Of a stretch of DNA of 64,000 nt, positions 1-64,000 are shown one piece after another. A program made the translations under genes and the position numbers. Under the pieces are notes generated by a model. The model was not told the origin of the DNA. It did not search any database and saw only the letters and a list, made by a program, of their open reading frames with translations. Origin of the DNA: Epilithonimonas lactis (GTDB lineage Bacteria > Bacteroidota > Bacteroidia > Flavobacteriales > Weeksellaceae); the NCBI RefSeq assembly GCF_900110605.1, contig NZ_FOFI01000001.1:682001-746000 (forward strand). Direction: 5' to 3'. Every line of letters starts with the position of its first letter. Positions within the stretch are counted from its first letter, which is position 1.

Positions 1-2403
1 TGGATGGGGCACGTGATCGAGCATATCGCTTTGGAGATCCAAACGCTGGCTGGAATGGACGTAGGATTTGGAAGAACCCGCGAAACCAAAACACCAGGCG
101 TGTACAACGTGGTTTTCAATTATAGAGAAGAGCAGGCCGGGATTTACGCTGCGGAAGAATCCGTAAAGATCGCCGAGGCGTTGATGGCTGCAACAAAATA
201 TGATATCGACAAATGTATCCATAATCTGAAAGAACTCCGTGAAAGCGAAAGATTGGGACCATCTACAGGCAGTATCGTTGAAGAGGCCGTTTCCAGAAGA
301 ATTCCGTGGATCCGATTGGGGAAAAACTCTTTGGTTCAATTGGGTTATGGGATCAATCAACAGAGATTTCAGGCAACGATTACAGGTAACACGAGTAGCA
401 TTGCCGTAGACATCGCCTGCAACAAAGAACTGACGAAAAAGATGTTGGAAGATGCCGCAATTCCTGTTCCTTCCGGAAGTTTGGTAGTTGACGAGGAAGG
501 TTTGGATCTTGCAATCAGAAAAATAGGTTATCCGATAGTGATCAAACCATTAGATGGCAATCACGGGAAAGGTGCTTCCATCAATGTGAATGATTATGAG
601 ACAGCTGTGGTTGGGCTGACACACGCGCAACAATATTCCAGAAAAGTAATTGTTGAAAAATATATCACAGGTTTCGATTTCCGAGTTTTGGTCATCAATC
701 ATAAAATGGTGGCAGCGGCGAGAAGGGTTCCAGCTCACGTGGTTGGCGATGGCGAGTTGAACATCCAAGAACTCATCGATAAAGAAAATACGGATCCAAG
801 AAGAGGTTATGGACACGAGAATGTCTTGACCGAAATTGATGTGGACAAAGACACTAACGAACTTCTTGAAAAATTAAATTATACTTTAGAGACCATTCCT
901 CAAAAAGGAGAAATCGTGTATCTAAAATCAACTGCGAATTTATCTACTGGCGGAACATCCATTGATGTGACCGATATGATCCATCCAGAGAATGTTCAGA
1001 TGGCAGAACGTGTTTCCAGAATTATCGGATTAGATGTTTGTGGGATTGATATTATGGCAGAAAACCTGACGCAACCTTTGAAGGAAAGCGGCGGCGCGAT
1101 CTTGGAGGTCAACGCAGCACCAGGTTTCAGAATGCACCTTGCGCCAAGCGAAGGTTTGCCAAGAAATGTTGCAGCGCCGGTTGTAGATATGCTTTATCCA
1201 CCAGGAAAAGAATTCAGGATTCCAATCATTGCTTTGACGGGAACGAATGGAAAAACGACGACCACGCGAATCCTTGCGCACATTGTTAAGAACAACGGAA
1301 AAAGAGTAGGTTTCACGACATCTGACGGCATCTACATCCAAAATACATTGCTTCAAAAAGGCGATACGACCGGACCACAATCTGCCGAATTTATCTTAAA
1401 GGATCCAACCGTGGAATTTGCTGTTCTGGAAACGGCGAGAGGTGGAATTCTGCGTTCTGGGTTAGGTTTCGGAACTTGTGATATTGGTGTTTTGACCAAT
1501 ATCAAAGAAGATCATTTGGGAATCAGCGATATTCATAATCTTAAGGATTTGACGCGCGTTAAACGTGTGGTTCTGGACAGCGTCAAAAAAGATGGCTGGT
1601 GTATCCTGAATGCTGATGACGAATATTCTATGAGATTGGTCGATGATCTCAAATCAAAAGTGGCCTTGTTTAGTTTGGATGAGAACAATCCGCACATCAA
1701 ACGCTTTGCTAAAGAGGGTAGAATTACCTGCGTTTATGAAGATGGATATGTGACCATCAAAAAAGGCGAATGGAAGATCCGCATCGAAAGGGTGAAAAAT
1801 ATCCCAATAACGATGGAAGGCAAAGCGAAGTTTATGATTGCCAACGTTTTGGCAGCGTCATTGGCCGCTTACGTTTACGGTTTCGAAATTCCAAACATTG
1901 CTTTGGCACTGACAACGTTTATCCCAAGTGCGCAATTGACACCTGGACGACTGAATATCTTCAACTTCAAAAACTTCAAAGTGATGATCGATTTCGCACA
2001 TAATCCTGCTGGTTATGAAGCAATCGAGGATTTCTTGAAAAGCGTGGAAGCCAATAAGAAGATTGGAATCATCTCAGGTGTTGGCGATAGAAGAGATGGC
2101 GACATCCGCGAGATCGGGAAAATTGCGGGAAGAATGTTCGATCACATCATCATCAGAAACGAAAAACATCTGCGAGGAAGACCAGAAGAGGAGATCAATG
2201 GACTCATCATCGAAGGAATCCAGGAAGCCAATCGAGACATCAGCTACGAATGCATCCCAAAAGAGATCGATGCTTTGAAACACGCGATGAGTCTGGCCGA
2301 AGAAGGAACATTCATCACAGCGCTCAGCGACGTGATCACGAATGCCATAGAATTGGTTCAGGAATATCAGGCTAAGGAAGTTCAGGACGAAGGAAAATAT
2401 TAA
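1..2403 (+). CDS. cphA: Cyanophycin synthetase CphA (5' end cut by window edge)
   Basis: Makes cyanophycin, the Asp-Arg storage polymer, from Asp, Arg and ATP in the cytoplasm. The reading frame is open to base 1 (a TGG codon precedes the first ATG at 4). Roughly 70-80 N-terminal residues are judged missing, since family members are about 870-900 aa and 799 are visible. An ATP-grasp domain covers about visible residues 100-400. A Mur-ligase-like domain follows, with the P-loop GTNGKTTTTR near residue 415, then the C-terminal Mur-ligase domain. Identity is secure from domain order and length. A rho-independent terminator follows directly. A cyanophycinase gene, often a neighbour, would lie outside the window to the left. 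Confidence 0.95.
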   Translation, partial: WMGHVIEHIALEIQTLAGMDVGFGRTRETKTPGVYNVVFNYREEQAGIYAAEESVKIAEALMAATKYDIDKCIHNLKELRESERLGPSTGSIVEEAVSRRIPWIRLGKNSLVQLGYGINQQRFQATITGNTSSIAVDIACNKELTKKMLEDAAIPVPSGSLVVDEEGLDLAIRKIGYPIVIKPLDGNHGKGASINVNDYETAVVGLTHAQQYSRKVIVEKYITGFDFRVLVINHKMVAAARRVPAHVVGDGELNIQELIDKENTDPRRGYGHENVLTEIDVDKDTNELLEKLNYTLETIPQKGEIVYLKSTANLSTGGTSIDVTDMIHPENVQMAERVSRIIGLDVCGIDIMAENLTQPLKESGGAILEVNAAPGFRMHLAPSEGLPRNVAAPVVDMLYPPGKEFRIPIIALTGTNGKTTTTRILAHIVKNNGKRVGFTTSDGIYIQNTLLQKGDTTGPQSAEFILKDPTVEFAVLETARGGILRSGLGFGTCDIGVLTNIKEDHLGISDIHNLKDLTRVKRVVLDSVKKDGWCILNADDEYSMRLVDDLKSKVALFSLDENNPHIKRFAKEGRITCVYEDGYVTIKKGEWKIRIERVKNIPITMEGKAKFMIANVLAASLAAYVYGFEIPNIALALTTFIPSAQLTPGRLNIFNFKNFKVMIDFAHNPAGYEAIEDFLKSVEANKKIGIISGVGDRRDGDIREIGKIAGRMFDHIIIRNEKHLRGRPEEEINGLIIEGIQEANRDISYECIPKEIDALKHAMSLAEEGTFITALSDVITNAIELVQEYQAKEVQDEGKY

Positions 2404-2423
2404 ACAAACTTTTTTAAATTAAT

Positions 2424-2452
2424 AAAACCGCTCTAGCAAAGGGCGGTTTTTG
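2424..2452 (+). terminator. Terminator after cphA
   Basis: AAAACCGC pairs with GCGGTTTT, the stem can extend through CTCT/AGGG-type pairs, and a short T run follows. It lies 20 bases after the cphA stop and between convergent genes. Confidence 0.8.
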
Positions 2453-2473
2453 TTATTTAAGGACGATAAATTT

Positions 2474-3328
2474 TTAAAGAAATTCCTGAAAGATCTTGAC
2501 CGATTTTTTTTGATACATATTTTTTAGCGAGATGATGGTCGCTTCACGCAACATATTTTTACCCCTGATCTTAATAGTTGCCAAGTCTGGATCGTCCACG
2601 CTGACCTGAGTCAATATCGTATTCCAATTACCGGTTTTTACGAGTTCTAGTAGAGTTGGGATGTCATTGATCTCAATCAAAACATTCGGTTCTAATTTTT
2701 CCTTCTTCAGGATGCCTTTGATAAATTGAATCGTGCTGTATCCCTTTGCTGGCAGGGCTAATGGTAACTTCATAATATCTTTCAAAGCGATGGACGAAAG
2801 TTTTGAAAACTCCGAATCTTTGGCCACGACCAATGTCATTGGCGAGAAAAATAGAGAACGGTAGTCATAGTCGGATTCATCGCTTTCTTTGAAGGTGAGA
2901 ATGAAATCCAGTTCGGTCGTATTTAACTTTTCTATCAGTTCAGAGGTCGTTCCGAAGACAATATTGATTTTGATCTTTGGATATTGTCGGGAAAAGGCGA
3001 TCAATGCTTTGGTAAGAAGATGGCGCAATGCGTAGGTGATCCCGATGGAAAGACTTCCGGAATTGAGCTTGTTCAGATCCTTCATCATCATAAGACCTTC
3101 ATTGGATTTTTGAACACTTTGAAAGGCAAATTCAGAAAATAACAGACCAGCTTCCGTCAAGGTTATTCGTTTTCCGATGCGGTTGAAAAGCGGAATTCCA
3201 ATTTCCTCTTCCAACTGTTTGATCTGTTGGGAGAGTGTGCTTTGGCTGATATTTAGATGTTTTGAAGCTTCAGTGAAGTTCAGAAGTTCCTTTGCTTTGA
3301 GAAAGTATTTGAGCTGTCGTAATTCCAT
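2474..3328 (-). CDS. LysR-family transcriptional regulator
   Basis: 284 aa, near the usual LysR length. The N-terminal winged helix-turn-helix (about residues 1-60) has the typical pattern MELRQLKYFLKAKELLNFTE followed by ISQSTLSQQIKQLEEEIG. Residues from about 90 form the substrate-binding co-inducer domain. It is transcribed divergently from the GGCT-like/MFS/MBL genes, the usual arrangement for a LysR protein and its target operon. The ligand cannot be told from sequence. The ATG overlaps one arm of an inverted repeat, so autoregulation is likely by inference. Confidence 0.9.
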   Translation of the reverse strand: MELRQLKYFLKAKELLNFTEASKHLNISQSTLSQQIKQLEEEIGIPLFNRIGKRITLTEAGLLFSEFAFQSVQKSNEGLMMMKDLNKLNSGSLSIGITYALRHLLTKALIAFSRQYPKIKINIVFGTTSELIEKLNTTELDFILTFKESDESDYDYRSLFFSPMTLVVAKDSEFSKLSSIALKDIMKLPLALPAKGYSTIQFIKGILKKEKLEPNVLIEINDIPTLLELVKTGNWNTILTQVSVDDPDLATIKIRGKNMLREATIISLKNMYQKKSVKIFQEFL

Positions 3329-3390
3329 ATTCTAAATCGGTTTTATCGATGGTTTTTATCGAAATAAAGCGTTTTACAAATTTAGAATAT
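3327..3390. promoter_or_regulatory. Candidate LysR operator between divergent genes
   Basis: A perfect 11-bp inverted repeat, ATATTCTAAAT (3327-3337) and ATTTAGAATAT (3380-3390), spans the intergenic region. Between its arms are two direct copies of TTTTATCGA. The left arm overlaps the start codon of the LysR gene. The position fits an operator controlling both directions, but binding is inferred. Confidence 0.45.
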
Positions 3391-3430
3391 ATTCCGAAAT
3401 TTGTATCATCAATTGAAAAATGATTTAAGA

Positions 3431-3892
3431 ATGAGTTTATTAACAGACCTTTCAGCTTTGAACCAAAAACTTAAAATTGCAGATATTAAAGTTGAAACAT
3501 TGGACCAATATGAGCTTACGGCCGACCAGAGAGTTTTTTTTGAAGAATACCGACCAGAGAACAAACTTATTATCTACGGAACACTCGCTCCAGGAAAACC
3601 CAATCATCACAAAATAAGTCATATCCAAGGTGAATGGAAATCCGCAATATTGAAAGGCGGAAAATTAGAAAGCAAAGGTTGGGGCGCCGACCTGGGTTTT
3701 AATGGATTTGTCTCAGCGCCGGAAAATGAACAGATAGATATTTCTTGCTATGTTTTATTTTCTGATGACTTGAGCAACCACTGGTATTCTCTCGACGAAT
3801 TTGAAGGCGATGGCTACCGCCGAATTCTCGCTGGATATGAACTGGAAGACGGACAAAAAGGCTTCGGCTATATCTATGGGATCAATCAGTAG
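3431..3892 (+). CDS. Gamma-glutamylcyclotransferase (GGCT/AIG2)-like protein
   Basis: 153 aa from the ATG at 3431; the longer frame would need a TTG at 3401. The motif KLIIYGTLAPGKPNHH near residue 50 matches the GGCT/AIG2 fold signature (YGTL, glycine-rich loop). FEGDGYRR near the C-terminus matches the family's LD.FEG..Y.R region, including its acidic residue. These small proteins are cyclotransferases or related enzymes; the substrate here is unknown. It is the first gene downstream of the LysR operator, and its end overlaps the MFS gene start by 17 nt, suggesting translational coupling. Confidence 0.7.
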   Translation: MSLLTDLSALNQKLKIADIKVETLDQYELTADQRVFFEEYRPENKLIIYGTLAPGKPNHHKISHIQGEWKSAILKGGKLESKGWGADLGFNGFVSAPENEQIDISCYVLFSDDLSNHWYSLDEFEGDGYRRILAGYELEDGQKGFGYIYGINQ

Positions 3893-5093
3893 TTCAGTTA
3901 TCATTTCAGACATCGATCACAAAGCGGACAAAAAGAGTCGCAGATTCAGAAATATACAGCTGACGATATTTCTTTCAGGATTGTCTGTCTTTGCACAGCT
4001 TTATCTGTTCCAGCCGTTGTTGCCGACCGTTGCGAAAGATTTTAAAACTTCCATTGGTGACAGTTCTTGGCTGGTTTCTTCTTCCACCTTGGGAATGGCT
4101 TTGGGTCTTTTCTTTTTTGCTTTCCAATCGGATAGTTTTTCCAGGAAAAAGCAGATGTTGTTTGCATTGCTGACGTCATCTTGTCTCACCATCGCCTCGG
4201 CGTGGATAGAAAGTTTACCACTTTTGATTGCAATGGGAGTTGTGAAAGGTTTTGTGATAGCGGGTGTTTCAGCGGTTGCATTGGCATATATTACAGAAGA
4301 GGTTCAGGCCTCGGTCATTGGATTGGCGATAAGTATGTATCTGAACGGAAACACGATTGGCGGAATGAGCGGAAGAATGATAGCGACAGTTTTGGATGGC
4401 GAAATAGGCTGGCGAAATACAGTCATGATCATTGGACTGGGAAGCTTGATATTGGCGTTGATATTTTGGAAATATTTCCCCGATTCACGTTTTCATCAAC
4501 CACAGAAGATCGACTTTACTTTGAAGGTAAAACAGATGAGAAACTTTGCTTCGGATCCTTATATGCTTCGTCTTTATTTTGTGGCTTTTCTGAGCATGGG
4601 AACCTTTGTGAGTATTTACAATTACCTGACATTCCGTCTGGAGTCGCCACCATTTTCGATGAATCATCTTTTCATTGCCTTTATATTTTTGATGTACACT
4701 TTAGGTGTCGTGGGAACAACCATTGTCGGTCGACTTTCAGAAAGAATGGAGCAACGCAGGATTCTGCAGGTCTGTATTGTTTTGATGTTAATTGGGGTCT
4801 TGCTTTTGCTTTCTCAGAGATTGTTCATCGTAATGATTGGTCTGGCGCTTCTAACGCTTAGCTTTTTCGGTGCACATACCATGGCGAGCAAGATGGTTGC
4901 ATTGCACGCACAGGAAGCCAAAAGTACAGCCACGTCTTTGTACTGGTTGTTTTATTATTTTGGGTCAGCGCTTTTGGGAAGTGGTTCCGGCTACTTTCTC
5001 CACGCCACATCTTGGAGCTACTTCATTCTGCTTCTTGGAATTGTGGTTTTGATTTCTTATTTTTTGTCATTGAGAAAAATGAAAATTATTTAA
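3876..5093 (+). CDS. MFS transporter
   Basis: 405 aa from the ATG at 3876, which overlaps the preceding gene by 17 nt. The longer frame to 3801 is shadow sequence of that gene. About 12 hydrophobic segments are visible, starting at LTIFLSGLSVFAQLYLFQPL. The loop SDSFSRKKQML after the second segment matches the MFS motif-A region, and GRLSERMEQRRIL gives the equivalent loop in the second half. Inner-membrane secondary transporter of the drug/small-molecule efflux type; substrate unknown. Likely one operon with the genes on both sides. Confidence 0.85.
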   Translation: MGSISSSVIISDIDHKADKKSRRFRNIQLTIFLSGLSVFAQLYLFQPLLPTVAKDFKTSIGDSSWLVSSSTLGMALGLFFFAFQSDSFSRKKQMLFALLTSSCLTIASAWIESLPLLIAMGVVKGFVIAGVSAVALAYITEEVQASVIGLAISMYLNGNTIGGMSGRMIATVLDGEIGWRNTVMIIGLGSLILALIFWKYFPDSRFHQPQKIDFTLKVKQMRNFASDPYMLRLYFVAFLSMGTFVSIYNYLTFRLESPPFSMNHLFIAFIFLMYTLGVVGTTIVGRLSERMEQRRILQVCIVLMLIGVLLLLSQRLFIVMIGLALLTLSFFGAHTMASKMVALHAQEAKSTATSLYWLFYYFGSALLGSGSGYFLHATSWSYFILLLGIVVLISYFLSLRKMKII

Positions 5094-5108
5094 TTTAAAA
5101 GATTGAAG

Positions 5109-5831
5109 ATGAAAATACATCCGCTAAAAGACGGGAATTTCAGTGTTGATAAAAACAAAAATTTTACCTATCTCGAAGATTCCGAAAACGAGAAGGACCT
5201 CAAAATAGCAATTCAACCATTTCTTGTTGAGACCAAAGATGATCTGGTCATGTTGGATGCTGGACTTGGCTGGCTGGAAAATGGCGTTCCTAAGATCCAT
5301 CTCAATATTGAAAAAGCCGGTCTGAAACCTGAAAATGTGAAGAGGGTCCTGCTTTCTCATCTGCACAAAGATCATATCGACGGATTGGTGAATAAGGATG
5401 GAGAACATTGGTCGCTCAATTTCCCTGAGGCTGAAGTTTATCTTCAAAAACGTGAATTGGAGTTTGCCCGTTCCAAAGATGGAAATCCCTCATTCGATCT
5501 GAAGGTTCTGAATTTTATTATCGATAATGCCAAGATCGTCTGGATGGATCTCGACAAAGGAAACCTCACACCCGAAATTTCATACGAAGTGACAGGTGGA
5601 CACACGCCGTTTCATCAGGTTTTTTGGATCAAAGAAAATAATGAGACCGCGTTCTATGGCGCAGACAATCTTCCGCAGATGGGTTATCTGAAATATCAGA
5701 TCGCCTTCAAAACAGATTTTGACGGGAAAAAAGCACGGGACGAAAGAATGCTTTGGGAAAAACAGGCGAGGGAAGAACAGTGGAAAATCCTTCTCTACCA
5801 CGATCTGGAACTGGATATTGTGACAATTTAA
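5109..5831 (+). CDS. MBL-fold metallo-hydrolase
   Basis: 240 aa from the ATG at 5109 (a TTG two codons earlier is also possible). SHLHKDHIDGL near residue 85 is the metallo-beta-lactamase HxHxDH zinc motif. TGGHTPFH, YGADNLP and LLYHDLE supply the later His and Asp ligands. Such proteins hydrolyse thioesters, lactones or phosphoesters; the substrate is not evident. No signal peptide, so cytoplasmic. It starts 15 nt after the MFS gene and is probably the last gene of the LysR-linked operon. Confidence 0.85.
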   Translation: MKIHPLKDGNFSVDKNKNFTYLEDSENEKDLKIAIQPFLVETKDDLVMLDAGLGWLENGVPKIHLNIEKAGLKPENVKRVLLSHLHKDHIDGLVNKDGEHWSLNFPEAEVYLQKRELEFARSKDGNPSFDLKVLNFIIDNAKIVWMDLDKGNLTPEISYEVTGGHTPFHQVFWIKENNETAFYGADNLPQMGYLKYQIAFKTDFDGKKARDERMLWEKQAREEQWKILLYHDLELDIVTI

Positions 5832-5895
5832 ATCGGTTTTATTAATTTATAGAATTTGTAAATTGCATAGTTTTCTAACATTTTCAAATAGTCCA

Positions 5896-7026
5896 ATGCA
5901 AAAATTAAAAATCATAACAGCTGCGCTTGTTTTCAGTTCGGCTCTGTTGTTTTCTCAAAACTTTAGAACGTCTGTCACAGCAAAGGACGGAAAAGAATTT
6001 CCTAGAATTGATGCTAACCGAAAAGCAGAGTTCAAAGTCTATTTCCCGAAAGCAAAATCTGTGACGATAGAAGGTGGAGACGGAATGCAGAACCTCTCTT
6101 ACGATGCTGCTGAAGGAACCGATGGATTTTGGTCTTTTTCAACGTGGCCATTGGAAATTGGCTTTCATTACTATTGGTTCAATGTCGATGGCAAAAGGAC
6201 GAATGACCCGAATACAGAACTTTACTTCGGCTACGGCCAGCCAACAAGCGGGATTGAAATTCCGTCTGGTGAAGATTTCTTTTTTGAGAAAAATGTAAAA
6301 CACGGAGAGATTATAGAGGACAGTTTTGATTCTGAGATCACCAAAGGAAAACGAAACTTTAAAGTGTATTTGCCACCAAATTATGGCACGCAGAAATTCC
6401 CGGTCTTATACCTCTATCACGGAACTGGCGAAGATATTACTGGTTGGGAAAGACAAGGTTACATCAAAAATATTTTAGATAATCTTTTCGCAGATAAAAA
6501 GGCAACCGAAATGATTGTCGTGATGGATTATGGCGTTGCACTAACTCTCGAACAGGAAAAATTACCCGACGATTATCAAAGAACAGTTCTTTCTACAAAA
6601 AATCTAGACAAGCTGGTGACTCAGGAGCTGATTCCATTCATCGAAAAAAAATATAAAACGAGTGGTGAAAAAGCTATCGCAGGCCTTTCCAGAGGAAGCT
6701 ATCAAGCAATGTTCATCGGCGCAAATCATCCTGAATTGTTTTCTGCCATTGGCTCATTCAGTCCGGTGATCTACGAAGGAACGGAACTTCAGCCTTTCAA
6801 AGAATTGCCTGTGGAAAATCTATTGAGATCAAAACAAAAACCATTTTTCTTCATCGGAATTGGCGAAAAAGAAGACAAGCGGTTTGCGGAATATAATACC
6901 ATATTAGCTAATTATTTGAATGAAAACAAATATCCATTCGTCCAATACAACTCAGCCGGAACCTACCACGAATGGCTGACTTGGAGACGTTGTCTCAATG
7001 AATTTGCCCAACAGATTTTCAAATAG
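5896..7026 (+). CDS. Secreted alpha/beta-hydrolase, putative esterase (esterase D/CE1-like)
   Basis: 376 aa from the ATG at 5896; the earlier in-frame TTG at 5863 is less likely because the ATG begins a good signal peptide (residues 1-20, ending ALLFSQ). Residues 25-120 look like an E-set/CBM48-type beta-sandwich domain (EFKVYFPKAKSVTIEG). Residues 150-376 form a PF00756-type esterase domain with the nucleophile elbow GLSRGSYQA and a late His in YHEWLTW. Family members include feruloyl and acetylxylan esterases and enterochelin esterase-like proteins. Export to the periplasm is inferred; the substrate is unknown. Confidence 0.85.
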   Translation: MQKLKIITAALVFSSALLFSQNFRTSVTAKDGKEFPRIDANRKAEFKVYFPKAKSVTIEGGDGMQNLSYDAAEGTDGFWSFSTWPLEIGFHYYWFNVDGKRTNDPNTELYFGYGQPTSGIEIPSGEDFFFEKNVKHGEIIEDSFDSEITKGKRNFKVYLPPNYGTQKFPVLYLYHGTGEDITGWERQGYIKNILDNLFADKKATEMIVVMDYGVALTLEQEKLPDDYQRTVLSTKNLDKLVTQELIPFIEKKYKTSGEKAIAGLSRGSYQAMFIGANHPELFSAIGSFSPVIYEGTELQPFKELPVENLLRSKQKPFFFIGIGEKEDKRFAEYNTILANYLNENKYPFVQYNSAGTYHEWLTWRRCLNEFAQQIFK

Positions 7027-7035
7027 TTTAATTAA

Positions 7036-7067
7036 AAAAAACCGCTCTTCAATAGAACGGTTTTTTT
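7036..7067 (+). terminator. Terminator after the esterase gene
   Basis: AAAACCG and CGGTTTT arms with additional TCT/AGA pairing, then a T run. It lies between convergent genes and starts 9 nt after the esterase stop. Confidence 0.75.
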
Positions 7068-7081
7068 ATGGATGAGATTTT

Positions 7082-7399
7082 TTAACCTGTGATTTTTAGA
7101 GAGTCGATCAGTCCGTCTTTTAACTTAAAATGATAAGCTAAAACAATTGGACTGCCTGGGAAATTCCCTGAAACTTCAGCTTTCAAAATTTCATCGGCTT
7201 CAGAATATTCCAAAGGTTTCATAGTCGCTTTGTATTCTGTATTGGCTTTCTCAATCCATTGTTGAATCTCTGCTTTTCCGTTGTGCGTTTTTCCTTCATC
7301 AAAAACTTCTGCGCTTTCTGAGAAACAATTAGCATAAGCAATGCTGTCAAAGTTGTTTTGAGCATTTGCTAGATCTGTGATGACGTTTGGTAAGTTCAT
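7082..7399 (-). CDS. Nuclear transport factor 2 (SnoaL)-like protein
   Basis: 105 aa. The pattern of an N-terminal helix (VITDLANAQNNFDSIAYANC), FSESAEVFDEGKTHNGKAEI and alternating beta strands ending in DGLIDSLKITG is typical of the SnoaL-like/DUF4440 cone fold. These are small ligand-binding proteins or enzymes with no universal function. It lies 20 nt downstream of the SDR gene on the same strand and is probably cotranscribed with it under the HxlR regulator. Confidence 0.75.
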   Translation of the reverse strand: MNLPNVITDLANAQNNFDSIAYANCFSESAEVFDEGKTHNGKAEIQQWIEKANTEYKATMKPLEYSEADEILKAEVSGNFPGSPIVLAYHFKLKDGLIDSLKITG

Positions 7400-7419
7400 A
7401 GGTTTGATTTTTAAAATAA

Positions 7420-8214
7420 TTAAATTGTTGGGACGGTTCCACCGTCGATAATGTATTCTGTTCCGGTGAGATAATTGGCTCTTGGAGAAACCAGGAAACC
7501 TACAAACTCTGCAATTTCCTCTGGCTCGGCTGGTCTTCCTATTGGGATTCCGCCCAAAGCATCCATCACGCTTTTCCTAGCTTCTTCGATGGTAGAATTG
7601 GAGCTTTCGGAGATGCGTTCCAGCAATCTCGTAGATGATTCTGTCATGATCCAACCTGGCGAAACGGTCAAAACCCGAATGCCCTTTGGTGAAACTTCCT
7701 TAGAAAGTCCTTTGCTGTAATTGATGAGACCAGCTTTTGCGGTTGCATAAGGCAACGTTGAATCGTACAAAGGCAATCTTCCTTGGATAGATGCGATGTG
7801 AATGATCACGCCACTTTTTTGCAAGAGCATTTGTGGTAGGAATTCTCTGTCCAATCTGATTGGTGCCAAAAGATTAACATTGATGCTTTGCTCCCAATCT
7901 TCATCGGTCAAAACCGAAAAACCGCCACCTTTGGTTTCCGAGCCACCAAGATTGTTGATGAGAATATCCAGTTTTCCAAATTGAGCAAAAACTTCTTCGG
8001 CTACTTTTTTAGTGCCTTCTGATCTGCTGAGGTCGGCAGAAATGAAATGTAAGTTTTCTGTCGCCGTTTCGGGTTTGCTTCTAGCGGAGATTATTACGGT
8101 GGCGCCAGCTTTCAGAAGTCTTTCTGCAATTGCTTTTCCCGCGCCTTTTGTACCTCCAGTTACCAAGGCGATCTTGCCAGATAACTCATTGTTGAAATTA
8201 AGATCTTGTACCAT
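7420..8214 (-). CDS. SDR-family NAD(P)-dependent oxidoreductase
   Basis: 264 aa from the ATG at 8214; an ATG at 8253 would add 13 residues but would run into the promoter region. The Rossmann motif TGGTKGAG lies at about residues 19-26. NNLGG is next, the catalytic Ser is in IHIASIQGR, and the catalytic Tyr and Lys are in YATAKAG. The C-terminus (TGTEYIIDGGTVPTI) is classical for SDRs that use NAD(P)H on small carbonyls or alcohols. It is divergent from an HxlR regulator, a frequent pairing in which the regulator senses reactive electrophiles or redox state. The substrate is not known. Confidence 0.9.
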   Translation of the reverse strand: MVQDLNFNNELSGKIALVTGGTKGAGKAIAERLLKAGATVIISARSKPETATENLHFISADLSRSEGTKKVAEEVFAQFGKLDILINNLGGSETKGGGFSVLTDEDWEQSINVNLLAPIRLDREFLPQMLLQKSGVIIHIASIQGRLPLYDSTLPYATAKAGLINYSKGLSKEVSPKGIRVLTVSPGWIMTESSTRLLERISESSNSTIEEARKSVMDALGGIPIGRPAEPEEIAEFVGFLVSPRANYLTGTEYIIDGGTVPTI

Positions 8215-8251
8215 TGTTTTATTTTTGTACAAATTTCTGACATACTTCAAC

Positions 8252-8332
8252 ATTGCACAATTACGGAAATACGATTCACATAGGGAACAATTTTTCCCCT
8301 ATTGCACAATTTGGAACATAGGCTTAATTTTG
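8252..8332. promoter_or_regulatory. Divergent SDR/HxlR promoter region with duplicated operator
   Basis: ATTGCACAAT occurs at 8252-8261 and again at 8301-8310. On the plus strand the TTG of the second copy (8302-8304) is 20 nt before TAATTTTG (8325-8332), a match to the flavobacterial promoter pattern. On the minus strand the TTG of the first copy is 20 nt before GAAATTTG, a partial match. ATAGGG and CCCTAT form an inverted repeat between the copies. Each copy therefore covers a -33 element, which suggests repression of both genes by HxlR (inference). Confidence 0.55.
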
Positions 8333-8337
8333 CTTCT

Positions 8338-8709
8338 ATGTATGAGAGAAAGATTTTACCCAACCTCAATTGTGGCCTCGATCTGATCGGCGAAGTGCTC
8401 TATGGTAAATGGAAAATCCGTTTGCTTTGGTTTATCGATCAAGGACATTTGCGTCCGAGCGAACTTCAACGAAAAATTCCCGATGCGACCAGACGCGTTT
8501 TGAATATTCAACTTAAGGAAATGGAGGAGCATGAGCTGGTTACGAAAGTCATTTATCCCGTGGTTCCGCCAAAAGTGGAGTACAGTCTCACTGATTTTGG
8601 AAAATCTTTGATTCCCGTGATCTCCGTTTTAGGAAATTGGGGCGACGATAATGAGGAACGTCTGAGATCTGTGATTATGAAAAGATTTGAGTCCGAAAGT
8701 GATCAGTAG
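8338..8709 (+). CDS. HxlR-family winged-helix regulator
   Basis: 123 aa from the ATG at 8338; the TTG at 8302 lies inside the promoter. GEVLYGKWKIRLLWFIDQG and the following RPSELQRKIPDATRRVLNIQ form the HxlR DNA-binding helix-turn-helix. VEYSLTDFGKSL is the wing and the conserved C-terminal signature. A cysteine near the N-terminus (NLNCGLD) is at the position used by redox-sensing members. The ATG is only about 6 nt after the -7 promoter element, so the mRNA may be leaderless. Confidence 0.9.
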   Translation: MYERKILPNLNCGLDLIGEVLYGKWKIRLLWFIDQGHLRPSELQRKIPDATRRVLNIQLKEMEEHELVTKVIYPVVPPKVEYSLTDFGKSLIPVISVLGNWGDDNEERLRSVIMKRFESESDQ

Positions 8710-8718
8710 CGTAACTTA

Positions 8719-9148
8719 CTAGCGATTCGTGGTTCTGGATTTCAGTTCTGCATGACTATTATTGTACGTCTTTCCTTTTTTCGGATGGGTGAATTTTATG
8801 CCAGACCAAATTTCATTGATGCTCAGACACGTACTTTCCACCAGTCCGAATTCGTAACCGGTCTTGATCACTTTGGGGAGAGAAAGGTCGGTTTCCAGTT
8901 GTCCGCCTTTTGGCCACGAGACCCACAGCATTCCATACAGTTTCAGGTGCTCTTTTAATGTTTGAAAGATCTTCGCCTGCTCGCTTTGTTTTTATGACAA
9001 ACAAATGGATGTAGTCAAATTCTCCACTTAACTTTTCTATCAGGTCAATGTTGGGAAGTTCTATGGATAAGATCGCATCCTCAGGCGCATTGGCGAAGTA
9101 GGTTCTTGCGCCTTCCTTGATTCCCATCTTTTGTGCTACGGTTTTCAT
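8719..9148 (-). pseudogene. DUF3052-family gene split by a frameshift
   Basis: Two overlapping frames together make one DUF3052-like protein. The N-terminal half (from the ATG at 9148) reads KMGIKEGARTYFANAPEDAI through FDYIHLFVIKTK. The C-terminal half, in another frame, reads EQAKIFQTLKEHLKLYGMLW and then VSWPKGGQLETDL through CLSINEIWSGIKF. The frame changes near 8985-8995, at AAAACAAAGCGAGC, and one surplus base would account for it. Either the gene is broken or the assembly has a single-base error. DUF3052 proteins are small and cytoplasmic with no established role. Confidence 0.75.
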
Positions 9149-9269
9149 TGCGAAATACTTTTGTGTTAATGAGTTTTCCGAAACATGAATTACGCCAAAT
9201 TGAACATTCTAAATATCGAAAATGTATTTGTAGTGGCACTTTGCATCTTTTAAAATCTTAAACCATCTT

Positions 9270-9713
9270 TTATTCATTTAGTTTAAGGACAACTTCAATT
9301 TTTTCCGCTTCAATATCAAATGAAAGGTCAGTATTTTGGTAATCAGCACGCACAACTTTTCCCTCAAAGGAACGAAGATTAAGAACCCGAAAGGTTTTCT
9401 CGAATATTTTCAACTCCAAATGCTCCAGATCTACGATTCCAATTTTCTGAACGGTACCTTCCAAAGCAGTTCTTTCCCAAATCGGAATGGCCAATAGCTT
9501 GCCTTCATTGTGCCAAACCGGAGGTCCGCCACACCATTCATGAATTTTCAATTTCTCAACATTACCTTCAAGATAGCACAATCCACCAAGCGGTGCGCCC
9601 ATGGCAATTTCATTCAGGTCATAATAGACCAATTGATACAGCTGATCTGGTGAGACAAGTGCATGATCGGTGTTGTGAAAATTCCAGGGATTTGGTTTTG
9701 GATGGTGGGTCAT
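9270..9713 (-). CDS. Hypothetical protein
   Basis: 147 aa, not recognised. No signal peptide or membrane segment. The middle contains WCGGPPVWHNEGKLLAIPIW and the C-terminal third is predicted to be beta-rich. It follows the VOC gene by 32 nt on the same strand and may share its transcript. The pattern of short strands with WERTALEGTVQKIGIVDLEH could suggest a small beta-propeller-like or jelly-roll fold, but this is only an impression. Confidence 0.6.
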   Translation of the reverse strand: MTHHPKPNPWNFHNTDHALVSPDQLYQLVYYDLNEIAMGAPLGGLCYLEGNVEKLKIHEWCGGPPVWHNEGKLLAIPIWERTALEGTVQKIGIVDLEHLELKIFEKTFRVLNLRSFEGKVVRADYQNTDLSFDIEAEKIEVVLKLNE

Positions 9714-9745
9714 ACGCTAATTTTGACGGTCAAAGTAGAAAAGGC

Positions 9746-10168
9746 TTAATTACCTTCTGGATTTTCTGTAGGTACTTTCGAGAGGTCCATGTAGAAAATT
9801 TCCCAAGTATGTCCGTCTGGATCTTCTATGGTTCGCTGTTGCATGAAGCCGTAATCTCTCATTTCGTTGGGCTCTATTCCGCCTGCCTTCAAACCGTTTT
9901 CCATGACGCGGTCCACTTCTTCGGTGCTTTCTACTGAGAGCGAGAAAAGTCCTGCTACGGCTGATTTTGTATCGGCAATTGGTTTTGTGGCAAAGGAGGC
10001 AAACTTCTCGTGGTTGAGAAGCATTACAAAGATGCTGTCGCTCCAGACCATGCAGTTTCCAGTATCATCCGAAAACTGAGGATTGTGCGTAAATCCTAGT
10101 GCCAAGTAAAAATCCAGAGACCGTTGAAGGTCTGTTACTGCCAGATTGATGAAAATTTGTTTTACCAT
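9746..10168 (-). CDS. VOC-family (glyoxalase/bleomycin-resistance fold) protein
   Basis: 140 aa. Two beta-alpha-beta-beta-beta modules: the first begins IFINLAVTDLQRSLDFYLAL and the second ends EDPDGHTWEIFYMD, the usual C-terminal VOC signature with metal-ligand Glu/His candidates. The family includes glyoxalase I, fosfomycin- and bleomycin-resistance proteins and dioxygenases, and no specific reaction can be assigned. It begins 9 nt after the upstream hypothetical gene, so the three minus-strand genes 10762-9270 probably form one operon. Confidence 0.85.
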   Translation of the reverse strand: MVKQIFINLAVTDLQRSLDFYLALGFTHNPQFSDDTGNCMVWSDSIFVMLLNHEKFASFATKPIADTKSAVAGLFSLSVESTEEVDRVMENGLKAGGIEPNEMRDYGFMQQRTIEDPDGHTWEIFYMDLSKVPTENPEGN

Positions 10169-10177
10169 TGTTTGTTT

Positions 10178-10762
10178 TTATTTAAGTTTTAAAAATAGTT
10201 CTGAAACGTCCCGATGCTTGTCTATCGGGATGATCGTGAAAACATAACTGTCAGAATTAATATCCAGGATCTCCAAAGAATGACCCATTGGTTTCAGTTC
10301 ATCATCATTGATTTTCCGAATGATTTCCGAAGTATCTAAATCAGTATACTTCAATTCGTCTGAAATTGTTGGGTACTTTTTTGCCTTCATAATCCTGTTG
10401 ATCGCAAATCGTATCTCGTCCTCATCTTCTTTCCAATCCACTTCTGCCATTTGGTCTTCATCTTCCATTGTATCGATCAAAACAAACTTCGGCGTCAGCG
10501 CCACATCGTTTGGATAGGTCAGTCCACGCTCAGATAGGATGAATTCATTATCATCATCATAAAAAGATCTCGGGTCTTCAAAAGCTTGTTTTAGTTTGAG
10601 TTTCAAATCGGATTGTAGAGATTCAGAAACCACAATGTGATCAACTGTTTCCTGGTACATTTTCAGGTCAGCGCTTGTTTTGTCAGAAACTGCTGAACGC
10701 ATCAATTCGGATGCTGATTTGTCTTCGTTTTTCCGTCCAAATAGTTTTGAAAATAATCCCAT
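10178..10762 (-). CDS. Hypothetical acidic cytoplasmic protein
   Basis: 194 aa, not recognised. The start MGLFSKLFGRKNEDK is a short amphipathic N-terminus followed by charged linker. The body is rich in Asp and Glu (EDEDQMAEVDWKEDEDEIRF), and RFAINRIMKAKKYP resembles the helix of small bacterial DUF proteins that bind nothing known. No signal peptide. It probably heads the operon with the VOC gene. Confidence 0.6.
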   Translation of the reverse strand: MGLFSKLFGRKNEDKSASELMRSAVSDKTSADLKMYQETVDHIVVSESLQSDLKLKLKQAFEDPRSFYDDDNEFILSERGLTYPNDVALTPKFVLIDTMEDEDQMAEVDWKEDEDEIRFAINRIMKAKKYPTISDELKYTDLDTSEIIRKINDDELKPMGHSLEILDINSDSYVFTIIPIDKHRDVSELFLKLK

Positions 10763-10852
10763 GTAATTGTGGTTTTTTTAATTAAGTTTAAATTTATTTC
10801 GAAGATTAGTTTTGCTAATGTCTTTTTGTGGTCGTAAATTAAATTACTTTTA

Positions 10853-12211
10853 TTAATCGCCGCCGCAACCACCGCATGAACTTCCACAGCTGCTCCCACA
10901 GGATGATCCGGAGCTTCCGCTATCACTTCCAAATTGGTTATTTTTCTCTGTGTAACCAATTATGGGTATAAAAGCGGCTGTCAACACGGCGGAACCTAGT
11001 AGAAAATATTGCCATTGCCAATCGTCCTGGGCAGTTCTTTTTGGTAAAATATCTGTTTTGTACAGATTTGGAATGGTGTGTGTGCAGACCAGTTTGGTAA
11101 GTCTGTTTAAGTAGAAGATAATTAAGACAATCAAAATAAGTGTCGCAATTAAAATTTGAAATACGTGTCGATCCCTAACGATGCCGGTTGTCAGTCTAAT
11201 GATACCAAGCATGAGGACAATGGTCAAAATACCAAAATTCATATAAAACAAATTCCTGAATTTCTTTGACTTGTACACGTACTTCGCAAATGCATCCATA
11301 CATTTGGCAGTATTCCAAAATATTGGTTTGTTGACTAGTTGTCTTACTAAGGATGGATAAAATGGCCTTCCCAGCTCACTCAATACGGTGACGGTCTGTA
11401 GCTGCTCCTTAGAACTCACATTATCGGGATTGATCAGACCGATGGTTTTATCAGGGTTGATGTAGATTGTATTATTATTTATCAATTCATTGATAGTTCC
11501 ATTGATGACATCGTTGAGTCTCTGTGTTTTGAGATAAACAAGTTCATAAGGTTTCAGATGATAAACAAATGAATCTTCATCAAATTCTTTTGTTATTTTC
11601 TTCAGCTGATTTCGGTTGTAAAACTCCAGTCCGGCAAATGTTAAGAGACATAAAGCAATAAATCCGATCATGAAATAAGGATTATGGATCTCCAAATAGA
11701 TGGGTCTCAATAGAAAGTAGCAAGGTGCAATCAGGGCAATGAAACCCAGAATTCCAAATACCAGAAACGTTCTTATTTTTAAGTTGGCTTTATTCAGATT
11801 CAGGCTTTCAAACATCCCATGATATTCCCAGATGCTTTTGGGTTGCTCACCGAAAACTGATTTGTACAGTCCCAGAGTTCTCTCTTTGGCTTGTCTGAAT
11901 TTCTCAAATTCCTCTCTATTATGTGTGGACGGAATGTGCTGGATCTGCTTTCCTATCAAAATACAAAAACTTGAGTAAGATTGCGTGAAAATCAAATGCT
12001 GATGCCAAACGGTATCAACAATCTCGGACGGAGAAACCATCATATCAGAGGTTGCCGCGAGGTACATGAACTTTTTGTATTCCAAAATAGCGAGTTCTGT
12101 AAACGCTTTAGTCCAGTAGTTTTCGTTGGCAAGACGGATTGTAAATCCATATTCACTGGGTGGATCATCAAAATCAAATTGAAGTATGTGATCCCAAAGT
12201 TCTTTGTCCAT
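10853..12211 (-). CDS. Glycine-rich-domain/TIGR04222-type membrane protein
   Basis: 452 aa. Residues about 20-130 resemble the plant GRDP-like (DUF1399) domain, with the signature VDTVWHQHLIFTQSYSSFC. About four hydrophobic segments follow (for example FGILGFIALIAPCYFLLRPI), with the cytoplasmic/periplasmic region between them matching the TIGR04222 layout. The tail after the last membrane segment is a Gly/Ser/Cys-rich repeat, SSGSSCGSSCGSSCGGCGGD. Bacterial TIGR04222 proteins commonly end in such glycine/cysteine tails; their role is not established. The other members of this locus (12254-12445, 12513-13130) are also membrane proteins. Confidence 0.7.
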   Translation of the reverse strand: MDKELWDHILQFDFDDPPSEYGFTIRLANENYWTKAFTELAILEYKKFMYLAATSDMMVSPSEIVDTVWHQHLIFTQSYSSFCILIGKQIQHIPSTHNREEFEKFRQAKERTLGLYKSVFGEQPKSIWEYHGMFESLNLNKANLKIRTFLVFGILGFIALIAPCYFLLRPIYLEIHNPYFMIGFIALCLLTFAGLEFYNRNQLKKITKEFDEDSFVYHLKPYELVYLKTQRLNDVINGTINELINNNTIYINPDKTIGLINPDNVSSKEQLQTVTVLSELGRPFYPSLVRQLVNKPIFWNTAKCMDAFAKYVYKSKKFRNLFYMNFGILTIVLMLGIIRLTTGIVRDRHVFQILIATLILIVLIIFYLNRLTKLVCTHTIPNLYKTDILPKRTAQDDWQWQYFLLGSAVLTAAFIPIIGYTEKNNQFGSDSGSSGSSCGSSCGSSCGGCGGD

Positions 12212-12253
12212 AGAGCATTTTAGTTTATGGATAATCTAATGATATTAGAGATT

Positions 12254-12445
12254 CTATTTCTCCGCACCCTTCCGATAATTCCTTACCAACACTGCAACCG
12301 CAAACAAAAAAGTGACAGCATACAGAATCGACAAAGCAGGCTTCTCAACGGTCATTGTTCTAAAATCAATCTGCTTGTACAATGCCGCGCCAACAATGAT
12401 GGCGACGATACTCATCGTGAAAATCGGGGCTTTACTTTTGTCCAT
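12254..12445 (-). CDS. Small membrane protein
   Basis: 63 aa with two hydrophobic stretches (FTMSIVAIIVGAALY and LSILYAVTFLFAVAVLV) separated by a short charged loop, ending in the basic RNYRKGAEK. It looks like a two-helix inner-membrane protein with positive-inside topology. Not recognised as a known family. It lies between two other minus-strand membrane-protein genes. Confidence 0.6.
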   Translation of the reverse strand: MDKSKAPIFTMSIVAIIVGAALYKQIDFRTMTVEKPALSILYAVTFLFAVAVLVRNYRKGAEK

Positions 12446-12512
12446 TTTTTTTTATTATTTAGTTTTCAATTAGTTTTTTAGCATCACTAAAATAACAATT
12501 ATTTCTGACACA

Positions 12513-13130
12513 TCACTTTTCACTGATGTATTTCAAACTTTTATTAATTTTATCAAAAGTGATGGTCTTATTCGGCCCGCCGTAAAAGATTGTGATAGCG
12601 ATGGTACTATCTGTCTCAGATTTGAGGAAGAGGTCTTTGGCTTCACTAATCTTTAAGTCAGGGCTCAATTGTGTCTCAAACTTCACATCGATCCTTTCTT
12701 TGCCAAATGCTTCTAGTTGCATCTCTGTACATTCCAGAATCTTTCTTTCCAGCAGTCCATGTTTCTCTATGATCTCAAGCCATGGATAGACCATTACGCC
12801 ATATCCTACGATCTGTCCCCGATATTTGTCGTTGAGGTCTTTGTCCAGGCGTAAACCTGCTGAGGTCATAGAAAGGATGAAGGTATAAAATGGCAATCCC
12901 ATCGGGGCGATACTTAGAACCAATGTCACGACCATAAGGCCCAAAAACACTTTTGCCAAGATCTTCTTCCAGAATAAAACAATCACGACAAGACTCATCA
13001 ATAACCAAAGCCATAACAAAATGATGTCACTGTAATATCCTGCCAAGCTGATTTGGTAAAAATAATAAGCGATACAATCTGCCACAAGCAAAATGGATAA
13101 CAGGATGAAGATGTAAAGACTGGTTTTCAT
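12513..13130 (-). CDS. Hypothetical membrane protein
   Basis: 205 aa. Three hydrophobic segments fall in the first 95 residues (ILLSILLVADCIAYYFYQI, IILLWLWLLMSLVVIVLFW, VFLGLMVVTLVLSIAPMGL). The remainder is a soluble domain with a beta-rich end (SLKYISEK). Function unknown. No family was recognised. The gene is followed upstream by a repeat-filled 514-bp gap. Confidence 0.65.
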   Translation of the reverse strand: MKTSLYIFILLSILLVADCIAYYFYQISLAGYYSDIILLWLWLLMSLVVIVLFWKKILAKVFLGLMVVTLVLSIAPMGLPFYTFILSMTSAGLRLDKDLNDKYRGQIVGYGVMVYPWLEIIEKHGLLERKILECTEMQLEAFGKERIDVKFETQLSPDLKISEAKDLFLKSETDSTIAITIFYGGPNKTITFDKINKSLKYISEK

Positions 13131-13215
13131 GTATATGCTTCTAATATGGACTAAAATACAAATTTCCTCGCAGACTTTTTCTATAGATTGATAACTGAAA
13201 TTAACATCTTCATCC

Positions 13216-13566
13216 CGTCAGTTCGAGTGATTTTTCGCAGCGCAGCGGAGGAAAAATTGTATCGAGAACCTACATTACAGCAAAAACATAACATCTTGAT
13301 AATCTTCGCTATTACAAGTAACGCAGCTTTTAATCTAGTTCAAAAAATTATGAACGCCAATTGCCGTCAGTTCGAGTGATTTTTCGTAGCAGAGCGGAGG
13401 AAAACTGTATCGAGAATCTACATTACAGCAAAAACACAATATCTTGATAATCTTCGCTATTACAAGTAACGCAGCTTTTAAATCTAGGTCAAAAAATTAT
13501 GAACGCCAATTGCCGTCAGTTCGAGTGATTTTTCGCAGCATAGCGGAGAAAAATTGTATCGAGAAC
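13216..13566. repeat. 149-bp tandem repeat, 2.3 copies, with imperfect hairpins
   Basis: The unit begins CGTCAGTTCGAGTGA at 13216, 13365 and 13514, so the period is exactly 149. Copies one and two are full-length with a few substitutions; the third stops after GTATCGAGAAC at 13566. Each unit starts with an imperfect inverted repeat (GTTCGAGTG...GTATCGAGAAC with TTTTTC/GAAAAA inner arms) of the REP-like kind. It fills most of the 514-bp gene-free stretch 13131-13644; the rest holds the terminator below. Confidence 0.85.
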
Positions 13567-13584
13567 TGTCTTCAAAAGCAGACA

Positions 13585-13611
13585 AAAAACCGCTTTCAAA
13601 AAGCGGTTTTT
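13585..13611 (-). terminator. Terminator of the 14752-13645 gene pair
   Basis: AAAAACCGCTT and AAAGCGGTTTTT arms with a four-base loop and a T run when read on the minus strand. It lies 34 nt past the stop of the 13645-14142 gene. Confidence 0.8.
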
Positions 13612-13644
13612 AAATTTTATAAACTTGCTGCAAGTGCTGTTCAC

Positions 13645-14142
13645 TTACAAGGTCTTGCGTACAGTCACATTCGGTGCTTCACCCTGGGGTACGATGAAGA
13701 TCGCATTGTCGCTCACCGATCCGCCATTGTCCAGGAAGTAGCCCGATACAACAGGAATCACAAAGCTTTGGTATTTGCCATCTTTGGTGTAAGCCCAGTA
13801 GGTCACGTTCAGGTTCTGCGGATTCATTTTCAGGGCCAGTTTTTTAGACGTCAGTTTGGCGCCGGTCGCATTGATACAGTCCAGCTCCACCAGTTCGGTT
13901 TTCGTCACCACTTGCGGGGCGTTGCTCAGTCGCAGGCTGAAGTCTTTTCCGGAATTGTTCACCAGCGTTGCGGATACTTTGTAGCGGTCATAGGTTTTCC
14001 CGCCTGCCGTCACAGACTCTTTGTTCAGGATGTTGAAGGTCACGGCCAGTCCGTCCACCGTTACCGTTTCGCCGTCTGCGATCTTCTGGGCACTCAGGCT
14101 TGTGAAGACCAGCAATAATAAGTAAGGGATCAGTTTTTTCAT
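13645..14142 (-). CDS. Secreted hypothetical protein (GC-rich gene)
   Basis: 165 aa from the ATG at 14142, which opens a clean signal peptide MKKLIPYLLLLVFTSLSAQ. The longer frame to 14262 lies inside the upstream gene. The mature part is beta-rich (VTAGGKTYDRYKVSATLVNN) and looks like an immunoglobulin-type or similar sandwich. No family recognised. Base composition is unlike the neighbours: bases 13861-13920 are 36 of 60 GC by hand count, against 15 of 60 for 15061-15120. It follows the lipoprotein gene by 13 nt, forming a pair. Confidence 0.7.
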   Translation of the reverse strand: MKKLIPYLLLLVFTSLSAQKIADGETVTVDGLAVTFNILNKESVTAGGKTYDRYKVSATLVNNSGKDFSLRLSNAPQVVTKTELVELDCINATGAKLTSKKLALKMNPQNLNVTYWAYTKDGKYQSFVIPVVSGYFLDNGGSVSDNAIFIVPQGEAPNVTVRKTL

Positions 14143-14155
14143 AATGAAGATATTT

Positions 14156-14752
14156 TTAGAATTGATGTTCGGTGAGTTGTTCTGTGAAGATGCCTTGTGC
14201 ATAGTCGCTTGGCTCCTTGGTAGAAGCGGGTAGGACAGAAGGGTTCGATGGATATTTTCCATCCTTAAACGTCAGTTGTTTCCATCCGTCACGGTCCTGC
14301 ACGAGTAATGTTTTCCAGCCATCTGTTGTTTCTTGCTCAGCGTAGAGTGGTGGCGTAGTGACCGTGAATTTCGTGATCGGTTTCAGATGGTCATCCAGCA
14401 AAACCATAGAGCAGCCACCGGAGCCACAGAAGTAAGGCGTAAAGAAACTCACAAAGATTTCCATCTTCCCATCGGTGTTCAGGTCGATTGTTTGGTAGCG
14501 AAATTTCCGCTCGCTCATCGGGATGGCTTTCAGGTCGCCGGGCGTCAGGTACTCGTTGGCGATGTAGTGTGCCACTTTCTCTGTGGTGTCGTCCTTGTTT
14601 TCGGGTTGTAGCTTTGGTTTGGCAGTTACCGTGTCGCTCAGAGAGAGTTTCTGAGGCGCTGGTGCAGGGCTGGTTTCCGTTTTGTTGCATTGAAGCGTAA
14701 GGAATGCCATAGGCACCAATATGAGAGATCGTGTTATGAGATGCTTTTTCAT
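14156..14752 (-). CDS. Lipoprotein of unknown function (GC-rich gene)
   Basis: 198 aa. The signal sequence ends at a lipobox-like LTLQCNKTE with Cys at about residue 22, so an outer- or inner-membrane lipoprotein is expected. After a Pro/Lys-rich linker, the domain contains YQTIDLNTDGKMEIFVSFF, similar to FG-GAP-like or calcium-binding loops (DLNTDGKME), and CGSGGCSMVLLD. Same raised GC as the following gene. The two look like a transcription unit and may have been acquired together. Confidence 0.65.
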   Translation of the reverse strand: MKKHLITRSLILVPMAFLTLQCNKTETSPAPAPQKLSLSDTVTAKPKLQPENKDDTTEKVAHYIANEYLTPGDLKAIPMSERKFRYQTIDLNTDGKMEIFVSFFTPYFCGSGGCSMVLLDDHLKPITKFTVTTPPLYAEQETTDGWKTLLVQDRDGWKQLTFKDGKYPSNPSVLPASTKEPSDYAQGIFTEQLTEHQF

Positions 14753-14940
14753 AATCAGAATTTGTTCCCCGAAGTTACGCCAATTTTGTAAAAGCTTTGA
14801 TGATTGATGTTAAATTTTGGCTGATTTTTAGGAAAAATAAAACAGCACTTTGGGAGTCGGTTTGTAGTGCACGAAAGGCAAACTGCGATAGAACGTTCCA
14901 GTATCGCTCCACTATTGCAAAGACCTACTAGCATTCGTTT

Positions 14941-15519
14941 TTAATTATAATATTCTGATATTTCAATAATTGTTCTCCTTCCTTTTTCTGAGATTTTAAT
15001 ACCTTCAGAAATCAAATTGTCTTCCGGATCATCATCTTCAAATTCTAAAAAATAAGATGAGTTGCCAGTATTAATTTTTTTAAATCGACTTTCCATAAGC
15101 TTTTTGCAATAATTTTCAAATTTAAATTTGCACGCTATGTTATTGATTTTTGTTAGCAGATTGCTGTCTGATATATTATTTGGGTAAATATCTGTTTTAA
15201 TTTCTACTGAACTTACAAAATGGTTGCAACCGCCTTTATACAAAGTTAAAGTGTCCCCTTCGTAGATCAATGTGGCTTTATTGATTTTTGAATCCCAAAT
15301 ATATGTTTTGATGTCAACTTCACTTAGCCATTCTTCAGTCAATTTTTTGTAATTATCGTCAAACACACAATCAGGGTTGTTTTCTAGTTCATTCTCTTTC
15401 CGTGTTTCAACCGTATCAGACTTGTTATTTTCAATTTTCACATTTACGGTGTCAGTCTTTTTCTGTGAACAAGAAAGAGACATCATTAATATCGATAGAT
15501 AACAAATAGTATTTCTCAT
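14941..15519 (-). CDS. Lipoprotein of unknown function
   Basis: 192 aa from the ATG at 15519; the in-frame ATG at 15543 is a poorer signal start. Signal sequence MRNTICYLSILMMSLSCSQK with a lipobox Cys near residue 17, followed by a charged linker rich in Lys, Asp and Thr. The remaining domain includes KGGCNHFVSSVEIKTDI and an acidic patch EFEDDDPEDN. Function unknown. It ends a minus-strand run of envelope genes, 47 nt after the DUF6624 gene. Confidence 0.65.
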   Translation of the reverse strand: MRNTICYLSILMMSLSCSQKKTDTVNVKIENNKSDTVETRKENELENNPDCVFDDNYKKLTEEWLSEVDIKTYIWDSKINKATLIYEGDTLTLYKGGCNHFVSSVEIKTDIYPNNISDSNLLTKINNIACKFKFENYCKKLMESRFKKINTGNSSYFLEFEDDDPEDNLISEGIKISEKGRRTIIEISEYYN

Positions 15520-15566
15520 AAAATTACGGTTAACGTTTTGCAAACATCCTTCGGCGGACGTTTTTT

Positions 15567-16520
15567 CTATTGATGTAATTTTTCTAATTCAGGCAGCTCA
15601 CTTTTATACTTTTCGACGTCCCAAACCAAATTCCAAGTTTTAACATAGTCAGCGATGGGGCCAAGGCCAACTTCTGTTCTTCTTTTATCTACATTGTCAG
15701 GATCGGTCAATGGTAAAACATAGTGCGTATCGTCTTTCGGATTGATGCCGATCTGACTGCCGTAGATTTGTTTCCGGCCTTCTCGGATCTCTATTCTGTC
15801 GATCAACAAAGCCAAAGAGCCTGAATTTGCATTCCCTTTTGCTACAGCTTCTCTCATCATTGGCAAATATTTTTTTTGCGTCTCCAGATCCGAATGTTGA
15901 ATGACAAGAAATATCGCACTGTTGGCTTGCGCGCCTACTTTGTCTTTTCCAACCCAACCTTTTTCATCTAATATCTTTTTTATTTTTAATAAGTTGATGG
16001 AGTCTTTCTGATGTGTTATTTTCCAGAGGTCTTGCATTTCTTTAGAGTCATCACTGTGGGTTTTTAGCGTTTCGTGGATCTGCTTTCTGTATTTTTGGTC
16101 TTCCTCCAGAATGGTCAACAATTCAGCCTGCAATGGTTTGTCATAATTGGCTTCTACCAACTCTAATTTCTTTTCCAACTTTTCAACCGTTTTCTCCCAT
16201 TCTTTTTTTGAATGCAGATGGTCCAAATCAGTATCAGACTTTAAGTGCCTTAAGTTTGTCCAACCATTTTCTATGGATAAGTTCAACCATCTAAATGCCT
16301 TTTTCGTATCGCCTGCTAATGCAGATGCACAAGCACCATTATACAAATGACTGGGGTTTTTGCTTTCGATTTTAAAAGCTTTATCATAGAGGTCAGTAGA
16401 CATTTTGTAATCTTTTGCCTCATATGATTGATTAGCTTCACCTATCAGTGTTGAATAGTCTTGCGCATTAACGCCTGTAAATAAAAATAATAATAACAAA
16501 GTGTAAATATGGTTTCTCAT
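15567..16520 (-). CDS. DUF6624 protein with TPR-like N-terminus
   Basis: 317 aa. Signal peptide 1-19 (LLLLFLFTGVNAQ). Residues 22-110 look like tetratricopeptide-type helices (NQSYEAKDYKMSTDLYDKAF, HLYNGACASALAGDTKKAF). Residues 170-290 match DUF6624, with the hallmark QHSDLETQKKYLPMMREA and IDRIEIREGRKQIYGSQI. The domain is widespread in Bacteroidota and has no known biochemistry. Export to the periplasm is inferred. Confidence 0.75.
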   Translation of the reverse strand: MRNHIYTLLLLFLFTGVNAQDYSTLIGEANQSYEAKDYKMSTDLYDKAFKIESKNPSHLYNGACASALAGDTKKAFRWLNLSIENGWTNLRHLKSDTDLDHLHSKKEWEKTVEKLEKKLELVEANYDKPLQAELLTILEEDQKYRKQIHETLKTHSDDSKEMQDLWKITHQKDSINLLKIKKILDEKGWVGKDKVGAQANSAIFLVIQHSDLETQKKYLPMMREAVAKGNANSGSLALLIDRIEIREGRKQIYGSQIGINPKDDTHYVLPLTDPDNVDKRRTEVGLGPIADYVKTWNLVWDVEKYKSELPELEKLHQ

Positions 16521-16540
16521 TTTTTCTTGATTAAAAGTTT

Positions 16541-17329
16541 TTATTTATAGTTGATTTTGTGATCTAATTCAATGGGGTTATTTTCTTGCAAAATATTATT
16601 CTGCATTTCTTTATTCTTTATGGAAATATCCACTGTAACACCTTTCGAATCTGTAAATTTAGCAGTTTTCCAACCTTTTGAAATGATATCAAACGGGTCA
16701 TTAAAATAGGATCTTGCAAGGGTTTCATACTTTTTCCAATCGATTTTTACCGTTTTTGTGCGGGCGTCAAAAATAGGCTCGCCTTTTTTGACCTCTATCA
16801 AATTAAACGAATAATCATTGTTTGAATCTTGAATAGAAAGGATCAACCCAGGCAAACCACTGAAAATATAAGGACCATCGGAAAAAGGCAATTCTGTAGT
16901 GAACCAGGCGGTCCAGTTTCTTCCGCCATAAGTAGTTTCTGCTTTTTGAGATCTGTAGTTTCCAATGACTTTTTGTTCAGAACTTATTTTCCAATCTAAT
17001 ACGTCCTCAACTGGAAGCAGATAATCTGTTCCCAAATAAGTGATAACTTTTTCAATTCTTTTTTGAGCAAGATTCTTTTTGACATAGAATTGGTTTTCGA
17101 CACCCATTTTAAACCTGCCGTTTCCATGGTTCAACCTTACTGAATCTGATTTTCTGTCGAGTGAATCTCTAAAAATGGAACTGTTGTTTTTGAGGTCCAA
17201 AATCATCTTCTCGGAACTCACATCATCTGGTTGTTCTGAATTCAGTTTGTATTTTGTTTCGTAAATAAAACTAAATTTTTGCGAGAAGCAAAAGGTAGAT
17301 ATTCCAAGAAAAAAGATGATCAATTTCAT
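16541..17329 (-). CDS. GLPGLI family protein
   Basis: 262 aa. The N-terminal signal peptide is MKLIIFFLGISTFCFSQ. The family-defining motif is in PYIFSGLPGLILSIQD near residue 158, preceded by the typical GGRNWTAWFTTELPFSDGP. The C-terminus has DISIKNKEMQNNILQENNPI. GLPGLI proteins (TIGR01200) are exported Bacteroidota proteins of about 250-290 aa with unproven function. It sits 20 nt upstream of the DUF6624 gene. Confidence 0.9.
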   Translation of the reverse strand: MKLIIFFLGISTFCFSQKFSFIYETKYKLNSEQPDDVSSEKMILDLKNNSSIFRDSLDRKSDSVRLNHGNGRFKMGVENQFYVKKNLAQKRIEKVITYLGTDYLLPVEDVLDWKISSEQKVIGNYRSQKAETTYGGRNWTAWFTTELPFSDGPYIFSGLPGLILSIQDSNNDYSFNLIEVKKGEPIFDARTKTVKIDWKKYETLARSYFNDPFDIISKGWKTAKFTDSKGVTVDISIKNKEMQNNILQENNPIELDHKINYK

Positions 17330-17438
17330 TTGTGGCGGGTGTTTGTTTGTCTGCTAGCATTTAAGGTTAGTCGATATTGCGGATTTGTAATCAGAGACTT
17401 TATCTTTATGTAGGAAGTTATACCCAATATCGCTTTAT

Positions 17439-18080
17439 TTATTTTTTGTGAAAGTAATTTATTCTATCTTCAATATTTGATATCAAATTATAAGCGAAAT
17501 CAAAATAGGTTTTAGAATTTTGTTCTGCAAATTCATTAAATATTTGGCTCTGAAAGGTAGGAATAAAATGTTTTTCAAAGTCAATTTCATCTATTTTACC
17601 TGGTTCAGAAAAACTTCCAACATATGCTTTTGTTTTTTTAGGTAGTGTGTTTGTAATTTTAGTGGGATCCCCGTGAGAATAAGAATTTCTAATTAAGGGT
17701 CTTATTTTTGTGTCAAGAAAATTTCTTTCAGAATCATTTATTAATCCCAAATTTCTGCATTTCTCTATTGATTTCTCAAAATTAAGTTTGATGTATTTTT
17801 TATTTGGCAGGTCATACAGAGAATTTAATTTTTCGAGTTCAACAGATTCAATTTTAACTTCATTATATATAAGCGCAATTTTCAATAATCTTTCTACCAA
17901 ATAATTTGTTGCAGTTAAAGCAGGTACGTGAGATTCCAGTATTAAGCTGTTATTTATTTGATAAATTAAAGGTCTAATCTCTGCAAATAAAGTGCTGTCA
18001 AAATCAAAATATTTACTTTGTTTTTCAAAATTTTTTTCTGCTCTCTCTTCTATAAATTTTGAATATTCTTGTTTGCTCAT
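17439..18080 (-). CDS. HEPN-like all-helical protein
   Basis: 213 aa, AT-rich gene, no signal peptide or membrane segment. Predicted almost wholly helical. IRPLIRNSYSHGDPTK contains R131-N-S-Y-S-H136, the R-x4-H pattern of HEPN RNase domains. The helix ALTATNYLVERLLKIALIYN near residue 55 resembles the first HEPN helix of DUF4145/Abi-like families. Assignment as HEPN is by motif only. It starts 97 nt downstream of a P-loop ATPase gene on the same strand, and such pairs often act in defence or stress responses (inference). Confidence 0.5.
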   Translation of the reverse strand: MSKQEYSKFIEERAEKNFEKQSKYFDFDSTLFAEIRPLIYQINNSLILESHVPALTATNYLVERLLKIALIYNEVKIESVELEKLNSLYDLPNKKYIKLNFEKSIEKCRNLGLINDSERNFLDTKIRPLIRNSYSHGDPTKITNTLPKKTKAYVGSFSEPGKIDEIDFEKHFIPTFQSQIFNEFAEQNSKTYFDFAYNLISNIEDRINYFHKK

Positions 18081-18177
18081 TGAAATGATATAATTAGTAT
18101 GGATAATTATGACTAGGCATTAATAAAGAAAAGATGTTGCGGATTTGAAGTCCGTGTTATCGGATTATTTATTCATA

Positions 18178-19677
18178 CTAATCGATAGTTGCAGATCCTT
18201 GTGTTATTTCTAAATATGGTCTGTATATAAATGGTATCCGATATCTAGGACTTAGATTCTCTCCACGTTGTTCGAAGAATCCTATGGAAACCAGATTTTT
18301 AGCAATGCTAAAGGCAGAATGTAGATCTACGGATAATTTATTCATTAGTGTTTCAATATTTTGCTCAGCCTTATCTCCCCTTAGTGATTCAATATGTGAT
18401 TTTAACGCGGGAAACTCTGCGTAAATAGTTTGTTCGAGCCTCTGTTTGCTAACTTCATATATAGCACCTTTAAAAGATTGTCTAGAAATTATTTGATCAC
18501 CCTCTAATTCATCAATTCCGCTTTCCTGTCTTTTTGATTCAATACTTCTAGCATGGGTAAATAATTGGATTAGTTCTCTTGGGGCATTAAGGCCTTTGCC
18601 ATCCATTGTTCTAGAAAGTACCCAATCTAATGTTGCAGGTTTTTTACTTCCTCGATCAATCTGTTTTGGAAAAATGCGATAAAAAAGTTCTTCTTGTTTA
18701 TGAATATCAGATAATATTTCATTCTTGTCAATATTTAGTGCTGTAATTAATTCTTCATTATCTAAAACACGCCTTATTAAAAGATTTAAAAGAGAGTCTT
18801 TAGACCATTTTAAATTCTGGTATTTTGTAATGTGACTTGCTTCTCTAAAACCCTCATTTGTTATACGTTGCCAAATATCATCTCTCAAAAAAACTTTAAC
18901 TTTAATTTCACTGAATTGAGCAAGATCTAAATATGCCTTGAATAGTGCTTTAAGGGCATTTGTTTCTAATTCTTCACTTTCCAAAAATGCTACATCTAAA
19001 CGGTCAATAGTAATCCAAAGTTTAATATTATTTTCTAGTAAAGACTTTTGTAACAAATCATATGCGTACTCAATAGGTATAAGACCTTTCTCAAAATCAT
19101 TTTTTGTTGGCTCTCCAAATGATAGCGAAAATTTCTGCCCCGAATACATTCCTGTATTTACATCAAATTCAGCTGTCGTACTAACCTCTTTCCCATTTTT
19201 AAATGATCTCATAAAATCAAAACAAACTTTTAGAAAACTTGCTAATTTGTTCTGAGCAGGAATTAGATTACAATCGGTCAAAATTTCTCTCACTCTTTTA
19301 GCGTTTTTATCATTTATTCCATACTCCTCAAATACTTGAGCGGTAATAACAAGAAAGTATAGCTTCCATAGTCGAACAAATTCAGTTTCAGTTGTTGGAG
19401 GGTCATTTTTTAGGGTTGAAAAAGCAGTGTTTCCAGTCGGATTTTCAGCAATTGAGACAAGTATACCTTCATCGAATAATGAATCAATATCATTTGTTAG
19501 GCTAGTGTAAATTGCACTTTTACCAGCTCCCTTAGCGCCATAAACTATATCATTTGTACCATTTCTAATAAGCTTCCAAAATTCAGTTTCTAAGAAGTAA
19601 TCTTTTAGCTTCTGAGCTTCTAATTCTGCTATACTTTCACCAAATGTTACTTTTTGAATTAAATCTAATTTATTCAT
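18178..19677 (-). CDS. P-loop ATPase, Sll1717-like family
   Basis: 499 aa. The Walker A motif is GAKGAGKSA at residues 47-54, and a Walker-B-like strand KLWITIDRLD lies near residue 220. KVKVFLRDDIWQRITNEG and RELIQLFTHAR are further conserved ATPase-core segments. The C-terminus (FEQRGENLSPRYRIPFIYRP) looks like a winged-helix domain. The overall pattern matches the Sll1717-type ATPases, relatives of the STAND/KAP class with no settled function. Strongly AT-rich gene, no signal peptide. It is followed by the HEPN-like gene. Confidence 0.7.
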   Translation of the reverse strand: MNKLDLIQKVTFGESIAELEAQKLKDYFLETEFWKLIRNGTNDIVYGAKGAGKSAIYTSLTNDIDSLFDEGILVSIAENPTGNTAFSTLKNDPPTTETEFVRLWKLYFLVITAQVFEEYGINDKNAKRVREILTDCNLIPAQNKLASFLKVCFDFMRSFKNGKEVSTTAEFDVNTGMYSGQKFSLSFGEPTKNDFEKGLIPIEYAYDLLQKSLLENNIKLWITIDRLDVAFLESEELETNALKALFKAYLDLAQFSEIKVKVFLRDDIWQRITNEGFREASHITKYQNLKWSKDSLLNLLIRRVLDNEELITALNIDKNEILSDIHKQEELFYRIFPKQIDRGSKKPATLDWVLSRTMDGKGLNAPRELIQLFTHARSIESKRQESGIDELEGDQIISRQSFKGAIYEVSKQRLEQTIYAEFPALKSHIESLRGDKAEQNIETLMNKLSVDLHSAFSIAKNLVSIGFFEQRGENLSPRYRIPFIYRPYLEITQGSATID

Positions 19678-19710
19678 TTCTATTTTATTATTATTTCTTA
19701 CTTACATCAC

Positions 19711-20103
19711 CTATTGCTTCCCCTTCCCACAAAACACCCCAAAAAAACCTTCCCCCGCAGAATCAGGAATGACGAATAACATTTCCGTTTCATCCTCATC
19801 TTTTCTTACACTCTGTAGTGGTTTACCTTCTGTCGAATAAACATTGATTTGTATCGGTGAAATTTTCTTATCATCACAATCAAATTTCCACAAAGTAATT
19901 TGGTAGCCTTTGATCACCTTGGTTTCCAGAGAGTCTTCCGGCTCGTATTCCGTTTTGTCTGAGACCTCTTTGATCCAGGCTGTATTTTTAGTTTGGGGCT
20001 TGTAGTAGTAAGCGATATCCTCCGCTTCAAAGATCGGTTTCCAATCCTGAGCATAGCTGAGAGTGCATACAAAAATTGACAGAAGTAAAAGGATTTTCTT
20101 CAT
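19711..20103 (-). CDS. Secreted hypothetical protein
   Basis: 130 aa. Signal peptide MKKILLLLSIFVCTLSYAQ. The mature domain has alternating short strands (KGYQITLWKFDCDDKKISPI) and a hydrophobic end with MLFVIPDSAGEGFFGVFC. Resembles the small beta-sandwich periplasmic proteins of Bacteroidota; no family recognised. It lies 33 nt upstream of the ATPase gene, but its signal peptide suggests an unrelated role. Confidence 0.6.
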   Translation of the reverse strand: MKKILLLLSIFVCTLSYAQDWKPIFEAEDIAYYYKPQTKNTAWIKEVSDKTEYEPEDSLETKVIKGYQITLWKFDCDDKKISPIQINVYSTEGKPLQSVRKDEDETEMLFVIPDSAGEGFFGVFCGKGKQ

Positions 20104-20338
20104 CGGAGGGTAATGGTATTAGTTTTTTAGTTTGACTCAAATTTACAAAATACTCTGATATTCAATAAATTAATTTAATGATTTAACATAATATAAATCA
20201 AAAGTATGCAATTAATGTCAAAAACCAATTTAACATAATAAATTTTCAAAAAATAATCCATCAAAAAACATCTTTAGTATGAATAAAATATTTATTTTAG
20301 GAACTCAAATTATTATTAACCTTTAAAAACAACAAACG

Positions 20339-20902
20339 ATGGCAGAAAGCAAAAACAACATCATCACACACGGCCTTAGCGGTAAAGTAGGAGACCTTAT
20401 CGTATTCAGCCAAAGAAACGGCAAAACCATAGTCTCCAAAGCACCAAGGGACAAAACCGGAGAAGACTCGCAAAAACAGAAAGACCACAAGCGCAAATTC
20501 CAAAAAGCAACCCTGTATGCTAAATCAGTTATCAATGACCCTGTTCAGAAAGAGCTGTACTCTGCAGCTGCAGATACTTCCAGAGGGATGAGCACTTACA
20601 ACGTCGCAGTCGCAGATTTGCTCAATGCTCCAGATATAGAAACATTGGACTTGTCCGCTTATACAGGTAACATTGGAGATGTTATTAAGATTATTGTTCT
20701 GGATGATTTTGCAGTAAAAGAAGTAACCGTAAAAATAGAAAACGCAGACGGTACACTGGTAGAAGAGGGTTCAGCTATAGATTCCGGCTTCGAGTGGATA
20801 TACACTGCAACGGCAAGCAACACAGATTTATCAGGCGACAAAATCACAATCAAAGCCACAGATAATCCTGCCAATCTGACAGAAATGAACCAAACACTCT
20901 AA
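20339..20902 (+). CDS. Hypothetical Bacteroidota protein with SGKVGDLIVF N-terminus
   Basis: 187 aa, no signal peptide. The start MAESKNNIITHGLSGKVGDL and the next QRNGKTIVSKAPRDKTG recall DUF6266 proteins, which share G.SGKVG followed by a basic stretch ending in P, though this is a weak match. The C-terminal half looks like an Ig-type beta-sandwich (DFAVKEVTVKIENADGTLVE). Codon use is ordinary. It stands alone, divergent from the secreted-protein gene, with its own terminator. Function unknown. Confidence 0.6.
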   Translation: MAESKNNIITHGLSGKVGDLIVFSQRNGKTIVSKAPRDKTGEDSQKQKDHKRKFQKATLYAKSVINDPVQKELYSAAADTSRGMSTYNVAVADLLNAPDIETLDLSAYTGNIGDVIKIIVLDDFAVKEVTVKIENADGTLVEEGSAIDSGFEWIYTATASNTDLSGDKITIKATDNPANLTEMNQTL

Positions 20903-20983
20903 AAGACAAAATAACACAGAGAGTACGGAAAGTGTACAGCGAGTGTACAGCGATAGCCTATGAAAACAATATGTCAAAATGAC

Positions 20984-21012
20984 AAAAGCCACCCAATACG
21001 GATGGCTTTTTT
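20984..21012 (+). terminator. Terminator after the 20339 gene
   Basis: AAAAGCCA pairs with TGGCTTTT around CCCAATACGGA, with a T run after. It lies 82 nt after the stop and between convergent genes. Just before it, GTGTACAGCGA occurs twice in tandem. Confidence 0.75.
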
Positions 21013-21066
21013 AATGTTTTTATTTTAAATGTTGGATTAAGATATCGTCAAAATTAATTTAAAACC

Positions 21067-21130
21067 CCTCAAACCCTCAAACCCTCCAACTCTCAAACTC
21101 CCAAACTCTCAAACTCTCAAACTCTCCAAC
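21067..21130. repeat. Eight 8-bp units, consensus YCTCAAAC
   Basis: Units CCTCAAAC, CCTCAAAC, CCTCCAAC, TCTCAAAC, TCCCAAAC, TCTCAAAC, TCTCAAAC and TCTCCAAC run head to tail. They end 5 nt before the acs stop codon side, so the array lies in the 3' untranslated region of acs. Confidence 0.85.
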
Positions 21131-21135
21131 TCAAA

Positions 21136-23043
21136 TCACACCCTCTCATCCTTGATCTCATCCACGATTTCCGGATTCAGCAAAGTCGAGATATCCCCAA
21201 AACTGTTGAAGTCGCCCTCCGCGATCTTTCTCAGAATTCTACGCATGATCTTCCCAGATCGCGTCTTCGGCAACCCGGACACAAATTGGATCTTGTCCAG
21301 CTTCGCGATCGGCCCGATCTGCTCAGAGATCAGCTGGTTGATCTCCTTCGCAAGGTTCTCGCGGTTTCTTTCTGCACCTGCATCTTTCAGGATCACAAAA
21401 CCGTAGAGTGCATTGCCTTTCACATCGTGCGGATAACCCACGATCGCAGACTCCGCCACCGCCGGATGCTCATTGATGCTATCCTCTATAGGCGCCGTCC
21501 CCAGATTGTGCCCGGAAACGATGATCACATCATCCACACGCCCCGTGATTCGGTAATAGCCAACCTCGTCCCGCAAAGCGCCATCCCCCGTGAAATATTT
21601 CCCAGGGAAAGCCGAGAAGTAGGTCTCCTTGTACCGCTGATGGTCACCCCAGATCGTTCTTGCAATCCCCGGCCACGGAAAACGGATGCAAAGATTCCCA
21701 TCCACCTGATTTCCGGTGATCTCATTTCTTTTCTCATCCATCAACACCGGCTGAATGCCTGGCAACGGAAGCGTAGCGTAAGTTGGTTTGGTAGGTGTCA
21801 CAAAAGGAATCGGCGAGATCATAATGCCGCCCGTTTCCGTCTGCCACCAGGTATCGACAATCGGGCATTTTTTCTTCCCAACGTGGTCATTATACCAGTG
21901 CCAAGCCTCATCGTTGATAGGTTCACCCACAGAGCCAATGACTTTCAGCGAACTCAGGTCGTGCTTCTCCACCCATTCCACACTTTCCTTCGCCAAAGAG
22001 CGGATCGCTGTAGGAGCGGTGTAGAACTGGGTCACTTTATGTTTCTCGATCACTTCCCAGAATCGCCCAGCATCAGGGAAAGTCGGCACCCCTTCGAAGA
22101 TAACGGTGGTCGCACCATTCAAAAGTGGTCCGTACAAAATATAAGAATGCCCCGTGATCCAGCCGATATCCGCCGTACACCAATAGATGTCATTCTCTTT
22201 ATAATTAAACACATTCTTGAACGTGTAAGCCGTATAGACCATATAACCCGCGCAAGTGTGCAACATCCCTTTCGGTTTCCCAGTCGACCCCGAAGTGTAA
22301 AGAATGAACAACGGGTCCTCCGCATCCATGATCACCGTCACGAAATCCGCGGAGGCTTTGTCGTAATAGTCGTCCATCCAATGGTCACGGCCTTCTTTCA
22401 TCTTCACGTCGTTGTGGGTTCTTTTCACAACCAATACGCTTTCGACGATTGGTGTTTTCTCTAAGGCTTCATCCACAAGGCTTTTCAAATCCAGAACTTT
22501 GTTTCCCCTGTAACTTCCGTCAGATGTGATGACCATCTTTGCCCCGCAGTCATTCACCCGCGAAGCTACCGCTGAAGCAGAGAATCCGGCAAATATCACG
22601 GAATGAACAGCGCCCAATTTAGCACAAGCCAACATCGTAATCGCCAATTCCGGAATCATTGGAAGATAAATACAAACACGGTCGCCTTTCTCGATGCCCA
22701 TTTCACGAAGGATATTCGCTACTTTGTTGACTCTGGTGTAAAGTTCGCTGTATGAAATATGCTGTGCTTCTTCCTTTGGGTCGTTCGGTTCCCAGATGAT
22801 GGCGGTTTTGTCGCCACGCACGGAAAGATGTCTGTCCAAGGCATTCTTGGTGATATTCAATTTCGCATTCTTGAACCATTTGATGTTGGCTTCCTGCATA
22901 TCATAATCCACAACTTTGGACCAGCGCTGATACCAGACGAAATTCTCATCCGCAATCTTATCCCAAAACTTCTTCGGATTCTTAATTGACTTTTTATACT
23001 CTTTGAAATAATCCTGCAGATTCTGAATGTGATAATTTCTCAT
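21136..23043 (-). CDS. acs: Acetyl-CoA synthetase (acetate--CoA ligase)
   Basis: 635 aa from the ATG at 23043; the longer frame to 23130 adds an unlikely leader. Activates acetate with ATP and CoA through acetyl-AMP in the cytoplasm. The AMP-binding loop YTSGSTGKPKG is near residue 260. WWQTETGG and the C-terminal SGLPKTRSGKIMRR, with the acetylatable lysine, are classical. Length is normal for the family (about 630-650). A converging array of short repeats follows the stop. The 241-bp gap upstream is shared with the divergent arginine operon. Confidence 0.97.
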   Translation of the reverse strand: MRNYHIQNLQDYFKEYKKSIKNPKKFWDKIADENFVWYQRWSKVVDYDMQEANIKWFKNAKLNITKNALDRHLSVRGDKTAIIWEPNDPKEEAQHISYSELYTRVNKVANILREMGIEKGDRVCIYLPMIPELAITMLACAKLGAVHSVIFAGFSASAVASRVNDCGAKMVITSDGSYRGNKVLDLKSLVDEALEKTPIVESVLVVKRTHNDVKMKEGRDHWMDDYYDKASADFVTVIMDAEDPLFILYTSGSTGKPKGMLHTCAGYMVYTAYTFKNVFNYKENDIYWCTADIGWITGHSYILYGPLLNGATTVIFEGVPTFPDAGRFWEVIEKHKVTQFYTAPTAIRSLAKESVEWVEKHDLSSLKVIGSVGEPINDEAWHWYNDHVGKKKCPIVDTWWQTETGGIMISPIPFVTPTKPTYATLPLPGIQPVLMDEKRNEITGNQVDGNLCIRFPWPGIARTIWGDHQRYKETYFSAFPGKYFTGDGALRDEVGYYRITGRVDDVIIVSGHNLGTAPIEDSINEHPAVAESAIVGYPHDVKGNALYGFVILKDAGAERNRENLAKEINQLISEQIGPIAKLDKIQFVSGLPKTRSGKIMRRILRKIAEGDFNSFGDISTLLNPEIVDEIKDERV

Positions 23044-23174
23044 ACTGATTGATTTATGATGGTGGTTTTGATTGATGAATAGTTGCGAATCCTTTGCAGA
23101 CCGCGGTAATAGCTTAGCCAAATTACACAAAATCTATAACAAATAGAATACCTGCCACGATTATTATTCAGTTG

Positions 23175-23282
23175 ATTAACAGATAATATTGTTGTTAAAT
23201 AATAATTAACAGATAATATTATCTTTTTAATTTGGATAATAAAGATAATTGTATTTAAATTTGCCGCTTAATTAGATAATAT
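23175..23282 (+). promoter_or_regulatory. Arginine operon promoter and candidate operators
   Basis: TTTG at 23231-23234 is 21 nt before TAAATTTG at 23256-23263, a good match to the flavobacterial promoter pattern. Upstream, ATTAACAGATAATATT is repeated at 23175-23190 and 23205-23220 (30-bp spacing). The second copy continues into the perfect palindrome AGATAATATTATCT (23211-23224). A third AGATAATAT sits at 23274-23282, just before the ATG. These copies are candidate operators of an arginine regulator; that role is inferred. Confidence 0.6.
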
Positions 23283-23284
23283 CA

Positions 23285-23863
23285 ATGAAATTAGAAGTTT
23301 CCTCAGAGAAACATTTGGTCTATGTGGAAGAAATCCGAAACGAAATGGAGGATTCTGCAAAGAAAAGAGGAACAGGCATCGCAAAACGTTCTTCCGAATA
23401 TCTGGGCAAGAAAATCTCGGAAGGTAACGCCATCATCGCCATCGACGAAGATGGAACCTGGGCAGGCTTCTGCTACATAGAAACCTGGACGAACGGAGAG
23501 TATGTCGCGAATTCCGGTTTGATAGTTTCGCCCCAATTCAGAAACGCAGGATTGGCCACTTTGATTAAAGAAAGAATCTTCGAGCTTTCCAGGGAGAAAT
23601 ATCCAAATGCAAAGATTTTCGGCCTCACCACCGGACTGGCAGTGATGAAAATCAACAGCAGTTTAGGTTACAAGCCCGTGATTTATTCAGAGTTGACTCA
23701 GGATGAACAATTCTGGAACGGTTGCAAAAACTGTGTGAATTATGAAATTCTGATGATGAAAGAACGCAAAAACTGTCTTTGCACGGCAATGCTTTTCGTC
23801 CCGGAAAAAGTAAATATAAATAAAGAAAAAGATTTTGAATCTATAAATAACGACAATGAGTAA
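23285..23863 (+). CDS. GNAT acyltransferase, likely N-acyl(succinyl/acetyl)-glutamate synthase
   Basis: 192 aa. GNAT fold with the acyl-CoA loop LIVSPQFRNAGLATLIKERI near residue 90. FGLTTGLAVMKINSSLGY is the usual C-terminal GNAT region. Position as the first gene of the arg cluster, overlapping argG by 8 nt, fits the first committed step (acylation of glutamate). A GNAT of this sort has been described as N-succinylglutamate synthase in Bacteroides; the link to this protein is by analogy. It is driven by the promoter at 23231-23263. Confidence 0.75.
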   Translation: MKLEVSSEKHLVYVEEIRNEMEDSAKKRGTGIAKRSSEYLGKKISEGNAIIAIDEDGTWAGFCYIETWTNGEYVANSGLIVSPQFRNAGLATLIKERIFELSREKYPNAKIFGLTTGLAVMKINSSLGYKPVIYSELTQDEQFWNGCKNCVNYEILMMKERKNCLCTAMLFVPEKVNINKEKDFESINNDNE

Positions 23864-25049
23864 GAAAGTAGTTTTGGCATTTAGCGGAGGTTTGGACACG
23901 TCGTATTGCGCCAAATATCTGAGCGAAACTTTGGGTTACGAAGTTCACGCAATCACAATCAACACAGGTGGTTTTGATAAAAACGATGAGGTTTTGCTTA
24001 AGGAAAAGGCAGAAAAATTAGGCGTGGCTTCTTACAGGTTTATAGATGCTTCAGAAAAATATTATAACGATTGTGTCAAGTATTTGATTTTCGGTAACGT
24101 TCTAAAAAACAACACTTATCCATTGTCTGTCAGCGCCGAAAGAACGATTCAGGCGCAGACGATTGCCGAATCTGCTTTGGAAATTGGAGCCGACGCAATC
24201 GCACACGGAAGTACAGGCGCAGGAAATGACCAGGTTCGTTTCGATTTGATTTTCAACGTAATGTGTCCGAAAATCGAAATTATCACACCAATCCGTGATT
24301 TAAGTTTATCGCGTGAAGACGAAATCCAATTCCTGAAAGACCACAACTGCGAAATGGATTTTGACAAAGCCAAATATTCCATCAACAAAGGACTTTGGGG
24401 AACTTCCGTCGGCGGAAAAGAAACGTTGACTTCCCGATTTTCCCTTCCAGAAGAAGCTTTTCCTTCGCAAGTTGAAAAAACCGAACCTTCAAATTTGGAA
24501 ATCGAATTCAAAAATGGAGAACTGATTTCCGTTAATGGCGAAACTTTTTCTCATCCCGTTTTAGCGATTCAGAAGATTGAAGAATTGGCTTCACCATACG
24601 GAATCGGTCGCGACATCCACGTTGGAGACACGATTGTTGGGATAAAAGGTCGTGTCGGTTTTGAGGCGTCGTCGGCGTCAATTATCATCAAAGCGCATCA
24701 TCTTTTGGAGAAACATACACTTTCCAAATATCAGCAGACCATCAAATCGCAATTGTCAGATTGGTACGGAAACTGGCTTCACGAGGCACTTTTCCTGGAC
24801 CCAGTGATGAGAAACATCGAATCATTTTTGCAGGATTCTCAGAGAACAGTCAACGGAAAAGTATTTATCACACTTCATCCATATCGTTTTGTCTTGAACG
24901 GAATTGAGTCTGAAAATGATTTGATGTCTTCAAAATTTGGAAGTTATGGCGAAGAGAATCTCGCATGGAGTGGCGACGATGTCAAAGGATATACCAAAAT
25001 CCTAAGCAACTCGCTTAATATTTATCATCAAGTCAATAAGTTGAATTAG
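23856..25049 (+). CDS. argG: Argininosuccinate synthase
   Basis: 397 aa, normal length. Condenses citrulline and aspartate with ATP. The N-terminal PP-loop FSGGLDTSY (residues 9-17) binds ATP, and HGSTGAGNDQVRFD is the conserved substrate region. Start ATG overlaps the acyltransferase stop by 8 nt (ATGAGTAA), so the two are translationally coupled. It precedes argC rather than argH, unlike many bacteria but usual in Bacteroidota clusters. A REP-like hairpin and a palindromic element lie after the stop. Confidence 0.97.
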   Translation: MSKKVVLAFSGGLDTSYCAKYLSETLGYEVHAITINTGGFDKNDEVLLKEKAEKLGVASYRFIDASEKYYNDCVKYLIFGNVLKNNTYPLSVSAERTIQAQTIAESALEIGADAIAHGSTGAGNDQVRFDLIFNVMCPKIEIITPIRDLSLSREDEIQFLKDHNCEMDFDKAKYSINKGLWGTSVGGKETLTSRFSLPEEAFPSQVEKTEPSNLEIEFKNGELISVNGETFSHPVLAIQKIEELASPYGIGRDIHVGDTIVGIKGRVGFEASSASIIIKAHHLLEKHTLSKYQQTIKSQLSDWYGNWLHEALFLDPVMRNIESFLQDSQRTVNGKVFITLHPYRFVLNGIESENDLMSSKFGSYGEENLAWSGDDVKGYTKILSNSLNIYHQVNKLN

Positions 25050-25057
25050 AATTTTTT

Positions 25058-25162
25058 GGGCAGCTTTTCCGTCTTCCACTCCCAATCTTTTTTGCAAGAC
25101 GATTTCAGTTTAAGTAGAACTTGAGTACAAGCAAAAAAGGATTTCCGTTCAAGCCGGGCTGC
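25058..25162 (-). repeat. Dispersed ~100-bp palindromic element, degenerate copy C
   Basis: Reverse-oriented, diverged relative of the elements at 52681 and 58393. It begins GGGCAGCTTTTCCG and ends CCGTTCAAGCCGGGCTGC, matching the ends of those copies as reverse complement. The central hairpin is only partly retained. Confidence 0.7.
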
Positions 25163-25200
25163 AGATTCGGTAAAAAACAAATGGCAATATAAAAACAGAA

Positions 25201-25258
25201 TTTTGTCATTCCGTAGGAATCTAACCATCGCTGTCGAGATTCCTACGGAATGACAAAA
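25201..25258. repeat. REP-like perfect 22-bp inverted repeat
   Basis: TTTTGTCATTCCGTAGGAAT plus CT (25201-25222) is exactly reverse-complementary to 25237-25258, with a 14-base loop. Lies between argG and argC. No T run follows on the plus strand, so it is unlikely to be a simple terminator. Confidence 0.85.
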
Positions 25259-25340
25259 GAACTTTAAAGTTTAGCTCTTTGCGGACTTAAAATATTTTCA
25301 ATAATTACAAAAAAATCTTTGCGCTCTTTGCGTTAAAAAT

Positions 25341-26306
25341 ATGAAAAAATCAGTCGGAATCATCGGAGCCAATGGCTACACGGGAAGCGAACTCGTTCGT
25401 TTGCTCGCATTTCATCCGAATATAGAATTAAAGTTTTTGTTCAGTCGTTCCAATTCCGGAGTGAAAATTTCCGAATTGTATCCGGATTTGGACTCGATTT
25501 GTGATTTGGTTTTGACGAATGAAATTTCAGAAACGGACATTCTTTTCCTTTGCCTTCCTCACAAAGAAAGTCAAAACTGGCTGAATGAAAATCCGGTTTC
25601 AGAAGAAACTTTGGTTATCGATTTAGGAAATGATTTCCGTCTCGAAGGCAATTTCGGAAATAGAAATTTTGTTTATGGTTTGCCCGAGATTTATTTTAAT
25701 AAAATTAAAAACTCAAAAAGTATCGCAAATCCTGGATGTTTTGCAACTGCGATTCAATTAGCGTTGTTGCCTTTAGCAAAGGAAAATCTTTTGAATGATG
25801 TTTACACAACAGGAATTACGGGTTCGACTGGAGCAGGACAATCTTTGCAACCGACAACGCATTTCACTTGGCGAAATGACAATATTTCAGCTTACAAAAC
25901 TTTGAATCACCAGCACGTCGACGAGATTTTAAAACAAGTCAATTTGCTTAATGAAAAGGATGTGGAACTCAACTTTGTTCCGTGGCGTGGTGATTTTGCA
26001 AGAGGAATTTTCACAAGTTCTATCATCGAATGCGATTTGGAATTAGATAAAATTTACAATTTATATAAAGACTTCTACAAAGATTCGCATTTCGTGAAAA
26101 TTTCAGAAAAATCGATTGATATGAAACAAGTTGTGAATACCAATTTCTGTGTCATCCAAATCGAAAAACAAGGAAACAAAATAGCGGTTCATTCAGCAAT
26201 CGATAACTTATTGAAAGGCGCATCCGGACAAGCAGTTCAGAATATGAATATCGCCAATGGCTGGGAACAAAATCTAGGATTAAACTTAAAACCATTGGCT
26301 TTCTAA
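25341..26306 (+). CDS. argC: N-acyl-gamma-glutamyl-phosphate reductase
   Basis: 321 aa, normal for the shorter argC class. NADPH reduction of acylglutamyl phosphate to the semialdehyde. GIIGANGYTGSEL (residues 6-18) is the nucleotide-binding loop, and NPGCFATA places the catalytic Cys at residue 133. HQHVDEI and the C-terminal NLLKGASGQAVQNMN are conserved. Upstream spacing holds remnants of CTTTGCG repeats. Confidence 0.95.
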   Translation: MKKSVGIIGANGYTGSELVRLLAFHPNIELKFLFSRSNSGVKISELYPDLDSICDLVLTNEISETDILFLCLPHKESQNWLNENPVSEETLVIDLGNDFRLEGNFGNRNFVYGLPEIYFNKIKNSKSIANPGCFATAIQLALLPLAKENLLNDVYTTGITGSTGAGQSLQPTTHFTWRNDNISAYKTLNHQHVDEILKQVNLLNEKDVELNFVPWRGDFARGIFTSSIIECDLELDKIYNLYKDFYKDSHFVKISEKSIDMKQVVNTNFCVIQIEKQGNKIAVHSAIDNLLKGASGQAVQNMNIANGWEQNLGLNLKPLAF

Positions 26307-26380
26307 ACTTTGCGACTTTAAAGCAGTTTGAAATTAAAAAAAAATCTTTGCGCACTTTGCGTTAAATTAAAAATGTAAAA

Positions 26381-27544
26381 ATGAATTTATTCAACGTGTA
26401 TCCACTGTTCAATATCAATCCTGTCAAAGCCGAAGGTTCTTTCCTTTGGGATGAAAACGGACAAAAATACCTCGATTTTTATGGTGGTCACGCTGTGATT
26501 TCCATTGGTCACAATCATCCGCATTATGTTGACAAATTGAAAAATCAATTGGGTAAAATCAGTTTTTATTCCAATTCGGTTCAGAATAATTTACAAACTG
26601 AATTGGCTGAGAAATTAGGAAAATTATCAGGTTACGAAGATTATTCAGTGTTCCTCTGTAATTCTGGAGCAGAAGCCAACGAAAACGCTTTAAAACTGGC
26701 TTCATTTCACAACGGAAAAAAGAAAGTAATCTATTTCTCCGAAGCTTTCCACGGCCGAACTTCCGCCACGGTTGCTGTGACAGACAATCCAAAAATCGTA
26801 GCGCCAGTCAACGAATCTGAGAATTTCGTCAAATGTGAATTCAATAATTCTGAAGAATTAGAAAAGATTTTTGCCGAAAACAAGAACGAAATTTCAGCAG
26901 TAATCGTAGAAGGAATTCAAGGTGTTGGAGGAATTAATTTATTGGATAAAGATTTCATTTTAACGATTGAAAAATTGTGCAAAGAAAATAATGCGATTTT
27001 AATTTTGGACGAAGTTCAGTCTGGTTACGGACGTTCCGGGAAATTCTTTGCCCATCAGGAATTTGACATCAAACCAGATTTAATAACGGTTGCAAAAGGA
27101 ATGGGAAATGGTTTCCCTATTGGCGGTGTTCTGATTAGTCCAAAATTCGAGGCGAGTTACGGATTATTGGGAACTACATTTGGCGGAAATCATCTCGCTT
27201 GCGTGGCTGGTATTGCAGTTTTGGAAGTGATTGAAAATGAAAATCTAATTAATAATTCAGAAAAAATCGGCGCTTACATCGAACAAAAAATTAAAGATTT
27301 CCCTCACATCAAAAACATCAAAAGGCGCGGTCTGATGATTGGAATTGAGCTCGACCAAGCTTGCGCAGATGTCAGGAAAGAATTGCTGTTCGAACATTTT
27401 ATTTTCACTGGAAATGCCAATGACAAGAATGTTCTGCGGATTCTACCGGCGCTCAATATTTCGGAAAAAGAATCCGATTTGTTCATCAATGCTTTAGGAA
27501 AAACCTTGAAAGCCATTGATGAGAAAATATTAGAATTAAAATAA
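26381..27544 (+). CDS. argD: Acylornithine aminotransferase (class III PLP)
   Basis: 387 aa. Transaminates acylglutamate semialdehyde to acylornithine with glutamate as donor. NSGAEANENALKLA is the conserved helix-start signature. ILDEVQSGYGRSG is the cofactor-aspartate region, and the PLP lysine is K239 in ITVAKGMGNG. Start ATG at 26381. The stop codon TAA overlaps the left arm of the following 111-bp inverted-repeat element. Confidence 0.93.
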   Translation: MNLFNVYPLFNINPVKAEGSFLWDENGQKYLDFYGGHAVISIGHNHPHYVDKLKNQLGKISFYSNSVQNNLQTELAEKLGKLSGYEDYSVFLCNSGAEANENALKLASFHNGKKKVIYFSEAFHGRTSATVAVTDNPKIVAPVNESENFVKCEFNNSEELEKIFAENKNEISAVIVEGIQGVGGINLLDKDFILTIEKLCKENNAILILDEVQSGYGRSGKFFAHQEFDIKPDLITVAKGMGNGFPIGGVLISPKFEASYGLLGTTFGGNHLACVAGIAVLEVIENENLINNSEKIGAYIEQKIKDFPHIKNIKRRGLMIGIELDQACADVRKELLFEHFIFTGNANDKNVLRILPALNISEKESDLFINALGKTLKAIDEKILELK

Positions 27545-27653
27545 CGCAAAGGCGCGAGAGTAGTAATCTCACTGCTGAAAAGTCGCCAACATTGTAAGTT
27601 AAAATTTGCGACTTGAAATGTCGAATCATAAAAAATCATAGCGCCTTTGCGTT
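27543..27653. repeat. 111-bp MITE-like element with perfect 13-bp terminal inverted repeats
   Basis: AACGCAAAGGCGC at 27543-27555 and GCGCCTTTGCGTT at 27641-27653 are exact reverse complements. The left arm starts inside the argD stop codon. Related CTTTGCG sequences occur at 25271-25340, 26307-26365 and 31972-32100. Confidence 0.8.
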
Positions 27654-27668
27654 CAAAACAATTAAGAA

Positions 27669-28631
27669 ATGAAAAATTTCACTTCGGTTTACGATATAGA
27701 TAATTTGCAGGAAATCATTGCAAAAGCCTTAAAAATAAAAGAAAATCCATTAGAAAATCCAACCAAAGGAAAAGGGAAAACGATTGGTTTGGTTTTCCTC
27801 AATTCCAGTCTCAGAACAAGATTGAGTTCTCAAATTGCTGCTCAAAATTTAGGATTAAATGTCCTAACACTCAACGCCGCTCAAGAAGCCTGGAATCTGG
27901 AATTCGCTGATGGAACGGTGATGAACAGCGATACAGTTGAACACATCAAAGATGCCATCGAGGTTCTGAATCAATATTGTGATATCATCGCCGTAAGATG
28001 TTTCGCGGGAATGAAAAACAAAGCCGACGACGTGAACGAAAGTATTCTGAGCCAGTTCCTGAAACACGCCAAAGTTCCAGTGATTTCTTTGGAATCTGCG
28101 ACGCGTCATCCGTTGCAAAGTCTGGCAGATTGCATCACAATCACAGAAAATTGGACGGAAAATAGAAAACCAAAAGTCGTTTTGACTTGGGCGCCTCACA
28201 TCAAACCGATTGCGCAGGCTGTCGGAAACTCGTTCACAGAATGGATGCAACAAATGGATGTTGATTTTGTGATTGCAAATCCGGAAGGTTATGATTTGGA
28301 TAAAAATTTTACAAAGGATACGAAAGTGATTCATAATCAAGACGAAGCACTGAAAGATGCAGATTTTGTTTACGTTAAAAACTGGTCGTCATTTGAAGAT
28401 TATACAGCGATGCCGAAAGTTGACGAAAACTGGATGTTGAGCAATGAAAAATTGGAATTAACAAACAATGGAAAAGTGATGCATTGCCTTCCCGTCCGTA
28501 GAAATCTTGAATTGAGTGATGAAGTGGTGGATGGCGAAAACTCAATCATTTATCAGCAGGCAAAAAACAGAATTTTTTCTGCACAGGCTGTTTTCTCTGA
28601 AATTTTAGATGAGATTAATAGTAAAGATTGA
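27669..28631 (+). CDS. argF': N-acylornithine carbamoyltransferase (probably N-succinylornithine)
   Basis: 320 aa. Transfers the carbamoyl group to N-acylornithine to give N-acylcitrulline. LNSSLRTRLSSQ contains the carbamoyl phosphate loop in its acylornithine-specific SxRTR form, and MHCLPVRRN is the C-terminal signature, with Cys in the ornithine-side position. Aligned by eye with the Bacteroides fragilis succinylornithine enzyme, residue 90 is Val (MNSDTVEH); Pro90 marks succinylornithine and Glu92 of Xanthomonas marks acetylornithine use. Carbamoyl phosphate comes from carAB nearby. Substrate is therefore probably succinylornithine (inference). Confidence 0.9.
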   Translation: MKNFTSVYDIDNLQEIIAKALKIKENPLENPTKGKGKTIGLVFLNSSLRTRLSSQIAAQNLGLNVLTLNAAQEAWNLEFADGTVMNSDTVEHIKDAIEVLNQYCDIIAVRCFAGMKNKADDVNESILSQFLKHAKVPVISLESATRHPLQSLADCITITENWTENRKPKVVLTWAPHIKPIAQAVGNSFTEWMQQMDVDFVIANPEGYDLDKNFTKDTKVIHNQDEALKDADFVYVKNWSSFEDYTAMPKVDENWMLSNEKLELTNNGKVMHCLPVRRNLELSDEVVDGENSIIYQQAKNRIFSAQAVFSEILDEINSKD

Positions 28632-28652
28632 GAAATAAAATATCAATAGGAG

Positions 28653-28700
28653 CGGGCTTTAGCCCGTTTGTGAGGATGGGAATTAAATAGGCTTTAGCCG
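28653..28700. repeat. Palindromic GGCTTTAGCC hairpin repeats
   Basis: CGGGCTTTAGCCCG (28653-28666) and a shorter relative GGCTTTAGCC (28690-28699) lie in the 91-bp gap between the carbamoyltransferase and argB genes. Both can fold as small hairpins. No other function visible. Confidence 0.6.
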
Positions 28701-28722
28701 AAATATAAAGGCAAAACAATTA

Positions 28723-29514
28723 ATGCAAAAAGTACACATCATAAAAATCGGAGGCGCTTTAATCGATGATAAAAAATCATTGAAAGCTTTTCTAGAACAA
28801 TTTTCTCAAATCGGAGGCGCCAAAATCCTGATTCACGGCGGTGGAAAGATTGCAGAAACTTTGGCAGAAAAACTGAAAATCACACAGACGATGATTGATG
28901 GACGCAGGATTACCAACAAGAAAACTTTGAAGTTGGTGACGATGGTTTACGCGGGAAGAATCAACAAAAATATTGTGGCAAAATTGCAGAGTTTTAATTG
29001 CAACGCGATGGGATTTTCCGGCGCAGACGGCAATTTAATTCAAGCTGAAAAACGCCAGCATCCAACCATCAATTTTGGATTTGTTGGCGATATTAATGAA
29101 AAAAGCATCAATCACGAATTGATTACAAATATGATAAATCTGGGTTTGGTTCCGGTGTTTTCTGCAATCACTCACGATAAAAAAGGAAATCTGTTAAACA
29201 CCAACGCAGACACGATTGCCGGAACTATTGCTCAGGCTTTATCAAAAAATTTCGAGACAGAATTGTTGTTCTGCTTCGATAAAAACGGGGTTTTAGAAAA
29301 TGTGGAAGACGAAAATTCAAATCTTAAAACCATTAATAAAACTGAATTTTCTGAATTGAAATCGCAAGGAAAATTCCATAAAGGAATTTTGCCAAAACTC
29401 GAAAATGCTTTCAAAGCCAAAGAAAATGGCGTTCAGAAAGTATCTTTGATTAACGAGAAAAAACTGTCAGACCAAATAAAACAAGGAAATGAAGGAACTG
29501 AAATCTGTCTTTAG
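28723..29514 (+). CDS. argB: Acylglutamate kinase
   Basis: 263 aa, amino acid kinase fold. Phosphorylates acylglutamate with ATP. KIGGALIDD and ILIHGGGKIAETLAEKL (near residue 35-50) are the phosphate-binding loops; TNADTIAGTIAQAL is the conserved C-terminal region. Overlaps argE by 26 nt, so the two are translationally coupled. If the pathway is succinylated, this enzyme uses N-succinylglutamate. Confidence 0.93.
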   Translation: MQKVHIIKIGGALIDDKKSLKAFLEQFSQIGGAKILIHGGGKIAETLAEKLKITQTMIDGRRITNKKTLKLVTMVYAGRINKNIVAKLQSFNCNAMGFSGADGNLIQAEKRQHPTINFGFVGDINEKSINHELITNMINLGLVPVFSAITHDKKGNLLNTNADTIAGTIAQALSKNFETELLFCFDKNGVLENVEDENSNLKTINKTEFSELKSQGKFHKGILPKLENAFKAKENGVQKVSLINEKKLSDQIKQGNEGTEICL

Positions 29515-30571
29515 CAGAGAAGAACTTGCGGAAAATGCCGTCAAATTACTGAAAAAACTCATCGCAACACCATCTATGAGTCGCGACGAATACAACGCTT
29601 CGCTCATCATCGAAGGCTTTTTCAATGAGCATCAATTGACTGTCAACCGATTCAAAAATAACATCTGGGCAACCAACAAACATTTTGACGCCGGCAAACC
29701 ATCGATTCTCCTCAACACGCATCACGACACGGTAAAACCGAACAAAGCTTACACTTTGGACCCGTTCATTCCGGTGGAAAAAGACGGCAAATTATTTGGT
29801 TTGGGAAGCAATGATGCGGGCGCGTCTTTAGTAGCGATGGCGCAGACTTTTCTCTATTTTTATGAAGCCGAAGATTTGACTCATAATTTAGTAATTGCTT
29901 TGACAGCCGAGGAAGAAATCTCCGGTCTGGACGGCATCGAAGCCCTGTTTCCACAACTTCCGAACGTCGAATTGGCAATTGTTGGCGAACCTACAAAAAT
30001 GAATCTTGCGATTGCAGAAAAAGGTTTGCTCGTCATCGATGGCGAAATGCTGGGAACGCCTTCTCACGCTGCGCATCCGAACGATGACAATGCGATTGTG
30101 AAATGTATGAAGGATTTGCAAAACATCCTCGATTTCAAATTCCCGAAAGTTTCCGATTATTTGGGCGAGGTGAAAGTCACATTGTCAGTTCTCAACGCAG
30201 GAACGCAACACAACGTGGTTCCCGAAAAATGCAATTTCACATTGGATGTCCGCGTGACAGACGAATACACGAATCGCGAAGTTTTCGAAATCATCCAGTC
30301 GCAGATGAAATCCAAACTGACACCGAGGTCATTCCGTCTCAATTCCTCAAAAATCGACGTCAACCATCCGTTTGTTCAGGCTGGATTGGCGTTGGGCAGG
30401 ACAACTTACGGTTCGCCGACATCCTCGGACCAGGCGATTATTCCGTGCACATCGGTCAAGTTGGGACCCGGCGACAGCTTGCGTTCCCACACCGCGGACG
30501 AGTTTGTCTACATCGACGAAATCCGAGAAGGCATCGATGTTTACATTAAAATATTAGAGAAAGTTCTTTAA
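29489..30571 (+). CDS. argE: M20-family acylornithine/acylcitrulline deacylase
   Basis: 360 aa. Zinc-dependent M20 peptidase fold: NTHHDTVKP has the first His ligand, GLGSNDAGAS the bridging Asp, and TAEEEISGLDG the Glu-Glu pair. In Bacteroidota this enzyme removes the acyl group after carbamoylation, so the direct substrate may be acylcitrulline. The start ATG lies within argB. A nested inverted repeat fills the gap to argH. Confidence 0.88.
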   Translation: MKELKSVFSREELAENAVKLLKKLIATPSMSRDEYNASLIIEGFFNEHQLTVNRFKNNIWATNKHFDAGKPSILLNTHHDTVKPNKAYTLDPFIPVEKDGKLFGLGSNDAGASLVAMAQTFLYFYEAEDLTHNLVIALTAEEEISGLDGIEALFPQLPNVELAIVGEPTKMNLAIAEKGLLVIDGEMLGTPSHAAHPNDDNAIVKCMKDLQNILDFKFPKVSDYLGEVKVTLSVLNAGTQHNVVPEKCNFTLDVRVTDEYTNREVFEIIQSQMKSKLTPRSFRLNSSKIDVNHPFVQAGLALGRTTYGSPTSSDQAIIPCTSVKLGPGDSLRSHTADEFVYIDEIREGIDVYIKILEKVL

Positions 30572-30573
30572 CG

Positions 30574-30650
30574 GAAGTTAGAATTGAGAAATTAGAAATT
30601 AGAAAACCAATTTGGAATCTAACTTCTAACCTCTAAAATCTAATTTCTAA
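30574..30650. repeat. Nested inverted repeats between argE and argH
   Basis: GAAGTTAGA (30574-30582) pairs with TCTAACTTC (30618-30626), and TTAGAAATTAGA (30592-30603) pairs with TCTAATTTCTAA (30639-30650), both perfectly. Similar TAGAAATTAG-type words are common in the gaps of this genome. Confidence 0.65.
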
Positions 30651-30661
30651 AAATTATTAAA

Positions 30662-31966
30662 ATGAAAAAAATCTGGCAAAAAGACAATACGACAACCAAC
30701 GATTTGGTTACAAAATTCACAGTCGGGAAAGACCTGGATTTTGACGACAGATTAGCAAAATACGATGTGTTGGGCTCCATTGCCCACGCAAAAATGCTCG
30801 CAGAAGTTGGATTGATTCGACTGGATGAAGAGCACGCAATCGTGGCCGTTTTGGAAGAAGTTCTTTCTGAAATCGAAAAAGAAACTTTCGAAATCGATAA
30901 AACCGCAGAAGACATCCATTCTCAAATCGAAAATATCCTCATCGAAAAATTGGGCGAAACAGGAAAGAAAATCCACACCGCAAGGTCAAGAAACGACCAG
31001 GTTTTGACGGATATCAAATTATACTTAATTGACGAAATCAGAGAAATCACAGAACTGACCGATTCATTTTTTCAAATCCTGAAAGACAAAGCCAATCTTC
31101 ATAAAGACGTGTTATTGCCTGGTTATACGCATTTGCAGGTGGCGATGCCGTCGTCTTTCGGATTGTGGTTTGGCGCGTATGCAGAATCTTTGGTGGATGA
31201 TTTGGAATTGCTGTTTGCAACGAAGAATATCATTAATAAAAATCCACTAGGCTCGGCCGCGGGTTACGGTTCATCATTCCCGATTGACAGAGAAAGTACG
31301 ACTTACAAACTAGGTTTCAGAACTTTGAATCATAATGTGGTTTATGCGCAGATGACACGAGGGAAATCCGAGAAATTGTTGGCGAATTCGTTGTCGGTTT
31401 TGGCTGGAACTTTAAGCAAATTTTCTTACGATGTTTGTATTTATTTAAGTCAGAACTTTGATTTTATCAGCTTTCCAAAGGAATTCACAACTGGCAGTAG
31501 TATAATGCCACACAAGAAAAATCCGGATATTTTCGAATTGGTGAGAGCGAGATGCAACAGAATTCAAGCTTTGCCAAATGAATTGATTTTGGTGACGAAT
31601 AATCTGCCATCAGGCTATCACAGAGATTTGCAATTGACAAAAGAAATCCTTTTTCCGGCCATCGATTCTTTGAAAGAATGTCTTGAAATCCTGATTTACA
31701 CGCTTCCAAACATCGAAGTGAAAGACAATATTCTGGATGATGAAAAGTACAAATACATCTTCAGCGTAGAGAAAATCAACGAAGAAGTGAAGAATGGAAA
31801 GTCATTCCGAGATGCCTATATTCAAATCGGTCAGGAAATAGAAAAAGGCTTGTTCGAATACGATTACAAAGAACTCAATCACTCTCATCAAGGCAGTTTG
31901 GGAAACCTTTGCCTCGACGAAATCGAATATCAATTCAATAAAGTCAGAGATAAATTGTTGGGTTGA
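30662..31966 (+). CDS. argH: Argininosuccinate lyase
   Basis: 434 aa, fumarase/aspartase superfamily. Cleaves argininosuccinate into arginine and fumarate. The signature GSSIMPHKKNPDIFE near residue 280 holds the catalytic Ser and Lys. TARSRNDQVLTD is the conserved early region. Final enzyme of the cluster; the gene begins 90 nt after argE. Length a little below the common 450-460, but with all conserved regions present. Confidence 0.96.
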   Translation: MKKIWQKDNTTTNDLVTKFTVGKDLDFDDRLAKYDVLGSIAHAKMLAEVGLIRLDEEHAIVAVLEEVLSEIEKETFEIDKTAEDIHSQIENILIEKLGETGKKIHTARSRNDQVLTDIKLYLIDEIREITELTDSFFQILKDKANLHKDVLLPGYTHLQVAMPSSFGLWFGAYAESLVDDLELLFATKNIINKNPLGSAAGYGSSFPIDRESTTYKLGFRTLNHNVVYAQMTRGKSEKLLANSLSVLAGTLSKFSYDVCIYLSQNFDFISFPKEFTTGSSIMPHKKNPDIFELVRARCNRIQALPNELILVTNNLPSGYHRDLQLTKEILFPAIDSLKECLEILIYTLPNIEVKDNILDDEKYKYIFSVEKINEEVKNGKSFRDAYIQIGQEIEKGLFEYDYKELNHSHQGSLGNLCLDEIEYQFNKVRDKLLG

Positions 31967-31971
31967 AAAAT

Positions 31972-32100
31972 ATCGCAAAGGCGCAAGATTTAATTAAATT
32001 TGAGTCGCAAAGTTTTAAGTTAATTGGAATGATGTAAATCGAAGGTTTTCTTTTGCGACTTTCAGCAGTTTATTACTAAATAATTTTGCGACTTTGCGAT
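31972..32100. repeat. 129-bp CTTTGCG-type inverted-repeat element
   Basis: ATCGCAAAG (31972-31980) and CTTTGCGAT (32092-32100) are perfect terminal inverted repeats. The inside holds TTTTGCGACTTTCAGCAGTT, close to a segment in the gap upstream of argD. It fills the space between argH and the convergent Lrp gene. Confidence 0.7.
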
Positions 32101-32112
32101 AGAAATATATTT

Positions 32113-32574
32113 TTAATCCAGTTTGAACTTGGTAGATTTTTTCACTTCAGCCAAAACAATAGAACTGTGATATTGCCCGATGTGAGGACTGTTTGAAATC
32201 ACATTCACAGTGAAATGATTGTAAGAATAAATGTCGTTTGCAAGGATTTTCAATTGATAATCATATTCGCCGGAAAGACTGATGATTTCTTGGACTTCAT
32301 CATATTTCGAGATATAATTTTCGAAATCTTTGAGCGTGTTTTGAGACTGCTCTTTTAGACGAACATTGCAATAAACAACAATATTGATTCCGAGTTTTTC
32401 ACGGTTGAGCAGGGCGACATATTTTTCTACAACGCCACTTTTTTCAAGGTTTTTGATACGCTCGTAGGTCGGCGTAAAAGTAAGTCCGATTTTTTCGGAG
32501 ATTTCCTTTACCGATAGCGTAGAATCTTCCTGAAGAAGGGAGAGAATTAATTTGTCTTTTTTGTCCAAACTCAT
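32113..32574 (-). CDS. Lrp/AsnC-family regulator
   Basis: 153 aa, normal length. The N-terminal helix-turn-helix is in DSTLSVKEISEKIGLTFTPT. The C-terminal RAM ligand-binding domain runs from about residue 70 (GINIVVYCNVRLKEQSQ to the end). Such proteins respond to amino acids. Its position between the arg cluster and pyrB/carAB, with both needing carbamoyl phosphate, makes control of one of them plausible, but nothing in the sequence proves it. Confidence 0.9.
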   Translation of the reverse strand: MSLDKKDKLILSLLQEDSTLSVKEISEKIGLTFTPTYERIKNLEKSGVVEKYVALLNREKLGINIVVYCNVRLKEQSQNTLKDFENYISKYDEVQEIISLSGEYDYQLKILANDIYSYNHFTVNVISNSPHIGQYHSSIVLAEVKKSTKFKLD

Positions 32575-32784
32575 AATATTAAGTGGCTGATAGCACGTTG
32601 CTTTTGGCGATTGGCTTAAAAAGCAACGCTTTAATAGTTAAAAATATATGTTTAAGTAGTTTCAAGTACTTGTCAATCTTTCAAAAGTAAAGAAAATATT
32701 TGACTGGAGAAATTTTAAGCGCAGAAGTTCATTGATTTATTACAAAAAAGTATGAATAAGATTTCATCATATCGAAAATATTGG

Positions 32785-32900
32785 TATCTTTGCACCCAAT
32801 GAATCTGGTACAGAATTTAGCGACATTAGTGTTTGGCAAATTTGCCGACAACAACAATATTTTTTATATTTAACGAAGTCTTTTAGGCTTCGTTTTTTTT
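32785..32900 (+). promoter_or_regulatory. pyrB promoter and UTP-type transcription attenuator
   Basis: The -7 element TATCTTTG lies at 32785-32792. Downstream are a palindrome GGCAAATTTGCC (32835-32846), a T-rich stretch with 11 T in 14 bases (32858-32871), and a terminator hairpin AACGAAG/CTTCGTT (32872-32894) with a run of Ts. pyrB begins 18 bases after that run. This layout parallels the E. coli pyrBI attenuator, where low UTP slows polymerase and lets the leader ribosome prevent termination. Regulation is inferred. Confidence 0.7.
32799..32873 (+). CDS. Putative pyrB leader peptide, 24 codons
   Basis: ATG at 32799 to TAA at 32871-32873, encoding MNLVQNLATLVFGKFADNNN followed by IFYI. The start is 6 bases after the -7 element, so translation may be leaderless. 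The last codons lie in the T-rich stretch and the stop codon overlaps the 5' arm of the terminator. A ribosome reaching the stop would cover that arm. No homologous peptide is known to me; reality depends on the attenuation model. Confidence 0.5.
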   Translation: MNLVQNLATLVFGKFADNNNIFYI

Positions 32901-32917
32901 ATTTAAAAATTTCAGAT

Positions 32918-33820
32918 ATGATTAAGCTTGCACGCGTCTCCACGGAGAGTATAGAAAAAATTTTACAGGAAGCACAGCAGTTTGCGGATGGTAAAGTCAG
33001 CAAAATTAAAGGTGATGTTTTCGCCGCGAACCTCTTTTTTGAGAATAGCACAAGAACCAAAACAAGCTTCGAAGTAGCCGAGAAGAAACTCGGTCTTCAA
33101 GTTATAGATTTTGAAGCTGATAAAAGCTCCATCGCAAAGGGTGAAACAATGCTTGATACGATTAAAACTTTGGAAGCTATCGGCGTGGAAGTGGCAGTTA
33201 TCAGGCATTCTGAAAAAAGATATTACGACCAGCTTCAAGATGCTAAATTAAGTATCGTAAATGCTGGCGACGGCGTTGGAAGTCACCCTTCACAGGCGCT
33301 TTTGGACGCTTTGACCATCATTCAGGAGTTTGGAAAGATAGAAGGTTTGAAGATTGGAATCGTAGGCGATGTGAAACACAGCCGAGTTGCCAATTCAGGC
33401 GCAGGATTGTTCAGAAGAATGGGCGCAAAAGTATATTTCTCTGGCCCAGAATTCTGGTTTGACGAAGGAATGTTGGTCAACGGAACTTATATGCAGTTCG
33501 ACGATTTGGTGAAAGAAGTGGATGTTTTGATGTTGTTGAGAATCCAGCACGAGCGTCACGAGAGAACTTTCAATTTCAAATCCGAAGATTATCTTAAGAA
33601 ATTCGGTTTGACGAAAGAAAGAGAAAAGAAAATGAAGCCAAACGCCATCATTATGCATCCGGCACCAATCAACAGAGGTGTGGAGATAGATTCGGAATTG
33701 GTGGAATGTGAAAGGTCCAGAATCTTCAAACAAATGCAGAACGGCGTTTTTGCAAGAATGGCGATTCTTAAATTTGACCTTGAGAATAAAGGTTTCGAGT
33801 TTGTCGACTCCCAAAATTAA
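32918..33820 (+). CDS. pyrB: Aspartate carbamoyltransferase, catalytic chain
   Basis: 300 aa. Joins carbamoyl phosphate to aspartate in the first committed pyrimidine step. The phosphate-binding ENSTRTKTSFE is near residue 45-55, and HPSQALLDALT and MHPAPINRGVEI are further active-site segments. No pyrI regulatory-chain gene follows, so control is expected at transcription through the preceding attenuator. A terminator lies after the stop, separating it from carA. Confidence 0.97.
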   Translation: MIKLARVSTESIEKILQEAQQFADGKVSKIKGDVFAANLFFENSTRTKTSFEVAEKKLGLQVIDFEADKSSIAKGETMLDTIKTLEAIGVEVAVIRHSEKRYYDQLQDAKLSIVNAGDGVGSHPSQALLDALTIIQEFGKIEGLKIGIVGDVKHSRVANSGAGLFRRMGAKVYFSGPEFWFDEGMLVNGTYMQFDDLVKEVDVLMLLRIQHERHERTFNFKSEDYLKKFGLTKEREKKMKPNAIIMHPAPINRGVEIDSELVECERSRIFKQMQNGVFARMAILKFDLENKGFEFVDSQN

Positions 33821-33829
33821 AAATTAATT

Positions 33830-33854
33830 CACGCTTTTCGAGCGTGTTTTTTTT
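33830..33854 (+). terminator. Terminator after pyrB
   Basis: CACGCT and AGCGTG arms with a five-base loop, followed by eight Ts. It begins 10 nt after the pyrB stop and argues that carAB has its own promoter or partial read-through. Confidence 0.8.
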
Positions 33855-33961
33855 GAGTAAAAAAGACCGATGTCAGAAGTCTGATGACCGATGACAAAAA
33901 TGAAATAAATATTAGTGAAACCTCGGACTTCGGACTTCCGTCTTCCGACTTAAAAGTAAAA

Positions 33962-35050
33962 ATGAAAAAGAAATTAATATTAGAATCCGGAGAAGTATTC
34001 AATGGGGTAGGATTCGGAGCAGAACAGGAGACTGCCGGCGAAGTGGTTTTCAACACAGGAATGACGGGTTATCAAGAATTGATTTCCGACCCAAGTTATT
34101 GCGGACAAATCGTTTGTATGACCTATCCTTTGATAGGAAATTACGGCATCAACCGGGACGATTACGAAAGCATCGAACCTGCAATCAAAGGTTTGATTGT
34201 AAAAGAATTGTGCGATTTGCCTTCCAATTTCCGAACTCAAATGACCTTGGATGAACTTTTCAAAAAGAAAAATCTATCCGGAATCTCAGGAATTGACACG
34301 AGAAGACTGACGAGAATTCTTCGCAACAAAGGTGTTGTGAAAGGCAAAATAGTAAATGCTGAAACCGATGACAATCAAACGGTTGAAGAGCTTAAGAAAA
34401 CCACTTTCCCAATCGACCAGGTAGAATCTGTTTCCACAAAAACATCTTATGCAAGTCCTGGAAGAGGTTTCAAAGTGGTGTTGGTAGATTTCGGTTCCAA
34501 GTTGGGAATCATCCGCGAATTATCTCAAAGAAATTGCGACATCATCGTGGTTTCTCAGGATACAACCGCAGAAGAGATTTTATTAATGGACCCAGACGGA
34601 ATAATGCTTTCCAACGGTCCCGGCGACCCGGAAGATGTGAAAGGTGCCTCAGAATTGATTAATGGATTGCTCGGAAAAGTGCCGATTTTCGGGATTTGTT
34701 TGGGTCATCAATTGATTGGTCTGGCTTGTGGCGCAAAGACTTACAAACTGAAATTCGGTCACAGGGGTGGCAATCACCCGGTTTTGGATTTAGAAAAAAA
34801 TAAAGTGGCCATTACTTCTCAGAATCACGGTTATGCAATCGACCAGGAATCTTTGAAAGACACAGACTTAATCGAAACACACATCGCCTTGAACGACAGA
34901 ACCAACGAAGGTCTGAAACACAAAATTCATCCTTGTTTCTCAGTTCAATATCACCCGGAAGCAAGTCCAGGTCCAGAGGATGCGAATTATCTATTTGATG
35001 ATTTTATTGAATTAATGGAGGAGTTTAAATCTAATCAAGTAAAAAAGTAA
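33962..35050 (+). CDS. carA: Carbamoyl-phosphate synthase small (glutaminase) subunit
   Basis: 362 aa from the ATG at 33962; the longer frame to 33884 is repeat-like sequence. The C-terminal class I glutamine amidotransferase domain has the nucleophile Cys in [11 protein letters not shown], and the His-Glu pair in [12 protein letters not shown]. The N-terminal half matches the CarA-specific domain ([19 protein letters not shown]). Supplies ammonia to CarB for carbamoyl phosphate. carB follows 2 nt later. Confidence 0.97.
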
Positions 35051-35051
35051 A

Positions 35052-38000
35052 ATGGCAAAGCGTACAGACATAAAAACAATTTTAGTAATCGGCTCAGGTC
35101 CTATCATCATTGGCCAAGCTGCGGAATTTGATTATTCGGGGACACAAGCTTGTCTTTCCTTGAGAGAGGAAGGTTACAGCGTGATTCTTATTAATTCCAA
35201 TCCGGCAACAATAATGACGGATAAAGAGATTGCCGACAAAGTTTATATCGAACCGATTTCTCTGGAATTTGTTTCCAGAATCATCAGAAAAGAACGTCCG
35301 GATGCCTTGTTGCCAACTTTAGGTGGACAAACCGGACTTAATATGGCCGTGGAATTACAGAAATCCGGAATCCTGGAGGAATGTAAGGTGGAAGTTCTAG
35401 GAACCAAATTAGACGCTATCAATCAGGCCGAAGACAGAGACCTTTTCCGCGAATTGATGCACGAATTGAACGAGCCGGTTCCAGATTCCGACATCGTAAC
35501 AACCGTTGAAGGTGCGATTGATTTTGCTAATAGAATCGGTTATCCAGTGATTGTTCGCCCCGCTTTTACAATGGGTGGAACAGGTGGTGGAATTGCCGCA
35601 ACCGAACCCGAACTTCGTGAAATTGCTGAATTGGGATTGAAATATTCTCCCGTAACGCAATGTCTGATAGAGAAATCCATTGCAGGTTTCAAAGAAATCG
35701 AATACGAAGTGATGCGTGACAAAAACGACAACGCCATCGTGGTTTGTAATATGGAAAACATCGACCCGGTTGGCGTTCACACAGGAGATTCAATTGTTGT
35801 TGCGCCTTCGCAGACACTTTCTGACAGAGAATATCAGATGCTGAGAAATGCATCACTCAAAATAATTCGAGCATTGGGAATCGAAGGTGGTTGCAACGTT
35901 CAGCTCGCTCTCGACCCGCATTCTTATCAATATTATATCATCGAAGTAAATCCAAGAGTTTCGCGTTCATCGGCTTTGGCGAGTAAAGCAACTGGTTATC
36001 CGATTGCTAAAATTGCAGCTAAAATTGCAGTTGGATTGACATTGGACGAAATCAAAAATCCTGTAACCGGAACGTCTTACGCTTGTTTCGAGCCAGCTTT
36101 GGATTATGTAGTGACCAAGTTTCCAAGATTCCCATTCGATAAATTTGAGACGGCTGACAGAAGATTGTCAACACAAATGAAAGCAACGGGAGAAGTAATG
36201 GCCATCGGAAGAAACTTCGAAGAGTCTTTGCACAAAGCCATCCGTTCTTTGGAAACCGGACTTCGCCATTTGGGATTAAAAACAAAACAGGCTTTAGCCC
36301 TTACCGACGAGGAAATTGAAAGAAGGATTCGCGTTTGTGATGACGAGAGATTGTTCATCATCGGTGACGCTTTGAGAAGAGGATACGATTGGGAACAGAT
36401 TGTAGAATGGAGCAAAATCGATAAATTCTTCATCTGGAAAATCAAGAAATTAATTGATTTCGAGAAAACAATTGTAGATAACAAGTTTGATAAGGAGACG
36501 CTTATTGAAGCCAAGAAATTAGGTTTTGCTGACCTTAATATCGCTCATCTTTGGGAAACGACACAACGTGAAGTTTTCAATTTCAGAAAAGAAAATGGCG
36601 TGATGCCGGTTTACAAAATGGTGGATACTTGCGCGGCAGAATTTGAATCTGAAACGCCTTATTTCTACGGAACTTACGAAGAAGAAAATGAAAGTGTGGT
36701 TTCTGACAAGGAAAAAATCATCGTTCTTGGTTCAGGTCCAATTAGAATTGGGCAAGGTGTTGAGTTCGATTATGCTACGGTTCATTCGGTTTGGGCGATT
36801 CAGCAGATGGGTTACGAGGCGATTATCATTAATAATAATCCGGAGACTGTTTCCACAGACTTCTCGATTGCAGACAAATTATACTTCGAACCATTGGCAG
36901 AAGAAGACGTGATGAACATCATTGAACTCGAAAAACCAAAAGGTGTTGTGGTTCAGTTTGGCGGACAAACCGCTATTAATTTAGCAGATAAATTATCGGC
37001 TCACGGCGTTCAAATCTTGGGAACTTCACTCGAAGATTTAGACAGAGCGGAGAACAGAGATAAATTTGAGAAAGCGCTTCAGGAACTGGGAATTCCACAG
37101 CCATTAGGGAAAACTTCGACTTCAAAAGAAGAAGCAATTGTGATTGCCAACGAAATTGGTTATCCGGTTTTGGTGCGTCCAAGTTATGTTTTGGGAGGAC
37201 GAGCGATGGAAATCGTTTATACGGAGAAGGAACTTTCGCATTATATGGAAAATGCGGTGGAAGCCAGTCCCGACCAACCAGTTTTGATTGACCGATATTT
37301 GACTGGTCAGGAAGTGGAAGTAGATGCAATTTGCGACGGCGAAACAGTTGTCATTCCTGGAATTATGGAACATATCGAAAGAGCTGGTGTTCATTCCGGA
37401 GATTCAATCGCGGTCTATCCACCACAACATTTGACGGAAACTCAAATCAAAACTTTAGAAGATTACACGATAAGATTAGCTAAGGGCTTGAATGTGATTG
37501 GATTAATGAATATCCAATACGTGATTTCCAAAGGTGAAGTTTTCGTGATTGAAGTGAATCCGCGTTCGTCCAGAACCGTTCCTTTCTTATCCAAAATCAC
37601 AGATGTTCCAATGGCAAATCTTGCAACGAAAGCAATTTTGGGAGCAAAACTAAAAGATTTGGGTTACACTTCCGGATTGATTCCGAACAAAGAAGGAATC
37701 TTCGTGAAAGTTCCGGTTTTCTCTTTCAGCAAATTGACGAAAGTGGATATCTCTCTCGGACCAGAAATGAAATCTACAGGCGAAGTAATGGGGAAAGATT
37801 CAACCTTCGAAAAAGCCTTGTACAAAGGTTTAATCGGAGCAGGAAGAAAAGTGCCGACGCACGGTTCCATCTTATTCACAGTCGCTGACCAGGACAAAGA
37901 AGAAGCGTCTGAGATTGCGAGAAGATTCCATACGATTGGTTTCAGAATTTGGGCGACAGAAGGAACGGCGAAGTATTTCGAGGAAAAAGGAATTCAAACC

Positions 38001-38234
38001 AAAATCGGTTACAAAATTGGGGAAGAGGATGTCAATCTGATTGATTTGATTCAAAAAGGAAAAGTTCAATACGTTGTCAATACGACCACCAAAGGAAAAC
38101 AAGCCGAAAGAGACGGTTTCCAAATCCGAAGAATGAGCGTGGAAAACGGTGTTCCTTGTTTGACATCAATGGATACAGTCGAAGCGATTTTGAAGGTGAT
38201 TGAGAGTATGACTTTCAAAATGGAGGCGATGTAA
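35052..38234 (+). CDS. carB: Carbamoyl-phosphate synthase large subunit
   Basis: 1060 aa, full length. Makes carbamoyl phosphate from bicarbonate, ammonia and two ATP, feeding both pyrB and the acylornithine carbamoyltransferase. Two ATP-grasp halves are visible: [14 protein letters not shown] in the first and [15 protein letters not shown] in the second. [17 protein letters not shown] and [17 protein letters not shown] are the repeated N-terminal signatures. An MGS-like regulatory domain ends the protein (from about residue 930). Confidence 0.98.
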
Positions 38235-38253
38235 TTTTAGGATTAAATATAAT

Positions 38254-38294
38254 AAAGAAAGCGTTGTTAGATTTATTCTGACAACGCTTTCTTT
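38254..38294. terminator. Bidirectional terminator between carB and the 38301 gene
   Basis: AAAGAAAGCGTTGTTAGA pairs with TCTGACAACGCTTTCTTT, a long stem with one mismatch, and with T-rich sequence on both sides. It serves the convergent genes. Confidence 0.8.
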
Positions 38295-38300
38295 TCTTTA

Positions 38301-39347
38301 TTATTTAATGGTTTTCCACTTTGGATTTTCTGAATTGTCTGCAATCTTGAGAGGGATAAAAGTTTTAAAATCTTTTGTTTTGTATTCAATCAACATCGAT
38401 GGGCAACAATTTGCATCATCTTCTTTGTACAAATTGGTTGACAAAAAATATTCATCACCGATTTTTTTTATGTCAGCTCCTGCTCTTCCTTCAAAACGGA
38501 AACCTTTCTTGACATATTTAGAAACTTTTTTATCGAAATTTTGGTCTTCGTAAGGATAAACGGAAATGGGAATTACGCTATCGCCATCAATTTTATAATA
38601 ATTTTCGAAAGTTCCCGCTGCAACACCAGAAGTTACACCAAATGCAATGATTTCGTTATCGACAACCTCATAAATTTGTGCTTCGCTGTCGTGCTTGGAA
38701 ACTGGATATGGGAAATTATTATAATGGGGACTGATGTTTTTAACCAATAATTCCTCTGTTTCTTCGGAATTGTAATTTTTTTTGGCAAAAGCATCATTTA
38801 GTTTTGTAATGATTAATTTTCTACTTTCCTGTGAATATGGGTTATTAAGAGGATTTTTTTGATGCTCATAATTTGCTTTATATTGGTCGTAATCTTTTTT
38901 TACATCACCAGTTTTGTAGGATACATCACTCAAAATACTACTCATAAGTTTGTACTGTTTTGGGTCGTCTTTTTTCATTTTTTCCAAGCTTTCCTTTCGT
39001 TTTTTTTCTCTTTCCTTTTCAAGTGAAGCATATTCTTCAAAGGTCATCAGTTTTTCTTCTTTATCATTAGAAGTTTCTTCGTCAAATCCAAAATCGTTGC
39101 GTGATACGATTGAATCTGTAAACTTTTTCAGCAGATTATCAGAGTATTTTTTGGAATTAAAATTCTTTTTTATTTTTTCGAAAAGACTTGCTTTTAAATA
39201 TTGACTATAAAATTCCTGTTGTTCGTTTGCAGGTATCGAATTCTGCATATTTTGAAGTTCCGAAGTTGAATAAATGTTTGCTATTTTTTTTTGAGCAATC
39301 ATAAAACCGCCTATCAGTACGGTAAAGAAGATAATTAGTTTTTTCAT
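38301..39347 (-). CDS. Secreted hypothetical protein
   Basis: 348 aa. Signal peptide MKKLIIFFTVLIGGFMIAQ. A charged helical region follows with Lys/Glu-rich sequence (KEKLMTFEEYASLEKEREKK). The C-terminal 150 residues are beta-rich (AQIYEVVDNEIIAFGVTSGV, DDANCCPSMLIEYKTKDF). No family recognised. Periplasmic or surface location is inferred. Confidence 0.6.
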   Translation of the reverse strand: MKKLIIFFTVLIGGFMIAQKKIANIYSTSELQNMQNSIPANEQQEFYSQYLKASLFEKIKKNFNSKKYSDNLLKKFTDSIVSRNDFGFDEETSNDKEEKLMTFEEYASLEKEREKKRKESLEKMKKDDPKQYKLMSSILSDVSYKTGDVKKDYDQYKANYEHQKNPLNNPYSQESRKLIITKLNDAFAKKNYNSEETEELLVKNISPHYNNFPYPVSKHDSEAQIYEVVDNEIIAFGVTSGVAAGTFENYYKIDGDSVIPISVYPYEDQNFDKKVSKYVKKGFRFEGRAGADIKKIGDEYFLSTNLYKEDDANCCPSMLIEYKTKDFKTFIPLKIADNSENPKWKTIK

Positions 39348-39513
39348 TGTAAATTTTCTGGAAAATTATATATAATTAATAAAACTTCCTTACGGTTTCC
39401 CGTAATGCGTAAAAAATATTTTGTCTTTAGTATAAAATTTTTTTGTACTATAAATATCTCTTATTTGCAGTTAGAATTAATTGTATTTTTGGTTTTAAAT
39501 AAATCATCAAAAA

Positions 39514-39816
39514 ATGAAAGCAACAAACATTTTAATTTTAGCCATTTCCGCATCATCATTTTTATCTTGCAAGTCCGTTCAAAATAGTTCGCAAAATGGA
39601 ACAGTGTTTAGGGATTGCACCGGAACTTACCTTAGAGTTGGAGAAAATAACGATTATCTGGTTTGTAATTCAGATGCATTAAAAGAGAAAAAAGATGGTG
39701 AAAAAGTATCACTCGTTTTTGTGTATACAAAAGAATGCGCAGAAAGGGACGGCAAGATAATGTGTATGATGTATCACGAAAACAAAGGAATGATAAGAGT
39801 GAAAAGCGTGAAATAA
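39514..39816 (+). CDS. Small lipoprotein
   Basis: 100 aa. Signal sequence ends in SSFLSCKSVQ, a lipobox with Cys near residue 19. Three more cysteines (DCTGT, LVCNS, KECAE and IMCMM region) suggest disulfide stabilisation. A TATTTTTG promoter-like element at 39484-39491 precedes it. Function unknown. Confidence 0.7.
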   Translation: MKATNILILAISASSFLSCKSVQNSSQNGTVFRDCTGTYLRVGENNDYLVCNSDALKEKKDGEKVSLVFVYTKECAERDGKIMCMMYHENKGMIRVKSVK

Positions 39817-39866
39817 GCTTTACAGCAAATAGAAACCTCATCCAACCGATGAGTTTTTTTGTTAAA

Positions 39867-41456
39867 CTATTTCTTCAAAAGATTGATGCTCACCGTCGCC
39901 AACTCAGAATCTGGAAACTTTTTAAACAAATTGACGTCTGGTTCCAAGCCAGATTCCTTGCAAATTCTGTGAAAAACATCTACTTCTACAATATATTGGT
40001 CAGAAAATCCGTGTGTCGCGTCGTACGCTGTGGAAGCTGTCAAACCAAGATTTTTCGAAGTGATTTCTGGCGAAAGTGTGTGAAGCTCAATCAAAAGCAA
40101 TCCAAATTTTTCAACATAAGGTGTCCGTTTTTTCAAATGATTTAGGAGATTTTCTTCGACATCACGATTGGATAATCGTTTTCCGCGGAAGGCAAATGCG
40201 CCAGTCGAAGTGCTGATTCTTTGGCTGTCGGTTTCCAAAACGTCTTCCCAAATCCGGTTATGGTCGAGGAATGTTCTGATATTCAGCAAATCTCCCAATT
40301 CGATATTGTAGTCGGATTCCAAATCTTCGGCAAGTTGTTTCGGATTTCCGATGTCGCCCCAAATCACTTTTGCCCAAATATCATTTTTGATGAGATTGGC
40401 TCTGGTCACTTTTAACGATGCTGGATTGTAATCTGCACCAACCAGAAATAACGGATGTTCTTCCAAATATTTTCCGCGCAAAGTCTGTCTCTCGATGACT
40501 TCATAAAGATGTTGCAAAAGGGCGCCGTTTCCGCAACCCATATCCAAAATTCCCTTTGGTTGCTCATTGATTGGCCTGTTGAAAATCTCGATGATGAACT
40601 CATCAATCACTTTGAAATAAGTCAAATGAGCGCCACCACTTCCCCAAACATTCATCTCGCGGTTCACGTGGATTTCGTCTTCGCCATCTTCAATTTCGCG
40701 GATTTCTGAGGCTTTTCCGAAAATCAGATTGTCCAATTTTGAGAACATCGGCAGATAAGAAACCGTTACGCCATAAGCTGTTGCGCGTCTCGCAAAGAAA
40801 AGTCCCGTTTCCGTGAATTGGAAATTATTTCCTTTCTTGGAAAACCAACCAATTTCTGAAAGATAATTGAGAATGATTTCAAAATAATGTGGATTCTTGT
40901 GAAACTCTTCCGCGCTGAAACTCGCTTCCATAAAGTATTTGTGGAACATTCCACTCATTCCCAATTTGATAATGATGGGACCAACCAGCGCACCTTCGAT
41001 GTGTTTTTGGATTTGATATTTCAATGAATTTCCATCTACATTTTCCAGCAAAAAAGATTTATACTTTTCGAAGATTGCAATCCACTTTTTACAGAGTTCT
41101 TCGGTCAGTTCTTTGGAATTGATGACGTTTGGGTCGGCTAGAAATTCCGCCAAATCACAGTAGATTTTTTGATAAGAAAATGCTTCTTCAGTTTTGGAGT
41201 TGGCTGATATTTTCACAACATCAGTTACATTATCCAAGTGATAATCCAGAAAACCTTGAGATGCCAAAACTCTCAGTGCGACATTCAGATAACCTTCATT
41301 GGAATTGAATTTTTCATTAATCTCAGAAAGTTCCAAAGTTTGATTTTCATTAATGAAATCCAAAATATTTTTCTTTGACAAGGCCGAAATCACAGGCGCT
41401 GTCACAATCCCATCCAAATGTCTGAAAATCGATTCCCGAAGTTTTTTCTTATCCAT
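39867..41456 (-). CDS. Class I SAM-dependent methyltransferase (two-domain, AprA-like)
   Basis: 529 aa. Residues 1-250 form winged-helix-like modules with dimerisation-type helices (FRHLDGIVTAPVISALSKKN; GPIIIKLGMSGMFHKYFME). Residues about 300-529 are a Rossmann methyltransferase, with the SAM loop GILDMGCGNGALLQHL and ADYNPASLKVTRANLI. Similar long proteins occur in Bacteroidota and near polyketide-type enzymes, but no product cluster is visible here. It is divergent from ada. Confidence 0.75.
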   Translation of the reverse strand: MDKKKLRESIFRHLDGIVTAPVISALSKKNILDFINENQTLELSEINEKFNSNEGYLNVALRVLASQGFLDYHLDNVTDVVKISANSKTEEAFSYQKIYCDLAEFLADPNVINSKELTEELCKKWIAIFEKYKSFLLENVDGNSLKYQIQKHIEGALVGPIIIKLGMSGMFHKYFMEASFSAEEFHKNPHYFEIILNYLSEIGWFSKKGNNFQFTETGLFFARRATAYGVTVSYLPMFSKLDNLIFGKASEIREIEDGEDEIHVNREMNVWGSGGAHLTYFKVIDEFIIEIFNRPINEQPKGILDMGCGNGALLQHLYEVIERQTLRGKYLEEHPLFLVGADYNPASLKVTRANLIKNDIWAKVIWGDIGNPKQLAEDLESDYNIELGDLLNIRTFLDHNRIWEDVLETDSQRISTSTGAFAFRGKRLSNRDVEENLLNHLKKRTPYVEKFGLLLIELHTLSPEITSKNLGLTASTAYDATHGFSDQYIVEVDVFHRICKESGLEPDVNLFKKFPDSELATVSINLLKK

Positions 41457-41534
41457 AAAATTCTTGATTTTGTGTTTTGGAAGATAATATTTTTCAGGAA
41501 TATGAAAGAGAAAAATTGCTTGTTCATTTTTCGG

Positions 41535-41566
41535 TTGTTATCAAATTTCTAAAACGATTACATTTG
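41535..41566 (+). promoter_or_regulatory. ada promoter
   Basis: TTG at 41535-41537, 21 nt, then TACATTTG at 41559-41566: an excellent match to the flavobacterial TTG/TAnnTTTG pattern. The ada ATG is 20 nt downstream. Confidence 0.65.
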
Positions 41567-41586
41567 TATTATTAATTATCATTTTT

Positions 41587-42630
41587 ATGAAACCGAGTTT
41601 CGAACAGATGTACCAAGCTTCTTTCCAGAAAAATCCCGACTTCGAAGGTGTTTTTTGGATGGGCGTGAAAACGACAGGCATTTTTTGTCGCCCAACTTGT
41701 ACCGCGAGAAAACCAAAACCTGAGAATGTTGAATTTTTTGATAATACAAAAGATGCCATTCTAAAAGGTTATCGACCGTGCAAAGTCTGTAAACCATTGG
41801 AGAATCCAGATGAAACGCCGATTGAAATTCAGAAGCTGATGAATGAATTGTCTGAGAATCCGGAACTTAAATTCAAAGATGTGGATTTGATTGGTCGTGG
41901 ATTATTGCCTGCAACTGTGAAACGCTGGTTTCTAAAATACCACGGAATGACTTTCCACGCGTTTCAAAGAACGTTCAAAATCAATTCGGCTTTCAAAAAA
42001 CTTCAGCAAGGTGAGAATGTTTTGGATGTCGCTTTGGAAAATGGTTATGAAAGTTTGAGTGGTTTTAATGAAAGTTTCAAATCCATTATAGGAACTTCGC
42101 CAAAAAATTCGAAACTGGAAAAAATCGTTGACCTCAAAAGAATCGAAACACCGCTCGGAGCGATGATTGCGTGTGCTAATGAAAATGGAATTTGTCTGCT
42201 GGAATATTCCGACCGAAAATCACTTTCGAGAGAATTAGATGAAATCTCGAAATACTTCAAAGCCAATATTATTCAGGGAGAAAATCCGCATTTCAAAATA
42301 TTAGAAAAAGAATTAGAAGAATATTTCGAAGGGAAAAGATTGGATTTCACCGTTCCACTTTCGCCTGTCGGAACAGATTTTCAAAAGAATGTTTGGCAGA
42401 TTCTTAGAACCATTCCATATGGAACGACGAGAAGTTACCAGCAACAAGCCGACATTCTTGGCAATCCAAAAGCTGTGCGCGCTGTTGCCAATGCGAATGG
42501 ACTTAATAAAATTTCAATCATCATACCTTGTCATAGAGTCATCGGAACCAATGGAACTTTGACCGGTTATGGCGGTGGAATCTGGAGAAAACAGAAACTT
42601 TTGGAATTGGAAAAAGCTATTTTGTTTTAA
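41587..42630 (+). CDS. ada: Ada: bifunctional regulator and methylated-DNA repair protein
   Basis: 347 aa, normal length. The N-terminal Ada domain has the four zinc cysteines C34, C38, C65 and C68 (FCRPTC and YRPCKVC), with spacing identical to E. coli Ada. An AraC-type helix-turn-helix covers about residues 85-180. The C-terminal methyltransferase has PCHRVIG with the acceptor Cys at 315. It repairs O6-methylguanine and methylphosphotriesters and activates its own regulon once methylated. The residues named here are present. Confidence 0.97.
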   Translation: MKPSFEQMYQASFQKNPDFEGVFWMGVKTTGIFCRPTCTARKPKPENVEFFDNTKDAILKGYRPCKVCKPLENPDETPIEIQKLMNELSENPELKFKDVDLIGRGLLPATVKRWFLKYHGMTFHAFQRTFKINSAFKKLQQGENVLDVALENGYESLSGFNESFKSIIGTSPKNSKLEKIVDLKRIETPLGAMIACANENGICLLEYSDRKSLSRELDEISKYFKANIIQGENPHFKILEKELEEYFEGKRLDFTVPLSPVGTDFQKNVWQILRTIPYGTTRSYQQQADILGNPKAVRAVANANGLNKISIIIPCHRVIGTNGTLTGYGGGIWRKQKLLELEKAILF

Positions 42631-42672
42631 TTCAAAGTTCAAAATTTATTATTCAAGGTTTAATAATTTCGT

Positions 42673-42714
42673 ACTATCAACTATCAACTATCAACTATCA
42701 ACTATCAACTATCA
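42673..42714 (+). repeat. Heptanucleotide tandem repeat ACTATCA x6
   Basis: Six perfect copies of ACTATCA immediately upstream of the acetyltransferase start codon, ending 5 bases before the ATG. Perfect array of this length is prone to slipped-strand change; change by one unit would alter spacing from any upstream promoter by 7 nt. Confidence 0.95.
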
Positions 42715-42719
42715 ACCAA

Positions 42720-43238
42720 ATGAATATCCAACCCACTTTAGAAAACGAAAATGTAAAACTCGTTCCGCTTGATCAAACTGATTTTGAGCAATTATTATCT
42801 GTTGCTTCGGATCCTCTAGTTTGGGAACAACATCCGAACAAAGACCGATACAAAAGGGAAGTCTTCGAAAATTTTTTCAAAGGTGCGATGGAAAGTGGTG
42901 GCGCGTTCAAAATCATTGAGACAAACACAGGCGAAATTGCCGGAAGCACGAGGTTTTATGATTATAATTCGGATGATAACTCGATTTTCATTGGTTATAC
43001 TTTTTATGGAAGGAAATTCTGGGGCTCAAAACTGAATCCGCAGGTCAAAAAACTGATGCTGGATTATATTTTTCAATTCGTTGATAAAGTCAATTTCCAC
43101 GTTGGGAAAGACAACATCCGTTCGCAAAAAGCAATGGAAAAATTGGGTGCAAAGAAAGTAGACGAAGTCAATGTTGCTTATGCTTACGAACCTGAACGAT
43201 TGAATGTCGTCTTTGAAATTAAAAAAGAAAATTATTAG
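42720..43238 (+). CDS. GNAT-family N-acetyltransferase (RimJ/RimL type)
   Basis: 172 aa. Starts MNIQPTLENENVKLVPLDQT, a typical RimJ/RimL-like opening. GYTFYGRKFWGSKLNPQVKK is the acetyl-CoA-binding region. NVAYAYEPERLNVVFEIKK closes the fold. Substrate unknown; family members modify ribosomal proteins, antibiotics or small amines. The heptanucleotide array lies in its leader. Confidence 0.85.
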   Translation: MNIQPTLENENVKLVPLDQTDFEQLLSVASDPLVWEQHPNKDRYKREVFENFFKGAMESGGAFKIIETNTGEIAGSTRFYDYNSDDNSIFIGYTFYGRKFWGSKLNPQVKKLMLDYIFQFVDKVNFHVGKDNIRSQKAMEKLGAKKVDEVNVAYAYEPERLNVVFEIKKENY

Positions 43239-43255
43239 AAGTTAGAGGCTGTTTA

Positions 43256-43363
43256 AAATTTCATCAAAATTATTTCTCTAATTCTAAAGGAAGTGATTTC
43301 GATGAAATTTCTAATTGATTTTTGCTCCCTTTAGGGTTGGGGTAAACAAAAATCAATTAGAAA
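43256..43363. repeat. Nested perfect inverted repeats
   Basis: AAATTTCATC (43256-43265) pairs with GATGAAATTT (43301-43310), and 43308-43324 (TTTCTAATTGATTTTTG) pairs with 43347-43363 across a 22-base loop, all perfect. Lies in the gap between convergent genes; the T-poor ends make a plain terminator unlikely. Confidence 0.75.
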
Positions 43364-43408
43364 AAAAATATTAGGTTTTCTACACAGAATCTTTTCGTTC
43401 AAAATTTT

Positions 43409-43792
43409 TCACAACACCAATTCCTCGAACAATCTCTCAAAAGTCTTCTCCAAATCCAAGCTCGCTCCAGGATGCGGGCGAGAAGTCTGAATGATAGAAC
43501 TCTTCACAGCCGTCAACCATCGGAAACGCTCAGGGATTTCGAGTTGCGCAATGGAGCCTGCCGACTTTTCGCCGTTGGCAATATTGACAAAGGATTCCAA
43601 ATGTTTCTTCACATCATCAAAATCGATTTTCGAATGAATCACCCGAAATTTCTCCTCACAAAGATGGATTTTCACCTTGATGAATTTCTCTCTTTTTGAG
43701 AATAAGATCAAGCCAACGTTGAAGAACTCTTCACGTTCAGGCTTCGGCACCAGACGGATCACCGCGTACTCATATAACTTTTGCTCTTGCAT
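43409..43792 (-). CDS. DUF3037 protein
   Basis: 127 aa from the ATG at 43792; a start at 43804 is also in frame. The opening MQEQKLYEYAVIRLVPKPER and the region FNVGLILFSKREKFIKVKI match DUF3037. The gene overlaps the HipA-like kinase gene by about 23 nt, an arrangement seen widely in bacteria for this pair. DUF3037 has no known activity; it may partner the kinase. Confidence 0.85.
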   Translation of the reverse strand: MQEQKLYEYAVIRLVPKPEREEFFNVGLILFSKREKFIKVKIHLCEEKFRVIHSKIDFDDVKKHLESFVNIANGEKSAGSIAQLEIPERFRWLTAVKSSIIQTSRPHPGASLDLEKTFERLFEELVL

Positions 43793-44558
43793 TTTTGGCT
43801 TCATTTAAAAAGTTATCAGAATGGTCTCGTCTCAAAGTCAGGAATTGAAAGTAAACATTTTTAATTTCAGTAGGCGTCAGTTCGGTATCGTTCCATTGCA
43901 ACCAATCTTCAGGAATCAGTTCTGCGATCTCTCTCAAAACGTCGTCCGTCAATATCGCTTTGAATCTTTCATTGGCAGAATCCAATTCAGAAGCTTGAGG
44001 CAACAAAACGTGGTCTTTGATCATCACAAACGGACTCACGGCATTCTTTTCCCAATTGTCCCAAGAATGGTGGAAGTAGAGCGAGGCACCGTTGTCGATC
44101 AGCCATAATTCTTTGTGCCACATCAGCATATTCGTATTTCGGAAAGTACGGTCGATATTAGTAAGGAACGCATCCAGCCAAACAATCTCAGAAGATAATT
44201 TGGAATCAATTTTCACAGCGCCCGGATCGTAAGTGATGGCGCCGGAAAGGTAATGCAGAGCGAGATTCAGTCCGCAACTGCCTTTCAAAAGGTCTTGGAT
44301 CTCTTCATCGGCTTCACTTCTTCCAAAATCAACCGAAAGATTCGCAAACACCAATTCCGGAATTCGAAATCCCAAAACCTGCGAAATTTTCCCACCGATC
44401 AATTCAGAGATCAAAGCTTTGACGCCATGTCCAGCACCTCGAAACTTCAAAACATATTTGAAATCGTCGTCCGCTTCCGCCAACGCTGGCAGAGAACCAC
44501 CTTCCCGCAATGGCAGGATGTAGCGTGTGACGGTAACTGTTCTTAGGGATAAGTCCAA
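43770..44558 (-). CDS. HipA-like kinase
   Basis: 262 aa with a TTG start at 44558; no in-frame ATG or GTG exists before the kinase core. YVLKFRGAGHGVKALISELI contains the phosphate/ATP-binding region, LDAFLTNIDRTFRNTNML is the HipA catalytic loop (Asp-x4-Asn-x-Asp-Arg in looser form), and LWLIDNGASLYFHHSW the metal-binding Asp. Shorter than full HipA (about 430), it lacks the N-terminal subdomain, so it belongs to the small HipA_2-type group. Substrate unknown. Confidence 0.75.
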   Translation of the reverse strand: MDLSLRTVTVTRYILPLREGGSLPALAEADDDFKYVLKFRGAGHGVKALISELIGGKISQVLGFRIPELVFANLSVDFGRSEADEEIQDLLKGSCGLNLALHYLSGAITYDPGAVKIDSKLSSEIVWLDAFLTNIDRTFRNTNMLMWHKELWLIDNGASLYFHHSWDNWEKNAVSPFVMIKDHVLLPQASELDSANERFKAILTDDVLREIAELIPEDWLQWNDTELTPTEIKNVYFQFLTLRRDHSDNFLNEAKNARAKVI

Positions 44559-44855
44559 TTTGTAATTTTTTGTAAAAATAAGGATTAGGAAATTAATGTA
44601 TGAAGGTCTAAAAATTTATTTCATTAGTTCAGTAGATAAAAGATTTATAATGTTCTGATTGCTTGATTATTGTAAAAGCTGAAAGGTAATTGCTCTAAGA
44701 GGTCAGTTACGGCAATGTAAATTGAAAGTTAAATTAATGAATTCGCATTTTTTTGATTTTTCTTTAGAGATGTAGTATTTAAAATAATATATTTGTGATA
44801 AATATTCATTGATAATGATTTATTATAAAACTATTAATTTTTAAATTTTAAAACC

Positions 44856-45698
44856 ATGAAAAAAATCTATTTTTTAATTACAGCGATGTTGATGAGTTTG
44901 GTACTTATCAATGCACAAACGAGTACAGAACAGTTTGAAACAGAATCGTCTGGAAGTACAAGTTTTACAGACAATGGTGTGATTTTCAACATCATATCGA
45001 ACAATGCACCAGCTTCTCTTTTTGATATTGGTGTTTTCCCAGGCACAGGATGGAATGGTACGCAAACTGACAGCAGGTATATCGATAATACTGGAACTGC
45101 CACTTTAGCCAATGCTAATTCTTCTTTTAGTATAAAGACGACTTCTAATCTATTCAAGGTCAATAGGTTTTGGGTGTTTGTAGCTAATCATTTTGTCAAT
45201 CAAAACTCTGTGGGAACGCTTACGGTGACTGGAAGATTGTCAGGAGTTACAAAGTACAGTCAGACAAAATCTACAGGATTTGCCACTGCTTTGGGTTCAA
45301 CAAATGGATATACGCTGATTGATCTTACTAATCTTAATGGTCAGAATTATTCCAATATCATCATTGATGAGCTTCGAATTACGCTTGGTGGTGAATATCG
45401 TTATCTTGGTCTTGATGCTTTCACTTGGGTAAAGGACACAGGTCTTGTCCTAGCTGTGGATGATACTATTAATGGAAAAAATAATTTCCAGATCTACCCT
45501 AATCCTACTTCAGATTTTATCAATTTCAAAAATGCAGAGTCGATAGAAAAAGTGGAGATCTACGACCTTAGTGGCAAGCTATCGATCAGTGCTTCAAATG
45601 CGACAAAGGTCAACGTTTCCCAACTGGAAAAAGGAACTTACACAGTAAAGGTGAAAACCAAAAACGGAATAGGAAATTCCAAGTTCATCAAAAAGTAA
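44856..45698 (+). CDS. T9SS-dependent secreted protein with C-terminal sorting domain
   Basis: 280 aa. Signal peptide ends in LINAQ (residue 21). A 190-residue domain of unknown fold follows. The C-terminal 75 residues form a type A sorting domain: FQIYPNPTSDFINFKNAESI, KVEIYDLSGKLS, and the end GIGNSKFIKK. The type IX system exports it through the outer membrane to the surface or medium. A weak TATATTTG promoter element lies at 44788-44795. Its catalytic role, if any, is unknown. Confidence 0.9.
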   Translation: MKKIYFLITAMLMSLVLINAQTSTEQFETESSGSTSFTDNGVIFNIISNNAPASLFDIGVFPGTGWNGTQTDSRYIDNTGTATLANANSSFSIKTTSNLFKVNRFWVFVANHFVNQNSVGTLTVTGRLSGVTKYSQTKSTGFATALGSTNGYTLIDLTNLNGQNYSNIIIDELRITLGGEYRYLGLDAFTWVKDTGLVLAVDDTINGKNNFQIYPNPTSDFINFKNAESIEKVEIYDLSGKLSISASNATKVNVSQLEKGTYTVKVKTKNGIGNSKFIKK

Positions 45699-45724
45699 AG
45701 TCATTAGGCATCAATGAATATTTT

Positions 45725-45752
45725 GCCGGAGGTCATTTCTTCCGGCTTTTTT
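45725..45752 (+). terminator. Terminator after the T9SS protein gene
   Basis: GCCGGA and TCCGGC arms with a nine-base loop and a T run. Separates the gene from the nitronate monooxygenase gene. Confidence 0.75.
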
Positions 45753-45858
45753 ATGCTCTTTAAAAAACGAATCCCTATTTTTGGAAAAAATAAAAACAAT
45801 GTCCAGTTTCATAGATTTTGGATTAGCCAAAAAATCATTTGAGAATAAACAATCAGAG

Positions 45859-46794
45859 ATGAATAGGATCACACAGCTTTTCAATATCAAATATCCGATC
45901 ATCCAAGGCGGCATGATCTGGCATTCCGGATGGAAGTTGGCTTCTGCAGTTTCCAACAATGGTGGATTGGGACTAATTGGTTCGGCGAGTATGTATCCGG
46001 ATATTCTAAGAGAAAATATTCGGAAATGTAAAGCGGCGACCGATAAACCTTTCGGGGTCAACATCGCTTTGCTTTATCCAAACATCGATGAGATCATTAA
46101 TATCATCTTGGAGGAAGGCGTGAATATCGTTTTCACATCGGCAGGAAATCCAAAAACCTACACCGAAACTTTAAAGAAAGAAGGCATCAAAGTCGCTCAC
46201 GTGGTCGCGAGTTCAAAGTTTGCAGTGAAATGTCAGGATGCAGGCGTAGATGCGGTTGTAGCAGAAGGTTTTGAAGCGGGTGGACACAACGGTCGTGAAG
46301 AAACAACAACACTTTGCCTGATTCCGAATGTGAAAAAACACATTGGTGTTCCACTCATCGCAGCGGGCGGAATTGGATTGGGAAGTCAGATGAAAGCAGC
46401 GATGATTCTCGGTGCAGACGGCGTTCAGATTGGTTCTCGTTTTGCAGCAACGTTTGAGGCTAGTTCGCACGAGAATTTCAAAAATAAGATCGTTGAACTG
46501 AATGAAGGCGACACGCAATTGACCTTGAAGGAATTAGCGCCAGTTCGATTGGTCAAGAATAAATTCTACCACAATCTGGAAAGTCTGTACGAATCTGGCA
46601 GAAATGTTGAAGCGTTGAAAGAAACTCTCGGAAGAGCACGCGCAAAACTCGGCATGTTCGAAGGTAATCTCACGGAAGGCGAATTGGAGATTGGACAAGT
46701 TTCTGCTTTGATAGATGAGATTCTTCCCGTAGAAAAAGTCTTTGAAAATTTAATTAAGGAATTCAACGAAGCAAAAGTAGATCTTACTTTGTAA
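45859..46794 (+). CDS. Nitronate monooxygenase (2-nitropropane dioxygenase-like)
   Basis: 311 aa from the ATG at 45859, which begins MNRITQLFNIKYPIIQGGMI, the common N-terminus of the family; an ATG at 45799 would add a 20-residue extension. A TATTTTTG promoter element lies at 45776-45783. IIQGGMIWHSG is the FMN-binding first strand, and GGIGLGSQMKAAMILGADGV is the phosphate-binding C-terminal part of the TIM barrel. Oxidises nitronates to protect against nitro compounds; the physiological substrate is not clear. Confidence 0.85.
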   Translation: MNRITQLFNIKYPIIQGGMIWHSGWKLASAVSNNGGLGLIGSASMYPDILRENIRKCKAATDKPFGVNIALLYPNIDEIINIILEEGVNIVFTSAGNPKTYTETLKKEGIKVAHVVASSKFAVKCQDAGVDAVVAEGFEAGGHNGREETTTLCLIPNVKKHIGVPLIAAGGIGLGSQMKAAMILGADGVQIGSRFAATFEASSHENFKNKIVELNEGDTQLTLKELAPVRLVKNKFYHNLESLYESGRNVEALKETLGRARAKLGMFEGNLTEGELEIGQVSALIDEILPVEKVFENLIKEFNEAKVDLTL

Positions 46795-46827
46795 GAAGAT
46801 AAAAGGAAAAAGATTCAAGGTCGAAGG

Positions 46828-46848
46828 CTTCGAGAGCCTCAGCCTGAC
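46828..46848 (+). repeat. CTTCGAG-CCTCAG repeat fragment
   Basis: CTTCGAGAGCCTCAGCCTGA is a variant of the unit found at 58098 and 58259 (CTTCGAGAACCTCAGACTGA). Lies in the short gap before the DUF4268 gene and can form a GGCTTCGAGAGCC hairpin. Confidence 0.5.
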
Positions 46849-46884
46849 AATCGCTCATCATTGATCAATCATCATTTATATATT

Positions 46885-47313
46885 ATGTTCTCCAAACAAG
46901 AAGCGCAACAACTCAAAACAGAATTCTGGACGGCTTTTGGAAAGGCTTTTCCGAGAAAATGGTTGTTGTACGACACCAAGATCAAGGATTTTTCTTTCAA
47001 ATTCTCTGCAGACAACAAAAAAGCGGAGGTCTCAATTGATATCGAAATGAAGGATGAACTTTTCAGAAATGCTTATTTTGAGAAGTTTCAGTCTCTGGAA
47101 GATCTGTTGAGAGATGAGATTGGCGAATTCCAAATGGATGAATTTTATACGTTAGAAAACCGAAAAGTCATCAGCCGGATTTGGGTAGAAAAGCACAATG
47201 TCAGTATTTTCAACAAACAAACCTGGCCAGACACTTTTGACTTCTTCGTCGAGAAAATGAACGCCTTCGAAATGTTCTATTATGAATACGAGGATTTCAT
47301 CAAATCAATTTAA
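46885..47313 (+). CDS. DUF4268 protein
   Basis: 142 aa from the ATG at 46885; an earlier TTG at 46861 is possible. The block TEFWTAFGKAFPRKWLLYDT and the end AFEMFYYEYEDFIKS match DUF4268, a Bacteroidota family often found beside nuclease or regulatory proteins. Acidic C-terminal half. No enzymatic motif is visible, and function is unknown. It is followed 32 nt later by another small gene, possibly in one operon. Confidence 0.75.
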   Translation: MFSKQEAQQLKTEFWTAFGKAFPRKWLLYDTKIKDFSFKFSADNKKAEVSIDIEMKDELFRNAYFEKFQSLEDLLRDEIGEFQMDEFYTLENRKVISRIWVEKHNVSIFNKQTWPDTFDFFVEKMNAFEMFYYEYEDFIKSI

Positions 47314-47345
47314 ACAGAATACATCATACTTTTTACATTAAGTCC

Positions 47346-47582
47346 ATGAAAAAAATTACAATAAAAGCCAACGACTTCTTCGAATTACTAAAACTGAAAG
47401 GCGAATCGATGTGGGATATTTTCGCACAATTAATTGGTGATGAAGAGAAGGAAATTACATTCGTAGATGATAAGGACGAATATCTTTTCCATTACATTTT
47501 GCCAACCACTTTGGAAAAACTACAAGAAGATAAAGTGCTTTTCTCAAAAGAATACGCTGATAAGTTATCAGGAAGCAATTAA
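47346..47582 (+). CDS. Small hypothetical protein
   Basis: 78 aa, no recognised domain. Compact and charged (KANDFFELLKLKGESMWDIF, EEKEITFVDDKDEYLFHYI). Follows the DUF4268 gene by 32 nt on the same strand and converges with pnuC. May be a partner of the DUF4268 product, but this is only positional. Confidence 0.6.
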   Translation: MKKITIKANDFFELLKLKGESMWDIFAQLIGDEEKEITFVDDKDEYLFHYILPTTLEKLQEDKVLFSKEYADKLSGSN

Positions 47583-47592
47583 AAAGTTCCTG

Positions 47593-48273
47593 CTAAATTT
47601 GATGGAAAGTCTCATTTTTCGCTAAGCTTTTCTTCCATTCCAAATAGCCGATGATTGCCATCGCTGTAAAGATAATGTATTGGATGGCTGTGATTCCCAA
47701 TCCTTTGTAAACCATCATTGGGATACAGATAAAATCGGCAACGATCCAAAAGATCCAATTCTCAATGTTCCGTTTGGCCATAAAAAACATCCCGACCAAA
47801 AATAAAGAAGTGGTGATGATGTCGGTGTAGTTTGCCCAATCGAGGTGGTAAAGTCCCAGCCTCACACCGGTCATAGAAAATTGATTATCAATATAAGGTT
47901 TGAAATAATAGACCAATCCCACAAATACCAGACTTCCCACAAATAAGGCACTTCCGATCTGCCAATCTTTCTTACTTGCTTTTTTGACTTCCACGTGGAT
48001 GTTGTCATCCGAATGTTTTGACCAAAGAATCCAGCCATAAACACTCATCACCGTGTAATAGATGTTGATCAACATGTCGCCCAATAGTCCAAAAACGTAC
48101 ATGATATAGATGAAAAGCACCGTGGAAATAATGCCTGTAGGATACACCCAAATGTTTTGTCTGATGGAAAAGTAAACGCTAAGTAGACCAAAGATAACAG
48201 CAATTGCTTCAAAATAAATAAGATAAGTCTCGTAGGAACTGTACTGCGCAGTGAGAGTTTGTAAAAAATCCAT
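47593..48273 (-). CDS. pnuC: Nicotinamide riboside transporter PnuC
   Basis: 226 aa from the ATG at 48273; a TTG two codons earlier is also possible. Seven hydrophobic segments. YPTGIISTVLFIYIMYVFGLL and the late WIFWIVADFICIPMMVYKG with its conserved Trp are typical PnuC features. Inner-membrane facilitator for nicotinamide riboside, supplying NAD. No riboswitch structure or regulator is visible in the 180-bp leader. Confidence 0.9.
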   Translation of the reverse strand: MDFLQTLTAQYSSYETYLIYFEAIAVIFGLLSVYFSIRQNIWVYPTGIISTVLFIYIMYVFGLLGDMLINIYYTVMSVYGWILWSKHSDDNIHVEVKKASKKDWQIGSALFVGSLVFVGLVYYFKPYIDNQFSMTGVRLGLYHLDWANYTDIITTSLFLVGMFFMAKRNIENWIFWIVADFICIPMMVYKGLGITAIQYIIFTAMAIIGYLEWKKSLAKNETFHQI

Positions 48274-48449
48274 TTTCAAAGATAATTATTAAGCTTCAGA
48301 AAGTCTGGTAAAATCTGGAATTAATACAAATAAGTAAAATTATTTAGTTAAAAAAAGTTAAGGATGACATTTTTTTAATATTTTCGTAATTCAAAACAAA
48401 CAAACAGAAGAAAAGCCCCTCATTTTTTTGGGGATAAAAAAATTAGATT

Positions 48450-50093
48450 ATGGCAAACATTTGGATTAAGAAGCCAATGGAAGCGTATGAAGCAGACATC
48501 AAAAAGAGTCAGCTGAAACGCGTATTGGGGAAATGGAGTTTAACGGCTATTGGAATTGGTGCTATCATTGGAGGTGGCATTTTTGTTTTAACAGGTACAG
48601 GCGCTTACTATAATGCTGGTCCCGCGTTGGCACTTTCATTTGTTGTAGCTGGCATCGCCTGTGTTTTTGCAGCACTTTGTTACGCAGAATTTGCATCGAT
48701 ATTACCAGTTGAAGGTTCGGCTTACGCTTACGCTTACGGAACAGTAGGGGAGATCTTCGCTTGGATCATTGGTTGGGGATTGATCTTGGAATATGCCATG
48801 GGATCAATGACGGTCGCCGTTTCGTGGTCCGGCTATTTTGGGAAATTGCTCAAGATGTTCGGTCTGCATCTACCTTATTGGATGACCACAGATCCAGGAA
48901 CTGCGAAGAAAGCCTTTGGAGAAGCGACTTCACAGATTGCTGCTGGAGGATTGCCATTGGAGAAATTACAGGCTTTTCAAGAAACCATCAATAATTTCAA
49001 CGCCGCACCTGAACTTTTGAATTTCAAACTGTTCTTGAACCTTCCCGCGCTACTGATCGTTTTGGTAGTGATCTCAATCTTAGTAAGAGGAACTAAAGGC
49101 GCAGCTAAAGCCAATAACTTTATCGTAATACTGAAAGTGTCTGCTATTATTTTCGTGATTGTAGCTGGTGTATTTTTTATCAATGTTGAAAATTGGACAC
49201 CTTTCATTCCAGAAGCTACAACGATAATTGAGAACGGAAAATCCGAACCAGCCTATGGTTACAGTGGGATCATCGCCGGAGCGGCCGCAATTTTCTTTGC
49301 GTACGTAGGTTTTGATGCTGTTTCAACACAAGCAGGCGAGGCGATCAATCCGAAAAAAGACGTTCCTTTTGCGATCATCACTTCATTGGTGGTTTGTACG
49401 GTTTTATACATTTTGGTATCATTGGTCTTGACCGGAATGATGCATTACACAGACTTCAATCCACTAGGCAAATATCCGGACGCGATCAAAGCACCGGTTG
49501 CTTACGCTTTTGATATTGCAGGACAGGCTTGGGCTGGTTACATCATCACGATTGCAGCTACAGTAGGTTTGATCTCGGTTTTGATGGTGATGATCATGGG
49601 ACAATCCAGGATTTTCTTGGGAATGTCAAAAGATGGTTTGATCCCTTCGACGTTCTCAAAAGTTGATGCCGAAGCAGGTGTTCCCAAAAAGAATCTTTAC
49701 ATCTTGGGCGCAGTGATCGCAGTAGTTGCAGCATTCACGCCGATCAACGACTTGGCGCACATGACCAGTTTTGGGACATTGTTTGCCTTCACTATGGTTT
49801 GTGTAGCGGTTTGGATCTTGAGAAAGAAAGAACCGAATCTTCAAAGAAACTTCAAAGTTCCAATGTTGCCGGTTGTTGCAACGCTTGGGATCTTGATCAA
49901 CGTTTATTTGATTTTCAACCTTAGTCCAGAAGCTCAGAAGTACTCATTGGCGTGGCTGGCGTTAGGTTTCGTCATCTATTTCCTTTACAGTAAAAGAAAT
50001 TCCAAGATGCAGAATGGCGGATTTGGAGAGACTTTCAAGGCAGAGCAAACACCTTTGGAAGAAGTGGACGTCGATATCGACAACAAACATTAA
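48450..50093 (+). CDS. APC-family amino acid permease
   Basis: 547 aa with about 12-13 hydrophobic segments. The first, AIGIGAIIGGGIFVLTGTGA, is the glycine-rich unwound helix that binds the substrate amino group. VGFDAVSTQAGEAINPKKDV is the conserved mid-protein loop. Resembles the cationic amino acid transporter subgroup (CAT/YfnA-like). The extended loop between about residues 140 and 195 is usual in this clade. Substrate is not certain. Confidence 0.9.
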   Translation: MANIWIKKPMEAYEADIKKSQLKRVLGKWSLTAIGIGAIIGGGIFVLTGTGAYYNAGPALALSFVVAGIACVFAALCYAEFASILPVEGSAYAYAYGTVGEIFAWIIGWGLILEYAMGSMTVAVSWSGYFGKLLKMFGLHLPYWMTTDPGTAKKAFGEATSQIAAGGLPLEKLQAFQETINNFNAAPELLNFKLFLNLPALLIVLVVISILVRGTKGAAKANNFIVILKVSAIIFVIVAGVFFINVENWTPFIPEATTIIENGKSEPAYGYSGIIAGAAAIFFAYVGFDAVSTQAGEAINPKKDVPFAIITSLVVCTVLYILVSLVLTGMMHYTDFNPLGKYPDAIKAPVAYAFDIAGQAWAGYIITIAATVGLISVLMVMIMGQSRIFLGMSKDGLIPSTFSKVDAEAGVPKKNLYILGAVIAVVAAFTPINDLAHMTSFGTLFAFTMVCVAVWILRKKEPNLQRNFKVPMLPVVATLGILINVYLIFNLSPEAQKYSLAWLALGFVIYFLYSKRNSKMQNGGFGETFKAEQTPLEEVDVDIDNKH

Positions 50094-50100
50094 AAATATA

Positions 50101-50129
50101 AATTCCGCCTCGTGCGGAATTTTTTTTTG
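50101..50129 (+). terminator. Terminator after the permease gene
   Basis: AATTCCGC pairs with GCGGAATT with a five-base loop and nine Ts. It begins 7 nt after the stop codon. Confidence 0.85.
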
Positions 50130-50225
50130 GAGCTTCATCCCGCTATCCGCTATTACTCCTCGCTCCAAGGCTTTTTCCTTCGCTTGCTGTGGGGTAACCG
50201 CTACTATCGGGGCTATGGGCTTGGT
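50130..50225. repeat. Intergenic repeat-like sequence
   Basis: Contains CCCGCTATCCGCTATTA and GGTAACCGCTACTATCGGGG, words typical of dispersed intergenic elements in Flavobacteriia genomes. Only one copy is in this window, so the assignment rests on recollection. The rest of the 274-bp gap to the next gene holds nothing clear. Confidence 0.35.
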
Positions 50226-50367
50226 TTGTCAATCACATTTTGCCAAAGTTAGGAGGGAATTGACATATTACACATTGCAAAAAACCAATATTTACATTGT
50301 CATGCTGAGGTTTTAGAAGCATCCAATAAATTCACAATATTTTACAAACTTTCATTAAATTTATAAA

Positions 50368-51387
50368 ATGAAAAAACTAAGTCTCCTCCTCCTCTTGATC
50401 TCCATATTCGGTTACTCCCAAAAATTCAAGGTCGACACTTTGTTGACCGACAAGATCAGCATTCGGGCCATACAACTCTGGTACGGGAAAGTGTGGTATT
50501 CTGGAACAGATTCCAAATTTGGATTTGTAGATCTGAAGGATCGATCTGAGAAGAAGCAAATTTTACTTTCTGACAAAAAATTGCAGTTTCGAACTTTGGC
50601 TCAAAACAAGAAAAACTTCTACGCCATCAATATAGAAAGTCCAGCTTACTTCTTTCAAATTGATAAAAAAAATTTAGATTATAAAGTTGTTTTCAATGAC
50701 AAAGACAGTACTGCTTTTTATGACGCATTGAAATTCACGGACAATAATTTTGGAATTGCATTTAGTGACCCGACAAACAATCAGCGTTTAAATATTTCTC
50801 AGACCAGAAACGGCGGTGCAAAATGGATCCACTGCAACGATTGCAAAGATTTTCCATACTTAGAAAAAGGTGAAGCTGCATTTGCCGCAAGTAATACGAA
50901 TATCTCAAGTTTTGGAGATGCGATTTGGATCGCAACTGGCGGGAAAAAATCCAGAATATATAGAATGAGAAACAAAGATTGCAACTGGGAAGTTTTTGAA
51001 ACACCTTTCACGCAAGGGACATCTTCCCAAGGCATCTATTCCATAGATTTCTATGATGAAAACTTCGGAATCGCAGTCGGCGGAGATTACACCAAACAAT
51101 CTGATAATATCAACAACATCGCGACCACAAACGATGGCGGAAAAACCTGGAAGATCCAAGCCAGCGGACAAAACGCCGGCTACATGACCTGCGTCAAATT
51201 CCGTCCGAAGACCAAAGGAAAAGAGATTGTCGCGGTCGGCGATCAGCATATCAGCTTTTCGGAAGACTTCGGAAAAACATGGACCGAGATCTCCGAAGAG
51301 AAAAATCTCTACACCTGCGAATGGCTGGATGAAAATACGTTGATTCTGGCAGGAAAAGATAAGATCATCAGAGTGAATTTCCAATAG
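50368..51387 (+). CDS. Secreted beta-propeller protein (BNR/YCF48-like)
   Basis: 339 aa. Signal peptide ends in FGYSQ (residue 18). The whole length is made of propeller-like repeats with Asp-box motifs: TNDGGKTWKIQ and SEDFGKTWTEI are textbook, TRNGGAKWIH is a variant. Similar proteins are annotated as oxidoreductases or photosystem assembly-like factors without proof. Extracytoplasmic location is inferred. Stands alone. Confidence 0.8.
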   Translation: MKKLSLLLLLISIFGYSQKFKVDTLLTDKISIRAIQLWYGKVWYSGTDSKFGFVDLKDRSEKKQILLSDKKLQFRTLAQNKKNFYAINIESPAYFFQIDKKNLDYKVVFNDKDSTAFYDALKFTDNNFGIAFSDPTNNQRLNISQTRNGGAKWIHCNDCKDFPYLEKGEAAFAASNTNISSFGDAIWIATGGKKSRIYRMRNKDCNWEVFETPFTQGTSSQGIYSIDFYDENFGIAVGGDYTKQSDNINNIATTNDGGKTWKIQASGQNAGYMTCVKFRPKTKGKEIVAVGDQHISFSEDFGKTWTEISEEKNLYTCEWLDENTLILAGKDKIIRVNFQ

Positions 51388-51498
51388 AATTTGATGTAAT
51401 GAGATTCATTGGATTTTAATTGACATTCTGTTTTGTTATTTATAGCAAGACCTACCACATTGGCATAACAATATCATGTGAATCATAAATATTATAAT

Positions 51499-52650
51499 AT
51501 GAATCAAACCTACCCATTTTACCTCAAACTTTCCTGCATCCTGATCAGTATTTTGATCTTAGGATTTTTGGCCATCATTGGTCAGCAGATTTTGATTCCA
51601 ATGGTTTTGGGATTGTTGATCGCAATCTTGCTTATGCCAATGTGTCGTTTCATGGAGAAGCGATTGCGACTCCCAAGAGGTGTGTCTTCGGTCGTGGCGA
51701 GTCTTTTGGCTTTGGCGATCATCGGCGGCGTGATCTACGGCTTGTCTATTCAGGTGGCGAAACTCTCCAATGACTGGCCTCAGTTCCAAAAACAATTCAT
51801 GGATCTGACGGATGATCTGCAAAGTTGGATCTCCAGAACATTTGGGGTGCGTAGAAAAGATCAGTTGTTGTATCTGAATGATACGGCAAAAAAATCCATC
51901 AGTACTGGAACGGCAATTTTGGAAACCGCGCTCAAGTCCATAGGTTATGTTTTGATGCTAACGGGTTTCACATTTTTGTTTACCTTGTTTTTTCTTTTGT
52001 ACAGAACGCATTTGCTTAAGTTCTTGGTCGCAAGTTTTTCTGAGACCTACCACAAAACAGTTTTCGAGATCATCGATAATATCCAGTTTATGGTGAAGAA
52101 ATATTTGGTTGGATTATTTCTCCAGATGCTCATTGTCACGATTCTATCTTTGATAGCGTACACAATCATTGGTGTGAAATATAACTTCATGCTCGCGATT
52201 CTCACCGGAATTCTGAATATTCTGCCTTACATCGGGATTTTCACGGCGCTTTTGATCGGTGCTTTGATCACGTTTGCAACTTCCGGCGTAAGTCACGTGT
52301 TGTTCATTGTCATTACGATTGTGGTGATCCACGCGATCGATGGTAATATTATTATGCCTAGAGTCGTGGGTTCCAAAGTGAAGATCAATTCGTTGATCGT
52401 GATCATCGGTCTGGTGATTGGCGAGATGCTTTGGGGAATTGCAGGAATGCTGCTGACGATACCAGTTTTGGCGATTATGAAAATCATTTTCGATAGGGTG
52501 GAAGGTCTTCAATCCTGGGGATTCCTGATGGGTGAGGATGAGGATGTTCCAATCTTCAAATCGACTTTTGACAAATATTTTTTGGTCAAGAAAACGAAAA
52601 TTGAAAAGGTGGAAATCATTCCTGGTTCGGACGATGAACCGAAAAATTAA
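51499..52650 (+). CDS. AI-2E-family transporter (TqsA/PerM-like)
   Basis: 383 aa from the ATG at 51499; a GTG at 51478 would add 7 residues. Seven to eight hydrophobic segments with a large loop near residue 105-150. GILNILPYIGIFTALLIGAL and GMLLTIPVLAIMKIIFD are hallmark C-terminal regions. Such proteins export small molecules (AI-2 in TqsA) or act in Na+/H+ exchange; function here is not defined. Confidence 0.85.
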   Translation: MNQTYPFYLKLSCILISILILGFLAIIGQQILIPMVLGLLIAILLMPMCRFMEKRLRLPRGVSSVVASLLALAIIGGVIYGLSIQVAKLSNDWPQFQKQFMDLTDDLQSWISRTFGVRRKDQLLYLNDTAKKSISTGTAILETALKSIGYVLMLTGFTFLFTLFFLLYRTHLLKFLVASFSETYHKTVFEIIDNIQFMVKKYLVGLFLQMLIVTILSLIAYTIIGVKYNFMLAILTGILNILPYIGIFTALLIGALITFATSGVSHVLFIVITIVVIHAIDGNIIMPRVVGSKVKINSLIVIIGLVIGEMLWGIAGMLLTIPVLAIMKIIFDRVEGLQSWGFLMGEDEDVPIFKSTFDKYFLVKKTKIEKVEIIPGSDDEPKN

Positions 52651-52680
52651 TGTGAAAATGCACTTTAAAGCTTGAAACCC

Positions 52681-52781
52681 GCAGCCCGACTTGAACGGAG
52701 CTCTTTTTCTTTTCGTTGCCTGAGCATAGTCGAAGGCAACGAAAAGAAAAAAGCGGGAGTGGAAGGCGGATAAAGCTGCCC
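52681..52781 (+). repeat. Dispersed 100-bp palindromic element, copy A
   Basis: Runs from GCAGCCCGACTTGAACGGAG to GGCGGATAAAGCTGCCC. A strong central hairpin has arms CTTTTTCTTTTCGTTGCC and GGCAACGAAAAGAAAAAAG, with loop TGAGCATAGTCGAA. GCAGC and GCTGC form short inverted ends. Copy B at 58393 is nearly identical apart from its loop; copy C at 25058 is diverged and inverted. Confidence 0.9.
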
Positions 52782-52802
52782 AAAATATTTTAAAATTAAA
52801 CT

Positions 52803-53417
52803 ATGAAAAAATTAAGTTTCTTATTCGTTATATTCTCTTTGTTTTTGAATGCGCAAACCAAAAAGGAAAACATCGACGCAATACGAAAGTTCCAAAAAGA
52901 ACTGGACGCCGAATATCTGAATCCGAAAGAATCGCCGTTGCGAGGTGATAATCTGACGAATTTCAAAAAGCATCCGTTCTTCCCGATCGATTTGAAATAT
53001 CGAGTGACTGCCAAATTTATCAAGACCGAAGATCCAGTGCCGTTTGAATTGCCTACATCATCGGGGAAATTTCAAAGTTATCAGGAGTTTGGAACTGCGG
53101 AATTCGAGATCGATGGAAAACAGTATGCTTTAAAGATCTATCAAAATCTAAGATTGATCAAAATGGAAAAGTACAAAGACCATCTTTTCCTGCCTTTCCG
53201 AGATGAGACCAATGGCAAGGAAACCTATGGCGGCGGAAAATATATGGATCTGAGTATTCCGAAAGGTGACGAAATCGTTCTGGATTTCAACCGATCTTAT
53301 CAGCCATTTTGTGCGTACAATGCGTATGATTACAACTGCCCGATCGTTCCGGAAGCGAACAAATTGCCTGTTAGAATAGAAGCTGGCGTGATGTATGACG
53401 ACGTTTATCATCATTGA
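52803..53417 (+). CDS. DUF1684 secreted protein
   Basis: 204 aa. Signal peptide MKKLSFLFVIFSLFLNAQ. The block SPLRGDNLTNFKKHPFFPID and FLPFRDETNGKETYGGGKYM identify DUF1684, whose members are exported or membrane-anchored in Bacteroidota and actinobacteria. The late sequence DFNRSYQPFCAYNAYDYNC is the most conserved part of the family. Biochemical role unknown. Confidence 0.9.
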   Translation: MKKLSFLFVIFSLFLNAQTKKENIDAIRKFQKELDAEYLNPKESPLRGDNLTNFKKHPFFPIDLKYRVTAKFIKTEDPVPFELPTSSGKFQSYQEFGTAEFEIDGKQYALKIYQNLRLIKMEKYKDHLFLPFRDETNGKETYGGGKYMDLSIPKGDEIVLDFNRSYQPFCAYNAYDYNCPIVPEANKLPVRIEAGVMYDDVYHH

Positions 53418-53443
53418 TATCACTGAGATCGTAATTATTAAGA

Positions 53444-53472
53444 ACACCGATATTTTCGGTGTTTTTTTTTGG
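53444..53472 (+). terminator. Terminator after the DUF1684 gene
   Basis: AACACCGA and TTCGGTGTT arms with a four-base loop and a long T run. Confidence 0.85.
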
Positions 53473-53583
53473 TAAATAAATTTGTGGAAGGTAAAAAATG
53501 AGTATTAAAATTATTAAATTTGCATCGATAATAATTTATGGTAATAAATTCATTAGTAAAACATTCCTAAATAAATTAAAACT

Positions 53584-54831
53584 GTGAAAACAAAACTATT
53601 TTTTTTAGCATCAATTGCTTTTTCTCTATTTTGCAAAGCGCAAAACGTAACAATTCCAGATCCGATCTTCAAGGCTTATCTTGTCAGTAGTCCAGCGATC
53701 AATACCAATGGAGATGCTCAAATACAGGTATCCGAAGCAGCTGCTTTTACAGGAACTATCGACTGCTCCTCAAAGGGAATAGCAAGTATGACTGGCCTGG
53801 AGGCGTTCGTAAGTCTTACAAAATTAAGTTGCTTTGGTAATCTTCTGACAACTTTGGATGTTAGCAAAAATACTGCATTGACGAGCATTGTCTGTGCTGG
53901 CAATCAACTTTCAACGTTGGATGTGACGAAGAATTTGGCATTGACCGAGTTGAACTTTCATACCAATCAGATCTCAACATTGGATGTTTCCAAAAATACG
54001 CTTCTGACATTTTTGGCGTTCTCCAACAATTTGTTCACGACAATCGATGTTACCAAGAATACAGCCTTGACCGACCTGATCTGTGAAAACAATCTTTTGA
54101 CCAGTTTGGATGTGAGCAAAAATACAAACTTGATCAATTTGGATGCTGGTAATAATCAATTTGCATCTTTGAACCTGCAGAACAATGCTGCCTTGGAAAT
54201 GCTAACCGTAAACCTCAATCCGCTGACTGCTTTAGATTTGACGGGTAACCCGGCGTTGACAATCTTGAATGCGATCGGAAATAATTATACAACAATCGAT
54301 TTAAGCAAAAACACTGCATTGCTGGCTTTGGACTTCACAAATGGAAAGTTGAAGAGTTTGGATGTCAGCAACAACCAGCTTTTGGAGTTGCTGTTGGCAA
54401 ATAGCAATCAATTATTGTCTGTTAATTTGAAGAACGCAAATAATGAAGTTTTGGTCTATGTGGATTTGACTGGGAATCCCGACCTTTCGTGCATTCAGGT
54501 TGATAATATGGAAGTTGCGAATAATTATGCCTCATTAGAATATTGGATAAAAGACGCGAGCGCAACTTACAGCATTAATTGCAATTCTACTTTGGGTCTT
54601 AATGATATTTCTAAAGGCGATGTGAAAATCTATCCAAATCCAACAAGGTCGTCTGTTAATTGGTCTGTGGCTGCTGATGTAGAAGTTTATAATACCGTTG
54701 GACAAAGGGTTTTGATAAGCAGAAATTCCTCTTCAGTAGATCTTTCCAAATTTTCTGATGGTGTGTACATTGTCGTCTTGAAGGATAAAAATGGAAAGGA
54801 ACTTCAAAGAAGTAAAATTATTAAGAACTAA
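53584..54831 (+). CDS. Leucine-rich repeat T9SS cargo protein
   Basis: 415 aa with a GTG start at 53584 (no upstream ATG in frame). Signal peptide ends in FCKAQ. About nine tandem 21-residue repeats lie between residues 75 and 285, pattern LTTLDVSKNTALTSIVCAGN, giving an LRR/internalin-like solenoid. C-terminal type A sorting domain from about residue 345: VKIYPNPTRSSVNWSV and a final KELQRSKIIKN. Surface-exposed protein, probably for binding. A TAAATTTG element lies at 53515-53522. Confidence 0.9.
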   Translation: MKTKLFFLASIAFSLFCKAQNVTIPDPIFKAYLVSSPAINTNGDAQIQVSEAAAFTGTIDCSSKGIASMTGLEAFVSLTKLSCFGNLLTTLDVSKNTALTSIVCAGNQLSTLDVTKNLALTELNFHTNQISTLDVSKNTLLTFLAFSNNLFTTIDVTKNTALTDLICENNLLTSLDVSKNTNLINLDAGNNQFASLNLQNNAALEMLTVNLNPLTALDLTGNPALTILNAIGNNYTTIDLSKNTALLALDFTNGKLKSLDVSNNQLLELLLANSNQLLSVNLKNANNEVLVYVDLTGNPDLSCIQVDNMEVANNYASLEYWIKDASATYSINCNSTLGLNDISKGDVKIYPNPTRSSVNWSVAADVEVYNTVGQRVLISRNSSSVDLSKFSDGVYIVVLKDKNGKELQRSKIIKN

Positions 54832-54956
54832 GAGTAAGGATTTTTTGTTCCTAGATTTGATTTGGAAACATTTGTTTTCTTAGAAATTAACATTTAACGT
54901 TCCTTTAACAGCCCATTAGCACGAACCTTGGAAGTTATCATTCAAATCAAAAAATT

Positions 54957-55334
54957 ATGAGTGATAAAAAAGTAGCCGGTCTATGGATAGACGGAACAAA
55001 AGCAATCGTAGTGACCAATCACGACTCTCAGGAAGTAACAGAATTTGCAGTTGTTGATACGGTAAAAGCGGAGATCCAGCACGGAAATTCAAGTGAAAAT
55101 GCAGCGAACAATGCAGAGCAATCCAACAAATTGAAATTCTACAAAGAAATTGAAAAGTTGATCACGAACAGTACCGATCTTTACGTGACTGGCCCTGGAA
55201 CTTCCCAAGAGGAATTGAGAAATCACCTTCTGGAAACGGCACAGTACAAAAATCTAAACATCAAACTAGGAACAGATTCACAGCTTAGTGAACAGCAAGT
55301 TCTGGAGGAAGTGAAATCTCACTTCAACGCATAA
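54957..55334 (+). CDS. Small hypothetical protein, possible eRF1-like
   Basis: 125 aa, acidic, no signal peptide. The start KKVAGLWIDGTKAIVV is a beta-hairpin with a WIDGTKA loop, and LYVTGPGTSQEELRNHLLET resembles the GxGxxKEE-type loop of bacterial eRF1-like (baeRF) proteins. The match is a tentative impression. Flanked by a terminator on its right, standing alone. Possibly stress-related (inference). Confidence 0.55.
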   Translation: MSDKKVAGLWIDGTKAIVVTNHDSQEVTEFAVVDTVKAEIQHGNSSENAANNAEQSNKLKFYKEIEKLITNSTDLYVTGPGTSQEELRNHLLETAQYKNLNIKLGTDSQLSEQQVLEEVKSHFNA

Positions 55335-55364
55335 AAAAAGCGACCTGATTTGGTCGCTTTTTTT
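55335..55364 (+). terminator. Terminator after the 54957 gene
   Basis: AAAGCGACC and GGTCGCTTT arms with a six-base loop and flanking A and T runs. Active in both directions by symmetry; it lies between convergent genes. Confidence 0.85.
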
Positions 55365-55367
55365 TAT

Positions 55368-55854
55368 TTAATCTTTTAGTAATTCAGATTTGATATTCTT
55401 TTGGGTCACGATGTTTCTAAATTCTTGAATCTGATTTCCTGATAAAACTCTTTTTGGTAAAAAACCGTATGCTGTAGAATTATGATAAACTAATATCCAG
55501 TTTTTCAGCTCTTTGACTTTGTAGATATTCTCCCACAGAATTTTTGCTTCAAAGCCTTCTCCAACGTCACTAAATCCTTTCTCATCAATTTCTGAAATCG
55601 TTCGTAAACCTAAAATCTTGTGTGATCTATAAAATTTCTGAAATCTCACATAAAGCAGAATCGGATAAAAAACTAAAGTGAAAAGTACAATAAACAAAGA
55701 TGTGAACTCATAGAACATTTCGTATAAAAACAAATTTTCAATGATGAAATACAAGTCCTAATAGAGTTATGCCAATAAAAAGTGGTCTTTTGTAAGTTTG
55801 AAAAAACATGAGCTTTATATACTCAGATTGCTCTATTTTATATTCAATTTTCAT
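55368..55854 (-). pseudogene. YcxB-like membrane protein gene with a frameshift
   Basis: The C-terminal part (128 codons, to the stop at 55368) is a YcxB-like domain with two hydrophobic segments and SEIDEKGFSDVGEGFEAKIL. Its proper N-terminus lies upstream in another frame: the ATG at 55854 reads MKIEYKIEQSEYIKLMFFQT then a hydrophobic stretch ending LGLVFHH and a stop. Joined near 55755-55765 the two give about 162 aa, the expected size. One extra base explains it. Broken gene or assembly error. It lies 12 nt after mutS2. Confidence 0.7.
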
Positions 55855-55866
55855 AGTCTAATTTAT

Positions 55867-58014
55867 TTAAATCCGCTCCAATTCCCCAGAATCAATCGTG
55901 GTTTTGAAAGTTCCGTAGTTCACGGTGACTTTGTTTTTCTTGATCTCATCTATCGTCCCAACGCTTGCGCTTCCTTTGATGCGGACGCGCTGACCAACTT
56001 TCATCCAGATCGCACGTTCTGCAACGCGTTTTTCTTCTAATTTTTCATTGGTTTCTACAATCTTTTCCTGAACGTCCTCCTTCTTCAGTTGCTGCGTGAT
56101 CTTTCGTTTGATGACTTGCAGACGTTTGCTTTCGTCTTTGTCCACGCCGATTTTTCGGAACTTTTCCTGTTCCAAGATCTTCACGAAATCTTTTACCACA
56201 TCTTTTCGGGATTTCCCTTTCACGTAACTGTCGATGAAAGATTCGATTTTGTTCCCGAATTGAAGTTTGCGATGCTCGTCTTCATACAATTTCTGGAAAT
56301 TATGAAGTTTTTGCTGAAGTTGTTCGTTCAGTTTTTGAAGATTGTCACGTTTGTCTTCTACGGAATCTCGCTTTTCCGAAAGGTCAGATTTGATCTTCTC
56401 AACCTCGAATTTCTCCTGCTGAAGTTTCACGATGGTTTTATCAAGATTAACAATGTCGTGTTCCACTTTTTTCTTGGCAGAATTGATGATGAATCTTGGA
56501 ATTCTATTTTTCTCCGCCACTTCAAAAGTGAAAGAACTTCCGGCTTGTCCAACTTCCAATTTGTAAAGAGGCTCAAGTGAATTTTCATCAAAAAGCATCG
56601 CGGCATTTGTCGCTGCGGGAAGATTTTCCACAACCAGCTTAATGTTCGTGTAATGCGTGGTGATGATGCCGAAACTCTTTTTGTCGTAGAAAAACTCCAG
56701 GAAACTTTCTGCCAACGCGCCACCCAATTCCGGATCGGATCCAGTTCCAAATTCATCGATCAATAAGAGTGATCTTGCATCTGCCTGTTTGATCATTCCA
56801 GACATTTTTTTCAGTCGGGAAGAATATGTTGATAAATGATTTTCAATGGATTGATTGTCACCGATGTCCGTCATGATTTTTTCGAAGAAGAACATTTCGG
56901 ATTTTGGATGACAAGGCACCAAGATGCCAGTTTGGATCATCAATTGCAGCAATCCAACGGTTTTCAGGGTGATGGATTTTCCTCCTGCGTTTGGTCCGGA
57001 GATGCAGACGATTCTATTGTGTTCGGTCAAAGAAATCGTCTGTGAGAAGATCTCTTTTTTCTCTTTTTTGTTTCTGATCCAAAGCAACGGATGGAAAGCT
57101 TCCCGCAATCTCAAAGTCTGATGTCGGTTGATCTTTGGAAGGATTCCATTCACCAATTCCGCAAATTTTGCTTTCGCTCGAATTAGATCCAGATCAAAAA
57201 TATAAGTTTGATAATCTGAAAGCTGCGGTTGAAATTCAGCGATTTCGGCTGTCAGTTTTCTGAGGATCTTGTCAATCTCTTTTTTCTCTTCCTCCTGATT
57301 TTCTTTTAGTTTGAAATAATGTTTTACGACACTTTCCGGTTGAACAAAAGTGATGGAGCCTGTTTTCGAAATGCCCAAAACTCTTCCGTTCACTCTTTTC
57401 TTGAATCCGGATTTAACCGCCAAAACACGTTGGTCTTCGATGATGCTTTCCTTGATGTCGTCCAAAAACTCACTTTGCCCGTAATTGAAAAGTGCTCTGT
57501 TGAAATTCTCATCAATTGCTTTTCTGGCGTGCTGAATTTCTGTTCTAAGTGTTTTCAGGATTGGCGACGCTTCGGTTTTTACATCTCCGAAACGGTTGAA
57601 GACTTTATCGATTTTATCAACAATCTCTTTTCGGAATTCCAAGTGTTTGACCTCTTCCAAAAGTGTTGGGAAAAGTTCGGAAAGCTGCGGGAAAAACCGT
57701 TGCAATTTCCCGATCTGTTCCGTCATCGTTTTAATCCTGATGAAGGATTTGTTTTCCAATCGGAAATTCTCGATCAGCATCAGTTTCAATTCTTCTTCGA
57801 TGTCTTCGTACTGGTCGAATGGAACGGCTGTTGAGCTTTCGAAGCTTGAAAGGAATTCTGAGGTTTTTTTCAAAGATATTTCGGCTTCGTCTATTGGCAT
57901 TGGCCGAAGTTCCATGATCTTGTCTGCCGTTTTTGGCGAGAATGCGAAAGGTGCGATCTCCGAAAGAAGTTCCGGAAATTCTAATTCATTAAGGTCTGCT
58001 TGGTTGATATTCAC
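55867..58014 (-). CDS. mutS2: MutS2-like DNA-binding ATPase without a Smr domain
   Basis: 715 aa with a GTG start at 58014. The P-loop GPNAGGKSITLKT is near residue 345, and SLLLIDEFGTGSDP is the Walker B/ABC signature region. A long coiled coil follows (about 520-650). The C-terminus ends in a KOW/SH3-like strand module (AERAIWMKVGQRVRIKGSAS) and has no Smr endonuclease domain with its H.HG motif. Typical MutS2 is about 780 aa with Smr. It may act on recombination intermediates or collided ribosomes without nuclease activity. Confidence 0.85.
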   Translation of the reverse strand: MNINQADLNELEFPELLSEIAPFAFSPKTADKIMELRPMPIDEAEISLKKTSEFLSSFESSTAVPFDQYEDIEEELKLMLIENFRLENKSFIRIKTMTEQIGKLQRFFPQLSELFPTLLEEVKHLEFRKEIVDKIDKVFNRFGDVKTEASPILKTLRTEIQHARKAIDENFNRALFNYGQSEFLDDIKESIIEDQRVLAVKSGFKKRVNGRVLGISKTGSITFVQPESVVKHYFKLKENQEEEKKEIDKILRKLTAEIAEFQPQLSDYQTYIFDLDLIRAKAKFAELVNGILPKINRHQTLRLREAFHPLLWIRNKKEKKEIFSQTISLTEHNRIVCISGPNAGGKSITLKTVGLLQLMIQTGILVPCHPKSEMFFFEKIMTDIGDNQSIENHLSTYSSRLKKMSGMIKQADARSLLLIDEFGTGSDPELGGALAESFLEFFYDKKSFGIITTHYTNIKLVVENLPAATNAAMLFDENSLEPLYKLEVGQAGSSFTFEVAEKNRIPRFIINSAKKKVEHDIVNLDKTIVKLQQEKFEVEKIKSDLSEKRDSVEDKRDNLQKLNEQLQQKLHNFQKLYEDEHRKLQFGNKIESFIDSYVKGKSRKDVVKDFVKILEQEKFRKIGVDKDESKRLQVIKRKITQQLKKEDVQEKIVETNEKLEEKRVAERAIWMKVGQRVRIKGSASVGTIDEIKKNKVTVNYGTFKTTIDSGELERI

Positions 58015-58066
58015 AATGCAAATTTACGAATTTGAAATGTTTTAAAATTTGAAAATTCATATTTGA

Positions 58067-58280
58067 AATTTCTTTCAGAAATTGAGTTTTTGTTTGTCTT
58101 CGAGAACCTCAGACTGACAAAAAATCAAGTGGATAATTTCTTTCAGAAATAGATTTTTTTTTATTGGTCTTCCCTTCGTTTGGCTCGGGATAAACTTCGC
58201 CTCAGACTTACAAAGATTTCCAATGGATAATTTCTTTCAGAAATTGAGTTTTTATTGGTCTTCGAGAACCTCAGACTGAC
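58067..58280. repeat. Tandem/interspersed repeats AATTTCTTTCAGAAAT
   Basis: AATTTCTTTCAGAAAT occurs at 58067-58082, 58135-58150 and 58229-58244. The first and third are each followed by CTTCGAGAACCTCAGACTGA (58098 and 58259). The middle copy carries a variant insert. They fill most of the gap between mutS2 and copy B. Confidence 0.85.
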
Positions 58281-58392
58281 AGCTTTTAAATTTTGAAATT
58301 TGATTTATGGATTGTAGTTTTTAAGATGATAAAAGGTTTTGAATTGAGATTCTGATTTGATTTGGAAATAGGATCGTCGATCAATGCGAAGC

Positions 58393-58492
58393 GCAGCCCG
58401 ACTTGAACGGAGCTCTTTTTCTTTTCGTTGCCTTCGACTAAGCTCAGGCAACGAAAAGAAAAAAGCGGGAGTGGAAGGCGGAAAAGCTGCCC
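58393..58492 (+). repeat. Dispersed 100-bp palindromic element, copy B
   Basis: Same ends and hairpin arms as copy A (52681), but the loop reads TTCGACTAAGCTCA, nearly the reverse complement of copy A's TGAGCATAGTCGAA. The loop has therefore been inverted relative to the arms. Confidence 0.9.
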
Positions 58493-58500
58493 AAATTAAT

Positions 58501-58535
58501 AACAAAAACAACATCACCGGAAAACCAGTGATGTT
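58501..58535 (-). terminator. Terminator of the YceI-porin-YceI cluster
   Basis: AACATCACCGG pairs with CCAGTGATGTT with one mismatch and a four-base loop; on the minus strand it is followed by a T-rich tract. It lies 36 nt past the YceI gene stop at 58571. Confidence 0.65.
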
Positions 58536-58570
58536 GGATTGAAAAATCTAATTGTATGAAAAAGTATGAT

Positions 58571-59071
58571 TTAAATTTTGGTCGATAAGCTGAAGGTGAG
58601 ATCCAGATCGTCTTTTACCACGACCATTCCGCCCATTTTTTTTGGTGGCGTGATGTTGAAATCACTGAATTTGACATTCTTTCGGCCAACCATTTTATTG
58701 TTCTCTAAATTGAATTCTACATTGTACTTTCTACTTTGGTTCATCATTTTGACTTCCACAACGGCAAGGAATTTCTTTTGATTTCTAGTGAAATTGAGGA
58801 ACTTGATGGTCATTTCCGGATACTTTTCTGCATTCAGGATCTTCTGGAAATCTTTGGTCATCATCTTGTTGCCGCAGTCGAAATCTGTGACTTTCAAAAT
58901 GATATTCGGTAGGTTTTTTTCTGAAAAGGAATAAGCTTCATTTTTGAATTTGCTGTTGGTGCATTGGAAACTACTGACGTTTGTACTGCCATTGATCTTC
59001 ACGAAGTTTTCCTGTGCACCGATTTGGATGATCGTGGTCAAGAAAAGGAGTAAAATATAGAAAGGTCTCAT
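58571..59071 (-). CDS. YceI-like secreted protein
   Basis: 166 aa. Signal peptide ends in QIGAQ. The lipocalin-like YceI fold is suggested by VEFNLENNKMVGRKNVKFSD and MGGMVVVKDDLDLTFSLS, which form the conserved C-terminal strands. YceI proteins bind isoprenoid-like lipids in a beta-barrel. Weaker match than the other YceI gene in the cluster. It is the last gene, after the porin. Confidence 0.75.
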   Translation of the reverse strand: MRPFYILLLFLTTIIQIGAQENFVKINGSTNVSSFQCTNSKFKNEAYSFSEKNLPNIILKVTDFDCGNKMMTKDFQKILNAEKYPEMTIKFLNFTRNQKKFLAVVEVKMMNQSRKYNVEFNLENNKMVGRKNVKFSDFNITPPKKMGGMVVVKDDLDLTFSLSTKI

Positions 59072-59137
59072 GACTTTTGATTTTTAAAGAAAGCAGAGGA
59101 TTCCCGAGAGTTTCCCCTGCTGCTATTAACTAAATAT

Positions 59138-60424
59138 TTAAAAAGAGATCACTGCTTCCAACATGAATCCGTTGAATTTTCCATCGCTTTTGATGTTGGT
59201 CGTTGGATAGCCGTCGTATTTTTGATTCACGTATTCCAATTTTGTCAGGATGTTTTTGGTCATGAACCAACCTCCGCCAATGTTGTATCTGTCTACGCTG
59301 ATGTCTTCTCCGGTGATTATTTTTCCGTCTACTTTGTTGTATCGGCCGCCGAAGTAGAAGTTCTCGTCGTTGCCAAATCTGTAAAGCAATTCTGCTGCAT
59401 ATTGGTTGTAGGTTCTTCTTTCAGTTTCTGTCAAGTTACGTCCAGATGCAGATTCGAAGATCCCGAAGAATTCCAGTCCTTTGTATTTCACAAATGGATT
59501 GATCATGAATGAGGTCAATGTGTTTTGGAAATCCGGATCTACCATTCCGCTTCTCATTTGAGCAGAAGATGTGGCGGCTGTGTTTTCCATCACGAAGTAA
59601 TATCTTGATCCAGCTCTGTCGCCATTATAGAAATCCAATCTTGGTGCTCTTGCGATGTTGTATGCGGAGCCTGTCAATCTGACTCTCAGATCTTCGTTGA
59701 CCTGTTTGTCGTAACCGATTTTTCCGTAGATTCCAGGGCTTGTGCCTCCAGTGGCCGTTTGGTTCAATTTTCCGTTGGTCACACCACCCATCACGATTAC
59801 GCCGTTTCTTCTGTAGTAAATCTCTGCAAAAGGGAAAGTGGCGTAAGCATCCATCAAGTAATTACCTACAAATGGATTCATGATGGCGTAAGCGTTGTCT
59901 GATCTTCTGAGTTGCGCATCACCATAGTTGATCTGGTCTTGACCTACTTTGATGGTAGTATATTTCATAATGTCTTCAGCAAAACCTTTCTGGATAAAAT
60001 CCAGTTTGTCAATTTGCAAGTAACCACCTTTCACATAGGTTTCGTTGTGGTGACGAGAAGATAGGAATGTTCTCAAGTGAAGATTCACACCATCGTACAA
60101 AGCAACGTCTAAGTCTAAGTTTGCAGTTGGAAGGTTGATGTTATTTCCCAGGTCAAACAATTGATTTGTATTTACGCCAGCGGCATTGATTACAGGCGTT
60201 GCGTTGTTCTCGTGTTTCAAGCCTTGGAACTGTAGGGCAAATGCGCCACCCACTTTCACTCTCAAGTGATCAAAGGTTGAAACGGTATCTTTTGGATTTT
60301 CAAAAACGGTCAATCCACGTTTGTCTCTTGGTTTTAGATTGTCCAGTTTGCCTTCCTGTGCGAATCCAAATGTTGCGGTCAGTAAAGCTGCGATGAGGCC
60401 GGCTTTCAGTAGATTTCTTTTCAT
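59138..60424 (-). CDS. Outer-membrane porin-like beta-barrel protein
   Basis: 428 aa. Signal peptide MKRNLLKAGLIAALLTATFG plus FAQ. The rest is rich in amphipathic strands typical of a 16-stranded barrel and ends in the aromatic GFMLEAVISF, the C-terminal outer-membrane signal. Similar to phosphate-selective porin O/P-like proteins. It lies between two YceI genes; the trio may handle uptake or storage of a hydrophobic compound (inference). Confidence 0.8.
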   Translation of the reverse strand: MKRNLLKAGLIAALLTATFGFAQEGKLDNLKPRDKRGLTVFENPKDTVSTFDHLRVKVGGAFALQFQGLKHENNATPVINAAGVNTNQLFDLGNNINLPTANLDLDVALYDGVNLHLRTFLSSRHHNETYVKGGYLQIDKLDFIQKGFAEDIMKYTTIKVGQDQINYGDAQLRRSDNAYAIMNPFVGNYLMDAYATFPFAEIYYRRNGVIVMGGVTNGKLNQTATGGTSPGIYGKIGYDKQVNEDLRVRLTGSAYNIARAPRLDFYNGDRAGSRYYFVMENTAATSSAQMRSGMVDPDFQNTLTSFMINPFVKYKGLEFFGIFESASGRNLTETERRTYNQYAAELLYRFGNDENFYFGGRYNKVDGKIITGEDISVDRYNIGGGWFMTKNILTKLEYVNQKYDGYPTTNIKSDGKFNGFMLEAVISF

Positions 60425-60458
60425 GATATTTAAATATTTAGTTGTTATTATTAAAAAG

Positions 60459-60995
60459 TTATTCGGCTACCACATTCACTTTTACAGTGACCACATCGCC
60501 GGTTTTGATTCCCATGAAACCTGGGCGATCCATTCCGAATTCTGATAGTTTGATGGTTTCTGTTCCATCGATAATGTATGAGTATCCTTTTTTGACGATC
60601 GATACTGGGAACGAAACATTTTTGGTAGCTCCAGCAATGGTCAATTTCCCTGCAGCATTGCTTTTTCCTAGGTTAATGGAAGTCGCTGTGAAGGTCACAT
60701 TTGGTGCTTTGTCGGACTTCAAAGCTTCGTAGGCTTTCTTTTCCATCGTTTTTCCTTTTTCTGCTTTCAGGGTTTTTACAGGAACTGTATAGGTGATGTT
60801 GGTGATTGCATTTCCATTCACAACACCTGAGAAAGTGGCGGTAGAACCTTTCATTTCCCAATCGTGCATCGGCGATGTTCCAGAGATTGTGATTGCTGTA
60901 GATTTTTGATTTAATTTTTGAGCATTTGATAATTGAGGTAAGAATGTTGCTCCTAAAAGAATTGCCAAGCCAAATAGATTTTTCGTTGTTTTCAT
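60459..60995 (-). CDS. YceI-family periplasmic protein
   Basis: 178 aa. Signal peptide ends in SNAQ. The YceI signatures ISGTSPMHDWEMKG, ITYTVPVKTLKAEKGKTMEK and IKLSEFGMDRPGFMGIKTGD are all present. Binds polyisoprenoid or other lipids. First gene of the cluster, 34 nt before the porin. Confidence 0.9.
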   Translation of the reverse strand: MKTTKNLFGLAILLGATFLPQLSNAQKLNQKSTAITISGTSPMHDWEMKGSTATFSGVVNGNAITNITYTVPVKTLKAEKGKTMEKKAYEALKSDKAPNVTFTATSINLGKSNAAGKLTIAGATKNVSFPVSIVKKGYSYIIDGTETIKLSEFGMDRPGFMGIKTGDVVTVKVNVVAE

Positions 60996-61418
60996 TTTCG
61001 TAAAATTTGATTGTTATAATTAAATATTTCCCTATTTTGATATGTCAAAGGTATAATGTTATTAATGAATACAATATTATATTATGATGACAAAAATCTT
61101 ATGATTGTATCTTATTGTATAATTGATAAAATTTATCGATAATGCTTATCGATTTTGTCTAAATGTTAATTTTTTCTTAATTCTAATTTTGTCTTTTATT
61201 GATAATGGTTGACGAAAAATCAGATATGATATTTGTTAGGTCGGTAATCAATGATGAAAATCAGTTGAACTATTTTTGAATATTTACAAAAAATATTAAA
61301 TTATTAAGGATTTAATAAAATTAATATGATGAATATCATTAGGAAGCAAGCCGCAAAATTTGTATTTTATAAAGTCGATGTATTTGTTATTTTTGTAGCT
61401 TAAAACACGAATACTAAA
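60996..61418 (+). other. Gene-free intergenic region with antiporter promoter
   Basis: 423 bp between the divergent YceI and antiporter genes. AT-rich. TATTTTTG at 61388-61395 is a -7-like element 24 nt before the antiporter ATG. TGATGAATATCATTA (61327-61341) is a small inverted repeat. No ORF with support, tRNA or repeat is seen. Confidence 0.5.
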
Positions 61419-63002
61419 ATGCACAGTCTTTTACCTTTTCTCTTGGCAATGGTCGCAGTGATCGTTTTGCTCAATATGTTTGCCACCAAACTGAAAATCG
61501 CTTATCCTATTTTATTGGTAATCGGTGGTTTGGCGATCAGCTTTATTCCCGGATTGCCTGTTATTAAAATCGATCCCGACCTTATCTTTTTCATATTCCT
61601 ACCGCCATTATTATTTGAAGCGGCGTGGACCATTTCCTTTAAAGAGATGAAAAAATGGTGGCGGATCATCGGTAGTTTTGCGTTTCTGGTCGTGTTTTTC
61701 ACAGCTTTGTCTGTAGCGCTGGTTGCCAATCATTTTATTCCCGGATTTACAATTGCCTTAGGTTTTTTACTTGGTGGGATAGTTTCTCCGCCAGATGCGG
61801 TGAGTACTGGTGCGATCACGAAATTTGTGAAAATTCCCAAATCGACTTCCGCAATTCTTGAAGGAGAAAGCCTTCTGAATGACGCTTCTTCGCTTATCAT
61901 CTTTAGATTTGCGCTTGTTGCGGTTGGAACTGGGCGGTTTGTTTGGCAGGATGCAACAATGAGTTTCTTCTGGATGGTGATTGGCGGTGCAGGAATTGGT
62001 TTGCTTTTGGGATGGCTTTTCGTTCAAGCACACAAACTGCTCCCAACCGATGCACCTTCCGACATTGCTTTGACGATTATCGAACCATACTTGATGTATT
62101 GGTTCGCAGAACAGCTCCATAGTTCAGGTGTTTTGGCTGTGGTTGCCGGTGGACTTTTTATGTCAGCAAGACGATTGAAATTTCTCAATAGTACCAGTAG
62201 GATCCATGCATACAGTGTTTGGGAAAGTTTGATATTTATTTTAAATGGGATTGTCTTTTTGATCATCGGATTGGAACTTCCTGAGATCGTGGACGGACTT
62301 CGGGACGATCACATTCCGTTGGAAACAGCCATCGGTTATGGGGTTCTGGTGACCGCTATTTTGATTGCTGCCAGAATGATCAGTTCGTATGCGGCGCTTA
62401 TTGCTACAATCATTTTCCGACCTAGCGTTCAGCCTCATCCCTCTTCCAGAACACGAAGATGGATGATGCCTCTTTTATTGGGTTGGACAGGCATGCGTGG
62501 CGTGGTTTCCCTGGCTGCAGCTTTGGCAATTCCGGTAACTCTGGGCAATGGTGAGGCGTTTCCACATAGGAATTTGATATTATTCATCACCTTTGTTGTG
62601 ATCCTCTTGACGCTTTTGGTACAAGGTCTTACGTTGCCCTACATCATTAGAAGGACTGGCTTTTTCGATGGCATTTTCGCTGAAGAAAGTGAGCAGTCAA
62701 CCAAGCAGAAGATTAAAAAGGAACTAAAACAACATGTTTATCAATTTCTAAAATCCAAATATGAAAACGAATTGAAAGACCACGCAGGACTGGAAATGTT
62801 CCTGAAACATTGGGAAGAGCGTACCAAAGCGACAGACGACAGTTGGATGAATGAAAAAACTAAAGTCATTTTTGTGGAAATGTTGGAAATACAGAGAGAA
62901 TATTTGTCAGAACTGAACAAAGATCCTAAGATCAACGAGGAGATCATCCGCCAGCAATTGTTCCAAATTGATCTGGAGGAAGAGCGACTAAAGATGATCT
63001 AA
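61419..63002 (+). CDS. CPA1-type Na+/H+ antiporter
   Basis: 527 aa with about 12 hydrophobic segments and a hydrophilic C-terminal tail (from about residue 425). IFLPPLLFEAAWTI and GGIVSPPDAVSTGAI contain the CPA1 drug-binding-like and Asp-containing ion-binding regions; EGESLLNDASSLIIF is the classic ND motif. Exchanges Na+ or K+ for protons across the inner membrane. Followed by a small membrane protein gene. Confidence 0.92.
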   Translation: MHSLLPFLLAMVAVIVLLNMFATKLKIAYPILLVIGGLAISFIPGLPVIKIDPDLIFFIFLPPLLFEAAWTISFKEMKKWWRIIGSFAFLVVFFTALSVALVANHFIPGFTIALGFLLGGIVSPPDAVSTGAITKFVKIPKSTSAILEGESLLNDASSLIIFRFALVAVGTGRFVWQDATMSFFWMVIGGAGIGLLLGWLFVQAHKLLPTDAPSDIALTIIEPYLMYWFAEQLHSSGVLAVVAGGLFMSARRLKFLNSTSRIHAYSVWESLIFILNGIVFLIIGLELPEIVDGLRDDHIPLETAIGYGVLVTAILIAARMISSYAALIATIIFRPSVQPHPSSRTRRWMMPLLLGWTGMRGVVSLAAALAIPVTLGNGEAFPHRNLILFITFVVILLTLLVQGLTLPYIIRRTGFFDGIFAEESEQSTKQKIKKELKQHVYQFLKSKYENELKDHAGLEMFLKHWEERTKATDDSWMNEKTKVIFVEMLEIQREYLSELNKDPKINEEIIRQQLFQIDLEEERLKMI

Positions 63003-63035
63003 TTAAGTAAATCTATTAGAATTAATTGACTGATT

Positions 63036-63485
63036 ATGGAGAGATTAAGTAAAGATAAGATTGTGAGATTCCTGAGACAAATTCTTTTTGTAGCAGCAAT
63101 TATTTTTGCAGCTTCATTTTTACAATTTTATTGGTCGATGGGACATTTGTCGGAAAGGATGTCTAGTTCCTGTCTGGAATGTTGGTTTGTAGAAGATGCT
63201 TTTTATATGTCTTCGATAACTGCTGTTTTGTTGGCAATCATCTTTAGGTTTTTAAATAAAATCAGAAGCAAAATTTTCATAATTGTCATTCAGTTTTTGC
63301 TTTTGATCACCATTTGGTCTTTCTGGGATTACTCTGTTTTTGTGGATAGAGAATCATCCTGGAGCACTTATCTATTTAATGAAGAACTATATTATGTTGG
63401 TACTTATTCGATTCTTCCAATTTTGATCTTGTCCTTTTTATCCATATTTTTAATTAATTATAAATTGTTTATCAAGACTAAGTAA
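63036..63485 (+). CDS. Hypothetical membrane protein
   Basis: 149 aa with four hydrophobic segments (ILFVAAIIFAASFLQFYW, YMSSITAVLLAIIFRFL, IIVIQFLLLITIWSFWDY, IFLINYKLF region). SSSCLECWFVED contains two cysteines. Starts 33 nt after the antiporter stop and may be cotranscribed. Function unknown. Confidence 0.6.
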   Translation: MERLSKDKIVRFLRQILFVAAIIFAASFLQFYWSMGHLSERMSSSCLECWFVEDAFYMSSITAVLLAIIFRFLNKIRSKIFIIVIQFLLLITIWSFWDYSVFVDRESSWSTYLFNEELYYVGTYSILPILILSFLSIFLINYKLFIKTK

Positions 63486-63492
63486 AAAACAA

Positions 63493-63520
63493 AAAACCAC
63501 CGATGATACGGTGGTTTTTT
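63493..63520 (+). terminator. Terminator between the 63036 gene and the sugar-porter gene
   Basis: AAACCACCG and CGGTGGTTT arms with a six-base loop, flanked by A and T runs. Can serve both convergent genes. Confidence 0.85.
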
Positions 63521-63544
63521 TATCTTAAAAATTAAATTCAAACT

Positions 63545-64000
63545 TTATTTTTCCCAAACCTTCTCAATCTCCTCAAGAGATTTTCCTTTGGTCTCAGGAA
63601 CCCATTTCCAAACGAAGAACAGGGACAGAACACTCATCACACCGTAAAATCCGTATGTGAAAGCACCACTGAATTCCATCATAAAAGGATAGGTAGATGA
63701 AATTAAATAATTTGCTGCCCACTGAGCCGCAACAGCAATCGCAATCGCACTTCCTCGTATTTTATTAGGGAATATTTCTGAGATCAAAACCCAACAAATC
63801 GGTCCCCAGGACATCATAAATGACGCGGTGTAAACAATGATAAAGAACAAAGTGGCAATTCCGATGATCTGATAATATGATAATATTGCAATCGCAAACA
63901 TTCCAATTGCCATTCCTACTGAACCTGTGATTAATAAAGGCTTTCTTCCCCATTTATCCACCGTGAAAATGGCGATAACAGTAAATACAACGTTCACCAA
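63545..64000 (-). CDS. Sugar-porter MFS transporter, C-terminal part (cut by window edge)
   Basis: 151 visible residues; the reading frame is open to base 64000, where the window ends, so the N-terminal two-thirds is missing (family about 440-480 aa). VDKWGRKPLLITGSVGMAIG is the sugar-porter loop motif D/G-R-[KR]. The end VPETKGKSLEEIEKVWEK has the PETKG motif of the family. Transports a sugar or polyol with protons in the inner membrane. Substrate unknown. Confidence 0.92.
   Translation of the reverse strand: MVNVVFTVIAIFTVDKWGRKPLLITGSVGMAIGMFAIAILSYYQIIGIATLFFIIVYTASFMMSWGPICWVLISEIFPNKIRGSAIAIAVAAQWAANYLISSTYPFMMEFSGAFTYGFYGVMSVLSLFFVWKWVPETKGKSLEEIEKVWEK

Follow-up and report, generated by a model that had tools for sequence, protein, structure and literature searches.

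The pyrB gene of Epilithonimonas lactis, which encodes the catalytic subunit of aspartate carbamoyltransferase, is preceded by a short leader built like a transcription attenuator, and this raises the question of what signal such a leader would sense and how it came to stand ahead of a pyrimidine gene. We analysed a stretch of 64,000 nucleotides (the window), in which the leader and the genes that follow it lie on the forward strand. A -7 promoter element of the TAnnTTTG type, TATCTTTG, was read at positions 32785-32792. The -7 box of Flavobacterium psychrophilum is reported at -12 to -5 (PMC9723704), so transcription is expected to start at 32797 with a 5' UTR of only two nucleotides (32797-32798), giving a near-leaderless mRNA. 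The leader ORF of 24 codons, MNLVQNLATLVFGKFADNNNIFYI, occupies 32799-32873, with its ATG at 32799-32801 and its TAA at 32871-32873. Within it were found a candidate pause hairpin, TTGGCA-AATT-TGCCGA (32833-32848; stem TTGGCA/TGCCGA), which holds the palindrome GGCAAATTTGCC (32835-32846), and a T-rich stretch, TATTTTTTATATTT (32858-32871; 11 T in 14 bases), a candidate UTP-sensitive pause region. An intrinsic terminator, AACGAAGTCTTTTAGGCTTCGTT, with a 10-bp stem and a 3-nt loop covers 32872-32894, and a T-rich tail follows it up to 32900; its first base falls within the leader stop codon. A preliminary description of this DNA had named the -7 box, the 24-codon ORF, the palindrome, the T-rich stretch and the terminator overlapping the stop codon, and each of them was recovered at the position it had given.

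The gene downstream, at 32918-33820, was assigned as pyrB with scores above the cut-offs of two NCBIfam models (NF002032, 354.8 bits; TIGR00670, 291.9 bits). It is followed by carA (33884-35050, TIGR01368) and carB (35052-38234, TIGR01369), both above their cut-offs and, judging from the spacing, probably part of the pyrB operon. Just upstream of pyrB-carA-carB lie arginine genes (27669-31966), among them argB, argH, an N-acetylornithine carbamoyltransferase-like gene scoring slightly below the cut-off and an ArgE/DapE-like deacylase gene also scoring below it, and an Lrp/AsnC-type gene on the opposite strand (32113-32574) separates this group from pyrB. Arginine and pyrimidine genes adjoin here, and both pathways use carbamoyl phosphate.

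The fold of the leader (32785-32917) is moderate, with a z value of -1.74 and 10 of 200 shuffles folding equally well, and 14-mers with at least 11 T are common in the window (124 of 63,987). A terminator scan returned 2 sites in 500 bp against 0.1 expected, the leader terminator being one of them. An ATG this near to the promoter is unusual in Bacteroidota: leaderless mRNAs are reported as 5.5% of those examined in F. psychrophilum (PMC9723704), and 5' UTRs shorter than 10 nt as about 3.7% in Bacteroides thetaiotaomicron (PMC7366714). Judged by its recurrence in 25 of 26 genera and its uniqueness among comparable sites of the same genome, both detailed below, the combination of leader parts is not due to chance.

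Relatives of pyrB were found in all 23 genomes of the genus and in 262 of 296 Weeksellaceae genomes (E 1e-40). Among 50 chosen Weeksellaceae genomes, 41 carried a relative, representing 25 of 32 genera, while nine (G029, G030, G039, G042, G049, G050, G052, G058, and G060) gave no match at E 1e-12, and seven genera gave no match at all; the organisms lacking a match are possibly pyrimidine auxotrophs or possess a different pyrB. We scanned 100 upstream regions, a set that holds some genomes twice and comprises the window's own region, 59 named loci, and 40 stretches from 42 pyrB places, the two left out being G037 (genus g16) and a fragment of G076; the scan did not extend to the 21 Bacillaceae loci L091-L111. 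Promoter, ATG, ORF, and terminator were present together in 96 of the 100 regions, corresponding to 69 distinct leaders, with a chance site in L151 not counted. Counting the window's genus, 26 Weeksellaceae genera gave a pyrB match, and in 25 of them this layout stands ahead of the gene; since these genera are kin, the conservation counts are not independent of each other. The four regions in which the standard layout was not found all belong to genus g16 (L150-L153). Its pyrB is divergent (51-53% identity), a terminator lies about 70 nt upstream together with T-rich sequence in three of the four loci, and in two loci a frame without an ATG is open through the terminator. Judged by eye, g16 may have a longer variant of the leader that lacks an ATG start.

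The arrangement of the leader ORF is largely kept among the 69 distinct leaders. The gap between the -7 box and the ATG is 6 nt in 62 of them, 5 nt in six, and 7 nt in one. In 59 leaders the stop codon precedes the terminator arm by 1-7 nt, in three it falls within the terminator, and in five beyond it; in two of these five (L084 and L135) the frame reaches pyrB without a stop. In the last two leaders the stop comes 11 or 17 nt early. Translation of 67 of the 69 ORFs would thus reach the arm or its immediate vicinity. ORFs that stop at or just before the arm have 18-26 codons. Of 25 genus representatives, 23 keep frame 0 free of stops up to 10 nt ahead of the arm, against one for frame +1 and seven for frame +2.

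The encoded peptides, by comparison, drift strongly. Their median identity between genera is 26% versus 14% for shuffles, and pairwise counts, from which leaders of unequal length were omitted, gave 57 synonymous versus 399 non-synonymous differences for 15 Epilithonimonas leaders and 0 versus 217 for 11 Chryseobacterium leaders. Purifying selection on the leader codons was not found within either genus, so the case for translation is built on the frame and the placement of the stop. Because the peptides drift and their changes are mostly non-synonymous, it is not the residues that are under selection, and the selected features appear to be the frame, the end of the ORF, the hairpin, and the T-rich bases. 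Such drift agrees with a ribosome that serves as an obstacle travelling along the leader, and argues against an arrest peptide or the sensing of an amino acid.

The RNA elements show a comparable pattern. When 29 aligned leaders were analysed with RNAalifold, the terminator alone was detected, with compensatory changes at five of nine consensus pairs. The drifting hairpins escape alignment by MAFFT and were therefore tested genus by genus against dinucleotide shuffles. Over 25 genus representatives, the best upstream hairpin has a mean of -4.96 kcal/mol versus -1.24 kcal/mol for the shuffles, lower than the mean of any of the 500 shuffled sets; taken singly, hairpins reached p <0.05 in 15 genera and had p >=0.05 in the other 10. 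The distance from the end of the hairpin to the terminator arm is 15-34 nt (median 22). Stems vary by genus (GGCA/TGCC, CGGTT/AACCG, GGGCG/CGCCC, ATGGCT/AGCCAT), so that pairing and place are conserved between genera and sequence is not. Over the 14 nt that adjoin the arm the T fraction is 0.67 versus 0.29 in the remaining leader and is higher in 24 of 25 genera, and of the 300 bases in the best T-rich 12-mers of the 25 genera, 221 are T, 69 are A, 7 are G, and 3 are C. A U-rich region inside the leader ORF and after the hairpin can thus be read in the window's leader and in most others. By the preliminary description, its reading was to be given up if close relatives did not conserve the leader ORF. 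This ORF and the T-rich stretch are kept throughout the family despite strong drift, and the hairpin is kept in most leaders, failing in one without a stem within the set limits (L073) and in four with unstable stems only (L088, L119, L129, and L131).

An intrinsic terminator lies between the promoter and pyrB, as pyrBI-type attenuation demands. In 24 of 25 genera the terminator and pyrB are 17-38 nt apart, and no -7 box is found between the two in 24 of 25, so pyrB transcripts from the leader promoter must pass the terminator. In genus g4 (L134 / L087), about 100 extra nucleotides stand at this place, giving a gap of 124 nt. Genus g25 (L137) has a second -7 box, TAAATTTG, located between the terminator and the pyrB ATG and only a few bases from the latter, from which a leaderless pyrB transcript may arise. 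An antiterminator RNA was considered and rejected: pairing of leader segments with the terminator arm is no better than chance, the longest match having a mean of 5.6 bases versus 5.77 in shuffles, and this favours occlusion of the arm instead.

To place the layout in context, we looked at the same genome and at other Bacteroidia. In the window's genome (G000), the arrangement TANNTTTG-N6-ATG occurs at 111 sites versus 67 for a reversed control, an excess pointing to some tens of leaderless genes. Ninety-two of the 111 sites were read, 72 of them with an ORF of at most 60 codons, and the pyrB site is the only one among the 92 with an ORF of 15-45 codons that ends no more than 7 nt before a terminator arm. 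Among other Bacteroidia, 60 regions upstream of pyrB, each 780-1300 nt long, were searched (20 from Flavobacteriales and 40 from further families within the class), and none shows the layout. These regions contain nine exact -7 boxes with an ATG 4-7 nt downstream, and none of the nine is followed by a terminator near the end of the ORF. Six of them (L162, L166, L178, L186, L190, and L200) open frames of 178-186 codons located 553-572 nt before pyrB, which is the size and place of pyrR. In these six regions pyrR may be translated from leaderless mRNA, and the pyr operon may thus have had a near-leaderless start before the attenuator arose.

The distribution of PyrR offers a possible reason for a leader of this kind. 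PyrR (model NF003549, E 1e-20) was detected in none of 52 Weeksellaceae genomes from 33 genera, while positive controls were matched; the window's genome gave two NF003549 matches only, at about 20 bits versus a cut-off of 138. All 42 genomes examined from other Flavobacteriales, representing 42 genera, encode a PyrR above the cut-off on the same strand and upstream of pyrB, at a distance of 25-105 nt in 40 of them and of 248 and 492 nt in the remaining two (G403 and G349). Loss of PyrR in the Weeksellaceae would leave a gap that such an attenuator would fill. In a tree of 46 PyrB proteins, the 14 from Weeksellaceae form one clade (support 96/99), located within a 100/99 group together with Bacillaceae and g16 and apart from other Bacteroidota. 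The sampling consisted of Bacteroidota, 11 Bacillaceae loci, and one E. coli sequence, so the donor is not fixed by this tree, in which the long branches of g16, E. coli, and one other sequence were flagged. E. coli PyrB branches far from that of the Weeksellaceae. PyrB of four Bacteroidia genomes (families f29, f42, f64, and f69) groups with the E. coli protein, and Bacteroidota seem to hold at least three PyrB lineages. The grouping of Weeksellaceae with Bacillaceae PyrB suggests, as the simplest account, that a resident pyrR-pyrB pair was displaced by a Firmicutes-type pyrB and that the leader took over control. The Weeksellaceae operon resembles PyrR-controlled pyr operons, those of Bacillus and probably of other Flavobacteriales, in that pyrB is the controlled gene, and its PyrB groups with that of Bacillaceae, but it differs from them in having no detected PyrR and a leader without an Rfam match.

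The closest counterpart in construction is the pyrL-pyrBI leader of E. coli, in which a leader ORF before pyrB likewise contains a hairpin, about 10 nt, and a T-rich stretch followed by an intrinsic terminator and pyrB; in the pyrL region these are the hairpin GCGTCT/AGACGC, 10 nt, TTTTTCTT, and the terminator. The two differ in that pyrL has 44 codons, a Shine-Dalgarno-like GGGAGG upstream, and a frame that runs through the terminator, whereas the Weeksellaceae ORF is near-leaderless and mostly stops at the 5' arm, in which case it is also shorter. In E. coli pyrB is followed by pyrI, and in the window by carAB. Compared by eye, the two leaders have no sequence likeness, and their resemblance is probably convergent. 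The earlier proposal of UTP-dependent attenuation like that of pyrBI is supported by the shared order of parts, the retained ORF and T-rich stretch, and the lack of a detected PyrR, with one detail that differs from E. coli, the stop of most ORFs at the arm instead of past it.

What the genomes themselves show is which parts are present and in what order, that Weeksellaceae conserve them, and that PyrR was not found. On this basis we consider it likely that the leader is a UTP-sensing attenuator that operates through coupled transcription and translation, in the manner of E. coli pyrBI; the start site, pausing, coupling, UTP signal, and termination are steps that we infer. Transcription would start near 32797, and a ribosome would load at once on the near-leaderless ATG. 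RNA polymerase would clear the hairpin and, at low UTP, slow down in the T-rich stretch, allowing the ribosome to catch up. When the polymerase moved on, the ribosome at the end of the leader ORF would cover the 5' arm of the terminator, as expected from the footprint of a ribosome at the stop codon, and pyrB-carA-carB would be transcribed. With plentiful UTP, the polymerase would outrun the ribosome, the terminator would fold, and transcription would end at about 32894-32900. In E. coli, formation of the terminator is reported to be prevented only if transcription and translation are tightly coupled over pyrL (PMC5021804). The role of the hairpin is the least sure step here, as it is in E. 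coli, where it is disputed: a later study reports that the pyrL pause is unlikely to depend on a hairpin, although the pause site it describes lies about 24 nt further upstream than the original one (PMC9291695).

The strongest rival keeps the build and the coupling but has the attenuator respond to growth state or to ribosome loading in general, with the T-rich stretch being ordinary AT-rich sequence; pyrB would then go up whenever polymerase slowed relative to the ribosomes. An ORF and a terminator alone would suffice for it, and T-rich 14-mers are, as noted, not rare in the window; we nevertheless regard it as unlikely, since the T enrichment before the arm recurs in nearly all genera, the tract holds just 10 C or G per 300 bases, and the controlled genes serve UTP synthesis. 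Attenuation by an amino acid or a nascent peptide, with ribosomes stalling at Ile, Phe, Tyr, or Asp codons or at an arrest peptide, could draw on the final six residues of the leader peptide, among which I, F, N, and Y abound, and on clues to leader-peptide attenuation reported for amino-acid operons of F. psychrophilum (PMC9723704). Attenuators of this class, such as the trp type and Bacteroid-trp (RF01692; listed as a candidate RNA in PMC2864571), share with the present leader an ORF, translated in the trp type, and a terminator. Here, however, there is no run of codons for a single amino acid, no mutually exclusive antiterminator, and no Rfam match; T-rich bases account for I, F, and Y, the last six residues of the 25 genera include few Asp (5), Gln (2), and Arg (4), and the peptides diverge as described above, which makes this reading quite improbable.

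Termination might also be decided by a protein or ligand that binds the leader RNA, in the manner of PyrR, which attenuates the pyr operons of Bacillus, or that binds the palindromic DNA, the ORF being incidental. Hairpins and palindromes are typical binding sites, but PyrR was not detected in the 52 genomes, no Rfam family matched the window at gathering thresholds, the PyrR binding-loop RNA included, the hairpin keeps only pairing and place between genera, and frame 0 is kept open, so we give this possibility very little weight. Hardly any weight falls on an unregulated partial terminator that lowers pyrB output, or on a source of a small RNA, which would leave the kept frame, the end of the ORF, the hairpin, and the spacing from the -7 box to the ATG unexplained across 25 genera.

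We found no pyr attenuator of Bacteroidota or Weeksellaceae in the open-licence literature, and the pyrB leader is probably a form of pyrBI-type attenuation not previously described. If UTP-sensitive coupled attenuation is confirmed here, it would have arisen a second time, probably independently, and in a phylum whose promoter is of another type. Bacteroidota rarely use Shine-Dalgarno sequences, and we know of no established case of transcription-translation coupling among them, for which this leader offers a ready test. On balance we lean slightly towards the broader account, in which pyrR disappeared from Weeksellaceae as the resident pyrR-pyrB gave way to a Firmicutes-type pyrB, and the enteric solution evolved anew, with a near-leaderless ORF and a ribosome that chases the polymerase across a U-rich pause region. 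Bacteroidota would then couple translation to transcription and use this as a UTP sensor. The family would then present a case, extending across its genera, of a cis-acting leader replacing a regulatory protein.
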